Positions 1 to 30,717 of a stretch of DNA of 30,717 bases are shown here, piece after piece (position 1 is the stretch's first letter; each line of letters starts with the position of its first letter). Position numbers and translations under genes: made by a program. The stretch covers positions 1-30,717 of IMG/VR virus record IMGVR_UViG_3300022539_000361, one strand, 5' to 3'. The notes under the pieces were generated by a model. The model saw only the letters and a program-made list of their open reading frames with translations. It made no database searches and was not told the origin of the DNA. Origin of the DNA: a virus.

Positions 1-47
1 GCTCTTGCATCTGACACATTCTCACCTTTCCTTAATTGTCTTCCCAT
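1..47 (-). CDS. start of an unrecognised gene, cut by the window edge
   Basis: An open frame of 15 codons starts at an ATG at 47 and runs off the left edge. It begins MGRQLRKGENVSDAR. An AAAGGG sequence lies about 9 bases upstream and AGGAA lies closer still, so a start here is plausible. It follows the HNH gene and the repeated element in the same direction, where a further tail or fibre gene would be expected. Too little is visible to assign a family. Confidence 0.35.
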   Translation of the reverse strand, partial: MGRQLRKGENVSDAR

Positions 48-67
48 TTCCTAAAACCCTTTGTTTT

Positions 68-184
68 TACAGTTAAATATAACCTCTATCCTTTGATTTA
101 AGGTGCCTATCGCTCGATTTAAGCTACTTTACCAGCAAATACGGGTAAATACATATTTTCAGTTTTGACCCGTTAGAACACATT
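68..184 (-). repeat. diverged copy A of a structured intergenic element
   Basis: This gene-free stretch downstream of the HNH gene is recognisably similar to 10135-10253. In minus orientation both copies begin AATGYGTTCTAAC, share a central GTAGCTTRAATC block and end TAGAGGKTATATYTAACTGTA. Internally, a roughly 20-base unit starting CTTAAATC is repeated in tandem. A hairpin with arms TTTACC and GGTAAA sits where copy B has a different but equivalent hairpin. The rest of 1-256 holds only the partial gene start at 47 and no further gene that I can support. Confidence 0.6.
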
Positions 185-256
185 ATCACTTCCCTTATCC
201 ATCCCCACAAACCCTTTCAAATGGCACATAGAGAATATCATTGTTTAATAGGCTGA

Positions 257-1081
257 TTAACCTACAATTCGCAGTTTTAGTCTTTGCTGAAGAAATCTTT
301 TCCATTTCTTTCTTCCATAATTAACTCTCGCATTGCAGCCTGTACAAAGAGAAATTAAATTCTTTGGATTTAAATTCTCTTTTATATAATCAATATGATG
401 AATAGATAACTTTCTATCATTTTCACTTTGTGTTATTCCACAGAGTTGACAAGCATAACCATCTCTTTCCCTAATGAGTTCTCTCAACTTTTCATTGAAA
501 TTAAATGGATATCCTACTTTTGATATTCCACCTTGCCAATTAGGATTATTCTTGCCAGACATCCTCTTAGAACTACAACTTATAGAACAATATATCTTAG
601 GACTATTGATACGAACTTTGAAAATTCCACAACATCCATCCTGCTTACATCTCCTAATTTCTCTTTGAGATTTTGGTTTCCCAGGTTTTCCTTTTCTGGA
701 AATTGCTATTTTCCTTTTAGTTTCATCAGAATGCTTTCCACCTGTCAATGCTTTCCCTATCTTTTTCCAAACTTCCGGCCTATATTTATAACTCTCAATC
801 TTCATATGATGACCATGAATAAATCTCCACGTGGATGTAATATAAACTTTTTTCTTTCCACCACAACCACAAGCACAAAACCTCACCTCCCGAATGACCC
901 ATCTTGGATGTTTGCTTCCTACATTTTCTCTTCTTTTTGATTTGCAAGTATAGCACTGACAATCAGATTTATGCTTAAAATGACCTCGATGGTATTTCCA
1001 AGTAGATGTGATTTTAATCTCTTTAGAATAACCACATCCACATTTACAAAATCTAATTTCCCTCTTAATTTTCCTTCTCAT
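257..1081 (-). CDS. HNH homing endonuclease with NUMOD3 motif and duplicated zinc-ribbon-like repeats
   Basis: This 274-residue protein is probably a free-standing homing endonuclease that cuts DNA to spread its own gene. The C-terminus carries a classic HNH domain: CQLC, then LSIHHIDY, an NLISLC core, and a closing CTGCN, giving paired CxxC zinc ligands and the catalytic histidines. The middle (about residues 108-135) has a NUMOD3-like DNA-binding motif of the GKALTGGKHSDETKRKI type. The N-terminus holds two near-identical units, RFCxCGCG followed by ITSTW and GH (about residues 10-38 and 66-93), and a third degenerate Cys-rich unit near 140-180. The ATG at 1081 lies just after the upstream DUF115-like gene; the nearest GGAGG is rather distant. 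It is lysine-rich and probably a mobile insertion in the tail region. Confidence 0.9.
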   Translation of the reverse strand: MRRKIKREIRFCKCGCGYSKEIKITSTWKYHRGHFKHKSDCQCYTCKSKRRENVGSKHPRWVIREVRFCACGCGGKKKVYITSTWRFIHGHHMKIESYKYRPEVWKKIGKALTGGKHSDETKRKIAISRKGKPGKPKSQREIRRCKQDGCCGIFKVRINSPKIYCSISCSSKRMSGKNNPNWQGGISKVGYPFNFNEKLRELIRERDGYACQLCGITQSENDRKLSIHHIDYIKENLNPKNLISLCTGCNARVNYGRKKWKRFLQQRLKLRIVG

Positions 1082-1090
1082 TAGTATCTT

Positions 1091-1747
1091 TTATCCTCCA
1101 TTTTGACAAACTCTTTCGAAGGGTGTGTAAAAAATGATATCATTTAATCTGCTAATAGGAGAACAAGAGAGAATTTGAATGTCAGTTTTTTCCTCAATCT
1201 CCCTCAAAGCTATTACAAAATTATCATAATATAAACGGAAAGTCTCATCCTTGATTTTCCTACCTTTATACCTATCGTGATAATGGCATTTAGCCTGAGA
1301 CATCAAGTCAAAACCCAACAGATATATTTTTTTGTACCTTAATAAAACTGCCAGCTGCAAACCACAAAATCCACTATTGTATCCCGTTTTGAAATCAGCA
1401 AATGAAAAACCAATACCCTCCACTCCAGCATTGCGAATAATCATATTCACACAAAATAAATTATATACAAATCCACTTCTAATATTTTTGAAAACACCAT
1501 TTTGCCATTTCATTATGCAATGATTTGGATTCGTTACTAACACCCAAGTCGTTTCTACATCCTTGAAATATCCCTCTTGAATTTTACGCAAAATACCTGA
1601 ATCAGCAGTGATACAATAGGTTGGATTAGGAACATCCAAAGCAGACATATTAATTGCAATGGTATCCTTATTCTTCAATCTTGAGAAATTGAATCCTTGT
1701 AGACTTGAACCGCCACCAATAATAAAAATTTCCCTATTCTGCATCAT
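1091..1747 (-). CDS. DUF115/MptE-like Rossmann protein, copy 1
   Basis: This 218-residue protein begins with the nucleotide-binding-like signature EIFIIGGGSSL, then TIAINMSA, and later has a GxCGLQLAVLL helix followed by IYLLGFDLM and a conserved histidine pair (CHYHD). This pattern is known from phage and cell-surface proteins of the DUF115/MptE-like and sialyltransferase-like group, whose phage role is unclear; modification of glycans or virion proteins is a guess. A second divergent copy lies at 17329-17970. Two ATGs in tandem follow the GGAAAGGA ribosome site at 1747 and 1744; the second has better spacing. It is 15 bases after the tail-tip gene and likely cotranscribed with it. Confidence 0.7.
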   Translation of the reverse strand: MMQNREIFIIGGGSSLQGFNFSRLKNKDTIAINMSALDVPNPTYCITADSGILRKIQEGYFKDVETTWVLVTNPNHCIMKWQNGVFKNIRSGFVYNLFCVNMIIRNAGVEGIGFSFADFKTGYNSGFCGLQLAVLLRYKKIYLLGFDLMSQAKCHYHDRYKGRKIKDETFRLYYDNFVIALREIEEKTDIQILSCSPISRLNDIIFYTPFERVCQNGG

Positions 1748-1762
1748 TCCTTTCCAATGGAC

Positions 1763-4700
1763 TTAATCATTCGCATAAACTTCCTCGATGTATTCTATTG
1801 CAGTTATCTCAACCTTTTGCTCATTATTCTGTCTCAAGTTTACAATGCGATACTCCTTCGTTTCATACTCTGCCACCCCAATCGCCCAAACATCACCAGC
1901 CGCAGGAGTTGCTATAAATAGACCATCTACAGTAATATCAAATGTACCGCCATTAACTGAACTTTCAACGCAATCTATAATTGTCCTACTCTCAGGAGTC
2001 GCATCATCTGCTGTTTTCACCAATAATTTATATTCAGTTAGACCAGGACTCTCCCAATCAGCATCGTCAAATTCCACCTTACCGTCGATAGTTATTACAG
2101 CATCTCCAACATTGGTGGCAGCAATTACCCTACCACCACCTGTAATATCATCATCACCACTACCCATTTCACCATAGTTCGTAACATCATGCTGAACATC
2201 CACTACATCCCCAATCACACAAGGAATAGCCTCAATATCACTTGACCATTTTGCCAATTTCCTAATATGCTGATTCTGCAATAATCTATGTTCAGTTATT
2301 CGATTAGCCATATCAATATCAGTAATGCCAAATAGGTCAAGTCTCATCTTTCTCGTTACATTACCAGCATCTGGATTTATCAAAAGAAACGGTTGTCTTG
2401 CATAATCTTTTTGAGCATTCCTATAATGTATCTCTATTTCACTGGCTCTCTCTGCTTTGGGAATCCAAACTTCACTATAAGAATCCCTCAAAATATTACC
2501 CATTGTAAAAGCATAAACAGGATTGGCTGATTTGTCTATTGCTATGTAAATCTTATCACCATTCCAATAAGGAATACATCGACAGAGTTCACAGACTCGT
2601 AATGCTGCATCCCACATATTACTTTCAGTATCAAATCCACCATTAAAGGCAAAACGTGGTTTGTACTCTTCCACTGTACCAATAATTGAGACATGAGCAG
2701 CAATTGGTACAGTTATTGCGCTCGTTAATCCAACATCAGGTGTGACATTAAAATAATCTCTATTAGTTATATAAAAACTATCAATATGACCATCTGCATA
2801 ATAAGCTGCAGCAGATAAATATGCCCCCAACATCAACCAAGCATCATTATAATCAAATATATCACCCGCTATCATCGTATCAAAATCAATTTGAACTCCA
2901 TCTACATACAAACCGAATTTATCCCCCTTCTTTACTATTGCTATGTGATACCATTGTTCTTTATTCATTGCATAAGCAACGTCCATAATTACTTTGCCAG
3001 TTCCATCTATTATATTCGAGAATTCCAAATCACCAGCCGTCCAATCATATTCAAGAACAAAAAGGTCTAAATTTACTGAATCTTGTTCGACCATAAATAT
3101 ACAATCTGTATTAGCCGCTGCGGCATCTGCTCTCCAAAATAAACTTATTGTCCAGTCATCAGTCAAATTGCTGAACATTGGAAAAGCTGAACTTTTTGAA
3201 AATTGAACATTACTATTCGTTGCCTTCGCAACCTTAAGCGATGAAGCACCAAACTTATATTGAGCCGTATCAAGTTTAGAAGACCCTTCAAATTCAGCAT
3301 CCGCAGCATCGTGACCATAAGTTGATTCATCCCAAGCTCTATGCACAGTAGTTAATATCTCAAAATTATGCAATATTCTATCCAGATTATATGCGGTGTA
3401 AGCACTTGTATCCAAATCAATAGTAAAATGAGTATTATCTGTCACTTTCAAAACCATTGCCGTTATCCCATCTACCAATTCCGTCATCCCAGAAGAGGAG
3501 ACTCCTCTAAAAAGAACCATGCTACCAATTTTAAGATTATGTTCAGATGTGGTAGTAATAACAGCATTTACAGCTTGTGAAATACTTGCTATTCCAAAAT
3601 TCACAGGATTAATCTTAGCATCATCACACCAATCAGCCAAATCCTCAAAATCAGCATCATTCAACTTTGATGGATTATAACCGTCATATCTTTCCACTGC
3701 ATAAGAATTTCCAGGGTCAGTGTATTCACCAGTCGGCACAACAATAGTATCATCAGGTGTAGCATTTGGTGCAGCATTGAAAATGTTCTGTTTAATAATA
3801 CGAAGATGGTCGATATGACCTTGGAACCAACTACCACCATCTCCTTCTTGACCAATAAATAAAGAACCATCATAAGTATCAGCATCGGAAGATACCATCA
3901 AATCATGAGCTATTTGTGTTCCATCCAAGTACAATCCTATATTTGCACCGTCTTTACATAAAGCGACGTGATGCCAATTAGTATCGTCAATCTTGGTTCC
4001 TATTAAACTTACTTTAACAACACCAGCAATTTGATTTCCAAAATACAATCCAGCATCATGCTCATGAGCTATATACCATCTGTTATCATCGTCTTCATAA
4101 TGTGTAACTAAAAATTCATAACCAACATGGTCAGCAAATCTAACAAAGAAGTCAACTGTCCAATCATTATAAATATTCTCAAGGATATCAAAGGAATATC
4201 TATCATTAGCAATATTTACATCATCACTATCTCCATCAAGTAATAATGATGCTGTTCCAAATCTCTTTTCAGCAGTATCAAGCTCTGCTGTCCCTGTAAA
4301 ACTTATTGTATGACCTCTCTCAGAATCATCCACAGTAGAAGTAGTCCCATCCGCCCCATTAAAATTAAGCATCAAACACAAATCTAACCAAGGCGAATGT
4401 TCCCCACTAAAAACAGGCTGAGTTAATATATCATAAATAACTAATGCTGGATTGTTAGAATATATTATTGGACTCGCTGAATCTGTAATATCCACGATGT
4501 ACAAACCACGACTATAACAACTAAATCGAATTGAACCAGAAAGCTGATTCGTAGCCAATGCTTTTATACCAACTAAAGCACGTCTGGGGTGTGTGAAAGC
4601 AATATCAATAACTTCCCGAACCTTATCAAGATAAAGATGGTCACCATAACGAATATTATCTTCTTCTGCCGTTTCTTTTGTAATCCGAATCTGATAATTT

Positions 4701-5857
4701 GAACCATAATCAATGGTTATAACTCCGGTAGTAGGATAATTTTGGATGACTTTATTCCCCACATTATCAGTAAGAGCGACATTATCAACCAATTTTATCC
4801 AAACCGATGCAGTTGTCTTTTTAACTTCCACTGTAACATTAACGGTATTATTAGCTAAATCAGCACCACTGCCATCATAGAGACCGCCAGGGAAAGATAA
4901 CTCAATTTCTAAATCATTAAAATTTCCATTTGACGTCTCATAAATTACTGGACTACCATATTCAACTAACCTATTAACCACGACTTCTAATTTAGTCTGA
5001 TTGAAATAACTAATAGCATCTTGACGTAGATTGCCTCTCCTTGCATCATAATAAACAGCATCAAAATTCTCTCTCAATTGGTCATTGAGTTTTAATGTCC
5101 CACTTACCACAGGCTCTCGTACGGGTCCAATCCCCAAATTAAATAAAGCATATAAATTAACTTTGCGGGGGTCAAATTCAGTAACAATTGTCACATCCCT
5201 ATATCTTCTCCTATATCCGCCACGACCACTTCCATAATAATAAGTTTCTGTAATGGTAGTCTCTTCATAAGTGACAGCCTCCTTCTCAGTATGGCAAGCA
5301 ACTACATTACCATACAATTTATTCAATCCATAGAATCTCGGTACTGATACCCCTTGCCTCTGTATTGTTGCCGGATTCCATCCAAATACTTGTGACTGTT
5401 CACTATCTATAAATCCACTTGACGGTAATTTTGGATGAGGTGTTAATGCAGATATAACCATAGCCCCACCAACCATAATAGCTACCGATGTAAGATATAT
5501 ACCAGCACCACCTATGGCTATTGTACTCGTCCCTCCCCATAGTAAATTAGCAGCACCTGGGGCATAATACATCACAGCAATCATCAAGACTACATTAAGA
5601 ACTGTTTTGCCATCTCCATCACCAGCAACCTTTGGTAAGATGAACAAGAATTCATTTTGTTTTACTTTTCTTGTAAGCCATTTCTCCTCTGGTATTATTT
5701 GTCCATTGATAGATATATCAACATCAACATCTAAATCCAAATCCTTCACGATATCAGGATGACGGCGAATATCATAGATAGTCTGACCGTCAACTACTGA
5801 AATTATTTGCCGTTCATTCCTACGAAAAGGATTTTTAAGTTTTATTATTTCCGACAT
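1763..5857 (-). CDS. central tail tip protein, gpI-like N-terminus fused to gpJ-like body, two LamG insertions
   Basis: This 1364-residue protein is the likely receptor-proximal tip hub. Residues 1-80 look like the ubiquitin-like start of lambda gpI (GQTIYDIRRHP, then INGQIIPEEKW), followed by hydrophobic stretches to about residue 140. A gpJ-like body follows, including FGWNPATIQRQGVSVPRFYG. Two LamG/concanavalin-type domains occupy about 490-690 and 845-1030; each has a W(H/Y)H(V/I)A strand, a GLY(L/V)DG turn and an HIDxxxI end. The C-terminal part (about 1045-1290) has the tail-tip signature VTRKMRLDLFGITD and a GDVVDVQHD turn. I chose the ATG at 5857 (AAGGAT upstream) over an in-frame TTG six codons earlier. 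The start overlaps the gpK-like gene. Confidence 0.88.
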   Translation of the reverse strand: MSEIIKLKNPFRRNERQIISVVDGQTIYDIRRHPDIVKDLDLDVDVDISINGQIIPEEKWLTRKVKQNEFLFILPKVAGDGDGKTVLNVVLMIAVMYYAPGAANLLWGGTSTIAIGGAGIYLTSVAIMVGGAMVISALTPHPKLPSSGFIDSEQSQVFGWNPATIQRQGVSVPRFYGLNKLYGNVVACHTEKEAVTYEETTITETYYYGSGRGGYRRRYRDVTIVTEFDPRKVNLYALFNLGIGPVREPVVSGTLKLNDQLRENFDAVYYDARRGNLRQDAISYFNQTKLEVVVNRLVEYGSPVIYETSNGNFNDLEIELSFPGGLYDGSGADLANNTVNVTVEVKKTTASVWIKLVDNVALTDNVGNKVIQNYPTTGVITIDYGSNYQIRITKETAEEDNIRYGDHLYLDKVREVIDIAFTHPRRALVGIKALATNQLSGSIRFSCYSRGLYIVDITDSASPIIYSNNPALVIYDILTQPVFSGEHSPWLDLCLMLNFNGADGTTSTVDDSERGHTISFTGTAELDTAEKRFGTASLLLDGDSDDVNIANDRYSFDILENIYNDWTVDFFVRFADHVGYEFLVTHYEDDDNRWYIAHEHDAGLYFGNQIAGVVKVSLIGTKIDDTNWHHVALCKDGANIGLYLDGTQIAHDLMVSSDADTYDGSLFIGQEGDGGSWFQGHIDHLRIIKQNIFNAAPNATPDDTIVVPTGEYTDPGNSYAVERYDGYNPSKLNDADFEDLADWCDDAKINPVNFGIASISQAVNAVITTTSEHNLKIGSMVLFRGVSSSGMTELVDGITAMVLKVTDNTHFTIDLDTSAYTAYNLDRILHNFEILTTVHRAWDESTYGHDAADAEFEGSSKLDTAQYKFGASSLKVAKATNSNVQFSKSSAFPMFSNLTDDWTISLFWRADAAAANTDCIFMVEQDSVNLDLFVLEYDWTAGDLEFSNIIDGTGKVIMDVAYAMNKEQWYHIAIVKKGDKFGLYVDGVQIDFDTMIAGDIFDYNDAWLMLGAYLSAAAYYADGHIDSFYITNRDYFNVTPDVGLTSAITVPIAAHVSIIGTVEEYKPRFAFNGGFDTESNMWDAALRVCELCRCIPYWNGDKIYIAIDKSANPVYAFTMGNILRDSYSEVWIPKAERASEIEIHYRNAQKDYARQPFLLINPDAGNVTRKMRLDLFGITDIDMANRITEHRLLQNQHIRKLAKWSSDIEAIPCVIGDVVDVQHDVTNYGEMGSGDDDITGGGRVIAATNVGDAVITIDGKVEFDDADWESPGLTEYKLLVKTADDATPESRTIIDCVESSVNGGTFDITVDGLFIATPAAGDVWAIGVAEYETKEYRIVNLRQNNEQKVEITAIEYIEEVYAND

Positions 5858-6254
5858 ATCTATAAAATCCTTCAAACCTTCTCATCCACTGCTTATCATC
5901 CAATCGTTCAATCGAAACTCCTACTGGCTCTTTACGAATTTGAATAAATCTTCGTTTATCTATTACAGTACCCATATGAGTAATACAATCAGAATGACGT
6001 GGTGACAATTTCAATGTTACTATTGCCAAATGTTCCGGTTTATCAAGCTCAATAAAATCTCCACAATGCCTCAAACTCTCTATAAATCCATTCCTATCAA
6101 CAATGGATTCAACCCACTTGGAATAAGATGGAAGATGTTCCCCAGCACGTCTGAAAACCTCCCGAACAAGATTCCAGCAATTATAGAAATGAGGGCCATT
6201 TCCATCCTTGCTGAATTTACATAACAACAAATCACGCAATTCTAATTCCATCAT
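5835..6254 (-). CDS. gpK-like tail assembly protein, NlpC/P60 peptidase fold
   Basis: This 139-residue protein matches the C-terminal NlpC/P60 domain of lambda gpK-type tail assembly proteins, which act at the tail tip and may cut peptidoglycan. The candidate catalytic cysteine lies in HFYNCWNLVREVFRRAG (about residues 22-38), the family's N-terminal motif. A candidate histidine is in CITHMGTVID (about residues 90-99). The usual Asp/Gly before the Cys is Asn here. It is shorter than lambda gpK because the N-terminal JAMM-type domain is absent. It overlaps its neighbours on both sides, fitting the M-L-K-I-J order of a lambda-like tail operon. Confidence 0.8.
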   Translation of the reverse strand: MMELELRDLLLCKFSKDGNGPHFYNCWNLVREVFRRAGEHLPSYSKWVESIVDRNGFIESLRHCGDFIELDKPEHLAIVTLKLSPRHSDCITHMGTVIDKRRFIQIRKEPVGVSIERLDDKQWMRRFEGFYRYVGNNKT

Positions 6255-6870
6255 TTTGCATTCCTAAATCACCACCAAAATTGATTTCATTTCCATGGGC
6301 TTTACAATCTGTCAGAGTATGAAGGCAAGTCTCTAATGCTCCATCGTATCCACATTCCCCTGTACCGTCATCGAAGAAAGTATAAGGACAATAATTCGCA
6401 ATATATCTAAACAGAGGAAATCTTTGATAGGAAGGATTAAACATACCCAGTGTCCACGATACCCAATATGCATCGGACGTACATCCCATCACTGTAAAAT
6501 CAAGTTCTAATTCAGAATAATCCTCAGTCAATATTCCATAACCCACAAGAATTATCTTTATAGTAGAATCCAATCCCCCATCCAAATCATTGAGATACGG
6601 TGTCAATATTCTCGAAATGTTACAAACCTTCAAACTCACTAATGGAATCTCGCCATCAACATTACTCCCAATCCATCCAAGAACAAACGGAAAAGCTGTA
6701 TATACATTTCCCTGATAGGTTATGTCTTCATTATTCTTAACAAAGCGAAATACAGTTGGCCCAGCACTATCTTCATCGTCTGACAATGTAATTTCCAATA
6801 AAGTAAGAAAAGGGTCTGTATTATGTATCTTATTCTTTTCCGCTTTAATATTTTCAGATAGACTTTTCAT
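6232..6870 (-). CDS. gpL-like minor tail tip protein with four-cysteine cluster motif
   Basis: This 212-residue protein corresponds to lambda gpL. The C-terminal part carries the family hallmark, YCPYTFFDDGTGECGYDG followed by CLHTLTDCKAHGN and a FGG motif. The four cysteines (about residues 161-189) are the ligands of an iron-sulfur cluster in lambda gpL; that the cluster forms here is inferred. The N-terminal half has the beta-rich LLEITLSD and YQGNVYTAFPF pattern of the domain that packs against the tip hub. The start ATGA overlaps the stop of the upstream gpM-like gene, so translation is coupled. Confidence 0.85.
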   Translation of the reverse strand: MKSLSENIKAEKNKIHNTDPFLTLLEITLSDDEDSAGPTVFRFVKNNEDITYQGNVYTAFPFVLGWIGSNVDGEIPLVSLKVCNISRILTPYLNDLDGGLDSTIKIILVGYGILTEDYSELELDFTVMGCTSDAYWVSWTLGMFNPSYQRFPLFRYIANYCPYTFFDDGTGECGYDGALETCLHTLTDCKAHGNEINFGGDLGMQNDGIRIA

Positions 6871-7226
6871 GTTTGCACAAATTCAATCTTGGCCGACCAC
6901 TTGGTATGGTCAGTCGGTTCTATTTGAAATCTTATGGGTGAACCCAATCTCACCTCATACACCACATCATCATCAGGGTTAGTCCAATCAATTGTACCTG
7001 CTCCCACCCTGATATTTGTTTGCATAGTTTTAAGAAGGACTTTGTCTGCACCTGTCATAAAACGAATAATTTTGGAAAACCCATCATCCAATGCAGTAAA
7101 TCTTGGTCTCGTTATAACCAATCCATTTTCCATCTCACTTCTAATAGTAGGGTCATAAGCAACCTCTTCTCTAAAGTTCTCAAAACTCGTCCCTACTGAC
7201 AATGTTGGAAAAGTTACATCTGCCAT
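6867..7226 (-). CDS. gpM-like minor tail (distal tail) protein
   Basis: This 119-residue protein has the size, position and sequence style of lambda gpM-type proteins that sit between the tape measure end and the tip complex. It starts MADVTFPTLSVG and has a central RPRFTALDDGFS segment, then a beta-rich end with IDWTNPDDDVVYEVRL. A GAGG ribosome site precedes the ATG. It follows the tape measure gene by 12 bases and overlaps the gpL-like gene by four. The assignment rests mainly on synteny and general resemblance. Confidence 0.7.
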   Translation of the reverse strand: MADVTFPTLSVGTSFENFREEVAYDPTIRSEMENGLVITRPRFTALDDGFSKIIRFMTGADKVLLKTMQTNIRVGAGTIDWTNPDDDVVYEVRLGSPIRFQIEPTDHTKWSAKIEFVQT

Positions 7227-7238
7227 TTCTACCTCACG

Positions 7239-9401
7239 TCATCTCCTTACACTATTTATGGTATCGAATAATGGGCCTGCCCTATGCTGTATCCTATCAT
7301 TCAAAGCCGCTTCAATCTGTATAATAACACTCTCTCCATCAAAGGAAACATCGGGTTGCTTTATTGGAGCACTTGTATAATTATTGATAATTACATTTGG
7401 AAGTTTTCCTATACTGACCTCATTATTCACACCCGAAAACTTCTCCCCTTTATGAACAACAGCCCAGCCTGTTCTTTCAACCGTACCACCACGCTGCATT
7501 CCTACCGGAGAAGCTGTTACATTTATACCTCCAGCCTGTGTAACACCAGGAGCAGTAATTCCAGGAAGAAATCCCAATCCCATCATAGCCTGAGCCATTT
7601 GCCACCTGATTTGTATTTGTATTATATCTGCAAGGATAGCCCTTGCCAAACTTGCAAAATCAGCTTTGCCTTTCATAACCAATTCCGTCAACGTGTCACT
7701 TATCTTATCAAAGGCACGAGCACCTCCTTCACCCATTCTTTCCCATAATTGCTTTGATTGATAAACCCACTCATCCATTTTTCTTGCCATTGGGCCAAGT
7801 TCTTTTGAAATCTCTTTTGCAGCATCAGCAGTTTTTTCAAATACTCCCCCAATATCAATACCTATTAAAGATTCCACGGAACCTTTCATCCTATCAAGTA
7901 AATCGACAAAAGGACTCAATGATGATTTTACCTCATTCAAACCCCTATTAAAATCTCTCCACGCTATTGACCACTCAAGTTTCCATCTTGCCTTTTCTAA
8001 ATTTGTAATAATAGTATTAAAAAACTCATCAAGGGCAGGCTTACTTTTCATAAAAGACACAATCATATCATCCATTCCTCTTTCTAATTCTGCAATCTCC
8101 CTTGTAAGTTCATCTATCTCATTTTCTAATGGTTCAATACTCTTACTCATCCAAGGAATTGCCCTAACTAAATCTGCTGCTGAATCAACTACTGCATAAA
8201 GAACTATCTGTGCCCTTTTTGCCTGAATAATAAATTGTGTCCAAAATACTGGAAGCATTTTTATGTAATCTGCAAGCTTTGCTACTGCCTCAGTCATCTT
8301 CTGAATGATTCTAATAAATACAATTCCAATTTCCTGCTGATGAGCAGAAATCCATTCTATCATAGCATCTGTTACGCTTCTAACAGCAGGCTCTAAATAA
8401 CTCCCTATCTGAACTGATGTTATTTTTATTGATTGCCAAAACCGTCTAAAAGTGTGCATCAATGTATTCGTCATTTTTTCATAAGCTATTTGGGTTAGAC
8501 CTAACGAATTCAACATCAATTCCAAATCATTTGCCATGGCATCAACTTGTTTTAATGCTGCTGCAAAACCAGCCATGCCTCTAATATTAGGCATAATCGC
8601 AGCTAACTGTTCTGCTGTTGCCCCTTTCAACTTTTTCAAAACCCCTGTCAAACCAATAGATTTAAGAGTAGCAGAATTCAATTCAAATCCGAATTCTCTC
8701 GCTGCTGTTTTTGCTCCATCCATAGGCTTGATAAATGCATTCATTACGGCTCTTAATGCGGTCGTTGCCAAATCCGCTTGTAAACCTGCTCTGGTCATTG
8801 TGGCTATTGCAGCACTCAATTCTTCAAAAGACAAATTAGCTATAGATGCTATCGCAGCAACTTTACCTATATTTGGAGCAAGTTCTGCAAAAGTAAGTTT
8901 ACCTCTTTTTACAGTAGCAAATAAAATATCAGAAATCTTACCAGCCTCATCAGCAGCCATTCCATAAGAATTCAAAACAGTTGTAATAGCATCAGCAGCA
9001 ATAGCAGTTGTTGTCATTCCAGCTTTCGCTGCCTTAGCGGATACTGCCAAGACTTTCATTGCTTTTACAGGAGCAACACTTGCTGACAAAATATCATAAA
9101 GACCTTTTGATAAAGTATCCGTACCTTCACCAAACTCCATAGCCATCTTCTTAATCGCCTCTCCATAAGCAGGCATATATTTCATTGTCTGCTCATCTAA
9201 CATCGTACTAACATTAGCCATCTGCTCTTCAAACTTTGCATATTCTCTAACAGATAATGTCAACTGTGCAGCACCAGCGACGGCAGCATACTTTGCATAT
9301 CGTTTCATAGACTGCATCGCTCTGCCAATTATCATATTGAATTGGGAAGCATCTGCACGAAGATGAACGAGCAAATTTCCTAAGTCAAGCCCTGCTGCCA
9401 T
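7239..9401 (-). CDS. tail tape measure protein
   Basis: This 720-residue, largely helical protein sets tail length and fills the tube before DNA ejection. Residues about 50-260 form the PhageMin_Tail (TP901) core, with FEEQMANVSTML, KGLYDILSAS and TMTRAGLQADLATTALRAV as typical landmarks. The middle is hydrophobic and coiled-coil-like (about 370-470). The C-terminus has a Gly/Pro-rich stretch with GGTVERTGWAVVHKGE, an ending seen in many tape measure proteins. It is short for the family, so a modest tail is expected. An AAGGAA ribosome site sits upstream of the ATG. The neighbours are the frameshifted chaperones upstream and the gpM-like protein downstream. Confidence 0.93.
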   Translation of the reverse strand: MAAGLDLGNLLVHLRADASQFNMIIGRAMQSMKRYAKYAAVAGAAQLTLSVREYAKFEEQMANVSTMLDEQTMKYMPAYGEAIKKMAMEFGEGTDTLSKGLYDILSASVAPVKAMKVLAVSAKAAKAGMTTTAIAADAITTVLNSYGMAADEAGKISDILFATVKRGKLTFAELAPNIGKVAAIASIANLSFEELSAAIATMTRAGLQADLATTALRAVMNAFIKPMDGAKTAAREFGFELNSATLKSIGLTGVLKKLKGATAEQLAAIMPNIRGMAGFAAALKQVDAMANDLELMLNSLGLTQIAYEKMTNTLMHTFRRFWQSIKITSVQIGSYLEPAVRSVTDAMIEWISAHQQEIGIVFIRIIQKMTEAVAKLADYIKMLPVFWTQFIIQAKRAQIVLYAVVDSAADLVRAIPWMSKSIEPLENEIDELTREIAELERGMDDMIVSFMKSKPALDEFFNTIITNLEKARWKLEWSIAWRDFNRGLNEVKSSLSPFVDLLDRMKGSVESLIGIDIGGVFEKTADAAKEISKELGPMARKMDEWVYQSKQLWERMGEGGARAFDKISDTLTELVMKGKADFASLARAILADIIQIQIRWQMAQAMMGLGFLPGITAPGVTQAGGINVTASPVGMQRGGTVERTGWAVVHKGEKFSGVNNEVSIGKLPNVIINNYTSAPIKQPDVSFDGESVIIQIEAALNDRIQHRAGPLFDTINSVRR

Positions 9402-9403
9402 AG

Positions 9404-9748
9404 CTATTCCTTCTTCCTTTTAATACCTACCCAACCCAGAAATTGACTTTTCATTCTCTCCATTGTTTCCTTTTTAGTCATATCTTTTTTCATAATTTTC
9501 CTTTCTGTAAACTTCAAAAGGAACTGCTCTAATCTGGGCACTTTCTTCGGGTCTTTTGAAAAAGCCATCCTGATGTGTCTGGCTATGCTGGCAAGAAAAT
9601 AATCCTCTCGATGGAAGGCATTGACATCCAATTTCAGATATTCCATCCAGTCGAGGAATTCTGTGGAAGTTGTCTCCTGCTGACAACGCTGTTTTGACAT
9701 ATCCAAATGGGAAGCAAGTCTGTACCAATCTAACTCCTCCCCTCTCAA
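9404..9748 (-). CDS. tail assembly chaperone T-like extension, made by -1 frameshift
   Basis: This frame has no ATG where it should begin; its first potential start is a TTG overlapping the stop of the upstream chaperone gene. The upstream frame ends with the in-frame heptamer A AAA AAC at 9757-9751. A -1 slip there continues directly into this frame as KKRLRGEELDWYRLA. The product would be a fusion of about 235 residues (10110-9404), as in lambda G-GT, where the fused protein helps the tape measure and tube assemble. The extension is Lys/Arg/Met-rich with TERKIMKKDMTKKETMERMK near the end. Independent translation from the TTG is possible but less likely; a GGGGAGGAG stretch lies downstream, not upstream, of it. 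Confidence 0.8.
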   Translation of the reverse strand: MRGEELDWYRLASHLDMSKQRCQQETTSTEFLDWMEYLKLDVNAFHREDYFLASIARHIRMAFSKDPKKVPRLEQFLLKFTERKIMKKDMTKKETMERMKSQFLGWVGIKRKKE

Positions 9749-10110
9749 TCGTTTTTTGCTTTTTCTATTGAAGCTTGGTCAAGTCCACTCAATTCAAGAG
9801 CAGCTTTATGCATACCAATAATCGCAGTCGAAGGAAATCTCAGAATTTCATCTTCCTTTACCAATTCATCCTTTTCATCGTATAAACACAAAGCAAGAAA
9901 TTCAGTTTCAGAAAGAGGTTTGAAATCCTCAGCAGACTGAACCACAGCCTTACCATCCTGAAAAGAAATATCCATCTTAAATCTGGCCATATATTCTTTT
10001 CTTTGAACTCCCGAAAATTCTTTCAGTTTATACTTCTTTACAGACCCATCAGAAGTAGTAAGATTTACCTCTTCTTCCTTTCGGTCAAGCGTAAAATTCA
10101 AATTACCCAT
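9745..10110 (-). CDS. tail assembly chaperone G-like
   Basis: This 121-residue protein lies between the tube protein and the tape measure, the standard place for the shorter tail assembly chaperone. It starts MGNLNFTLDRKEEEVNLT and contains KLKEFSGVQRKEYMARF, a pattern shared with other G-like chaperones, then a helical ETEFLALCLYDEKDELV region. The ribosome site is TTGGAAAGGATAAA. The last codons hold a -1 slippery heptamer two codons before the stop. It is predicted to be made both alone and as the N-terminal part of the G-T fusion, which is not part of the mature virion. Confidence 0.8.
   Translation of the reverse strand: MGNLNFTLDRKEEEVNLTTSDGSVKKYKLKEFSGVQRKEYMARFKMDISFQDGKAVVQSAEDFKPLSETEFLALCLYDEKDELVKEDEILRFPSTAIIGMHKAALELSGLDQASIEKAKND
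9751..9757 (-). promoter_or_regulatory. -1 programmed frameshift site A AAA AAC
   Basis: In the zero frame the codons read GCA AAA AAC GAT TGA, so the heptamer A AAA AAC is positioned exactly as X XXY YYZ. Slipping back one base leads into the open T-like frame. This matches the widespread frameshift between the two tail chaperone genes of long-tailed phages. No obvious strong pseudoknot was found; a purine-rich GGGGAGGAG follows about ten bases downstream. Confidence 0.85.
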
Positions 10111-10134
10111 GTTTTATCCTTTCCAATAGAATTC

Positions 10135-10253
10135 TACAGTTAGATATACCCTCTAACACACCGTTTAAGCCCTCTGTCGTTTGATTCAAGCTACTTTCCA
10201 TTGAAATACGTAGTTTTATACTAATCTTCGATTACCACCTGTTAGAACGCATT
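10135..10253 (-). repeat. diverged copy B of a structured intergenic element
   Basis: The gap between the tail tube gene and the chaperone gene is filled by a relative of 68-184. Shared blocks are AATGYGTTCTAAC, GTAGCTTRAATC and the closing TATATYTAACTGTA. A 21-base unit beginning CTTRAA and ending AGAGGG is repeated in tandem inside. The minus strand can form a hairpin with arms CTAC...TTTC and GAAAGTAG around an AATG loop. Copy A has unlike bases but an equivalent hairpin at this point, which suggests the RNA structure matters. Confidence 0.6.
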
Positions 10254-10708
10254 TACTCCACTGCAGTAAAAACTGGAGCAACCTCAGCATTATTATCATC
10301 AGCATCTTGATTTGACGGTATGATAGTAATATTAGCTGTAGGCTGTTCACCTTCAATATTGGCATTCGGAGTAAACTCGTCAATCCAACCCCAAAATGCC
10401 AATGTTGAGTCATCAGGAAATGTGATGGTGATTAGCTGATTATCATTTACCATAGCCACCATCTCATCATACAATGCAGGGTCATACGCAATAACGATTG
10501 TAACTGGTGTCAATGTCTTCAAACTCTTCGGAGACATTGTCCTCCAAGTCTCATTTCGCATGGTACTTGCATCATTTGCACCCCCACCAGCAACTCCAGG
10601 AGGAGTAACTTCTTTCTCCTCCATAATGGAAATAATAATCACATCGCTTGATATCTCTGACGATGAAAAATCTACCGTCGTTTGATAACCGTCACTTTGA
10701 ATGGTCAT
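10253..10708 (-). CDS. major tail tube protein
   Basis: This 151-residue beta-rich protein fits the tail tube subunit, which stacks in rings around the tape measure. The C-terminal half has TLAFWGWIDEFTPNANIEGEQPTANITII, a pattern seen in siphovirus tube proteins (a strand, then a GxxPTA turn and a strand), followed by the acidic linker and an APVF end. The middle has PVTIVIAYDPALYDEM. It sits between the tail terminator-like gene and the chaperone genes. A GAAAGGATAT ribosome site precedes the ATG. Confidence 0.75.
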   Translation of the reverse strand: MTIQSDGYQTTVDFSSSEISSDVIIISIMEEKEVTPPGVAGGGANDASTMRNETWRTMSPKSLKTLTPVTIVIAYDPALYDEMVAMVNDNQLITITFPDDSTLAFWGWIDEFTPNANIEGEQPTANITIIPSNQDADDNNAEVAPVFTAVE

Positions 10709-10727
10709 TTCAATATCCTTTCAAAAA

Positions 10728-11273
10728 TTAACTTGTCAATTCCCTCATTGTAAGCAGAAAATTCATAGTAAAAGAAAACCTCCTTCTCGTCCCTGGTTCA
10801 ATCCCTAAAGAAACAATTGGAGATGTTCTGCTTACATTTTGAATTTCATATTCCAACAAACCTATTTCAATCGTATTGCTTGCCACTTCGTCCAAAGCAT
10901 TTGCAATATCTTCAATCTTTGTATAACCTGTTTCATAATCCCTTGCCCGTATTCGCAATTGAATACCTGGATGTTGAGGAACACCACCATCCATTGAACG
11001 CATATCATTCACACCAGTTGTATCGTAAATCGCACCAGCATCAGTTTTAACATTAGAACCATCCGGCAAATGCGATATATACAATGGCCAATCATCCTTA
11101 TCACTGGGGTCTGTCATCTTTGACAATTTTTCAATAATATAAGCAGCCATTATTGATGCTGGTGAAGCTTGCAACTTCCGAGTACCAGAAACAGTCTTAG
11201 CAAGTGAGGTTAAAAAGAATATCCCTCTTGTCATTACTGCCGTCCAATTACCACTGGAAATCACATTGCTCAT
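10728..11273 (-). CDS. tail terminator or minor capsid-like protein
   Basis: This 181-residue protein resembles phage minor capsid or tail terminator proteins that cap the tube and join it to the neck. The middle contains DWPLYISHLPDGSNVK and then GIQLRIRARDYETGYTKIEDIANALDEVA, the strand-helix pattern of this fold, followed by a beta-rich end with GTRRRFSFTMNFLL. Its ATGA start overlaps the stop of the large fibre-like gene. The N-terminal 35 residues look less conserved, so a later start is possible. The tube gene follows 19 bases downstream. Confidence 0.65.
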   Translation of the reverse strand: MSNVISSGNWTAVMTRGIFFLTSLAKTVSGTRKLQASPASIMAAYIIEKLSKMTDPSDKDDWPLYISHLPDGSNVKTDAGAIYDTTGVNDMRSMDGGVPQHPGIQLRIRARDYETGYTKIEDIANALDEVASNTIEIGLLEYEIQNVSRTSPIVSLGIEPGTRRRFSFTMNFLLTMRELTS

Positions 11274-13684
11274 ATTTTTACTGTAATCTCTGTAAAGGGT
11301 GTTGTTTCTGAAATAACCATTTCTAAGATAACCGTCATTTTATCATCAGCATCCAACAATTCACGAATAGTAGTTGAACCAGATTTCTGCCTCCAATTAC
11401 CAGCATTCCAAGCAGCAGCTATTTTCAAGTATTTCTCAAATGTCATTGTACCACCAGCCGTAAATCCAGTATCTGCCATTAAAGCAGTTACAACAGCAGC
11501 AGCAGTAGCCCCACCTGATGCTTCTCTTATATATGTCTGGAACATCCAACCATCCGTACCAGTAATCTCAAAGTCATTAGCTGATACAGTTATTTTCTGA
11601 TTTTTGAATGTTATCCTAATTGAATCTCCCTCAGCATATCCTGTACCTGCATCAAATACTTCGTCATAATATATCAATCCTGCAACTTCAGAACAACCTG
11701 CAGCATTAACAATATTTATCCAAGCGGTACCACCCCTTGCTTTCCTATCTATCGTAATTGTACCAGGACTTATTTCCACTGTTGAAGGTAAATCATCTAC
11801 CATATTTGTAAGACCAAGTCCGAGCCTAACAGCAGCAGTATTGGCAAGGTCAACTGAATTAGGAATAACTCTCTCGATATTTAATATATCTGTAATTGCT
11901 CCACCACCACCCGTTATCCAAGCAGCATCACCTCTTGTCCTTATAGCCCAAAGCGAATGATTAGTTGCATCAAAAGTAGCACCAGCATTATCATCAGCAA
12001 GTTTTTTCAAATTGTCTGCAATAGTCGCCCCGCCACCATCAATATTAGCAGGAGTACCGAGTTTAGCAAGCCCAGTGGAATTACTGTCCATCTCTGACCT
12101 GATTTGAGCAACAGTTGGAGGTGTAGTCGTATTCGCACCATAATCAGCTAATGCCGTATCCACTTCAGCATTCACTTGAGCAACTGCATTTGCCTCCAAT
12201 GTATGTATATGAATTGAACTACGAGCTATTATTACATAATCAGACGTATTATCAGGATTTGTTGTCCAATTAGTAGCAACTGTTACTGTAAAAGTTCCAC
12301 CAACATAAGAATCAATATGACGCATCTGCCCGATACCTGTTCCAGCAGTTATAAGAACCCAATCCTCTTCATAAAAATTATCTACACCACTTGCTGTATT
12401 TTCAAGTACAATAGTATTATTAGCTCCACCACCCTGCGAAGTACCATCATGAGTTAATAATACATACTCAGCTTGCCGTAATTTTTTACCAGCAGAATTA
12501 GCAATATTATGATTTGCTTTCGTAATAACTCTATCCCATACGGCAGTTGCTATCTCTACAGCAGCATCTGCATTAAGCCCCGCTGCTTTCAATATAACAC
12601 CATCAGTTCCAGTATCAGCAAGTATCTGAGCAAGACTTGAACCACCAGCCTCTATTGCCGTCTTTATCTCTGCCGTTGTTGCTGGTGTTGAATCTTTACA
12701 TACAGGCGTATCCGCCCCCGTTAAAAGAGTTCTTATTTTAGTAGTGGTATCTTGTGCAGCAGTATCCTCCAAGATTAAGTCAAGAATAGCATCAAGCCTT
12801 CCATCATTTATCCAGTCAGTTAAAACACCGGCTCTCGCAGCCGTTAATCGTGCTGCATTTGTGTCGATAGTATTAAGTGTACCATCATCATCTGCACCAT
12901 CGGACGAACCCATAAACTTATTTGTAGGCAGCTTGCCTTGAATTTCGTTTGTATCATCTTCTATATTTTTAAGAATACCATCTTTCAACGCTTCAAGACT
13001 TTCAGTTGTATTATTAAAATCACTCCAGTCAGCTGTTGCATCCTTACTCACTATTTTTGCAAGTGCAGCATCATTAACAACATCATCTACACCACAAGCT
13101 ACCTTCATCAAATGGTCAAGATTAATATCCGACAAAGCCGTAGCAACCTCAGCAGGGGTGGCAGCAACTCCTGCAGCATCCGGAACAGTCGTGTTCGCTC
13201 CATCAGTCCCTCTCATCACATCTGAGGCAAGTAAGACTGGCGTAACTACATCAAACAATTTAACAAACGCTGCCTTAAGCCTACCAGCCCCACCTTCTGT
13301 CAATATCGAACCCATAATGTGAGTAAGGTCAGATGGAAAATTAAGATGTTGAGCAGAAGCATGTCCATAAGTTTCAATAACTAATGATTTATCAAGAAAT
13401 GCCTTTGTCGCTTGGTCAACAAGATACACGACTATCCTTGCTGCCTGCATATCCTCAAGGGCTAATGTTATTGAATATCCCCTACCCTCATCTACAACCA
13501 AAGTTGAAAGGTCTGCATTACCAGCAGCATTAGTTACCTGCTCCTCAGCAGCTTCATCTCTCATCATAAAGACATCGCCAGCAGCAGGGGTCCAATCAGT
13601 TCTGAAATCAACACCATCAACTTCATAAAGCTCAAAGTCAACTTTAGCCTCAACACCATATTTTCTTAAATGAACACCTTGCAT
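11270..13684 (-). CDS. large fibre-like or baseplate-like structural protein
   Basis: This 804-residue protein is rich in Ala, Thr, Asp and Val and has no clear enzyme motif. Residues 1-115 look like a compact beta domain (AKVDFELYEVDG, FMMRDEA). The centre is a long repetitive region with recurring short phrases such as PAEVATALSD, AEIKTAIEAGG and AVEIATAVWDRV, suggesting a rod of short helices. The C-terminal 190 residues again look beta-rich (IRITFKNQKITVSANDF). Similar architecture occurs in phage tail fibre or adhesin-like proteins. It lies next to a LamG protein upstream of the tail terminator, an unusual place for a fibre, so a neck or head appendage is also possible. Confidence 0.55.
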   Translation of the reverse strand: MQGVHLRKYGVEAKVDFELYEVDGVDFRTDWTPAAGDVFMMRDEAAEEQVTNAAGNADLSTLVVDEGRGYSITLALEDMQAARIVVYLVDQATKAFLDKSLVIETYGHASAQHLNFPSDLTHIMGSILTEGGAGRLKAAFVKLFDVVTPVLLASDVMRGTDGANTTVPDAAGVAATPAEVATALSDINLDHLMKVACGVDDVVNDAALAKIVSKDATADWSDFNNTTESLEALKDGILKNIEDDTNEIQGKLPTNKFMGSSDGADDDGTLNTIDTNAARLTAARAGVLTDWINDGRLDAILDLILEDTAAQDTTTKIRTLLTGADTPVCKDSTPATTAEIKTAIEAGGSSLAQILADTGTDGVILKAAGLNADAAVEIATAVWDRVITKANHNIANSAGKKLRQAEYVLLTHDGTSQGGGANNTIVLENTASGVDNFYEEDWVLITAGTGIGQMRHIDSYVGGTFTVTVATNWTTNPDNTSDYVIIARSSIHIHTLEANAVAQVNAEVDTALADYGANTTTPPTVAQIRSEMDSNSTGLAKLGTPANIDGGGATIADNLKKLADDNAGATFDATNHSLWAIRTRGDAAWITGGGGAITDILNIERVIPNSVDLANTAAVRLGLGLTNMVDDLPSTVEISPGTITIDRKARGGTAWINIVNAAGCSEVAGLIYYDEVFDAGTGYAEGDSIRITFKNQKITVSANDFEITGTDGWMFQTYIREASGGATAAAVVTALMADTGFTAGGTMTFEKYLKIAAAWNAGNWRQKSGSTTIRELLDADDKMTVILEMVISETTPFTEITVKI

Positions 13685-14461
13685 TTACGCACTCTCCCTC
13701 CGTCTTCGTAATATAGGTATCCCTACTGGTGGTGCACCTAATGCTGCTGCCGACCACAATTCAATTGGGTCTCTCTCAAACATACAAAATGGCCTCGAAT
13801 GAGACTTGGCCATTTCAAATGGACTAAAGGCACGATTATAAACTTTTACATGGTCGATTTGACCATCCAAATCCCATGTCCCCGTTGTATTGTACGCTCC
13901 TATAATCACATTAACGGCTGATGTCATATCAATAGCATCACAAGCACCAGATTGGATTTGCACCCCATTAACATACAAGACATAAGCCGTGCCAACTTGT
14001 GTTACAGCCACTTCATACCAACGATTCGCTGCAAAAACAAAATCACAATCAATAGCGGCCTCATCAACATCAGGATACCAAACAAGATTTGCGAGTGCAC
14101 CACTATCTATTTTTAAGACTGAATCTTTTACTCTTATTAAAACTTGGTCACCACCTGCACTACCTATATCAGATTTGAAACGCACAATGTAAGTAATAGC
14201 ACCCCCATCAACTAAACCAGGTGGTGTTGCAGCAGTTATATAATCAGTTACACCAGGGAAGTCTATCGCATGGCCATATTTACCAGCTACCCAACTAAGG
14301 TCTGCTGACAATGTTCCAGTTAGACCACTCCCACTCAAATCATTGACTATAAGGCCTGTGCCTTCATTGAATAGCCAGAGGCCAACAAGACTTTGTGACA
14401 AACGATTCCCAAAATTAGGTAGTACACCCAATGGAGGCTTTTGTGTCCAGATTCTTTTCAT
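13685..14461 (-). CDS. LamG/concanavalin-like domain structural protein
   Basis: This 258-residue protein opens with WTQKPPLGVLPNFG and LVGLWLFNEGTG, then a single jelly-roll LamG domain (about residues 25-225) with VNDLSGSGLTG, a RWYEVAVTQVG strand, a YVLYVNGVQI turn and QIDHVKVYNRAFSPFEM at the end. Such domains bind glycans in many proteins, so host attachment or virion decoration is likely. It ends with a charged C-terminal tail. Its start shares the TAATG junction with the upstream gene. The LamG domains in the tail-tip protein share the same strand signatures. Confidence 0.75.
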   Translation of the reverse strand: MKRIWTQKPPLGVLPNFGNRLSQSLVGLWLFNEGTGLIVNDLSGSGLTGTLSADLSWVAGKYGHAIDFPGVTDYITAATPPGLVDGGAITYIVRFKSDIGSAGGDQVLIRVKDSVLKIDSGALANLVWYPDVDEAAIDCDFVFAANRWYEVAVTQVGTAYVLYVNGVQIQSGACDAIDMTSAVNVIIGAYNTTGTWDLDGQIDHVKVYNRAFSPFEMAKSHSRPFCMFERDPIELWSAAALGAPPVGIPILRRRRESA

Positions 14462-15117
14462 TATGCATCAGCCCCAAAAGCATTCTGCCACACAATTTCA
14501 CAATTTGCCACAGTAGCATCTAAGATGAAGAGTCGTTTGTTTATATGATTCAAATTTCCTACAACTGGATTGGCAATAGGGATAACCTTTTGTGCTGCTG
14601 CCGCTGTATCAGATAAGTCTGTCTTAAAAGCAGTCTTTCCAGATAGAACACTAAATCTATTAGGCCATATAGTCCACTCTTCTACTGTTGCTTCTTTTCG
14701 TATCTCAACAATAATTTCCGTACCAAGATGAGCAGTTGTACCCGTAATAGCAACATCAATAAGAATAGTGGCTTTGTAAATATTTGTCAGATTTATCTCG
14801 GCAGTTTCAAGAAGTACAGCTCCTAAAGCAAGAGCTGTCCATTCCAATGGTTGTGTATTCTGGGTCTTAGTCACAGTCGTTGTAGTAATACCAGTAACAG
14901 CAATAACCCTGACCCTAACATGAACCTGCGAGCCTGTTGCACCATAATTATTATTGATTAGTACACGGGCAGCAGTTGCATCCATAGGTAGTTCTACAGG
15001 TATGGTAACAACGGATTCACCATCTTGCCCATCTGCATGAACTGTGTAAACATCTGCTGTGTTAAGATGTTCAAATTGCAAATTATCAAGAACTTCAATT
15101 GTATCTATCGCTGCCAT
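14461..15117 (-). CDS. unrecognised beta-rich structural protein
   Basis: I do not recognise a family for this 218-residue protein. It is rich in Thr, Val, Ile and Ala with alternating strand-like segments (VHVRVRVIAVTG, TEIIVEIRKEA) and few charged clusters, as in virion structural proteins. Start and stop codons both sit in TAATG overlaps with the adjacent genes, so it is tightly coupled to the gp10-like gene upstream and the LamG protein downstream. A role as a neck or surface appendage component is inferred from position only. Confidence 0.6.
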   Translation of the reverse strand: MAAIDTIEVLDNLQFEHLNTADVYTVHADGQDGESVVTIPVELPMDATAARVLINNNYGATGSQVHVRVRVIAVTGITTTTVTKTQNTQPLEWTALALGAVLLETAEINLTNIYKATILIDVAITGTTAHLGTEIIVEIRKEATVEEWTIWPNRFSVLSGKTAFKTDLSDTAAAAQKVIPIANPVVGNLNHINKRLFILDATVANCEIVWQNAFGADA

Positions 15118-15554
15118 TACAATCTTGCCTCTTTTTGAATTATTTTGATTATTCTTTTCTTCTCTCCACGAGCAGGTCTTTCCAAAAATTTTGCCTGCTG
15201 ATTCTCTCCCCTATTATCCATTGTACCTGCTGCTATTTCCTTCGCATGTTTTATATTGAACTCCCTACCGTGAGCTTTATTCAAATCTTCATGAACAAAG
15301 ACAGCATATCCAACACCTTCACTACCAAACCCAACAACTATATCAGTTTTGAAACCCCTCCCTCCAACATTACGAGTAAAAGCAGATGCATGTAAAGGAC
15401 CTAAATCAACAGGTGTAATTTCCTGACTTTTCCGCTGCAAATGCAATCCACCCTTTTTCAAGCCACGGGCAATACCAGAACCAAGAACTCCTTTTGCCTT
15501 AGTCAAATTCCGAATAACTATATTAAGTCCCGTTATCTTCTTTATTCTTGCCAT
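15117..15554 (-). CDS. HK97 gp10-like neck/tail completion protein
   Basis: This 145-residue basic protein has the HK97 gp10-like pattern: a helical N-terminus with LKKGGLHLQRKSQEITPVDLG, then LHASAF, a strand region ending GYAVFVHEDLN, and the closing FLERPARG helix. Proteins of this family sit at the head-tail joint or in tail completion. It follows the head-closure-like gene directly and shares a TAATG junction with the next gene. Family membership is fairly sure; the exact virion position is not. Confidence 0.8.
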   Translation of the reverse strand: MARIKKITGLNIVIRNLTKAKGVLGSGIARGLKKGGLHLQRKSQEITPVDLGPLHASAFTRNVGGRGFKTDIVVGFGSEGVGYAVFVHEDLNKAHGREFNIKHAKEIAAGTMDNRGENQQAKFLERPARGEKKRIIKIIQKEARL

Positions 15555-15920
15555 CTACAACCACGCAGTTCTCAAATATTCTGTTGTCTTCAAATTTGGA
15601 AGTCTATCAAATCTTCGTATCTCCCAAGCACCTTCATTCTCTTTTATATTAGTCAAATCTGTAATGTCATCCTCAGTACCAAGCAGCAGTATCCCACCAA
15701 CATCAACATCCCTATCTACATAGACTTTCGAACGAGACACTTGCCTTGTCCCCTTAGCATCAATAAACTCCTCACTAACATCCTCCCATCTGCAACTGAT
15801 TTCAACAGGAATAGTAACAATCGGCTGACCATAGTCATCGAAATCATCCCCACCACTATCTGATGAAGCCAACGGCCAATAGACCGCCGTTTGCTTTCGC
15901 ATTCGTGTTATAATTCCCAT
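15555..15920 (-). CDS. head-closure (stopper)-like protein
   Basis: This 121-residue protein has the beta-barrel style of head-closure proteins: an early VYWPLASSDSGGDDFDDYG segment, ISCRWEDVSEEF, SKVYVDRDVDVGGIL and a late EIRRFDRLPNLKTTEYLRTAWL. Such proteins cap the connector after DNA packaging. I place the start at the ATG at 15920, seven bases after the stop of the upstream gene; an in-frame TTG at 15938 is the alternative and neither has ideally spaced ribosome sites. The following gene is the gp10-like neck protein, as expected. Confidence 0.7.
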   Translation of the reverse strand: MGIITRMRKQTAVYWPLASSDSGGDDFDDYGQPIVTIPVEISCRWEDVSEEFIDAKGTRQVSRSKVYVDRDVDVGGILLLGTEDDITDLTNIKENEGAWEIRRFDRLPNLKTTEYLRTAWL

Positions 15921-15924
15921 ATCC

Positions 15925-16143
15925 TTACGACCCTGCAAAAATCCTAATAAAAGCCATTACCATACCAGCACCACCTGCCCCACCACCAATACTGGCTCCA
16001 ATAATACAACCTATCAAGAACATCCTATTTTTAAGTATGACCTTTCCGTGTGGACAAGATTCAATGTGATATTTTATAACCTCATTAATTATTATTCTCG
16101 CTATCTCTTTACATTCAGCTTTGTCACCTTCTGTCAATGCCAT
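15925..16143 (-). CDS. small single-span membrane protein with glycine-zipper
   Basis: This 72-residue protein has a polar N-terminal helix (KAECKEIARIIINEVIKYHIESCPHGK) with two cysteines and one membrane segment at about residues 42-68, containing GASIGGGAGGAG, a glycine-zipper-like pattern. Proteins of this build occur near phage lysis genes and sometimes inside head-tail modules. I cannot name a family with confidence. The ribosome site is GAAAGGAATAGGAA. It lies between the connector-like and head-closure-like genes. Confidence 0.65.
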   Translation of the reverse strand: MALTEGDKAECKEIARIIINEVIKYHIESCPHGKVILKNRMFLIGCIIGASIGGGAGGAGMVMAFIRIFAGS

Positions 16144-16155
16144 TTCCTATTCCTT

Positions 16156-16572
16156 TCAACCAATATTGGTTGGGTCTGCTGTTCCCAACCAAGTTACACT
16201 GACTGTCGCTTTCCTCCCCTTCTTTACCTGTTCATTCAAAGCCGCCAAACCTCCCTCTGTATCCAATCTCATAGCCATTTGACCATAATGAGAAATGTCA
16301 AATCCTAAATCAACTTTCGACTGAAATTTTTCTGACACCGGCCCTGCCTTCTCACTTTCCGCTCTTGGGTCACGAACAGTATAGAAATGAGCAGAAAGCC
16401 ATCGTTCAATCAGCTCTAATCTCATTGCAGTATAACCACTTGAACCACAGCACTCAGTTACCAACTCATTGGCTACACCAATGAATGGAATCATAGATAT
16501 AAAAGTAGCTTTTGATTCATCCGAATCCCACTCGATAATACTACCAACCAATATTGGAGTAGTCCTGGCCAT
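16156..16572 (-). CDS. head-tail connector (adaptor)-like protein
   Basis: This 138-residue protein matches the general form of adaptor proteins that bind under the portal. An N-terminal helical part with FIGVANELVTECCGSSGYTAMRLELIERWLSAHFYTV is followed by a GPVSEKFQSKVDLGFDISHYGQMAMRLD stretch and a strand-rich end. The pattern of a helix ending AHF, then charged DPRAESEKAGPVSE, resembles the AAHL...G.VTSES arrangement of known adaptors. It directly precedes the small membrane protein and the head-closure-like gene. Confidence 0.65.
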   Translation of the reverse strand: MARTTPILVGSIIEWDSDESKATFISMIPFIGVANELVTECCGSSGYTAMRLELIERWLSAHFYTVRDPRAESEKAGPVSEKFQSKVDLGFDISHYGQMAMRLDTEGGLAALNEQVKKGRKATVSVTWLGTADPTNIG

Positions 16573-16584
16573 TACTTTTTACTT

Positions 16585-17046
16585 TCAAAAATCACGTTGT
16601 ATGCCAAACATAATTGTTGACGGTTCCGTAGAATTTAATCGACCTTCAATAAAAAATAAATCTTCAAGCCGAACCCCAGCAAATGGGGAGAACCCAGATG
16701 TCTTTAATTCCAAATCCCAAAACATCTTTGCACCCCAATATGGATTACCTTCAAGTATTTCAGGCCATCCTTCAACACCAGCAAGTGGATTCGGAATCTG
16801 AACAAGGTTTGATTCATGCTTAATTGCATATACAGCAATTACCCTTGGCTCGTCATTATCACAATCAAACCATGAAAATTCTGCACCAAATTCAGTATTA
16901 GGGTCAACCAAATATCCACCACGTAAAGTTGTTGCTTCGTTGCTTGCAATCCATAATCTAATATTCCTGGATGACTGCAACTCTTCAGCACAACCGGCAA
17001 TCAACAAGATTGCCACCAAACAAATTGTAAGTAATACATTCTTCAT
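16585..17046 (-). CDS. secreted lipoprotein of unknown function
   Basis: This 153-residue protein has a clear lipoprotein signal peptide: MKN, a hydrophobic core, then LLIAGC with the lipobox cysteine at about residue 19. The mature part is beta-rich with aromatic residues, for example WDLELKTSGFSPFAGVRLEDLFF, reminiscent of a small outer-membrane-type barrel but without a firm match. A lipoprotein next to a holin-like gene could be a lysis accessory (outer spanin) or a superinfection-exclusion protein; no coiled coil typical of spanins is obvious. A lipid-anchored product implies action in the infected host envelope. Confidence 0.75.
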   Translation of the reverse strand: MKNVLLTICLVAILLIAGCAEELQSSRNIRLWIASNEATTLRGGYLVDPNTEFGAEFSWFDCDNDEPRVIAVYAIKHESNLVQIPNPLAGVEGWPEILEGNPYWGAKMFWDLELKTSGFSPFAGVRLEDLFFIEGRLNSTEPSTIMFGIQRDF

Positions 17047-17072
17047 TTCTGTTCTCCTTGGATAAAATATAT

Positions 17073-17342
17073 TTACTTCTTCCCCCTCAATAAATCAAAA
17101 CCGCCACAAGCGGTTAGACCAATAATAATGGCAGGTAGCAATGATTGAGGAACAGATTGATATATCATTATGCCAAGTGCAATACCTATTGAAACAAAAG
17201 GCATAAATTCCTTCGCAAGAGAGTTGATTATAATTGGCATACCATTGGCTTTAAGGATTCTCTTTATAACCTGTATTATAGTTGCCACAACGGGTACAAG
17301 TGCCAACATTGCAGGTGTCAATTCTACATTAAGATTCTCCAT
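17073..17342 (-). CDS. holin-like membrane protein
   Basis: This 89-residue protein has three hydrophobic stretches: about residues 8-28 (TPAMLALVPVVATIIQVI), 44-60 (FMPFVSIGIALGIMIYQ) and 65-80 (LLPAIIIGLTACGGF), with a basic RGKK tail. Size and layout fit a phage holin, which would permeabilise the inner membrane at lysis. The ATG at 17342 has a GAAAGGAATAGAA ribosome site and is preferred over a start ten codons upstream. It overlaps the end of the DUF115-like gene. No endolysin is visible in this window. Confidence 0.65.
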   Translation of the reverse strand: MENLNVELTPAMLALVPVVATIIQVIKRILKANGMPIIINSLAKEFMPFVSIGIALGIMIYQSVPQSLLPAIIIGLTACGGFDLLRGKK

Positions 17343-17970
17343 TTCTATTCCTTTCTTTCCAAAATTGTTCACAACCTACTTTCGGGAAGACATCTAAATC
17401 ACTATTATCTGTAACATTGATAACTTCCCTTCCAGGAAACAGTTTCTTCAAATCTATCGACACTCTTGTAAATCCTTCAATGAATTTCTCATACACAGCT
17501 TTATTTGGCTTGTTTACTAAATTGTTATGCCAATTAGACCTTCCATCTTTGGATAAGTGCATATCAAATCCTAAGAGGAAAATTCGCTGGGCACCGAGTA
17601 TTAAAGCAAGATTGACTGCTGCTGCACCTGTATTCTTATTCCAACCAAGGGCAAGAGCACTTAACCCTTTACCCTTACGTGGCATCGTCCATAACCAACT
17701 TAACCTTGTATTGCGTAATTGACTTGCATTAGTGAATAGGATACCTTTGTAACTTTGAAGCTCCCTCTGATATTTGCGAAACCATTTAGGGTCACCAAAA
17801 ATGCAAATCTTGCAAACCTTCTCACCCAAAGTAAAAGCTGAATTGCATCCTATGGTCAACTCATCCTTAAGCAAACTCCAATCAAAGTTTTGCTCTCTCA
17901 AAGAATCGCCACCACCGATGATAAAGACATCCTCACCTTCCCATTTAGCTTCTGGAATCCAATGAGGCAT
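17329..17970 (-). CDS. DUF115/MptE-like Rossmann protein, copy 2
   Basis: This 213-residue protein is a distant relative of the gene at 1091-1747. It shares VFIIGGGDSL near the N-terminus, a TIGCNSAF strand, GAAAVNLALILGA, the IFLLGFDMH motif and a nearby SNWHNN segment. The family has a Rossmann-like fold and is common in phages, where the reaction is not established; glycan or nucleotide-sugar chemistry is an inference. It is placed between an acidic protein after the capsid gene and the holin-like gene. Confidence 0.7.
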   Translation of the reverse strand: MPHWIPEAKWEGEDVFIIGGGDSLREQNFDWSLLKDELTIGCNSAFTLGEKVCKICIFGDPKWFRKYQRELQSYKGILFTNASQLRNTRLSWLWTMPRKGKGLSALALGWNKNTGAAAVNLALILGAQRIFLLGFDMHLSKDGRSNWHNNLVNKPNKAVYEKFIEGFTRVSIDLKKLFPGREVINVTDNSDLDVFPKVGCEQFWKERNRNGES

Positions 17971-17972
17971 TT

Positions 17973-18488
17973 TTAATCCCCCTCATCTTCGTCCCCACCG
18001 TCTTCGTCCTCGTTCTCATCTTCATCTTCATCCTCTTCATCACGCAAATAATCTGCAAGAAAACCTTCAACCTTATCCCTGCGAAGCTTTTTATCATTCA
18101 ACACTTCATTATTATCGGGGTCAACCACAGTAAACCATTTTAACTTTTCAAAGACCTTTAATTCGACTTCCGAAGCAGTAGGAAATTCCTTCGTTACGTC
18201 AACACCATACTCACTTTCAGGTATTTCAGTTTTCTTAGAGGCAACCTTTTTAGGGGAAATAGTAATCTTCTTTTCCTTTTTGGACGGTTCAGGTATATCA
18301 GGAGCAGTGGGTACATCTTCAGAAAACTGTTCTGGAACAACCTCAAACTTACCAGGAAAGGCAGTCACCAAATCCCTATCAGACTCCACAATGTTGTGAC
18401 CAGATTTAGACGTATATGTAACCGGCTTGCCTTTCTTGTCACGCTCGATGTGATTACCACATTTCGGCTTTAATCGAAACCTTCCCAT
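17973..18488 (-). CDS. acidic-tailed protein of unknown function
   Basis: This 171-residue protein starts MGRFRLKPKCGNHIERDKKG and has a Lys/Pro/Glu-rich linker in the middle (KKEKKITISPKKVASKK). A helical segment (FEKLKWFTVVDPDNNEVLNDKKLRRDKVEGFL) leads to a C-terminal tail of about 22 residues that is almost wholly Asp and Glu. The position directly after the major capsid gene often holds a head-tail or capsid accessory protein. The function is unknown. The ribosome site is TTTGGAAAGGAAAAGAA. Confidence 0.65.
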   Translation of the reverse strand: MGRFRLKPKCGNHIERDKKGKPVTYTSKSGHNIVESDRDLVTAFPGKFEVVPEQFSEDVPTAPDIPEPSKKEKKITISPKKVASKKTEIPESEYGVDVTKEFPTASEVELKVFEKLKWFTVVDPDNNEVLNDKKLRRDKVEGFLADYLRDEEDEDEDENEDEDGGDEDEGD

Positions 18489-18557
18489 TTCTTTTCCTTT
18501 CCAAAGAACAATTCATTAATTTCTAACTACGCTTTCACCAGTTAAAACAACTTTTCA

Positions 18558-19628
18558 CTACACAGTGCCGTGAACGATTCCGGTATTGCTGTTAATATCT
18601 GCCCGAAGCTGTGGAACCATAATTGCCATAACCTTGAAGTTCTTCTGCATCCCACCCTTGGTGTCCCACTGGAGTGTTGTGATATCCATCCCGATAATCA
18701 TTCGAATGATATCGGATGTCATCTGAACAAGGATTATATCGTAATTCTGCATGAAATCCAATGTCCTGATATCGGCTATACCATTTATGGCATTAATCCG
18801 CTCACGCACAGTTTTATCCGAATTGGCTTTGAAATCCTCATCGAGATAAGCATCCCAGTTAGGAGCGACATACATCATCCAAGGGCCATAGTGGAAAGCA
18901 GCGACACTTGCTGTCCTCATAGCTATTACATCAGTCAGCAAATTCTGCCCCATTGCCGTCCCACCAGTAGTCGGATTGCTGAGTGTATAACTCAAACGAG
19001 GTGTAAAGTTGGTCAAACCCGAAACAGTTCCACCACCAAAGGTATATCTCGAAATCCTGCCCAATGTAAGCTGCTCAATTGATTCAGCCACTTTACGACC
19101 ACATAATTCTGCTGTGGTTGTATCAAGTGGTGAACCACCATTCCTTGAAACCAAAATCTGACGAGCACTGAACATGAAATCCTTATGAGTAATAGGAAGC
19201 GGTATGTTAGTCAATTCAAACTCCGGCCTATCATCAGGACTTTCTCGTAATCCATCCATACTAATTACGGCATCATTAACATCACTCATCGTTTCAGTCT
19301 GCAATACTGTCTTTCCCATCCCTTGTGGAATAGTAAATGTAAGACCAGCACCCTGCAAGTCAGCAACCAGACGCAAACGCTCCTTTGCTGCCTTAACAAT
19401 TGCATCATCAAGGATAATCCAATCTTCCTTCCGCAAAGTCGCATGAGTATTCGTCCTGATGGTCTCATACTCACCTTCGGAACTATTCCAAATAGTAATG
19501 TATGAATTATCATCCTTACCAACAAAAGGACGAAGGACATTTGGGTCTCCATTAGCAGCAATCAGCTTATCCACGGGGTCGCCACCACTTAAAGCACCAC
19601 TGCTGATATACTTTTGCAATAAATCCAT
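18558..19628 (-). CDS. major capsid protein, HK97 fold (encapsulin/linocin-like type)
   Basis: This 356-residue protein is the shell subunit. An N-terminal region has EDWIILDDAIVKAAKERLRLVADL, then TFTIPQGMGKTVLQTETMSDVNDAVISMDG and PLPITHKDFMFSAR, a pattern typical of the capsid group related to encapsulins and linocin. The A-domain part contains GPWMMYVAPNWDAYLDEDF and the end has IIRMIIGMDITTLQWDTKGGM. The length is right for the family, with no evident long N-terminal scaffold arm, which fits a separate scaffold upstream. The ribosome site is AGAAAGGGAC. The preceding gene is a decoration-like protein. Confidence 0.9.
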   Translation of the reverse strand: MDLLQKYISSGALSGGDPVDKLIAANGDPNVLRPFVGKDDNSYITIWNSSEGEYETIRTNTHATLRKEDWIILDDAIVKAAKERLRLVADLQGAGLTFTIPQGMGKTVLQTETMSDVNDAVISMDGLRESPDDRPEFELTNIPLPITHKDFMFSARQILVSRNGGSPLDTTTAELCGRKVAESIEQLTLGRISRYTFGGGTVSGLTNFTPRLSYTLSNPTTGGTAMGQNLLTDVIAMRTASVAAFHYGPWMMYVAPNWDAYLDEDFKANSDKTVRERINAINGIADIRTLDFMQNYDIILVQMTSDIIRMIIGMDITTLQWDTKGGMQKNFKVMAIMVPQLRADINSNTGIVHGTV

Positions 19629-19716
19629 TTTTTGTCCCTTTCTAAAATCTTCCTTCTTTACTGTTCAAAATACAAAACACAATATCTCCCTAACAATATT
19701 CAAAATCAATAGGTAC

Positions 19717-20202
19717 TTAATTGCCGGCAGTAACACGAACTCTGCAAAGTGTGCCAGCCGCAGGAGTATCACTAACCGTCAAATCACAATTCTCCATAGC
19801 AATGGCAATCACAAAAACATCGACATCACCACTGTCTAAAGTACCTAATCTTTTCAATCTCCCATCACCTGCACTCACAAGCCTGTCACCAATGGCAACA
19901 TCCTGCTCATCCTGAATCAATGCCCTGATTTCACAACCAAGACCAGGAAGAATACATTGCACAAGAACTTGGTCGGTTACATCATCCAATTCGTAAACTT
20001 GGGAAACGGTTCTACCCTGCAAAGCATCCTCCTCTGCAAACAATGCTTCAGCCCTTCCATTCTCATCAGAATGAATCTCCACATTCCCACTGGAGTTCAA
20101 ATTAAGCAACATACCTGGATAAAGCCCAGCTTCCGTCGTATTGTACTCCTCGTGAGTATATGGGCCTTTCGAATGAATTCGATTCGCTGCCTCTGGACTC
20201 AT
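19717..20202 (-). CDS. capsid decoration-like protein
   Basis: This 161-residue beta-rich protein lies between the scaffold and the major capsid gene, the usual place for a head decoration or stabilisation protein. Signatures of that type are the early GLYPGMLLNLNSSGNVEIHSD, EALFAEEDALQGRTV and a later VAIGDRLVSAGDGRLKRL. The C-terminus is AAGTLCRVRVTAGN. The assignment is by position and composition. The ATG at 20202 follows a GAAAGGAAAACATT ribosome site. Confidence 0.7.
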   Translation of the reverse strand: MSPEAANRIHSKGPYTHEEYNTTEAGLYPGMLLNLNSSGNVEIHSDENGRAEALFAEEDALQGRTVSQVYELDDVTDQVLVQCILPGLGCEIRALIQDEQDVAIGDRLVSAGDGRLKRLGTLDSGDVDVFVIAIAMENCDLTVSDTPAAGTLCRVRVTAGN

Positions 20203-20234
20203 AATGTTTTCCTTTCAAATAATTTCCAACTTTC

Positions 20235-20278
20235 CTTGATTTTTCAAAACAAAACACTTGATTTTTCAAAACAAAACA
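20235..20278. repeat. perfect 22-bp tandem duplication
   Basis: The unit CTTGATTTTTCAAAACAAAACA (plus strand) occurs twice without a mismatch, at 20235-20256 and 20257-20278. It fills the short gap between the protease-scaffold gene and the decoration gene. Each unit contains the small palindrome TTGATTTTTCAA. It may be a recent slippage duplication or a paired protein-binding site. Confidence 0.85.
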
Positions 20279-20299
20279 AAAGAACTACTCAATTTTTCT

Positions 20300-20953
20300 T
20301 CACTTCTTCGCTTCTGCACACACAATAGCAGGCATTAACAAAGGCTCCTCAGTATTCTTAGTAATATCCTCAACATCACCTTGCCCATCAAAGTTCAATC
20401 CCAAACCTGACTCGGTCTCCTTCTCATCACCGGGAAGCATAGCCACCAATTTCTTCAACTCTGGCAAATCCTTCGTTTCAAGCTCTTCCGCAGTAAACTT
20501 ATTCTTTTCATTGTCTGTAATTCGCTTGATAAGATTCACCTTGATGGTCTTATGGGTTGCCAACATACCACTCAAAACATTCCGAATTTCCTTTGGTGCT
20601 TCACTGATGTACTCTTCCGTTGTCTTAGGTTTCTTGTTTTCTGTAGACTTTTTATCAGACTCTTTATCGGCAGCGGTTTTATCAGCATCTGTAGCCTTAT
20701 TTCCATCAGCATCAACAGTCTTATCAGTATCTGCTTCACCAGTCTTGTCTTCCTGATTGGCTGTCAACTTCTCAGTAGCCTCTTTAGCACCTTTCTTCGC
20801 TGCATTCTCAACAGCAGTCTTAGCAGCCTTATCTCCTTCCTGCATCTTCTCCAACACATCATCATCCATCTCTGTCAGTATCTCTCTGTCGTCCTCACCC
20901 CAACTGTTAGTATTACACGCAATCAGAGCATCAATCACTTTCTCTTTTTCCAT
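20300..20953 (-). CDS. nested scaffold protein from an internal start
   Basis: An in-frame ATG inside the protease gene begins MEKEKVIDALIACN and is preceded by AGAAAGGA with 7-base spacing, as strong as any ribosome site here. The product (217 residues) would be the charged, Ala/Lys/Glu-rich C-terminal part alone, ending in PLLMPAIVCAEAKK. This mirrors lambda C/Nu3, where the scaffold is made from within the protease gene. The low-complexity middle (repeated DADKTA-like units) suits an extended scaffold. Whether it is made is inferred. Confidence 0.65.
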   Translation of the reverse strand: MEKEKVIDALIACNTNSWGEDDREILTEMDDDVLEKMQEGDKAAKTAVENAAKKGAKEATEKLTANQEDKTGEADTDKTVDADGNKATDADKTAADKESDKKSTENKKPKTTEEYISEAPKEIRNVLSGMLATHKTIKVNLIKRITDNEKNKFTAEELETKDLPELKKLVAMLPGDEKETESGLGLNFDGQGDVEDITKNTEEPLLMPAIVCAEAKK

Positions 20954-22351
20954 AATATTTTCCTTTCTTTTAGAATCATTATCTTTTACATTAACTGTAC
21001 CTTTATGTTTTTTCACCCATGCCTTCGCTCTATCAGTCGTCCACTTTTCCTTTACAAACAAATAACTTTGGACATGCGTAGAAATGGGTTTGCTACCTTT
21101 GGGTGGCTTTTTCAATCTGCCAATTACTGCTTTAATTGATTTGCTCTTCGAAATCCAAATCGTCCTCATCGAACCTTTTTTGAACAAGCCTGGGGACTTT
21201 TGGCGAATCCTGATATAATCCTCAGTAACATCAATTGCTGGATTGATAGTAATTACATCAATTCCATCCCCAATATTCTCAACGGCAATTATACCAATTT
21301 CACTCTCACCCTCATTTCCGACAAATGCACCATCCAAAGTACGCCACTCCGTGATTCGCACAATCTCTGTAAAAACATCTGAAACTTCTATTGTGCCATC
21401 CACAACCGTATAATTACCTTTGAAATATTTGCCGTCTTTCATAAAAACAAAGTAATCATCATAAACATCTTCCACCCACACATCCTCATCTTTATCTCGC
21501 AGCCAACTATTTAGAAGAGAACGAATATTACCATGGCTCATTTCATTACCGACTATATTAATCTTATCCGGCTTGGCATTTAACCGAAGAAAACCCGCAC
21601 CATCTTCTATTGAACAAGCACCTTTCAAATCCGGTAACAAAGCAAGATGGTCAGGTCGATAATTGCGAGCAATGGCATCATACTTCTCACCATTCCATTC
21701 AGCATCCTCTTCTGCTGTTTCATTATCCGTAAACAGACCAGTTGACAACTCCATCATTTGATTCTTCTCAACAGCTTCAGCAATCCGCTCATCCACCTTA
21801 TCCATCCTATCCTCTTCCAACCAAGCTTCAGCCTTCAAAGCAGGTAATTTCGTATTCTTATTATTGACCTTGACACTAATTTCACCCACAGTAGTATTCA
21901 TTATCACACCCACCTGCCGATTACTGAGAATAATGGGGTCACAGGCACTTACACCTAATTCACCATTAATTTGAGGATGATAAACAACTACAGGTTTATG
22001 ATTCCAAATTTGTGGGGTCTTGGCCAATTCATCAGCCGGATACAATAGTGGGCCATGATTTCCTTCGTGAACACCCTCAACCATCATAATCATTGGAGCT
22101 ACAAGATACTTCCTACCTGCCATCTCATCGTGACGAACCCCTCCAGTGAAATTAGCTGTTATCCTTTGTATTTTCAATTTCATTTCGTTCCCTTTATATC
22201 CAGCAGCATAAGCAGCTCTACCTTGAGCAGCAGCCTTGGCTTTTGCAGCAGCCATCGAAGCCTTGTTTCCTTTTGTATAATAATACTTCTTACCATGCCC
22301 ACCCCACCGAAAAAAAGAACCTTTGCTATCTGTCCCAGGGTGAACTGGCAT
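20300..22351 (-). CDS. prohead maturation protease (DUF2213) with C-terminal scaffold
   Basis: This 683-residue protein combines capsid maturation protease and scaffold. Residues 1-56 form a short domain with SKGSFFRWGGHGKKYYYTKG and KAKAAAQGRAA, found ahead of some phage proteases. Residues about 57-265 are DUF2213-like: MAGRKYLVAPMIMM, then IWNHKPVVVYHP, VGVIMNT and MELSTGLF, with YRPDHLALLPDLKGACS near the end. A KWTTDRAKAWVKKHKG motif lies near 440. From about 467 the chain is charged, Ala/Lys/Asp-rich and scaffold-like. Three starts compete: ATG at 22351 (weak ribosome site), a TTG just before it, and an ATG at 22183 with AAAGGG well placed. Expected to act in the prohead and be cleaved out. 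Confidence 0.85.
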   Translation of the reverse strand: MPVHPGTDSKGSFFRWGGHGKKYYYTKGNKASMAAAKAKAAAQGRAAYAAGYKGNEMKLKIQRITANFTGGVRHDEMAGRKYLVAPMIMMVEGVHEGNHGPLLYPADELAKTPQIWNHKPVVVYHPQINGELGVSACDPIILSNRQVGVIMNTTVGEISVKVNNKNTKLPALKAEAWLEEDRMDKVDERIAEAVEKNQMMELSTGLFTDNETAEEDAEWNGEKYDAIARNYRPDHLALLPDLKGACSIEDGAGFLRLNAKPDKINIVGNEMSHGNIRSLLNSWLRDKDEDVWVEDVYDDYFVFMKDGKYFKGNYTVVDGTIEVSDVFTEIVRITEWRTLDGAFVGNEGESEIGIIAVENIGDGIDVITINPAIDVTEDYIRIRQKSPGLFKKGSMRTIWISKSKSIKAVIGRLKKPPKGSKPISTHVQSYLFVKEKWTTDRAKAWVKKHKGTVNVKDNDSKRKENIMEKEKVIDALIACNTNSWGEDDREILTEMDDDVLEKMQEGDKAAKTAVENAAKKGAKEATEKLTANQEDKTGEADTDKTVDADGNKATDADKTAADKESDKKSTENKKPKTTEEYISEAPKEIRNVLSGMLATHKTIKVNLIKRITDNEKNKFTAEELETKDLPELKKLVAMLPGDEKETESGLGLNFDGQGDVEDITKNTEEPLLMPAIVCAEAKK
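20961..20966 (-). promoter_or_regulatory. internal ribosome binding site for nested scaffold
   Basis: AAAGGA lies 7 bases upstream of the internal ATG at 20953, within an AGAAAGGAAAATATT context that matches the ribosome sites of the separate genes here. It decides the proposed second start in the protease-scaffold gene. Confidence 0.7.
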
Positions 22352-22600
22352 TTTTTCCAATCAATTAATAAAAACAAATCCTTCTATTCTTAAAATACGT
22401 AATAACGTACCAAGAACAAAGGGATTTTTAGGAGGAATGAAAAATAAACCTAAACTCTAATAAAAAGGTATGTAAAATGAAATGAAAATAACTTATTGAC
22501 AATAAAAGGAGTTAAATGGAATTGATATTACTTAAAATATTTTATTGATTGCTATTGGATTTATGGTCATCCATACATTAGAGGAAGTGTTGGTAGTTCA
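22352..22600. other. gene-free AT-rich stretch upstream of the protease gene
   Basis: No gene longer than about ten codons can be supported here on either strand. The minus strand carries possible but weak promoter-like pairs, such as TTGTTC with TATTTT near 22390-22420. A small palindrome, ACGTAATAACGT, lies near 22400. On the plus strand an AAAGGAG is followed by a ten-codon frame that I do not regard as a gene. Together with the terminator at 22712-22748, this gap likely separates two transcription units. Confidence 0.5.
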
Positions 22601-22774
22601 TTAATCATCACCTTTCATGGCTTGCTCATACCATTTATCCAAATCTACTGCATTGGAATTCATTAATTCTTCGAGTTCACCTTCTTCCCAATCCCAACCA
22701 CCATTAGAATTATAAAATAAAGCCAGGCCCCACAATAGAACCTGGCTTCGGAGGAGGGTGATGAAAAACTCCTT
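22601..22774 (-). other. open frame after the entericidin-like gene, possible remnant
   Basis: The same frame stays open for 57 codons after the stop of the entericidin-like gene. Its last 30 codons look protein-like (GGWDWEEGELEELM, then DLDKWYEQAMKGDD). There is no ATG before the MNSNAV near the end, and the terminator stem lies within the frame. It could be the tail of a decayed gene or a short protein starting at TTG near 22735. Confidence 0.3.
22712..22748 (-). terminator. intrinsic terminator after the entericidin-like gene
   Basis: The minus strand reads AAGCCAGG, a 13-base loop, CCTGGCTT, then TATTTTAT. The 8-bp perfect stem followed by a T-rich run is a standard rho-independent terminator, and it lies 27 bases after the stop of the 22775-23116 gene. 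Confidence 0.8.
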
Positions 22775-23116
22775 TTATCTCTCATTTGAATATCCATCAG
22801 TACCACGAACTACGTCCTTGCCAACTCCTCCTATAAATTCACCCGTACCTTGAATCATCCTACCTACTCCTCGCATTGTATTCTCAAGACAACCCGATGA
22901 GAATAACAAAGCAAACAGAAGCAAAAGAATACCAAGACAACGTTTTCTTCTCATAATACGAGCCGTCAACCTATCACAACGATTAACAGCACTTTCATAT
23001 TCCCCCCTTTGCTCCACATCCAATGTAATTCCCAATAGCCTCATAAACAATCTTTTCTTTTTACAAACTTCTTCGTACGTCCTCGGTGGCACATATTTCT
23101 CAATCTTCTCTCTCAT
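22775..23116 (-). CDS. entericidin-like lipoprotein with N-terminal extension
   Basis: This 113-residue protein ends with a small lipoprotein: a hydrophobic segment, LLFSSGC as lipobox (Cys near residue 76), then LENTMRGVGRMIQGTGEFIGGVGKDV, closely resembling the mature part of entericidin-type peptides. Ahead of it is a 54-residue charged helical region (PPRTYEEVCKKKRLFMRLLG, ending TARIMRRKR). Translation from the ATG at 23116 (AAAGGAAGAAA ribosome site) gives a cytoplasmic domain before the membrane segment; an internal Met near residue 55 would give a plain lipoprotein but lacks a clear ribosome site. Entericidins are linked to lysis control in bacteria; a role here is inferred only. Confidence 0.6.
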   Translation of the reverse strand: MREKIEKYVPPRTYEEVCKKKRLFMRLLGITLDVEQRGEYESAVNRCDRLTARIMRRKRCLGILLLLFALLFSSGCLENTMRGVGRMIQGTGEFIGGVGKDVVRGTDGYSNER

Positions 23117-23648
23117 TTTCTTCCTTTCCTTCTCCCGCTCTCAAGGTTTCAATTTCTTTTCTTAAAGTATTATCTGACAATGAAGGCAGAACACAAACAT
23201 TATTTGAATCATCAAGAATAAATAATTGCAAAGGTATACCCCATTCAATTTGAACAGCTCTAACTCTAATCATACAATTATAGTTACTTATCTGCTCAAG
23301 ACTAATTACCAAAACCTTCATATCCACTGGCATAAAAAAGTTATCAGGATAACGCAATAAAATAATGTCACCCACATAGCAACACATAGTCTTAAGGTAA
23401 TGAACATCAAATTGATAACATACATTCGATACCCTTAAATAATCTTCCTCTTCAGAATCAAATTCAGACTTACAAATCCGCTCATCACAATACTTCCTCA
23501 TCTCTCTCATCAACTTCCCATTCTGCATTCCCAAATCCAAAAGTATATCAACTGGATGAGTAAGTCGTTTTGGTTCTAATATCTGAGTAGGACAAGCCAA
23601 CGCAATACCTACCATCTTTAAGAAATCTCTACGTTTTAGTCTTTCCAT
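23100..23648 (-). CDS. unknown protein with twin-arginine-like signal
   Basis: This 182-residue protein begins MERLKRRDFLKMVGIALA, an exact KRRxFLK twin-arginine motif followed by a short hydrophobic stretch. The rest is mixed: an acidic CKSEFDSEEEDYLRV region, a cysteine pair (MCCYVGDIILLRYPD) and a beta-rich part with VLVISLEQ. I do not recognise the family. If the signal works, the protein would be exported folded by the host Tat system. It overlaps the short gene upstream by 20 bases and the entericidin-like gene downstream by 17, forming a tight cluster. Confidence 0.6.
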   Translation of the reverse strand: MERLKRRDFLKMVGIALACPTQILEPKRLTHPVDILLDLGMQNGKLMREMRKYCDERICKSEFDSEEEDYLRVSNVCYQFDVHYLKTMCCYVGDIILLRYPDNFFMPVDMKVLVISLEQISNYNCMIRVRAVQIEWGIPLQLFILDDSNNVCVLPSLSDNTLRKEIETLRAGEGKEENERED

Positions 23649-23799
23649 TTTTATAGCGCCTACCTAATACTTTATAAAACAAATTAGCATTACCCTCATC
23701 ATAAAAAAATTTCTCATATTTGCCAGCTAAATACCGCCAATATACAATCCAAATATTCTTACCCCTATTATCAATTATATGCCTTTTACCTATTAACAT
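23629..23799 (-). CDS. small basic aromatic protein, 56 residues
   Basis: This frame begins MLIGKRHIIDNRGKNIWIVYWRYLAG and continues with KYEKFFYDEGNANLFYKVLGRRYK. Its composition looks like real coding sequence, with many aromatic and basic residues and no low-complexity runs. It overlaps the start of the twin-arginine-like gene by 20 bases, suggesting coupling. No family is recognised. It fills what would otherwise be an empty stretch. Confidence 0.55.
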   Translation of the reverse strand: MLIGKRHIIDNRGKNIWIVYWRYLAGKYEKFFYDEGNANLFYKVLGRRYKNGKTKT

Positions 23800-23866
23800 A
23801 ATTATTATTGTAAACAGTTATCACTCCTACTGTCAAAAGAAAAATAAAATATTTTAATCCTCTCAT
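23786..23866 (-). CDS. possible 26-residue membrane peptide
   Basis: A short frame begins MRGLKYFIFLLTVGVITVYN and ends shortly after. One hydrophobic span with a basic start is visible. It starts two bases beyond the stop of the upstream gene and overlaps the 56-residue gene. The ribosome site is weak, so this is tentative. Confidence 0.35.
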   Translation of the reverse strand: MRGLKYFIFLLTVGVITVYNNNYVNR

Positions 23867-23867
23867 A

Positions 23868-24056
23868 TCATCTTATCTCTACATTTATAAAAAGGCAGCC
23901 TTTATAATGCCTAAAAGAATGTAACTTATATATCGGTATATTTAATTCTTCACTGGCTATTAAACAGGCGATTTGTAGATAACTCATATATCTCGCTCCC
24001 CTATGGTCAAAGATATCGTACTTCCTTTTTATTATATCTCTCATTGATATTTTCAC
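23868..24056 (-). CDS. small unknown protein, GTG start
   Basis: This 62-residue protein starts at a GTG with an excellent AAGGAG seven bases upstream; an ATG four codons later is less well placed. The sequence (MRDIIKRKYDIFDHRGARYMSYLQIACLIASEELNIPI in parts) is basic and helical. The final FINVEIR resembles a strand. No family is recognised. It is the first gene after the structured RNA region and its strong hairpin. Confidence 0.6.
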   Translation of the reverse strand: MKISMRDIIKRKYDIFDHRGARYMSYLQIACLIASEELNIPIYKLHSFRHYKGCLFINVEIR

Positions 24057-24078
24057 TCTATCTCTCCTTGCTAATAAT

Positions 24079-24109
24079 GCCCCCGCCGATTACCCTTACC
24101 GACGGGGGC
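24079..24109 (-). terminator. 12-bp GC-rich hairpin closing the RNA region
   Basis: The minus strand folds as GCCCCCGTCGGT, loop AAGGGTA, ATCGGCGGGGGC, a 12-bp stem with two G-U pairs. No T run follows on this strand, so it is either an imperfect terminator or a protective 3' stem of the RNA upstream. It is the strongest hairpin in this part of the window. Confidence 0.6.
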
Positions 24110-24193
24110 GGTTTATAATATGGGTACAAACCATATCTGCGATGATTAGCAATTGTTAAGATTCTCCGTTTAAGTCATCTCTAAGTCTCATAC

Positions 24194-24222
24194 AACCTGC
24201 TCTACCACTGAGCTACCCCTTC
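24194..24222 (-). tRNA. 5' half of permuted tRNA-like domain
   Basis: The minus strand gives acceptor GAAGGGG, TA, D stem GCTC, D loop AGTGGTA, D stem GAGC, and then AGGTT. This is a canonical bacterial D arm. It lies downstream of its 3' partner in the direction of transcription. Confidence 0.6.
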
Positions 24223-24244
24223 GGTTATAATCTATAATGACAAA

Positions 24245-24273
24245 GAAGGGGAATGGAATCGAACCATTGACCA
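24245..24273 (-). tRNA. 3' half of permuted tRNA-like domain
   Basis: The minus strand gives TGGTC (variable-loop-like), T arm AATGG-TTCGATT-CCATT and acceptor CCCCTTC, exactly complementary to the 5' acceptor at 24216-24222. No CCA is encoded. Flanking ATGAC (24278-24274) and GGTTAT (24290-24285) pair with GTCAT and ATAACC in the 22-base linker, which would enclose this half in a precursor stem. Confidence 0.6.
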
Positions 24274-24426
24274 GTCATAAAAAGATAACCTTCGACCTAA
24301 CAAACATCGCAAGGTTCAGACTTGGAGCAATAATCTCAAACTGATATGACATAGTCCCTAAGACCTTTGTCATTTTAGACTAACCCTGAGTCTAAGCCTT
24401 TTAAGCGTCCCACGGACGCCTGCTCT

Positions 24427-25161
24427 CTATTTACTTGTAAATATATAGTTGAGGATATTTTTACCAAACCCTTTTTGCTCAACTACTGTGACACTATTTG
24501 CTTCTTCCCTTGCCACCTTAACGGCATCCTGAAGTTTCTCAATGCGTTCAATGATGGCATCACGCTCTTTTTCAGGTATTGCTCCCGAAAGATGAATCGT
24601 TGTCCAATGCCCTATTGTCTTATCAACCTTAATTAATTCTGTTTGTGCCGGATGTTCTGTAGTTACAGGATACTTGACAATAACTTCAACTTTCTTCTGA
24701 GTCTTAACTGTCTTCTCAGGCTCAGTTACATAACAATTCTTTGCCTCATCCAACTTCCAAACTCTATCTGTTGGCAAAGTAGGTAGATTAGTCGCCAAAG
24801 TTCGTAAATCGATAAGTTGCTTTTCAAGGAACAATAATACTGAAACAGGTACATCCTCCAAAATCGCAACACCATTTACAATTATAGAAGCCTTGGCAGA
24901 AGTATTTGCACATTCCTGCGTTGCCACAATATTAAGGAAACCTTCTAACTTCCCTTGAACAATCTTTAGTCCATCACTCACACGAAGTTGAACTGCTCGA
25001 CTTTCCGGTGGAAATACCTCACCCTCTTCTTCCTTTGGCAAATAAGTCCGAGCAATTCCAGTTATTCTATCTGGATACCAACCACGATGAATCTCTATTA
25101 AAAGTTTCTGTGCTTTTGTCTTTCTGCCCTGTACTAAGGCAATAACTTGATTGAGTCTCAT
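24427..25161 (-). CDS. unknown protein, DUF7873-like
   Basis: This 244-residue protein starts MRLNQVIALVQGRKTKAQKLL and has ITGIARTYLPKEEEGEVFPPESRAVQLRV, an arrangement that I associate with a conserved family of unknown function (DUF7873-like) in actinobacteria and their phages. The middle has repeated hydrophobic strands and VLLFLEKQLIDLRTLATNLPTLPTDRVWKLD. The C-terminal third ends in a helical segment (KERDAIIERIEKLQDAVKVAREEAN). A GGAAAGGAATAAATT ribosome site precedes the ATG. It is flanked on both sides by tRNA-like RNAs, so a role in RNA handling is possible but unproven. Confidence 0.65.
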   Translation of the reverse strand: MRLNQVIALVQGRKTKAQKLLIEIHRGWYPDRITGIARTYLPKEEEGEVFPPESRAVQLRVSDGLKIVQGKLEGFLNIVATQECANTSAKASIIVNGVAILEDVPVSVLLFLEKQLIDLRTLATNLPTLPTDRVWKLDEAKNCYVTEPEKTVKTQKKVEVIVKYPVTTEHPAQTELIKVDKTIGHWTTIHLSGAIPEKERDAIIERIEKLQDAVKVAREEANSVTVVEQKGFGKNILNYIFTSK

Positions 25162-25208
25162 AATTTATTCCTTTCCAATGGGTTTACAATAAATTTTACT
25201 TTTCAAAA

Positions 25209-25312
25209 TAGGGTGGGTAGGATTCGAACCTACAACCTCCGGCCCCGCTCACACAACACTCGTCTGCATGAACATGGCCGGTGCTCTTATATTCCAACTG
25301 AGCTACCACCCC
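25209..25312 (-). tRNA. tRNA-like RNA with expanded anticodon arm
   Basis: The minus strand folds as acceptor GGGGTGG with CCACCCT, TA, D stem GCTC/GAGC with a 13-base loop, then a long central arm, variable AGGTT, T arm GTAGG-TTCGAAT-CCTAC and discriminator A. The total is 104 bases against about 76 for a normal tRNA. The anticodon position holds CCGGCC/GGCCGG, a 2x2 internal loop, a second 8-bp helix (GTTCATGC/GTGTGAGC, some G-U) and an 11-base loop AGACGAGTGTT. No U33-anticodon-purine loop is visible. It may be a non-decoding tRNA mimic or a tRNA with an unusual intron. No CCA is encoded. Confidence 0.6.
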
Positions 25313-25315
25313 AAT

Positions 25316-25513
25316 ATTATTGACTTTCCAAAATAATTAGGCCATCCTTGGCCTCTCGTCCCTGGTAACAAAATAAATAGTTTCATCAGCAGACATCCTT
25401 GAATACACAATCATCAAAGTATAAGGAGTTTACAATGACATCCACTATCCCTGCCTTCGTGGACAACCCGTAGTTTGACGTTGGTGTACAGGGGTCAAAT
25501 CGAGCGTCAGCAT
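25316..25513 (-). other. intergenic stretch with possible leader peptide and hairpins
   Basis: This 198-base stretch has no clear gene. A 25-codon frame at 25414-25337 (MIVYSRMSADETIYFVTRDE) is coding-like but lacks a ribosome site. A hairpin with arms TTTGAC and GTCAAA lies near 25474-25498. On the plus strand an AAGGAG precedes a 12-codon frame, which I do not count as a gene. Confidence 0.4.
25328..25354 (-). terminator. short intrinsic terminator upstream of the tRNA-like RNA
   Basis: The minus strand reads AGGCCA, loop AGGA, TGGCCT, then AATTATTTT. The 6-bp perfect stem with a short loop and following T-rich run fits a weak rho-independent terminator or attenuator ahead of the tRNA-like RNA. 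Confidence 0.5.
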
Positions 25514-25693
25514 TTAATCTGAAGTTGACTTCTCACCTTCGTCCGGCTTGGCCTCTTCAGTTGTCTCAACAGGAACAGCAGCCGATGGGGGCTCCTCAAC
25601 TGCCTCAGGTTCTGTTACTTGAGGTTCTTCTGCTGCCTGAGGTTCTTCTTCAGTCTTCTCAGCTTCTTGATTACAATCATGTTCTTCTGCCAT
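25514..25693 (-). CDS. small acidic Pro/Glu-rich protein
   Basis: This 59-residue protein starts MAEEHDCNQEAEKTEEEPQ and is almost wholly Glu, Pro, Ala, Val and Thr, with repeated EEPQ and PVET-like units. It is surely disordered. The ATG at 25693 has an ideal GAAAGGAGTACCA ribosome site. Short acidic proteins near head genes may act as chaperones, DNA mimics or scaffolding helpers; nothing here decides between these. A promoter-like sequence lies just upstream. Confidence 0.65.
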   Translation of the reverse strand: MAEEHDCNQEAEKTEEEPQAAEEPQVTEPEAVEEPPSAAVPVETTEEAKPDEGEKSTSD

Positions 25694-25742
25694 TGGTACT
25701 CCTTTCAAAATAAGTGTTAACTTCTCAAATAGCATATACTAT

Positions 25743-25771
25743 ATTATAGTAGATAATCGCTGTAACTAAAG
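25743..25771 (-). promoter_or_regulatory. possible sigma70-type promoter
   Basis: A perfect -10 hexamer TATAAT (minus strand, 25748-25743) lies in the gap after the minor head protein gene, about 50 bases upstream of the acidic peptide gene. The -35 region is poor (CTTTAG about 17 bases away). The context TACTATAATATA is shared with the better promoter at 29957-29985. Confidence 0.4.
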
Positions 25772-25789
25772 AATAAAAATAAAATTATT

Positions 25790-26752
25790 CTATCTCAAAA
25801 CTGGAAGACCTGCTTCTACACGCCTCTTCCTTTCTTCCCAAATTGTTTTTGCTAATATAGCCCTTTTTATAAGAAACGCCTTTCGCCTTCTATGAACCTT
25901 TTTTACAAATGGCAGCCAAGCACATCGACAATTCGGGTGGAGAGGAATTCTACCCCTCGCTTCAGATATTGTCATTACTTCACCTTCCAAAGCACCACAG
26001 GATTCACATACGCGGTCATCACCCGCTGTCATCCACTCAGCCATCAATCCAACTTCCTCCACCCCTAACCTCTCAAACGAATCCAATTGCCCCTCCGCAT
26101 GTGCATATATAACCTCCGTCCTTGCTATAACCAACGCTCGCTTCTTCGTTATATCGGCAACATTATTCCTTAATTCTCTCGCTATGGTTCTTGGTCCATC
26201 TCCTTTTATCAAACCATTTGCCAATATCCTGCTCATCTGCTGTCCCATTACAGCAGTAACACCCTTCAACTCATCAAATGCCCTTGTATATATCAATTCA
26301 ATCTTTGAAAGTACCACAGGAGCAGCAAAAGCCTCTCGTAGAAACTGTGCCTTCCCTCCCTCATAAAAAGCAATATCCTTAGCCAATGCTTCTTTATGAA
26401 CCTGCGTATATGCCCGCATCATCCCTTTTCTATAAGCACTCTCAGCATAAACAGCACTCCAAGGCTTTCCACTAAGAGCATCAATACTCAGTATCTTAGC
26501 GTCAATCTGTTGCTGTAACCACTTGCGATATGCTTTTACTTTATTAGCATCAGATTTGAATCTCCAAGCCTGCTTTGGAACCTGCTGCATAAAAGTCAAT
26601 GGCTTAGAAATATCCAATCCAAGTGCATCATCCCCTACAATCAATTCCTGTATAGCTTTGCTAACCGCAGTAAACCTCCTCTTCATATCAGCCATATATC
26701 GCTTCCGAAGAAAAGTCGTTCTGCTGGGGTCACGTTTTAGTGGATTACGCAT
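25790..26752 (-). CDS. minor head protein, SPP1 gp7/Mu gpF-like
   Basis: This 320-residue protein is the minor head morphogenesis protein that associates with portal and early capsid. The C-terminal third carries the family signature: ITKKRALVIARTEVIYAHAEG, then MTAGDDRVCESCGALEGEV and IPLHPNCRCAWLPF, with cysteines and histidine set as in SPP1 gp7/Mu F proteins. The N-terminal 200 residues are helical. I chose the ATG at 26752, with AAAGGA six bases upstream, which overlaps the stop of the preceding small gene; in-frame ATGs further upstream lie within that gene. Normally this gene is next to the portal gene, but about 3.5 kb of small genes separates them here. Confidence 0.9.
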   Translation of the reverse strand: MRNPLKRDPSRTTFLRKRYMADMKRRFTAVSKAIQELIVGDDALGLDISKPLTFMQQVPKQAWRFKSDANKVKAYRKWLQQQIDAKILSIDALSGKPWSAVYAESAYRKGMMRAYTQVHKEALAKDIAFYEGGKAQFLREAFAAPVVLSKIELIYTRAFDELKGVTAVMGQQMSRILANGLIKGDGPRTIARELRNNVADITKKRALVIARTEVIYAHAEGQLDSFERLGVEEVGLMAEWMTAGDDRVCESCGALEGEVMTISEARGRIPLHPNCRCAWLPFVKKVHRRRKAFLIKRAILAKTIWEERKRRVEAGLPVLR

Positions 26753-26966
26753 CCAATATCCTTTCATGCCAAACAGCAAAACACAAATCTCGGAAGATAG
26801 GACTATGTAACTCAAGTTGCCAAGGAATTTCTCTCAATATACATTCCTTACAATTTTGCCATACAAAAGGATAAATCTCTTTTCCTTTATATTCTTTCAT
26901 ATGGAGGCAAAACATCTTGAACAATTTCTGAACTTGCTTCTTGGCTAAATCATTTGACATTGACAT
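26745..26966 (-). CDS. small unknown protein
   Basis: This protein of about 73 residues begins MSMSNDLAKKQVQKLFKMFCLHMKEYKGK and has later cysteines (WQNCKECILREIPW, then DLCFAVWHERI). An upstream GAGG supports the ATG at 26966; a second ATG two codons later is possible. It overlaps the gene before it by 17 bases and the minor head protein after it by eight. It has no recognised family; the CxxC-type spacing could bind a metal. Confidence 0.55.
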   Translation of the reverse strand: MSMSNDLAKKQVQKLFKMFCLHMKEYKGKEIYPFVWQNCKECILREIPWQLELHSPIFRDLCFAVWHERILDA

Positions 26967-27168
26967 TCTGATTATCCCTCGACAATCCAAGTTTTCTTGC
27001 TATTGGAACTATTATCATTCTCTTCATCCTCCTACCTTGTGAAATAAACCTTTGCTTATTAAGTTTAACATTCACCAAATCATCAGTTTTTACTAACCTA
27101 CCATGAACAGGACAAAGCATATTTGGCCCCATTCCTAAATGATAATTACATTCACATTTCTTATCCAT
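26950..27168 (-). CDS. small Cys/His protein, possible zinc binder
   Basis: This 72-residue protein starts MDKKCECNYHLGMGPNMLCPVHGRLV; the Cys-x-Cys, His and CPVHG residues in the first 23 positions could form a zinc site. The remainder is very basic (RFISQGRRMKRMIIVPIARKLG), so nucleic-acid binding is plausible. The start ATG shares a base with the stop of the twin-arginine-like gene (TAATG). Confidence 0.6.
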   Translation of the reverse strand: MDKKCECNYHLGMGPNMLCPVHGRLVKTDDLVNVKLNKQRFISQGRRMKRMIIVPIARKLGLSRDNQNVNVK

Positions 27169-27593
27169 TACACTTTTCTCCTAAACCAAAATTCCTCTTC
27201 AACCAAAAGATTAACCTGTGTTCTGCGAAAATTCATAATATCACAATCTTCAGTAGATATTACAAGAGGTAATATTTCTTTACCGTCTATATACATCTCC
27301 TCTACACTACCAACCTTATTATATACGCAATGATGCCAAACACTTAATGCAAAATCCCCTTGGAGTTCTACATCTTTCCCAGACACCTCAATATAATCAT
27401 CACTCCCAACTAAAGACATTGAATCCTTACCAAAAACTTTATCAGATTTCGGAGGTTTTACAGGTAGCATAGGAGGCATATCTTCCTGACTAATATGAGG
27501 AAGCCTTGATTTCCCTATAAACATTGATGTCAATCCCATACATACATAACCTAAACTCCCAATTGCTTTTTTAATAAATTCTCTTCGTTTCAT
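27168..27593 (-). CDS. unknown protein with twin-arginine-like signal
   Basis: This 141-residue protein begins MKRREFIKKAIGSLGYVCMG, a twin-arginine-type motif (KRREFIKK) with a following hydrophobic core to about residue 27. After a Pro-rich linker (PPMLPVKPPKSDKVFG), the chain is acidic and beta-like (LVGSDDYIEVSGKDVEL). The end has an unusual FWFRRKV. It shares the signal type, but not its overall sequence, with the 23100-23648 protein. Export through the host Tat pathway is inferred. The start overlaps the upstream stop as TAATG. Confidence 0.6.
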   Translation of the reverse strand: MKRREFIKKAIGSLGYVCMGLTSMFIGKSRLPHISQEDMPPMLPVKPPKSDKVFGKDSMSLVGSDDYIEVSGKDVELQGDFALSVWHHCVYNKVGSVEEMYIDGKEILPLVISTEDCDIMNFRRTQVNLLVEEEFWFRRKV

Positions 27594-27793
27594 TATTTAT
27601 CCTTCCCTATACACTTGTTCAGATTTGCAATCATTTTATTAAGTCTAAGAGCTTTATTTACAACTCTCCTTATCATCTTGTTAATCCGTCTAAAATAAAC
27701 ACTTTTCGTAATATCCAATACTCCTTCAAGTGTACCATTCTTAAACTTAAAACCTCTTATTACACAACCTTTTAATTTGCCTTTTAATTTCAT
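27593..27793 (-). CDS. small basic unknown protein
   Basis: This 66-residue, strongly basic protein starts MKLKGKLKGCVIRGFKFKNGTLEGVLD and continues with FRRINKMIRRVVNKALRLNKM. Alternating Lys and hydrophobic residues suggest a short beta hairpin followed by a helix, as in small nucleic-acid-binding proteins. An AAGGGAAG ribosome site precedes the ATG and the stop overlaps the next start. Confidence 0.6.
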   Translation of the reverse strand: MKLKGKLKGCVIRGFKFKNGTLEGVLDITKSVYFRRINKMIRRVVNKALRLNKMIANLNKCIGKDK

Positions 27794-27807
27794 ACCACTT
27801 CCCTTTT

Positions 27808-28026
27808 TTAATCATCTTCATTTGTCACAAACACATCCTTATCAACAATACCTCTTCCTTTCTCTAATCTCTCCAAAAGCTGTTTTGAATATAATTCACT
27901 ATCATCTCCATCGTGTTCACGTCTATATTGATGGCCATATCCACAAGTACATATTCCTGCTTCTGGCATACCAATATTTTCTAAAACAGCATATATTGTA
28001 CAATCACCATCATGTCTCGTTTTCAT
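27808..28026 (-). CDS. small acidic unknown protein
   Basis: This 72-residue protein begins MKTRHDGDCTIYAVLENIGMPEAGICTCGYGHQY, with three cysteines and several histidines near the start, and then an acidic helical end (YSKQLLERLEKGRGIVDKDVF). A small metal-binding fold is possible. An AGGAGAAGATAA ribosome site is present and ATGA couples it to the upstream gene. No family is recognised. Confidence 0.6.
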   Translation of the reverse strand: MKTRHDGDCTIYAVLENIGMPEAGICTCGYGHQYRREHDGDDSELYSKQLLERLEKGRGIVDKDVFVTNEDD

Positions 28027-28253
28027 TTATCTTCTCCTAATATAATCGCCCATCTTTCCTCTGATGTTCTTTTAGGTATATTTGGTTTGACTTTCTTTCG
28101 ATAAACATAATTCGCAAATTTCGCTATATATTTCCCACGCAATTCATTTTCATTTTTCAAAAATGACTTACGCCATACATTCGCACTTAGCACACTCAAT
28201 TTACAATATATCCAAAACCATATTCGCAATCTCTTTGTTAAAAACCTTTCCAT
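28023..28253 (-). CDS. small basic unknown protein
   Basis: This protein starts at the ATG at 28253 (MERFLTKRLRIWFWIYCK) with GGAAGGGAATATA upstream; an in-frame TTG five codons earlier is unlikely. The first 25 residues are hydrophobic and aromatic and could be a membrane anchor. The rest is basic, with KKVKPNIPKRTSEERWAIILGEDK at the end. Length 76 residues. No family is recognised. Confidence 0.55.
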   Translation of the reverse strand: MERFLTKRLRIWFWIYCKLSVLSANVWRKSFLKNENELRGKYIAKFANYVYRKKVKPNIPKRTSEERWAIILGEDK

Positions 28254-28271
28254 TATATTCCCTTCCAATTA

Positions 28272-28436
28272 TCATTTACTTCCATAAAACTTTCTCGTAA
28301 ACGAAACAGCAAGAGTAGATATCCCACCACCTGCATTCATTCGCTTAATATGGTTATTCATTCCAAACCTTTTACTGACCCTGTTAGGTATTTTAACCTG
28401 ATGTGAATTCTCTGGATTCTTTTTGTAATCTGCCAT
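28272..28436 (-). CDS. 54-residue basic protein, paralogue of 28673-28771
   Basis: This short gene encodes MADYKKNPENSHQVKIPNRV, then SKRFGMNNHIKRMNAGGG and an end AVSFTRKFYGSK. It has a good AAGGATTAGAGA ribosome site. The first 25 residues align with the 32-residue protein at 28673-28771 (KKNP...Q.KVPN...KR). The C-terminal part is unique. The fold is unknown; the basic, polar sequence hints at nucleic-acid or virion binding. Confidence 0.6.
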   Translation of the reverse strand: MADYKKNPENSHQVKIPNRVSKRFGMNNHIKRMNAGGGISTLAVSFTRKFYGSK

Positions 28437-28472
28437 TCTCTAATCCTTCATTTGCTATAAATACATCCTTAT

Positions 28473-28673
28473 CTACCTTTTTAACAATTCAATCTGCTTC
28501 CTAATATCAAGCAATTCTTTTAATGCTTCCCTAATCGTAGGTAATTGAACAAAAAGAGTTGGATTCTTAAAACAATCTATACTCACCATTACTTTTTCAA
28601 CAACCGATATCGCTTCTCTTAATTCATCATCACTTCTTGGCTGACCTGTTTTGTCTATCATCCCTATTCCCAT
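28473..28673 (-). CDS. small helical unknown protein
   Basis: This 66-residue protein begins MGIGMIDKTGQPRSDDELREAISVVEKVM and closes with IREALKELLDIRKQIELLKR. It appears to be two helices with heptad-like spacing, possibly a coiled-coil dimer. Its ATG shares a base with the stop of the 32-residue gene (TAATG) and has GGAAGGAAATA upstream. No family is recognised. Confidence 0.6.
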   Translation of the reverse strand: MGIGMIDKTGQPRSDDELREAISVVEKVMVSIDCFKNPTLFVQLPTIREALKELLDIRKQIELLKR

Positions 28674-28771
28674 TATTTCCTTCCTTTCTCGTGCATTGCT
28701 ATTCTTTTCCTAATTTTATTTGGAACTTTGATTTGATATGGTTGTTTTGGATTCTTTTTACGTTGAGTCAT
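28673..28771 (-). CDS. 32-residue basic protein, paralogue of 28272-28436
   Basis: The frame encodes MTQRKKNPKQPYQIKVPNKI, then RKRIAMHEKGRK. It is similar to the N-terminus of the 54-residue protein nearby: both read KKNP, then Q.K(V/I)PN, then KR. It overlaps the upstream gene by 14 bases and the downstream start by three. A GAGG lies nine bases before the ATG. The matching paralogue makes this tiny gene credible. Confidence 0.55.
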   Translation of the reverse strand: MTQRKKNPKQPYQIKVPNKIRKRIAMHEKGRK

Positions 28772-29072
28772 TATCGACAACCTCAATTAACTTGTCAAGA
28801 GGCATTATCCCTTCACAAGCATCACATCCGTACTTGTCACGTATCTCATAAACAAGTTGATGAACCGCCACCCTTATAGAACGTTGAGGGTCATGGCGAG
28901 AATGAGCAATACACATTTTCTGAGCCTGGTCACATAAAGCTGATGCATCATCTATACGATTTTCATCAATATCAATAACCAACAAACCCCTTCCCTGGGT
29001 TACAAAATCGTTGTAATACTCAAAATCCTTCAATGAACCACCACGACCTATATGATTGTCTATTTCTTCCAT
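28758..29072 (-). CDS. unknown protein, 104 residues
   Basis: This protein starts MEEIDNHIGRGGSLKDFEYYNDFVTQGRG and has a mixed alpha/beta middle (LLVIDIDENRIDDASALCDQ) followed by a helix with IRVAVHQLVYEIRDKYGCDACEG. The CDAC motif could bind a metal. It is the longest cytoplasmic-looking product in the small-gene cluster. No family is recognised. The ribosome site (GGAAAG) is rather far from the ATG at 29072. Confidence 0.6.
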   Translation of the reverse strand: MEEIDNHIGRGGSLKDFEYYNDFVTQGRGLLVIDIDENRIDDASALCDQAQKMCIAHSRHDPQRSIRVAVHQLVYEIRDKYGCDACEGIMPLDKLIEVVDNDST

Positions 29073-29074
29073 GC

Positions 29075-29620
29075 TTACAATAATCTTTCCTTCCCTACAG
29101 AACCAAGAAGTATTGTTCTCTGCTTCCTAAGTTCCTGCCATCGTTTTTGATAATCACCAGGCCAAATATATGTAATTACAGGACTATCTTCTAAAGGCCA
29201 CAAAACAGGAGCTTCATTTACTGTAACCACCTGGATTACAATAGTACCTTGACTCGATTTCGATTTCCTCGGAGGAGAAGGTGAATCTGTCGCCTTGAGA
29301 ACAACATACCATATTCCCACTTGAGTAATCTCTGGAGTCCATTGAAGCCTCCAATCATTAGCATCATTGATAATATACACACCTGGAGGAGCATCCACTA
29401 TTGTTATCACAAAAGGGTCATCTTGAGGGTCTGTGCAATTTATATCTACAATCATAAAATCTGTTGCTTCAATTGACACACCACCCAGTTTCTTCCCAAC
29501 TATCTGATTAGGTTCGTATGGAAAAGGTATCTTACCAGGCGAAAATATTATAGAAGCTGACACCACAATACTTGCAAATACCAAAATCATACCCATTAAT
29601 AACACAATTCTTTTTCTCAT
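29075..29620 (-). CDS. secreted Ig/cadherin-like domain protein
   Basis: This 181-residue protein has an N-terminal signal segment (MRKRIVLLMGMILVFASIVVSA). The middle resembles a putative-Ig/cadherin-like domain: a PGVYIINDANDWRLQWTPEIT segment, GIWYVVLKATDSPSPP and the closing IVIQVVTVNEAPVL, which is the NEAPV linker between such domains. The C-terminus is short and basic. The ATG at 29620 with AAAGGAG six bases upstream is preferred to an earlier in-frame start. Such domains mediate surface contact. In a phage the protein may alter the infected cell surface; that is inferred. Confidence 0.7.
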   Translation of the reverse strand: MRKRIVLLMGMILVFASIVVSASIIFSPGKIPFPYEPNQIVGKKLGGVSIEATDFMIVDINCTDPQDDPFVITIVDAPPGVYIINDANDWRLQWTPEITQVGIWYVVLKATDSPSPPRKSKSSQGTIVIQVVTVNEAPVLWPLEDSPVITYIWPGDYQKRWQELRKQRTILLGSVGKERLL

Positions 29621-29633
29621 TTTCTTTCTCCTT

Positions 29634-29843
29634 TCAATCATTATTATTCTTTCTTAATTCCCTTAGTTCCCTCTGCACCCTTTTACAATGTGCTTGTATT
29701 CTCACTTCACGTTCTGGTGTAAATACCTGTTCACCACCTATAGTTAGTGAATGATAAACATCACCACCCCTAAAACTTCTCATTCTATTACACCCTAAAC
29801 CCTCCCCAAAATTGAAATCGAAATCCGTTTCGAAATCTCTCAT
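29634..29843 (-). CDS. small unknown protein
   Basis: This 69-residue protein begins MRDFETDFDFNFGEGLGCNRM, has a central RGGDVYHSLTIGGEQVFTPE and a C-terminal helix rich in Arg, Lys, Glu and Asn. A TTAAGGAAATAACTC ribosome site precedes the ATG. It lies between a hydrophobic peptide gene and the secreted Ig-like gene. Family unknown. Confidence 0.55.
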   Translation of the reverse strand: MRDFETDFDFNFGEGLGCNRMRSFRGGDVYHSLTIGGEQVFTPEREVRIQAHCKRVQRELRELRKNNND

Positions 29844-29846
29844 GAG

Positions 29847-29933
29847 TTATTTCCTTAATATCTTTATAAATCCATTAAAAAGGAAAGAGAGCAAGATTTT
29901 GATAACATTGCACAAAGAAAGCAAGTATCTCAT
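29847..29933 (-). CDS. possible 28-residue hydrophobic peptide
   Basis: A short frame encodes MRYLLSLCNVIKILLSFLFN, then GFIKILRK. It is one hydrophobic helix with a basic end, as in small membrane-active peptides. AAGGGG lies nine bases upstream and a good promoter lies just beyond. The stop is four bases before the next ATG. Tentative because of its size. Confidence 0.4.
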   Translation of the reverse strand: MRYLLSLCNVIKILLSFLFNGFIKILRK

Positions 29934-29956
29934 TTGTAGCATCCCCTTCCATTTAT

Positions 29957-29985
29957 ATTATAGTAAATTAACAGTATAACCTCAA
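29957..29985 (-). promoter_or_regulatory. sigma70-type promoter within the cluster
   Basis: On the minus strand TTGAGG (29985-29980) and a perfect TATAAT (29962-29957) are 17 bases apart. The -35 box matches consensus at four of six positions. It would start transcription in the gap between the 30039 gene and the 29933 peptide and could drive the whole small-gene cluster. The rest of this 195-base gap is AT-rich with no other gene. Confidence 0.6.
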
Positions 29986-30038
29986 AATAAAAAAATAAAA
30001 ATATCTTCTCTCATTTAGGTTATCCTTTCTATTCATTA

Positions 30039-30236
30039 TTATCTAAACGAACTTCTTACCTCGCTTTTTATATTCTCAATAATCACCGTTAATTTTTTAT
30101 CAAGGCTCTCCAACGAGAAACGACCATCAATAACAAGGTCATCGCCAGTTTCCATATAAAGAGGCTTACCACACAGACAATCAACCTCTGGTTCATTTTT
30201 GAAAACATCTAAAATCTCTCTAACCTCTGAAATCAT
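30039..30236 (-). CDS. small unknown protein with CxC motif
   Basis: This 65-residue protein starts MISEVREILDVFKNEPEVDCLCGKPLYME and ends with a helical ESLDKKLTVIIENIKSEV. One CxC pair (residues 20 and 22) may bind a metal or be structural. An AGAAAGGGG ribosome site precedes the ATG, 12 bases after the portal gene stop. No family is recognised. Confidence 0.6.
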   Translation of the reverse strand: MISEVREILDVFKNEPEVDCLCGKPLYMETGDDLVIDGRFSLESLDKKLTVIIENIKSEVRSSFR

Positions 30237-30247
30237 TATTCCCCTTT

Positions 30248-30717
30248 CTATTCTTCCTCTACAATTTCCTCTTCTTCCTTGATTGAATCTCCTTCACCCT
30301 CATCCATCGAAGTTTTAATATACAATTCAGCAGCCTTTATAATCACATCTGCATCCTCCTCACTCATCTTCATAATCATCGTAAAGTATTCCTTGGGAGG
30401 AATCAACTCATCAACACTACCCATAATATATTTAGCAAGTGCTTCTGTCTTTTTAACAGCTATCTCAGCAACCTCCTTTTCACCTGGAGCATTCAAATCC
30501 GGCCATTCGATAAAATACTCCTCAACCTCTGGTATTATACCAAGAACAATCAACCTGTCAATCAGCAACCTAATCAACATCGGTGAGATATAATTCTCCT
30601 GCCTCTCTGATATTCGCTTATTCCACGTTTCCTTATCCTCAGTTGATGCCAGGTGGGCAGCTTCACTTCCCAAAAAGATACGATATGGAATACCTAAAGT
30701 AGCACATATATATTGTA
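30248..30717 (-). CDS. portal protein, C-terminal part (DUF1073-like), cut by window edge
   Basis: The frame is open to the right edge, so only the last 155 residues are visible. It reads ATLGIPYRIFLGSEAAHLA, then DKETWNKRISERQENYISPM and RLLIDRLIVLGIIPEVEEYFIEWPDLNAP, a pattern characteristic of DUF1073-type phage portal proteins (IPxRxFxGSExxxLASxxD and WPDL motifs). Databases may also label this group anti-CBASS Acb1-like because of a shared domain name; context favours portal. The acidic tail (EEEEIVEEE) is unremarkable. The portal forms the dodecameric DNA gate at the head vertex. Confidence 0.85.
   Translation of the reverse strand, partial: QYICATLGIPYRIFLGSEAAHLASTEDKETWNKRISERQENYISPMLIRLLIDRLIVLGIIPEVEEYFIEWPDLNAPGEKEVAEIAVKKTEALAKYIMGSVDELIPPKEYFTMIMKMSEEDADVIIKAAELYIKTSMDEGEGDSIKEEEEIVEEE

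What the first reader, a model, noticed from the sequence alone, without database searches (positions are those of the whole stretch)
24079..24426. Permuted tRNA-like RNA: 3' half encoded before the 5' half
Within a 348-base gene-free stretch, a T arm plus acceptor 3' strand (24273-24245) is followed after only 22 bases by the matching acceptor 5' strand plus a canonical D arm (24222-24198). The seven acceptor pairs are perfect. Flanks of both halves pair in register (AGGTT/AACCT, AGACTT/AAGTCT, GAG/CTC), as expected for a circularly permuted RNA. The linker pairs with the flank of the 3' half (GTCAT/ATGAC, ATAACC/GGTTAT). No ordinary anticodon stem-loop forms. Candidate group I-intron-like features exist: AAGTCTGAAC resembles the S element, TTAGACT could pair with it as P7, and ACGGA/TCCGT could be a split P4. 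A permuted intron-exon unit that makes a circular RNA is therefore possible. Against tmRNA: the D stem is canonical and the G3-U70 alanine signal is absent.
Basis: partly seen in the sequence, partly recalled or inferred. Interest (0 to 1): 0.9.

Follow-up and report, generated by a model that had tools for sequence, protein, structure and literature searches.

The report
Two-headed tRNA-mimic RNA with DUF7873
The "back-to-front tRNA" in this phage is real, but it is one domain of a widespread, apparently undescribed non-coding RNA, found in phages and in bacteria such as Streptomyces, that imitates tRNA (usually twice) and almost always travels with one protein of unknown function.

Summary
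T arm, acceptor 3' strand, a 22-nt linker, acceptor 5' strand and D arm lie in permuted order at 24268-24199 (minus), in 0 of 20,000 shuffles. Homologues settle what it is. The module is part of a ~300-450-nt structured RNA encoded just downstream of the DUF7873 gene (window 24427-25161). Acceptor, T, D and a connecting helix covary (99% paired; score 0.94 versus 0.22 shuffled). A covariance model built here finds the RNA beside DUF7873 in about 80 of 90 viral loci, and within the fetched flanks of 40 of 43 bacterial DUF7873 loci. In Streptomyces 31 of 32 DUF7873 genomes carry the RNA and none of 29 others does (p 1e-16). In Herpetosiphon RNA and gene are unlinked, so the RNA probably acts in trans. 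Most copies carry two permuted tRNA-like heads; the window kept one. N-CCA is often encoded. No anticodon loop forms and no group I intron is detected, so a decoding permuted tRNA or a permuted intron-exon unit is unlikely. The plan resembles bacterial Y RNA (YrlA), but the YrlA model scores it like tandem tRNAs and the partner is not Ro60. Best reading: a Y-RNA-like tRNA-mimic RNP with DUF7873; function inferred, not shown.

The parts
24427..25161 (-). DUF7873 protein gene (244 aa), the linked protein partner
   Evidence: Pfam PF25283 E 2.7e-82; RNA just downstream in ~80 of 90 viral and 40 of 43 bacterial loci
24079..24420 (-). whole structured RNA (likely extent; ends not mapped)
   Evidence: MFE z -4.33; conserved elements at both ends in homologues
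24346..24373 (-). plain hairpin ATGACA..TGTCAT where most homologues carry tRNA-like module 1
   Evidence: position compared with L002/L003; same loss in L008, L137
24325..24335 (-). conserved GATTATTGCTC motif of arm 1 (consensus about GAYTMTYGCTC)
   Evidence: recurs in most homologues
24298..24303 (-). outer helix K, 5' strand (TTGTTA)
   Evidence: pairs with 24153-24158; by inspection in many homologues; alignment support only partial
24290..24295 (-). conserved internal loop UCGANN (5' side)
   Evidence: TC invariant, GA over 90%, in alignment A3
24283..24289 (-). inner helix H, 5' strand (GTTATCT)
   Evidence: covaries: 97.1% of cells paired, all six tested pairs change on both sides; register test
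24273..24277 (-). anticodon-stem 3' strand (TGACT), no anticodon loop
   Evidence: 4-5 of 5 pairs in 49 of 50 homologues, with a permissive register search
24252..24268 (-). T arm of tRNA-like module 2
   Evidence: 100% of cells paired in A3
24245..24251 (-). acceptor stem, 3' strand (CCCCTTC)
   Evidence: 99.4% paired, seven of seven pairs covary
24223..24244 (-). linker between acceptor strands (N-CCA position reads TTTG here)
   Evidence: encoded N-CCA at this position in 48/130 viral and 24/56 bacterial modules
24216..24222 (-). acceptor stem, 5' strand (GAAGGGG)
24199..24213 (-). D arm
   Evidence: 100% of cells paired in A3
24193..24197 (-). anticodon-stem 5' strand (GGTTG)
   Evidence: pairs with 24273-24277
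24181..24192 (-). conserved internal-loop motif (CUNARNNYUGA-like; here TATGAGACTTAG)
   Evidence: visible in homologues
24174..24180 (-). inner helix H, 3' strand (AGATGAC)
24167..24173 (-). conserved UUAAACG, internal loop 3' side
   Evidence: near-invariant in A3
24153..24158 (-). outer helix K, 3' strand (TAACAA)
   Evidence: partial support
24119..24135 (-). free-standing anticodon-arm-like hairpin, 7-nt loop UUUGUAC
   Evidence: comparable 5-bp/7-nt hairpins in several but not all homologues
24079..24109 (-). 3' terminal hairpin, 12 bp, loop AAGGGUA
   Evidence: loop motif GGN(U/C)A in 59 of 70 homologues

Best explanation
The permuted tRNA-like piece is one head of a non-coding RNA that forms a two-component system with the DUF7873 protein. 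SHOWN: the RNA has a stem-loop plan (outer helix K, conserved UCGANN/UUAAACG internal loop, inner helix H, anticodon-like stem, tRNA elbow and acceptor stem in permuted order), usually a second such arm, and tight gene linkage and co-occurrence with DUF7873. INFERRED: it works like a bacterial Y RNA. DUF7873 binds the stem, probably at the conserved internal loop, and the tRNA-like heads act as bait that tRNA-recognising cell proteins bind (RNase P, CCA and modification enzymes, EF-Tu, or a nuclease such as PNPase in the Y RNA case), so the RNP is tethered to, or competes for, the tRNA-handling machinery. The frequent N-CCA suggests that at least some heads are opened by tRNA-end processing, as in permuted tmRNA, leaving pieces held together by base pairing. 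My estimates: identity as a DUF7873-linked structured RNA 0.95; direct RNP 0.75; Y-RNA-like tethering/decoy function 0.45.
For: Covariation: 99.0% of cells paired, score 0.937 vs 0.215 +/- 0.021 shuffled, 47.6% or less when slid; helix H was found only after the tRNA part and stands out against slides and partner shuffles. A strict module scan: 60 of 88 loci downstream of DUF7873, 0 upstream, 0 antisense, 0 of 1760 shuffles. CM R1: window 104.8 bits, E 3.7e-24; about 80 of 90 viral loci; in complete phage records with a strong hit the best one is beside DUF7873; 40 of 43 bacterial loci. Streptomyces: RNA in 31 of 61 genomes, DUF7873 in 32, the same 31, always close together (Fisher p 1.4e-16). 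Herpetosiphon and a Chloroflexi MAG: RNA not beside the DUF7873 gene, which argues for action in trans. Module 1 present in 37 of 38 loci of one set. N-CCA 37-43% of modules vs 21% of ordinary tRNAs in the same viral loci. YrlA plan and role as described in PMC8394870 and PMC7790460.
Against: No experiment: transcription, processing, binding and function are all untested. DUF7873 has no confident structural match and no known RNA-binding fold, and its net charge is about neutral. Linkage fits a cis-acting 3' element as well, except in the unlinked Chloroflexi cases. In many copies only 3-5 nt follow the CCA, so the acceptor may stay a closed hairpin. YrlA scores do not exceed those of tandem tRNA pairs. 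The alignment was built from loci already chosen for a paired module, which inflates the T, acceptor and D figures.
Confidence: 0.6

Rival explanations
1. A multi-piece, tmRNA-like RNA. Each permuted head is cut by RNase P and 3'-end enzymes, gets a real CCA end and is aminoacylated, so the RNA carries one or two charged tRNA-like ends that act at the ribosome.
For: [quoted passage not shown] CCA statistics; well-formed tRNA elbow.
Against: tmRNA models score very low (beta_tmRNA 16.6 bits vs cut-off 84; L108 25.9 bits). The window's third acceptor pair is A-U, not the G-U of tmRNA. Isotype-like features differ between homologues. No conserved tag frame was noticed, but none was searched for systematically.
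Confidence: 0.2
2. A tRNA decoy in the phage-host arms race: the heads soak up or inhibit tRNA-directed nucleases or toxins, with DUF7873 as stabiliser or effector.
For: Present in phages, often inside tRNA clusters; heads look like varied isotypes; competitive inhibition of a tRNase was proposed for YrlA (PMC7790460).
Against: No anticodon loop on the heads, so ordinary anticodon nucleases would not be baited by them; no PADLOC defence family matches more than one member; about half of the Streptomyces genomes sampled carry it, in varied chromosomal contexts.
Confidence: 0.15
3. A real circularly permuted tRNA gene: splicing or ligation joins the ends, giving a mature decoding tRNA, as in some archaea and red algae or by a permuted intron.
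For: Gene order and linker placement as in known permuted tRNA genes (general knowledge); anticodon-stem pairing.
Against: No 7-nt anticodon loop; conserved internal-loop motifs where the anticodon should be; GAAA-capped arms in module 1; inconsistent anticodons on rotated sequences; no group I intron; RtcB in only 3 of 17 records.
Confidence: 0.05
4. A divergent true Y RNA (YrlA) that binds a Ro60 protein of the host.
For: Same overall plan and a full-length YrlA hit of 36 bits, E 3.9e-6.
Against: YrlA scores of 25-41 bits equal those of tandem tRNA pairs (27-39), whereas probable Y RNAs in one of these genomes score 51-57. TROVE is absent from 13 of 17 records, and phage RHph_Y65 has a separate permuted pair near its TROVE gene.
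Confidence: 0.1

Closest known systems
Bacterial Y RNA YrlA (Rfam RF02553) with Ro60/Rsr
   Same: Outer stem, internal loop, inner stem and a tRNA-like head with T arm encoded before D arm; RNA gene next to its protein partner; found in bacteria and phages
   Different: Partner is DUF7873, not a TROVE protein; different conserved loop (UCGANN/UUAAACG); usually two heads; frequent N-CCA; YrlA model score far under the cut-off and no better than tandem tRNAs
Permuted (two-piece) tmRNA (RF04321, RF01849-RF01851)
   Same: Acceptor 3' part encoded before the 5' part with a short intervening linker and CCA position
   Different: Canonical D stem, no alanine G-U pair in the window, different body, usually two heads, tmRNA models far under cut-off
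Circularly permuted tRNA genes of archaea and red algae
   Same: Order of halves and short linker
   Different: No anticodon loop; heads embedded in a larger conserved RNA; variable isotype features
Group I permuted intron-exon unit
   Same: Order of exon halves only
   Different: No group I core detected

Membership tests
YrlA Y RNA (RF02553) | permuted tRNA-like head (T arm, acceptor hairpin, D arm) on a stem | tested here: met
YrlA Y RNA (RF02553) | covariance-model score at the family cut-off, 69 bits | tested here: not met
   window 36 bits; homologues 25-41 bits, equal to tandem tRNA pairs
YrlA Y RNA (RF02553) | Ro60 (TROVE) gene in the genome and nearby | tested here: not met
   PF05731 absent from the window record (a fragment) and 12 of 16 others; where present it is not next to this RNA
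YrlA Y RNA (RF02553) | binding of the stem by Ro60 | not testable with these tools
   needs biochemistry
permuted tmRNA | permuted acceptor with CCA position | tested here: met
   the window itself reads TTTG
permuted tmRNA | tmRNA covariance-model score | tested here: not met
   16.6 bits vs 84
permuted tmRNA | G-U alanine identity at the third acceptor pair | tested here: not met
   third pair is A-U in the window (GAAGGGG/CCCCTTC)
permuted tmRNA | tag reading frame | not tested
   no systematic search for a conserved frame
permuted decoding tRNA | anticodon stem closed by a 7-nt loop after rotation | tested here: not met
   anticodon stem runs into helix H through a conserved internal loop; rotated ARAGORN calls give inconsistent anticodons
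group I permuted intron-exon | group I core (P3-P8, P4-P6) | tested here: not met
   no RF00028 match up to E 10 on the native order; rotated order not scanned with the intron model
DUF7873 (PF25283) | Pfam model score over its cut-off | tested here: met
   276.6 bits vs 27

The most novel reading that the evidence does not exclude
A previously unrecognised class of bacterial and viral RNP: a trans-acting RNA with two tRNA-shaped heads, possibly opened and aminoacylated at both ends, and a dedicated protein of new fold (DUF7873), acting on translation or tRNA metabolism by a mechanism shared with neither Y RNA nor tmRNA.
Probability: 0.4. Interest if true: 0.95.

Novelty: new variant of a known kind. 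Interest (0 to 1): 0.85.

Why it matters
Very few RNA families mimic tRNA with a permuted body (YrlA and permuted tmRNA are the bacterial examples I know), and both belong to RNA- or protein-quality-control machines. This one has a different partner protein, usually two heads instead of one, and a wide range: phages of Gordonia, Arthrobacter, Rhodococcus, Rhizobium, Vibrio and cyanobacteria, and genomes of Actinomycetota, Chloroflexota, Acidobacteriota, Planctomycetes, Deinococcales and Spirochaetales. About half of the sampled Streptomyces genomes carry it, so it can be tested in laboratory strains. It also gives a first lead on the function of DUF7873.

Tried and rejected
Group I intron or permuted intron-exon unit: no Rfam match up to E 10. 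Standard tRNA/tmRNA: none. Close relatives of the window DNA in named phages by blastn: none. Chance from tandem tRNA genes: real background for loose models (20-29 bits with R1), but the module here lacks the outer halves and scores 105 bits. YrlA membership: plan similar, score no better than tandem tRNAs. Rotated ARAGORN: calls on nearly all rotated sequences, but ARAGORN was run with long introns allowed and treats input as circular, and anticodons are inconsistent, so no weight given. DUF7873 by fold: AF2 model pLDDT 90, but only weak matches (TolC-like Z 7 at 12-14 A; a crAss-like phage protein, TM 0.45), not used; a family missing from those lists is not excluded. Conserved operon partners in bacteria: none apparent within 2.5 kb (ORFs only). 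RtcB as splicing partner: 3 of 17 records. Literature: no DUF7873 paper and no permuted tRNA-like phage RNA other than Y RNA or tmRNA in the open-access library; the key YrlA paper (Chen 2014) was not held, so its content is from memory and from later papers.

Full report
1. The observation. On the minus strand the stretch 24268-24199 reads T arm, acceptor 3' strand, 22-nt linker, acceptor 5' strand, D arm. The module occurs in 0 of 20,000 dinucleotide shuffles of the 348-base gap and nowhere else in the window. No standard tRNA or tmRNA is called. The relaxed Rfam scan returned two relevant weak matches: YrlA, the bacterial Y RNA with a permuted tRNA-like head, 36 bits against a cut-off of 69, and beta_tmRNA, 16.6 against 84. 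No group I intron appeared even at E 10.

2. Homologues. The gene just upstream is DUF7873 (PF25283, E 2.7e-82). The first 16 viral relatives found by that protein were read or scanned, and all carry one or two permuted tRNA-like modules right downstream. The protein also occurs in 73 phage records of very different hosts, with a 350-500-nt unannotated gap after it in most of the regions read, and in 315 or more viral and 495 or more bacterial sequences. A strict scan found the module downstream of DUF7873 in 60 of 88 distinct loci and never upstream, antisense, or in 1760 shuffles, with 60 different acceptor sequences.

3. Anatomy. Around the head that the window keeps (module 2) the plan is: outer helix K, UCGANN, inner helix H, anticodon-like stem, T arm, acceptor 3', N-CCA position, linker, acceptor 5', D arm, a CUNARNNYUGA-like loop, H', UUAAACG, K'. 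H starts exactly two bases after UCGA and ends exactly at UUAAACG; in the right register 70% of positions pair (several anchors were misplaced, so this is a low estimate) against 31-35% one to three bases off and 38% (maximum 46%) with shuffled partners. On 23 aligned sequences H, T, acceptor and D give 99.0% paired cells and a covariation score of 0.937 against 0.215 +/- 0.021. K is visible by eye in many homologues but only partly supported in this alignment. Most homologues have a second arm with its own permuted head (module 1; 37 of 38 in one set). In the window that head is replaced by a plain hairpin, 24373-24346. The RNA ends in a GC-rich hairpin whose loop carries GGN(U/C)A in 59 of 70 cases. 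The window RNA folds at z -4.3.

4. Distribution and linkage. A covariance model of the module-2 arm (R1) scores the window 104.8 bits, E 3.7e-24. About 80 of 90 viral loci have a hit of 45 bits or more just downstream of DUF7873 and on its strand. In complete phage records the best strong hit lies beside DUF7873; records with only weak hits (the Vibrio and Microcoleus phages) are near the tandem-tRNA background. Of 43 bacterial loci 40 have it in the fetched flank. In 61 Streptomyces genomes the RNA is in 31 and DUF7873 in 32, the same 31 plus one (p 1.4e-16). In two Herpetosiphon genomes and one Chloroflexi MAG the RNA is present but not beside DUF7873; in complete H. aurantiacus they are about 1.8 Mb apart. 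That is the strongest argument that the RNA works in trans.

5. What the heads are. T loop, D loop and acceptor are tRNA-like, and N-CCA is encoded right after the acceptor in 48 of 130 viral and 24 of 56 bacterial modules, against 53 of 252 ordinary tRNAs in the same viral loci; one in 64 is expected by chance. This suggests, without proving it, that the ends are matured like tRNA ends. Against this, many linkers leave only 3-5 nt after CCA, so the stem may stay closed. There is no anticodon loop on the heads. A free hairpin resembling an anticodon arm lies nearer the 3' end in several homologues (window 24135-24119), but not in all.

6. Family questions. The plan is that of YrlA. The YrlA model does not separate this RNA (25-41 bits) from tandem tRNA pairs (27-39), while probable Y RNAs elsewhere in one of these genomes score 51-57. 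TROVE is missing from 13 of 17 records, and in phage RHph_Y65 a separate permuted pair lies near the TROVE gene, about 4 kb from the DUF7873 RNA. So it works, or looks, like a Y RNA but is not shown to be one. Permuted tmRNA shares the order and the CCA position, but model score and alanine signal are absent. A decoding permuted tRNA fails for want of an anticodon loop.

7. Mechanism. Shown: a conserved RNA, its secondary structure, and its tie to DUF7873. Inferred: direct RNA-protein complex; head recognition by tRNA-binding enzymes; processing at CCA. Most likely function: a tethering or decoy RNP that plugs DUF7873 into tRNA-handling machinery, as Y RNA does for Ro60 and PNPase (role summarised in PMC8394870 and PMC7790460). 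DUF7873 gives a confident AF2 model (pLDDT 90) without a confident structural match, so the protein does not yet tell us more.

8. Limits. Everything is computational. Loci in the alignment were chosen for having a paired module, so the T, acceptor and D percentages are inflated; the shuffles, slides, helix H and the Streptomyces co-occurrence are the less biased evidence. The literature check covers open-access papers only.

Noticed in passing
window 25312-25209, minus: A tRNA in normal order (Rfam 52.3 bits) with a large insert in the anticodon loop (about 32 nt) and an enlarged D loop; ARAGORN does not call it. Degenerate tRNA, mini-intron or another tRNA mimic.
   Followed up: no
L188 (RHph_Y65 138300-140700): Two permuted tRNA-like modules near a TROVE gene, probably a true phage Y RNA pair, in the same phage as the DUF7873 RNA.
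   Followed up: partly
L191/L195 (Herpetosiphon aurantiacus, 1.172 Mb): RNA gene far from the DUF7873 gene (about 3.008 Mb) in a complete genome.
   Followed up: partly
window 24135-24119 and 3' regions of L002, L003, L004, L010, L030, L032, L037, L107: Free-standing hairpins of about 5 bp with 7-nt YUNNNAA-like loops that look like anticodon arms (anticodons UGA, UGU, GAA, GUU and others).
   Followed up: partly
L137 (Streptomyces) and L008, L010, L090 (viral): Independent-looking losses of module 1, replaced by a short hairpin as in the window.
   Followed up: no
L005/L006 1692-1911 and 1-1053: Group I intron matches (44.7 and 34.7 bits, just under the cut-off) in a related viral contig.
   Followed up: no
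window 1091-1747 and 17329-17970, minus: Two similar-looking small proteins (IIGGGSSL/IIGGGDSL near the start); one has a weak Pfam match to MptE-like.
   Followed up: no
window 257-1081, minus: Likely homing-type HNH endonuclease with a weak NUMOD3 match.
   Followed up: no
BFVD A0A7M1RW91 (crAss-like phage cr118_1): Weak structural resemblance to DUF7873 (probability 0.96, TM 0.45/0.58); possible distant relative.
   Followed up: no

Follow-up and report, generated by a model that had tools for sequence, protein, structure and literature searches.

Among described RNAs, the closest to those analysed here is YrlA (Rfam RF02553), which occurs with Rsr/Ro60 and whose tRNA-like domain is described by Hughes et al. 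2020 (PMC7790460); a paper on a Listeria phage (PMC12282133) refers to Chen et al. 2014 for the occurrence of Y RNAs in mycobacteriophages. The window, as the analysed DNA is called here, spans an entire IMG/VR virus record (30,717 bases) that may represent a fragment of the virus; its head and tail proteins identify it as a tailed phage. Two tRNA-like RNAs in it flank one DUF7873 gene, a 104-nt RNA on the 5' side and a permuted RNA, the DUF7873-linked RNA, on the 3' side, the latter being conserved across phages and bacteria; this arrangement was absent from a preliminary description of the same DNA. The larger finding of this work is the linked RNA with its permuted tRNA modules.

As in YrlA, the linked RNA is a tRNA mimic located beside its protein gene, in which T arm, acceptor hairpin and D arm are permuted, and relatives match the YrlA model at 28-44 bits. 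It differs from YrlA in that all the matches seen were below the gathering threshold of 69, in that its partner gene is DUF7873 and not TROVE/Rsr, and in that most DUF7873 loci have two modules and, besides these, further regions that covary. No permutation is present in the 104-nt RNA, which gave no YrlA match in the Rfam scan. A TROVE/Rsr gene was not found in the 30.7-kb record, itself possibly a fragment.

Another comparison is with the short-intron tRNA genes of archaea and eukaryotes, whose tRNAs, like the 104-nt RNA, are normal apart from an insert within the anticodon arm. The bulge-helix-bulge consists of two 3-nt bulges on opposite strands with 4 bp between them, whereas the 104-nt RNA has an internal loop that is 1x1 or 2x2, and its uninterrupted register gives A33. 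As for tmRNA, the beta_tmRNA model reached 16.6 bits against a cut-off of 84. The T-large RNA of Weinberg et al. 2017 is a large bacterial class that is said to hold tRNA-like parts, and it might be the DUF7873-linked RNA; Rfam scans of the window and its relatives gave no match to the T-large family. Literature searches on permuted tRNAs or YrlA in phages returned no paper describing the DUF7873-linked RNA, and none naming DUF7873 was found.

A 104-nt tRNA-like RNA with a closed anticodon arm

The preliminary description had claimed a 104-base tRNA-like RNA with good acceptor, D and T arms and a long two-part helix as its anticodon arm, and had given no strand. The RNA was located on the minus strand, running from 25312 to 25209, and its parts and surroundings are as follows.

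25209..25312, minus: normal-order tRNA-like RNA with a long anticodon-position helix, 104 nt (RF00005 match, fold z)
25306..25312, minus: acceptor 5' strand GGGGUGG, pairing with 25216-25210 (sequence reading)
25283..25303, minus: D arm GCUC-13 nt-GAGC (fold)
25239..25281, minus: anticodon-position arm CCGGCC/GGCCGG with an A.G mismatch and an 11-bp inner helix, 25274-25264/25256-25246 (minimum-energy fold)
25217..25233, minus: T arm GUAGG UUCGAAU CCUAC, the T loop being UUCGAAU (sequence reading and fold)
25209..25216, minus: acceptor 3' strand CCACCCU and discriminator A, CCA not encoded (sequence reading and fold)
25339..25354, minus: terminator-like hairpin directly 5' of the 104-nt RNA (consensus match only)
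24427..25161, minus: DUF7873 gene, 244 aa (PF25283, 276.6 bits)

The Rfam tRNA family RF00005 matched exactly 25312-25209 (52.3 bits, E 1.1e-8, gathering 29) over the full model (positions 1-71 of 71), the anticodon loop carrying 32 inserted nt, while ARAGORN reported 0 tRNAs over the window. The minus-strand fold had an energy of -46.7 kcal/mol (z -4.35), and 0 of 200 shuffles were equally good. All seven acceptor pairs are formed, including one G-U at 1-72, as are the 4/4 pairs of the D stem and the 5/5 of the T stem. The observation is confirmed. The anticodon-position arm had been drawn as 6 bp, a 2x2 internal loop, 8 bp and an 11-base loop, which is a valid drawing, but in the minimum-energy structure the 6 bp are followed by a 1x1 A.G mismatch, 11 bp and a small loop.

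Like a canonical tRNA, the 104-nt RNA has acceptor, D and T arms in the normal order, but in place of the anticodon arm it forms a closed helix of about 17 bp. As had been claimed, the unspliced RNA has no U33 anticodon loop, nor any seven-base anticodon loop. Because the anticodon arm is closed and such a loop is missing, the RNA as encoded cannot decode, and its identity as a non-decoding tRNA mimic is well supported. A standard intron, one of the outcomes named in the preliminary description as speaking against this, was not seen, as no intron family matched between 23600 and 26000 (cmscan, E up to 5). The anticodon arm does not seem to pair with the linked RNA, since 192 of 200 shuffles gave equally strong pairing.

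The RNAs and DUF7873 share a variable segment

The 104-nt RNA and the DUF7873 gene are on one strand, the RNA lying 47 nt 5' of the gene. Among viruses, the nearest relatives are L108 and L109 (85% identity in the MuF protein). They are collinear with the window up to 25725 and resume at 23648, with window 25725-23648 (2.1 kb) replaced by about 0.5 kb, and no DUF7873 was found in either record. Therefore, the 104-nt RNA, DUF7873 and the permuted RNA belong to one variable segment, which is missing from these relatives.

The closest DUF7873 protein (75% identical) is encoded in a Planctomycetota contig, L018, which has DUF7873 and the linked RNA in common with the window and, downstream, a tyrosine-integrase-like gene, as read from its translation. 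No RNA of the 104-nt type was found in the part of this locus that was examined.

An AlphaFold2 model of DUF7873 was confident (mean pLDDT 90.8), and a Foldseek search of it against the PDB gave 0 of 715 matches at E <= 0.001. A likeness to TolC (best VIA-align Z 6.8, rmsd 11.6) was treated as no lead.

Permuted tRNA modules follow DUF7873 genes

At a distance of 1 kb, the preliminary description had also placed a permuted RNA with a long helix instead of an anticodon arm. This RNA is real and its helix has two parts; YrlA (RF02553) matches it at 24299-24168 on the minus strand with 36 bits, below gathering. Its features in the window are the following.

24079..24398, minus (approximate ends): DUF7873-linked RNA, containing one permuted tRNA module (position relative to DUF7873; words and terminal hairpin common with L002, L003, L004 and L018)
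24346..24373, minus: short hairpin ATGACA...TGTCAT at the place of module 1 (sequence reading against L018)
24199..24268, minus: permuted module 2, with T arm 24268-24252, acceptor 24251-24245/24222-24216 and D arm 24213-24199 (scanner)
24172..24291, minus: outer helix of module 2, AGGTTATCT 24291-24283/AGATGACTT 24180-24172, nine pairs (helix count)
24079..24109, minus: GC-rich terminal hairpin GCCCCCG...CGGGGGC (sequence reading; same place in relatives)

The scanner detected one permuted module in the window, and the anticodon-position helix of this module 2 has seven pairs, G·U counted. Module 1 is reduced to a hairpin in the window, where L018 has a full module. Taking both RNAs together, the proposal that these are two adjoining non-decoding tRNA mimics is supported, neither of them decoding as drawn.

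DUF7873 loci were gathered from viral contigs, phages and genomes and searched with a purpose-written scanner, in which a permuted module is a succession of T arm, acceptor strand, loop, acceptor strand and D arm. Seven of 101 loci with less than 600 nt after the stop codon were dropped, and the remaining 94 gave 81 clusters. At least one permuted module was present within 1 kb 3' of DUF7873 in 76 of these 81 non-redundant loci, and two or more in 47; these numbers supersede a count of 84 of 100 loci made before near-duplicate removal. In the controls, the reverse strand of the same 1 kb yielded 0 modules, the other bases of the loci 2 in 419,687, and 2-mer-shuffled windows 0/810. With a second collection, from which loci with less than 150 aa or less than 600 nt after the stop were dropped, 105 of 114 non-redundant loci had at least one module and 65 had two or more. 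The scanner found no module in L048, L050, L068, L070 and L081 (5/81); by eye, module-like sequence was seen in L050, L068 and L070, and in L080, a relative of L081.

Phages in which permuted modules regularly follow DUF7873 infect Gordonia, Rhodococcus, Arthrobacter and cyanobacteria, and the same succession was found in genomes of Nocardia, Streptomyces and Planctomycetota. Of 392 sampled Planctomycetota genomes, 14 carry DUF7873, and 14 of the 16 loci have a permuted module on the gene strand. N-CCA follows the acceptor strand, like a tRNA 3' end, in 42 of 123 modules.

The helices of the modules were assayed for covariation in the 48 of the 81 loci with two modules 60-160 nt apart, by comparing each locus's own strands with swapped ones. 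The anticodon-position helix of module 2 had at least 5 Watson-Crick pairs in 28/48 own versus 244/2256 swapped combinations, and its outer helix at least 6 pairs in 35/48 versus 329/2256; the signal for the module 1 helix was weaker (at least 6 pairs in 14/48 versus 232/2256). The long helix in the anticodon position of module 2 is thus shown by covariation. A free-energy comparison of own and swapped RNA parts, cruder than the helix count, gave no signal for S1-S3, as expected if those parts do not pair.

Just 5' of module 1, many loci have quasi-repeats of about six bases (GACTTA GGCTTA GAGTTA GCCTGA and variants), for example at window 24398-24373 and 3' of the gene in L018, which may permit several pairing registers. 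At L205:3959-4071, on the minus strand, a YrlA-like match of 39.6 bits lies on the opposite strand and convergent to DUF7873, the usual order being on the same strand.

Long-arm tRNA-like RNAs in other phages

The search for homologues that the preliminary description had proposed had a mixed outcome, with no close homologue of the 104-nt RNA but with long-arm relatives beside DUF7873 in other phages. An exact-word search of viral_contigs with the 29-mer of its D arm gave 0 matches, and the 23-mer covering T arm and acceptor gave 1, in L116, a different kind of phage without DUF7873; a DNA search of the phages collection with the 104-nt RNA gave no match.

Normal-order tRNA-like RNAs with a closed, extended anticodon arm were found in L012 (95 nt) and in L013, L014 and L017 (88 nt), 88-103 nt after DUF7873 and before module 1. 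Between L012 and L013, whose DUF7873 proteins are 76% identical, 4 of the 7 acceptor pairs show compensated changes on both sides. In the L012 and L014 records an RtcB gene lies about 1.7 kb 5' of DUF7873, a hint of RNA repair in that lineage. In the L039 locus, one RNA, at -248, contains a 21-nt loop, and two odd RNAs of greater length lie further upstream. The 194-kb phage record of L116 holds at least three long-arm tRNA-likes. Therefore, judging from L116 and other loci, such RNAs recur in phages beyond DUF7873. In L116 (record G001), a palindromic word, GAUUCUU...AAAGAAUCnnACAGCAAC, is dispersed (148325-149261, 154717, 155125-155242 and 79261) and lies within three tRNA-likes, in the anticodon arm of each; the 3' part of the word was found in an intergenic position and at one further site as well.

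According to the scanner, long-arm forms numbered 6 near DUF7873 and 0 far from it, versus 71 near and 77 far for standard tRNAs. The six near cases are weakened in that L211 is an ordinary tRNA-Val by ARAGORN and two others represent one lineage, and two far-lying odd RNAs of L039 were missed by the scanner; the enrichment near DUF7873 is suggestive and not significant. Comparable long-arm RNAs adjoin DUF7873 in few lineages, most DUF7873 loci being without one. That the 104-nt RNA replaces module 1 was not kept as a rule, because L010, L021, L070 and L080, in which module 1 is reduced or missing by eye, have no such RNA.

A possible role beside a DUF7873 ribonucleoprotein

The 104-nt RNA adjoins a gene whose partner RNA is made of rearranged tRNA pieces, and for this reason it probably belongs to a tRNA-imitating machine and not to translation. 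Our preferred reading, with a probability of roughly 0.4, is that it is a non-decoding mimic most likely working with the neighbouring DUF7873 ribonucleoprotein, and that it forms part of this particle is plausible. With acceptor, D and T arms, the 104-nt RNA keeps the tRNA elbow, its anticodon arm being replaced by the closed stalk. The modules of the linked RNA have the elbow with the acceptor closed by a loop and the anticodon-position helix as the open end, and in the 104-nt RNA the same arms are connected in the opposite way, with an open acceptor and a closed anticodon-position helix. As the parts are the same and differ in the closed end, it is plausible that the 104-nt RNA is the modules' free counterpart. 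In this virus, where the linked RNA is short of one module, it may offer the same elbow, as a free molecule, to the binding target of the ribonucleoprotein. Candidate targets would be DUF7873 itself or a tRNA-handling host enzyme; the binding partner, the joint function and any effect on the host or on defence are what we infer. No locus was found in which a permuted module and an RNA of the 104-nt type demonstrably equate.

More tentatively still, DUF7873 and the linked RNA could constitute an undescribed ribonucleoprotein, present in phages and bacteria and built from several tRNA elbow modules, to which some viruses add a free mimic in normal order, a second, Ro60-independent Y-RNA-like system that would capture or guard tRNA-handling enzymes during infection. 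If the two form such a particle, it would be a counterpart to Ro60 and its Y RNAs that uses another protein, and cultured phages, Gordonia phage Ziko among them, would allow tests of why tRNA mimics are carried by phages. Non-decoding mimics of phages are hard to detect because tRNA finders discard them, as ARAGORN did here, and the linkage to DUF7873 supplies a genetic handle on them.

The other explanations, each of them unlikely, are taken here in descending order of probability. The 104-nt RNA could be a degenerate tRNA without function, copied by the virus from its host, in which the insertion of a short palindrome destroyed the anticodon arm. The lack of a close homologue and the palindromic word of L116, found both inside three tRNA-likes and, in its 3' part, outside tRNAs, agree with this, as does the finding that the last 34 nt are 91% (31/34) identical to Planctomycetota initiator tRNA-Met genes; a DNA search of Planctomycetota matched in 121 of 392 sampled genomes, and 8 of 8 inspected loci were ordinary tRNA 3' halves. 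However, all arms are fully paired, including the 11 inner pairs, the insert has no further copy in the window or in the collected loci, and a similar arrangement with compensatory changes is kept in another lineage.

It is also doubtful that elbow and acceptor serve as a processing signal, at which RNase P/RNase Z would cut the transcript and so release the DUF7873 message with a free 5' end, leaving the anticodon arm free to vary. The location of the RNA immediately before the gene, in the same orientation, the intact acceptor-T-arm stack and the terminator-like hairpin just upstream would suit such a signal, but a long paired stalk is unnecessary for it, the long-arm RNAs of L012 and L013 lie 3' of the gene, and a tRNA just upstream is lacking from most DUF7873 genes. 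In a loose scan, 41 of 95 loci had a tRNA-like on the strand of the gene and no more than 700 nt away, many of the calls being ordinary tRNA arrays or chance matches.

That the RNA acts independently of DUF7873, as a decoy for or competitive inhibitor of a host protein that binds tRNA, be it a tRNA-targeting nuclease or another, has a low probability. An RNA with an intact elbow and no anticodon would be bindable and not cleavable in the loop, and competitive inhibition of an anticodon nuclease is proposed for the YrlA tRNA-like domain by Hughes et al. 2020 (PMC7790460). Since the 104-nt RNA has no anticodon loop for such a nuclease to cut, competitive binding is all that is left for a decoy, but nucleases that read the loop would not recognise it, and no defence target is known here.

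The least probable explanation is an interrupted but decoding tRNA, from which the inner anticodon arm would be removed as an intron by an unknown splicing route to restore a seven-base loop: a 24-nt excision in a register shifted by one base can give U33 and purine 37 (AUGUCGG, AUGUUGG), L039 1401-1530 is readable as a tRNA-Phe interrupted after U33, and inserts are common to tRNA-likes of two further phage loci (described below), but in the direct register a 26-nt excision always gives A33 and never U33, the bulge-helix-bulge is missing, a group I intron would need a far longer insert and, in the 30.7-kb record (possibly a fragment), RtcB was not found.

Other elements

The tRNA-likes of these two loci (L205:3398-3539 and L231:3610-3747) are 138-142 nt long, lie 650-870 nt after DUF7873 and carry in the anticodon arm a common structured insert, GGGGATCGAGGCCCCAT...AAGGGAATGG, for which an Rfam scan matched no family. 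Directly after the DUF7873-linked RNA of L074, a 65-nt tRNA-like (4121-4185) has its anticodon arm shortened to a four-pair hairpin, CCTC AATT GAGG, without an anticodon. The conserved element AGCTTTTCATCACCC.CCTCCGAAG occurs in these phage sequences at different gene borders (window 22714-22770 on the minus strand, L018:3922-3976 and L111:5141-5173) and is followed by a terminator-like hairpin in L018 and L111.
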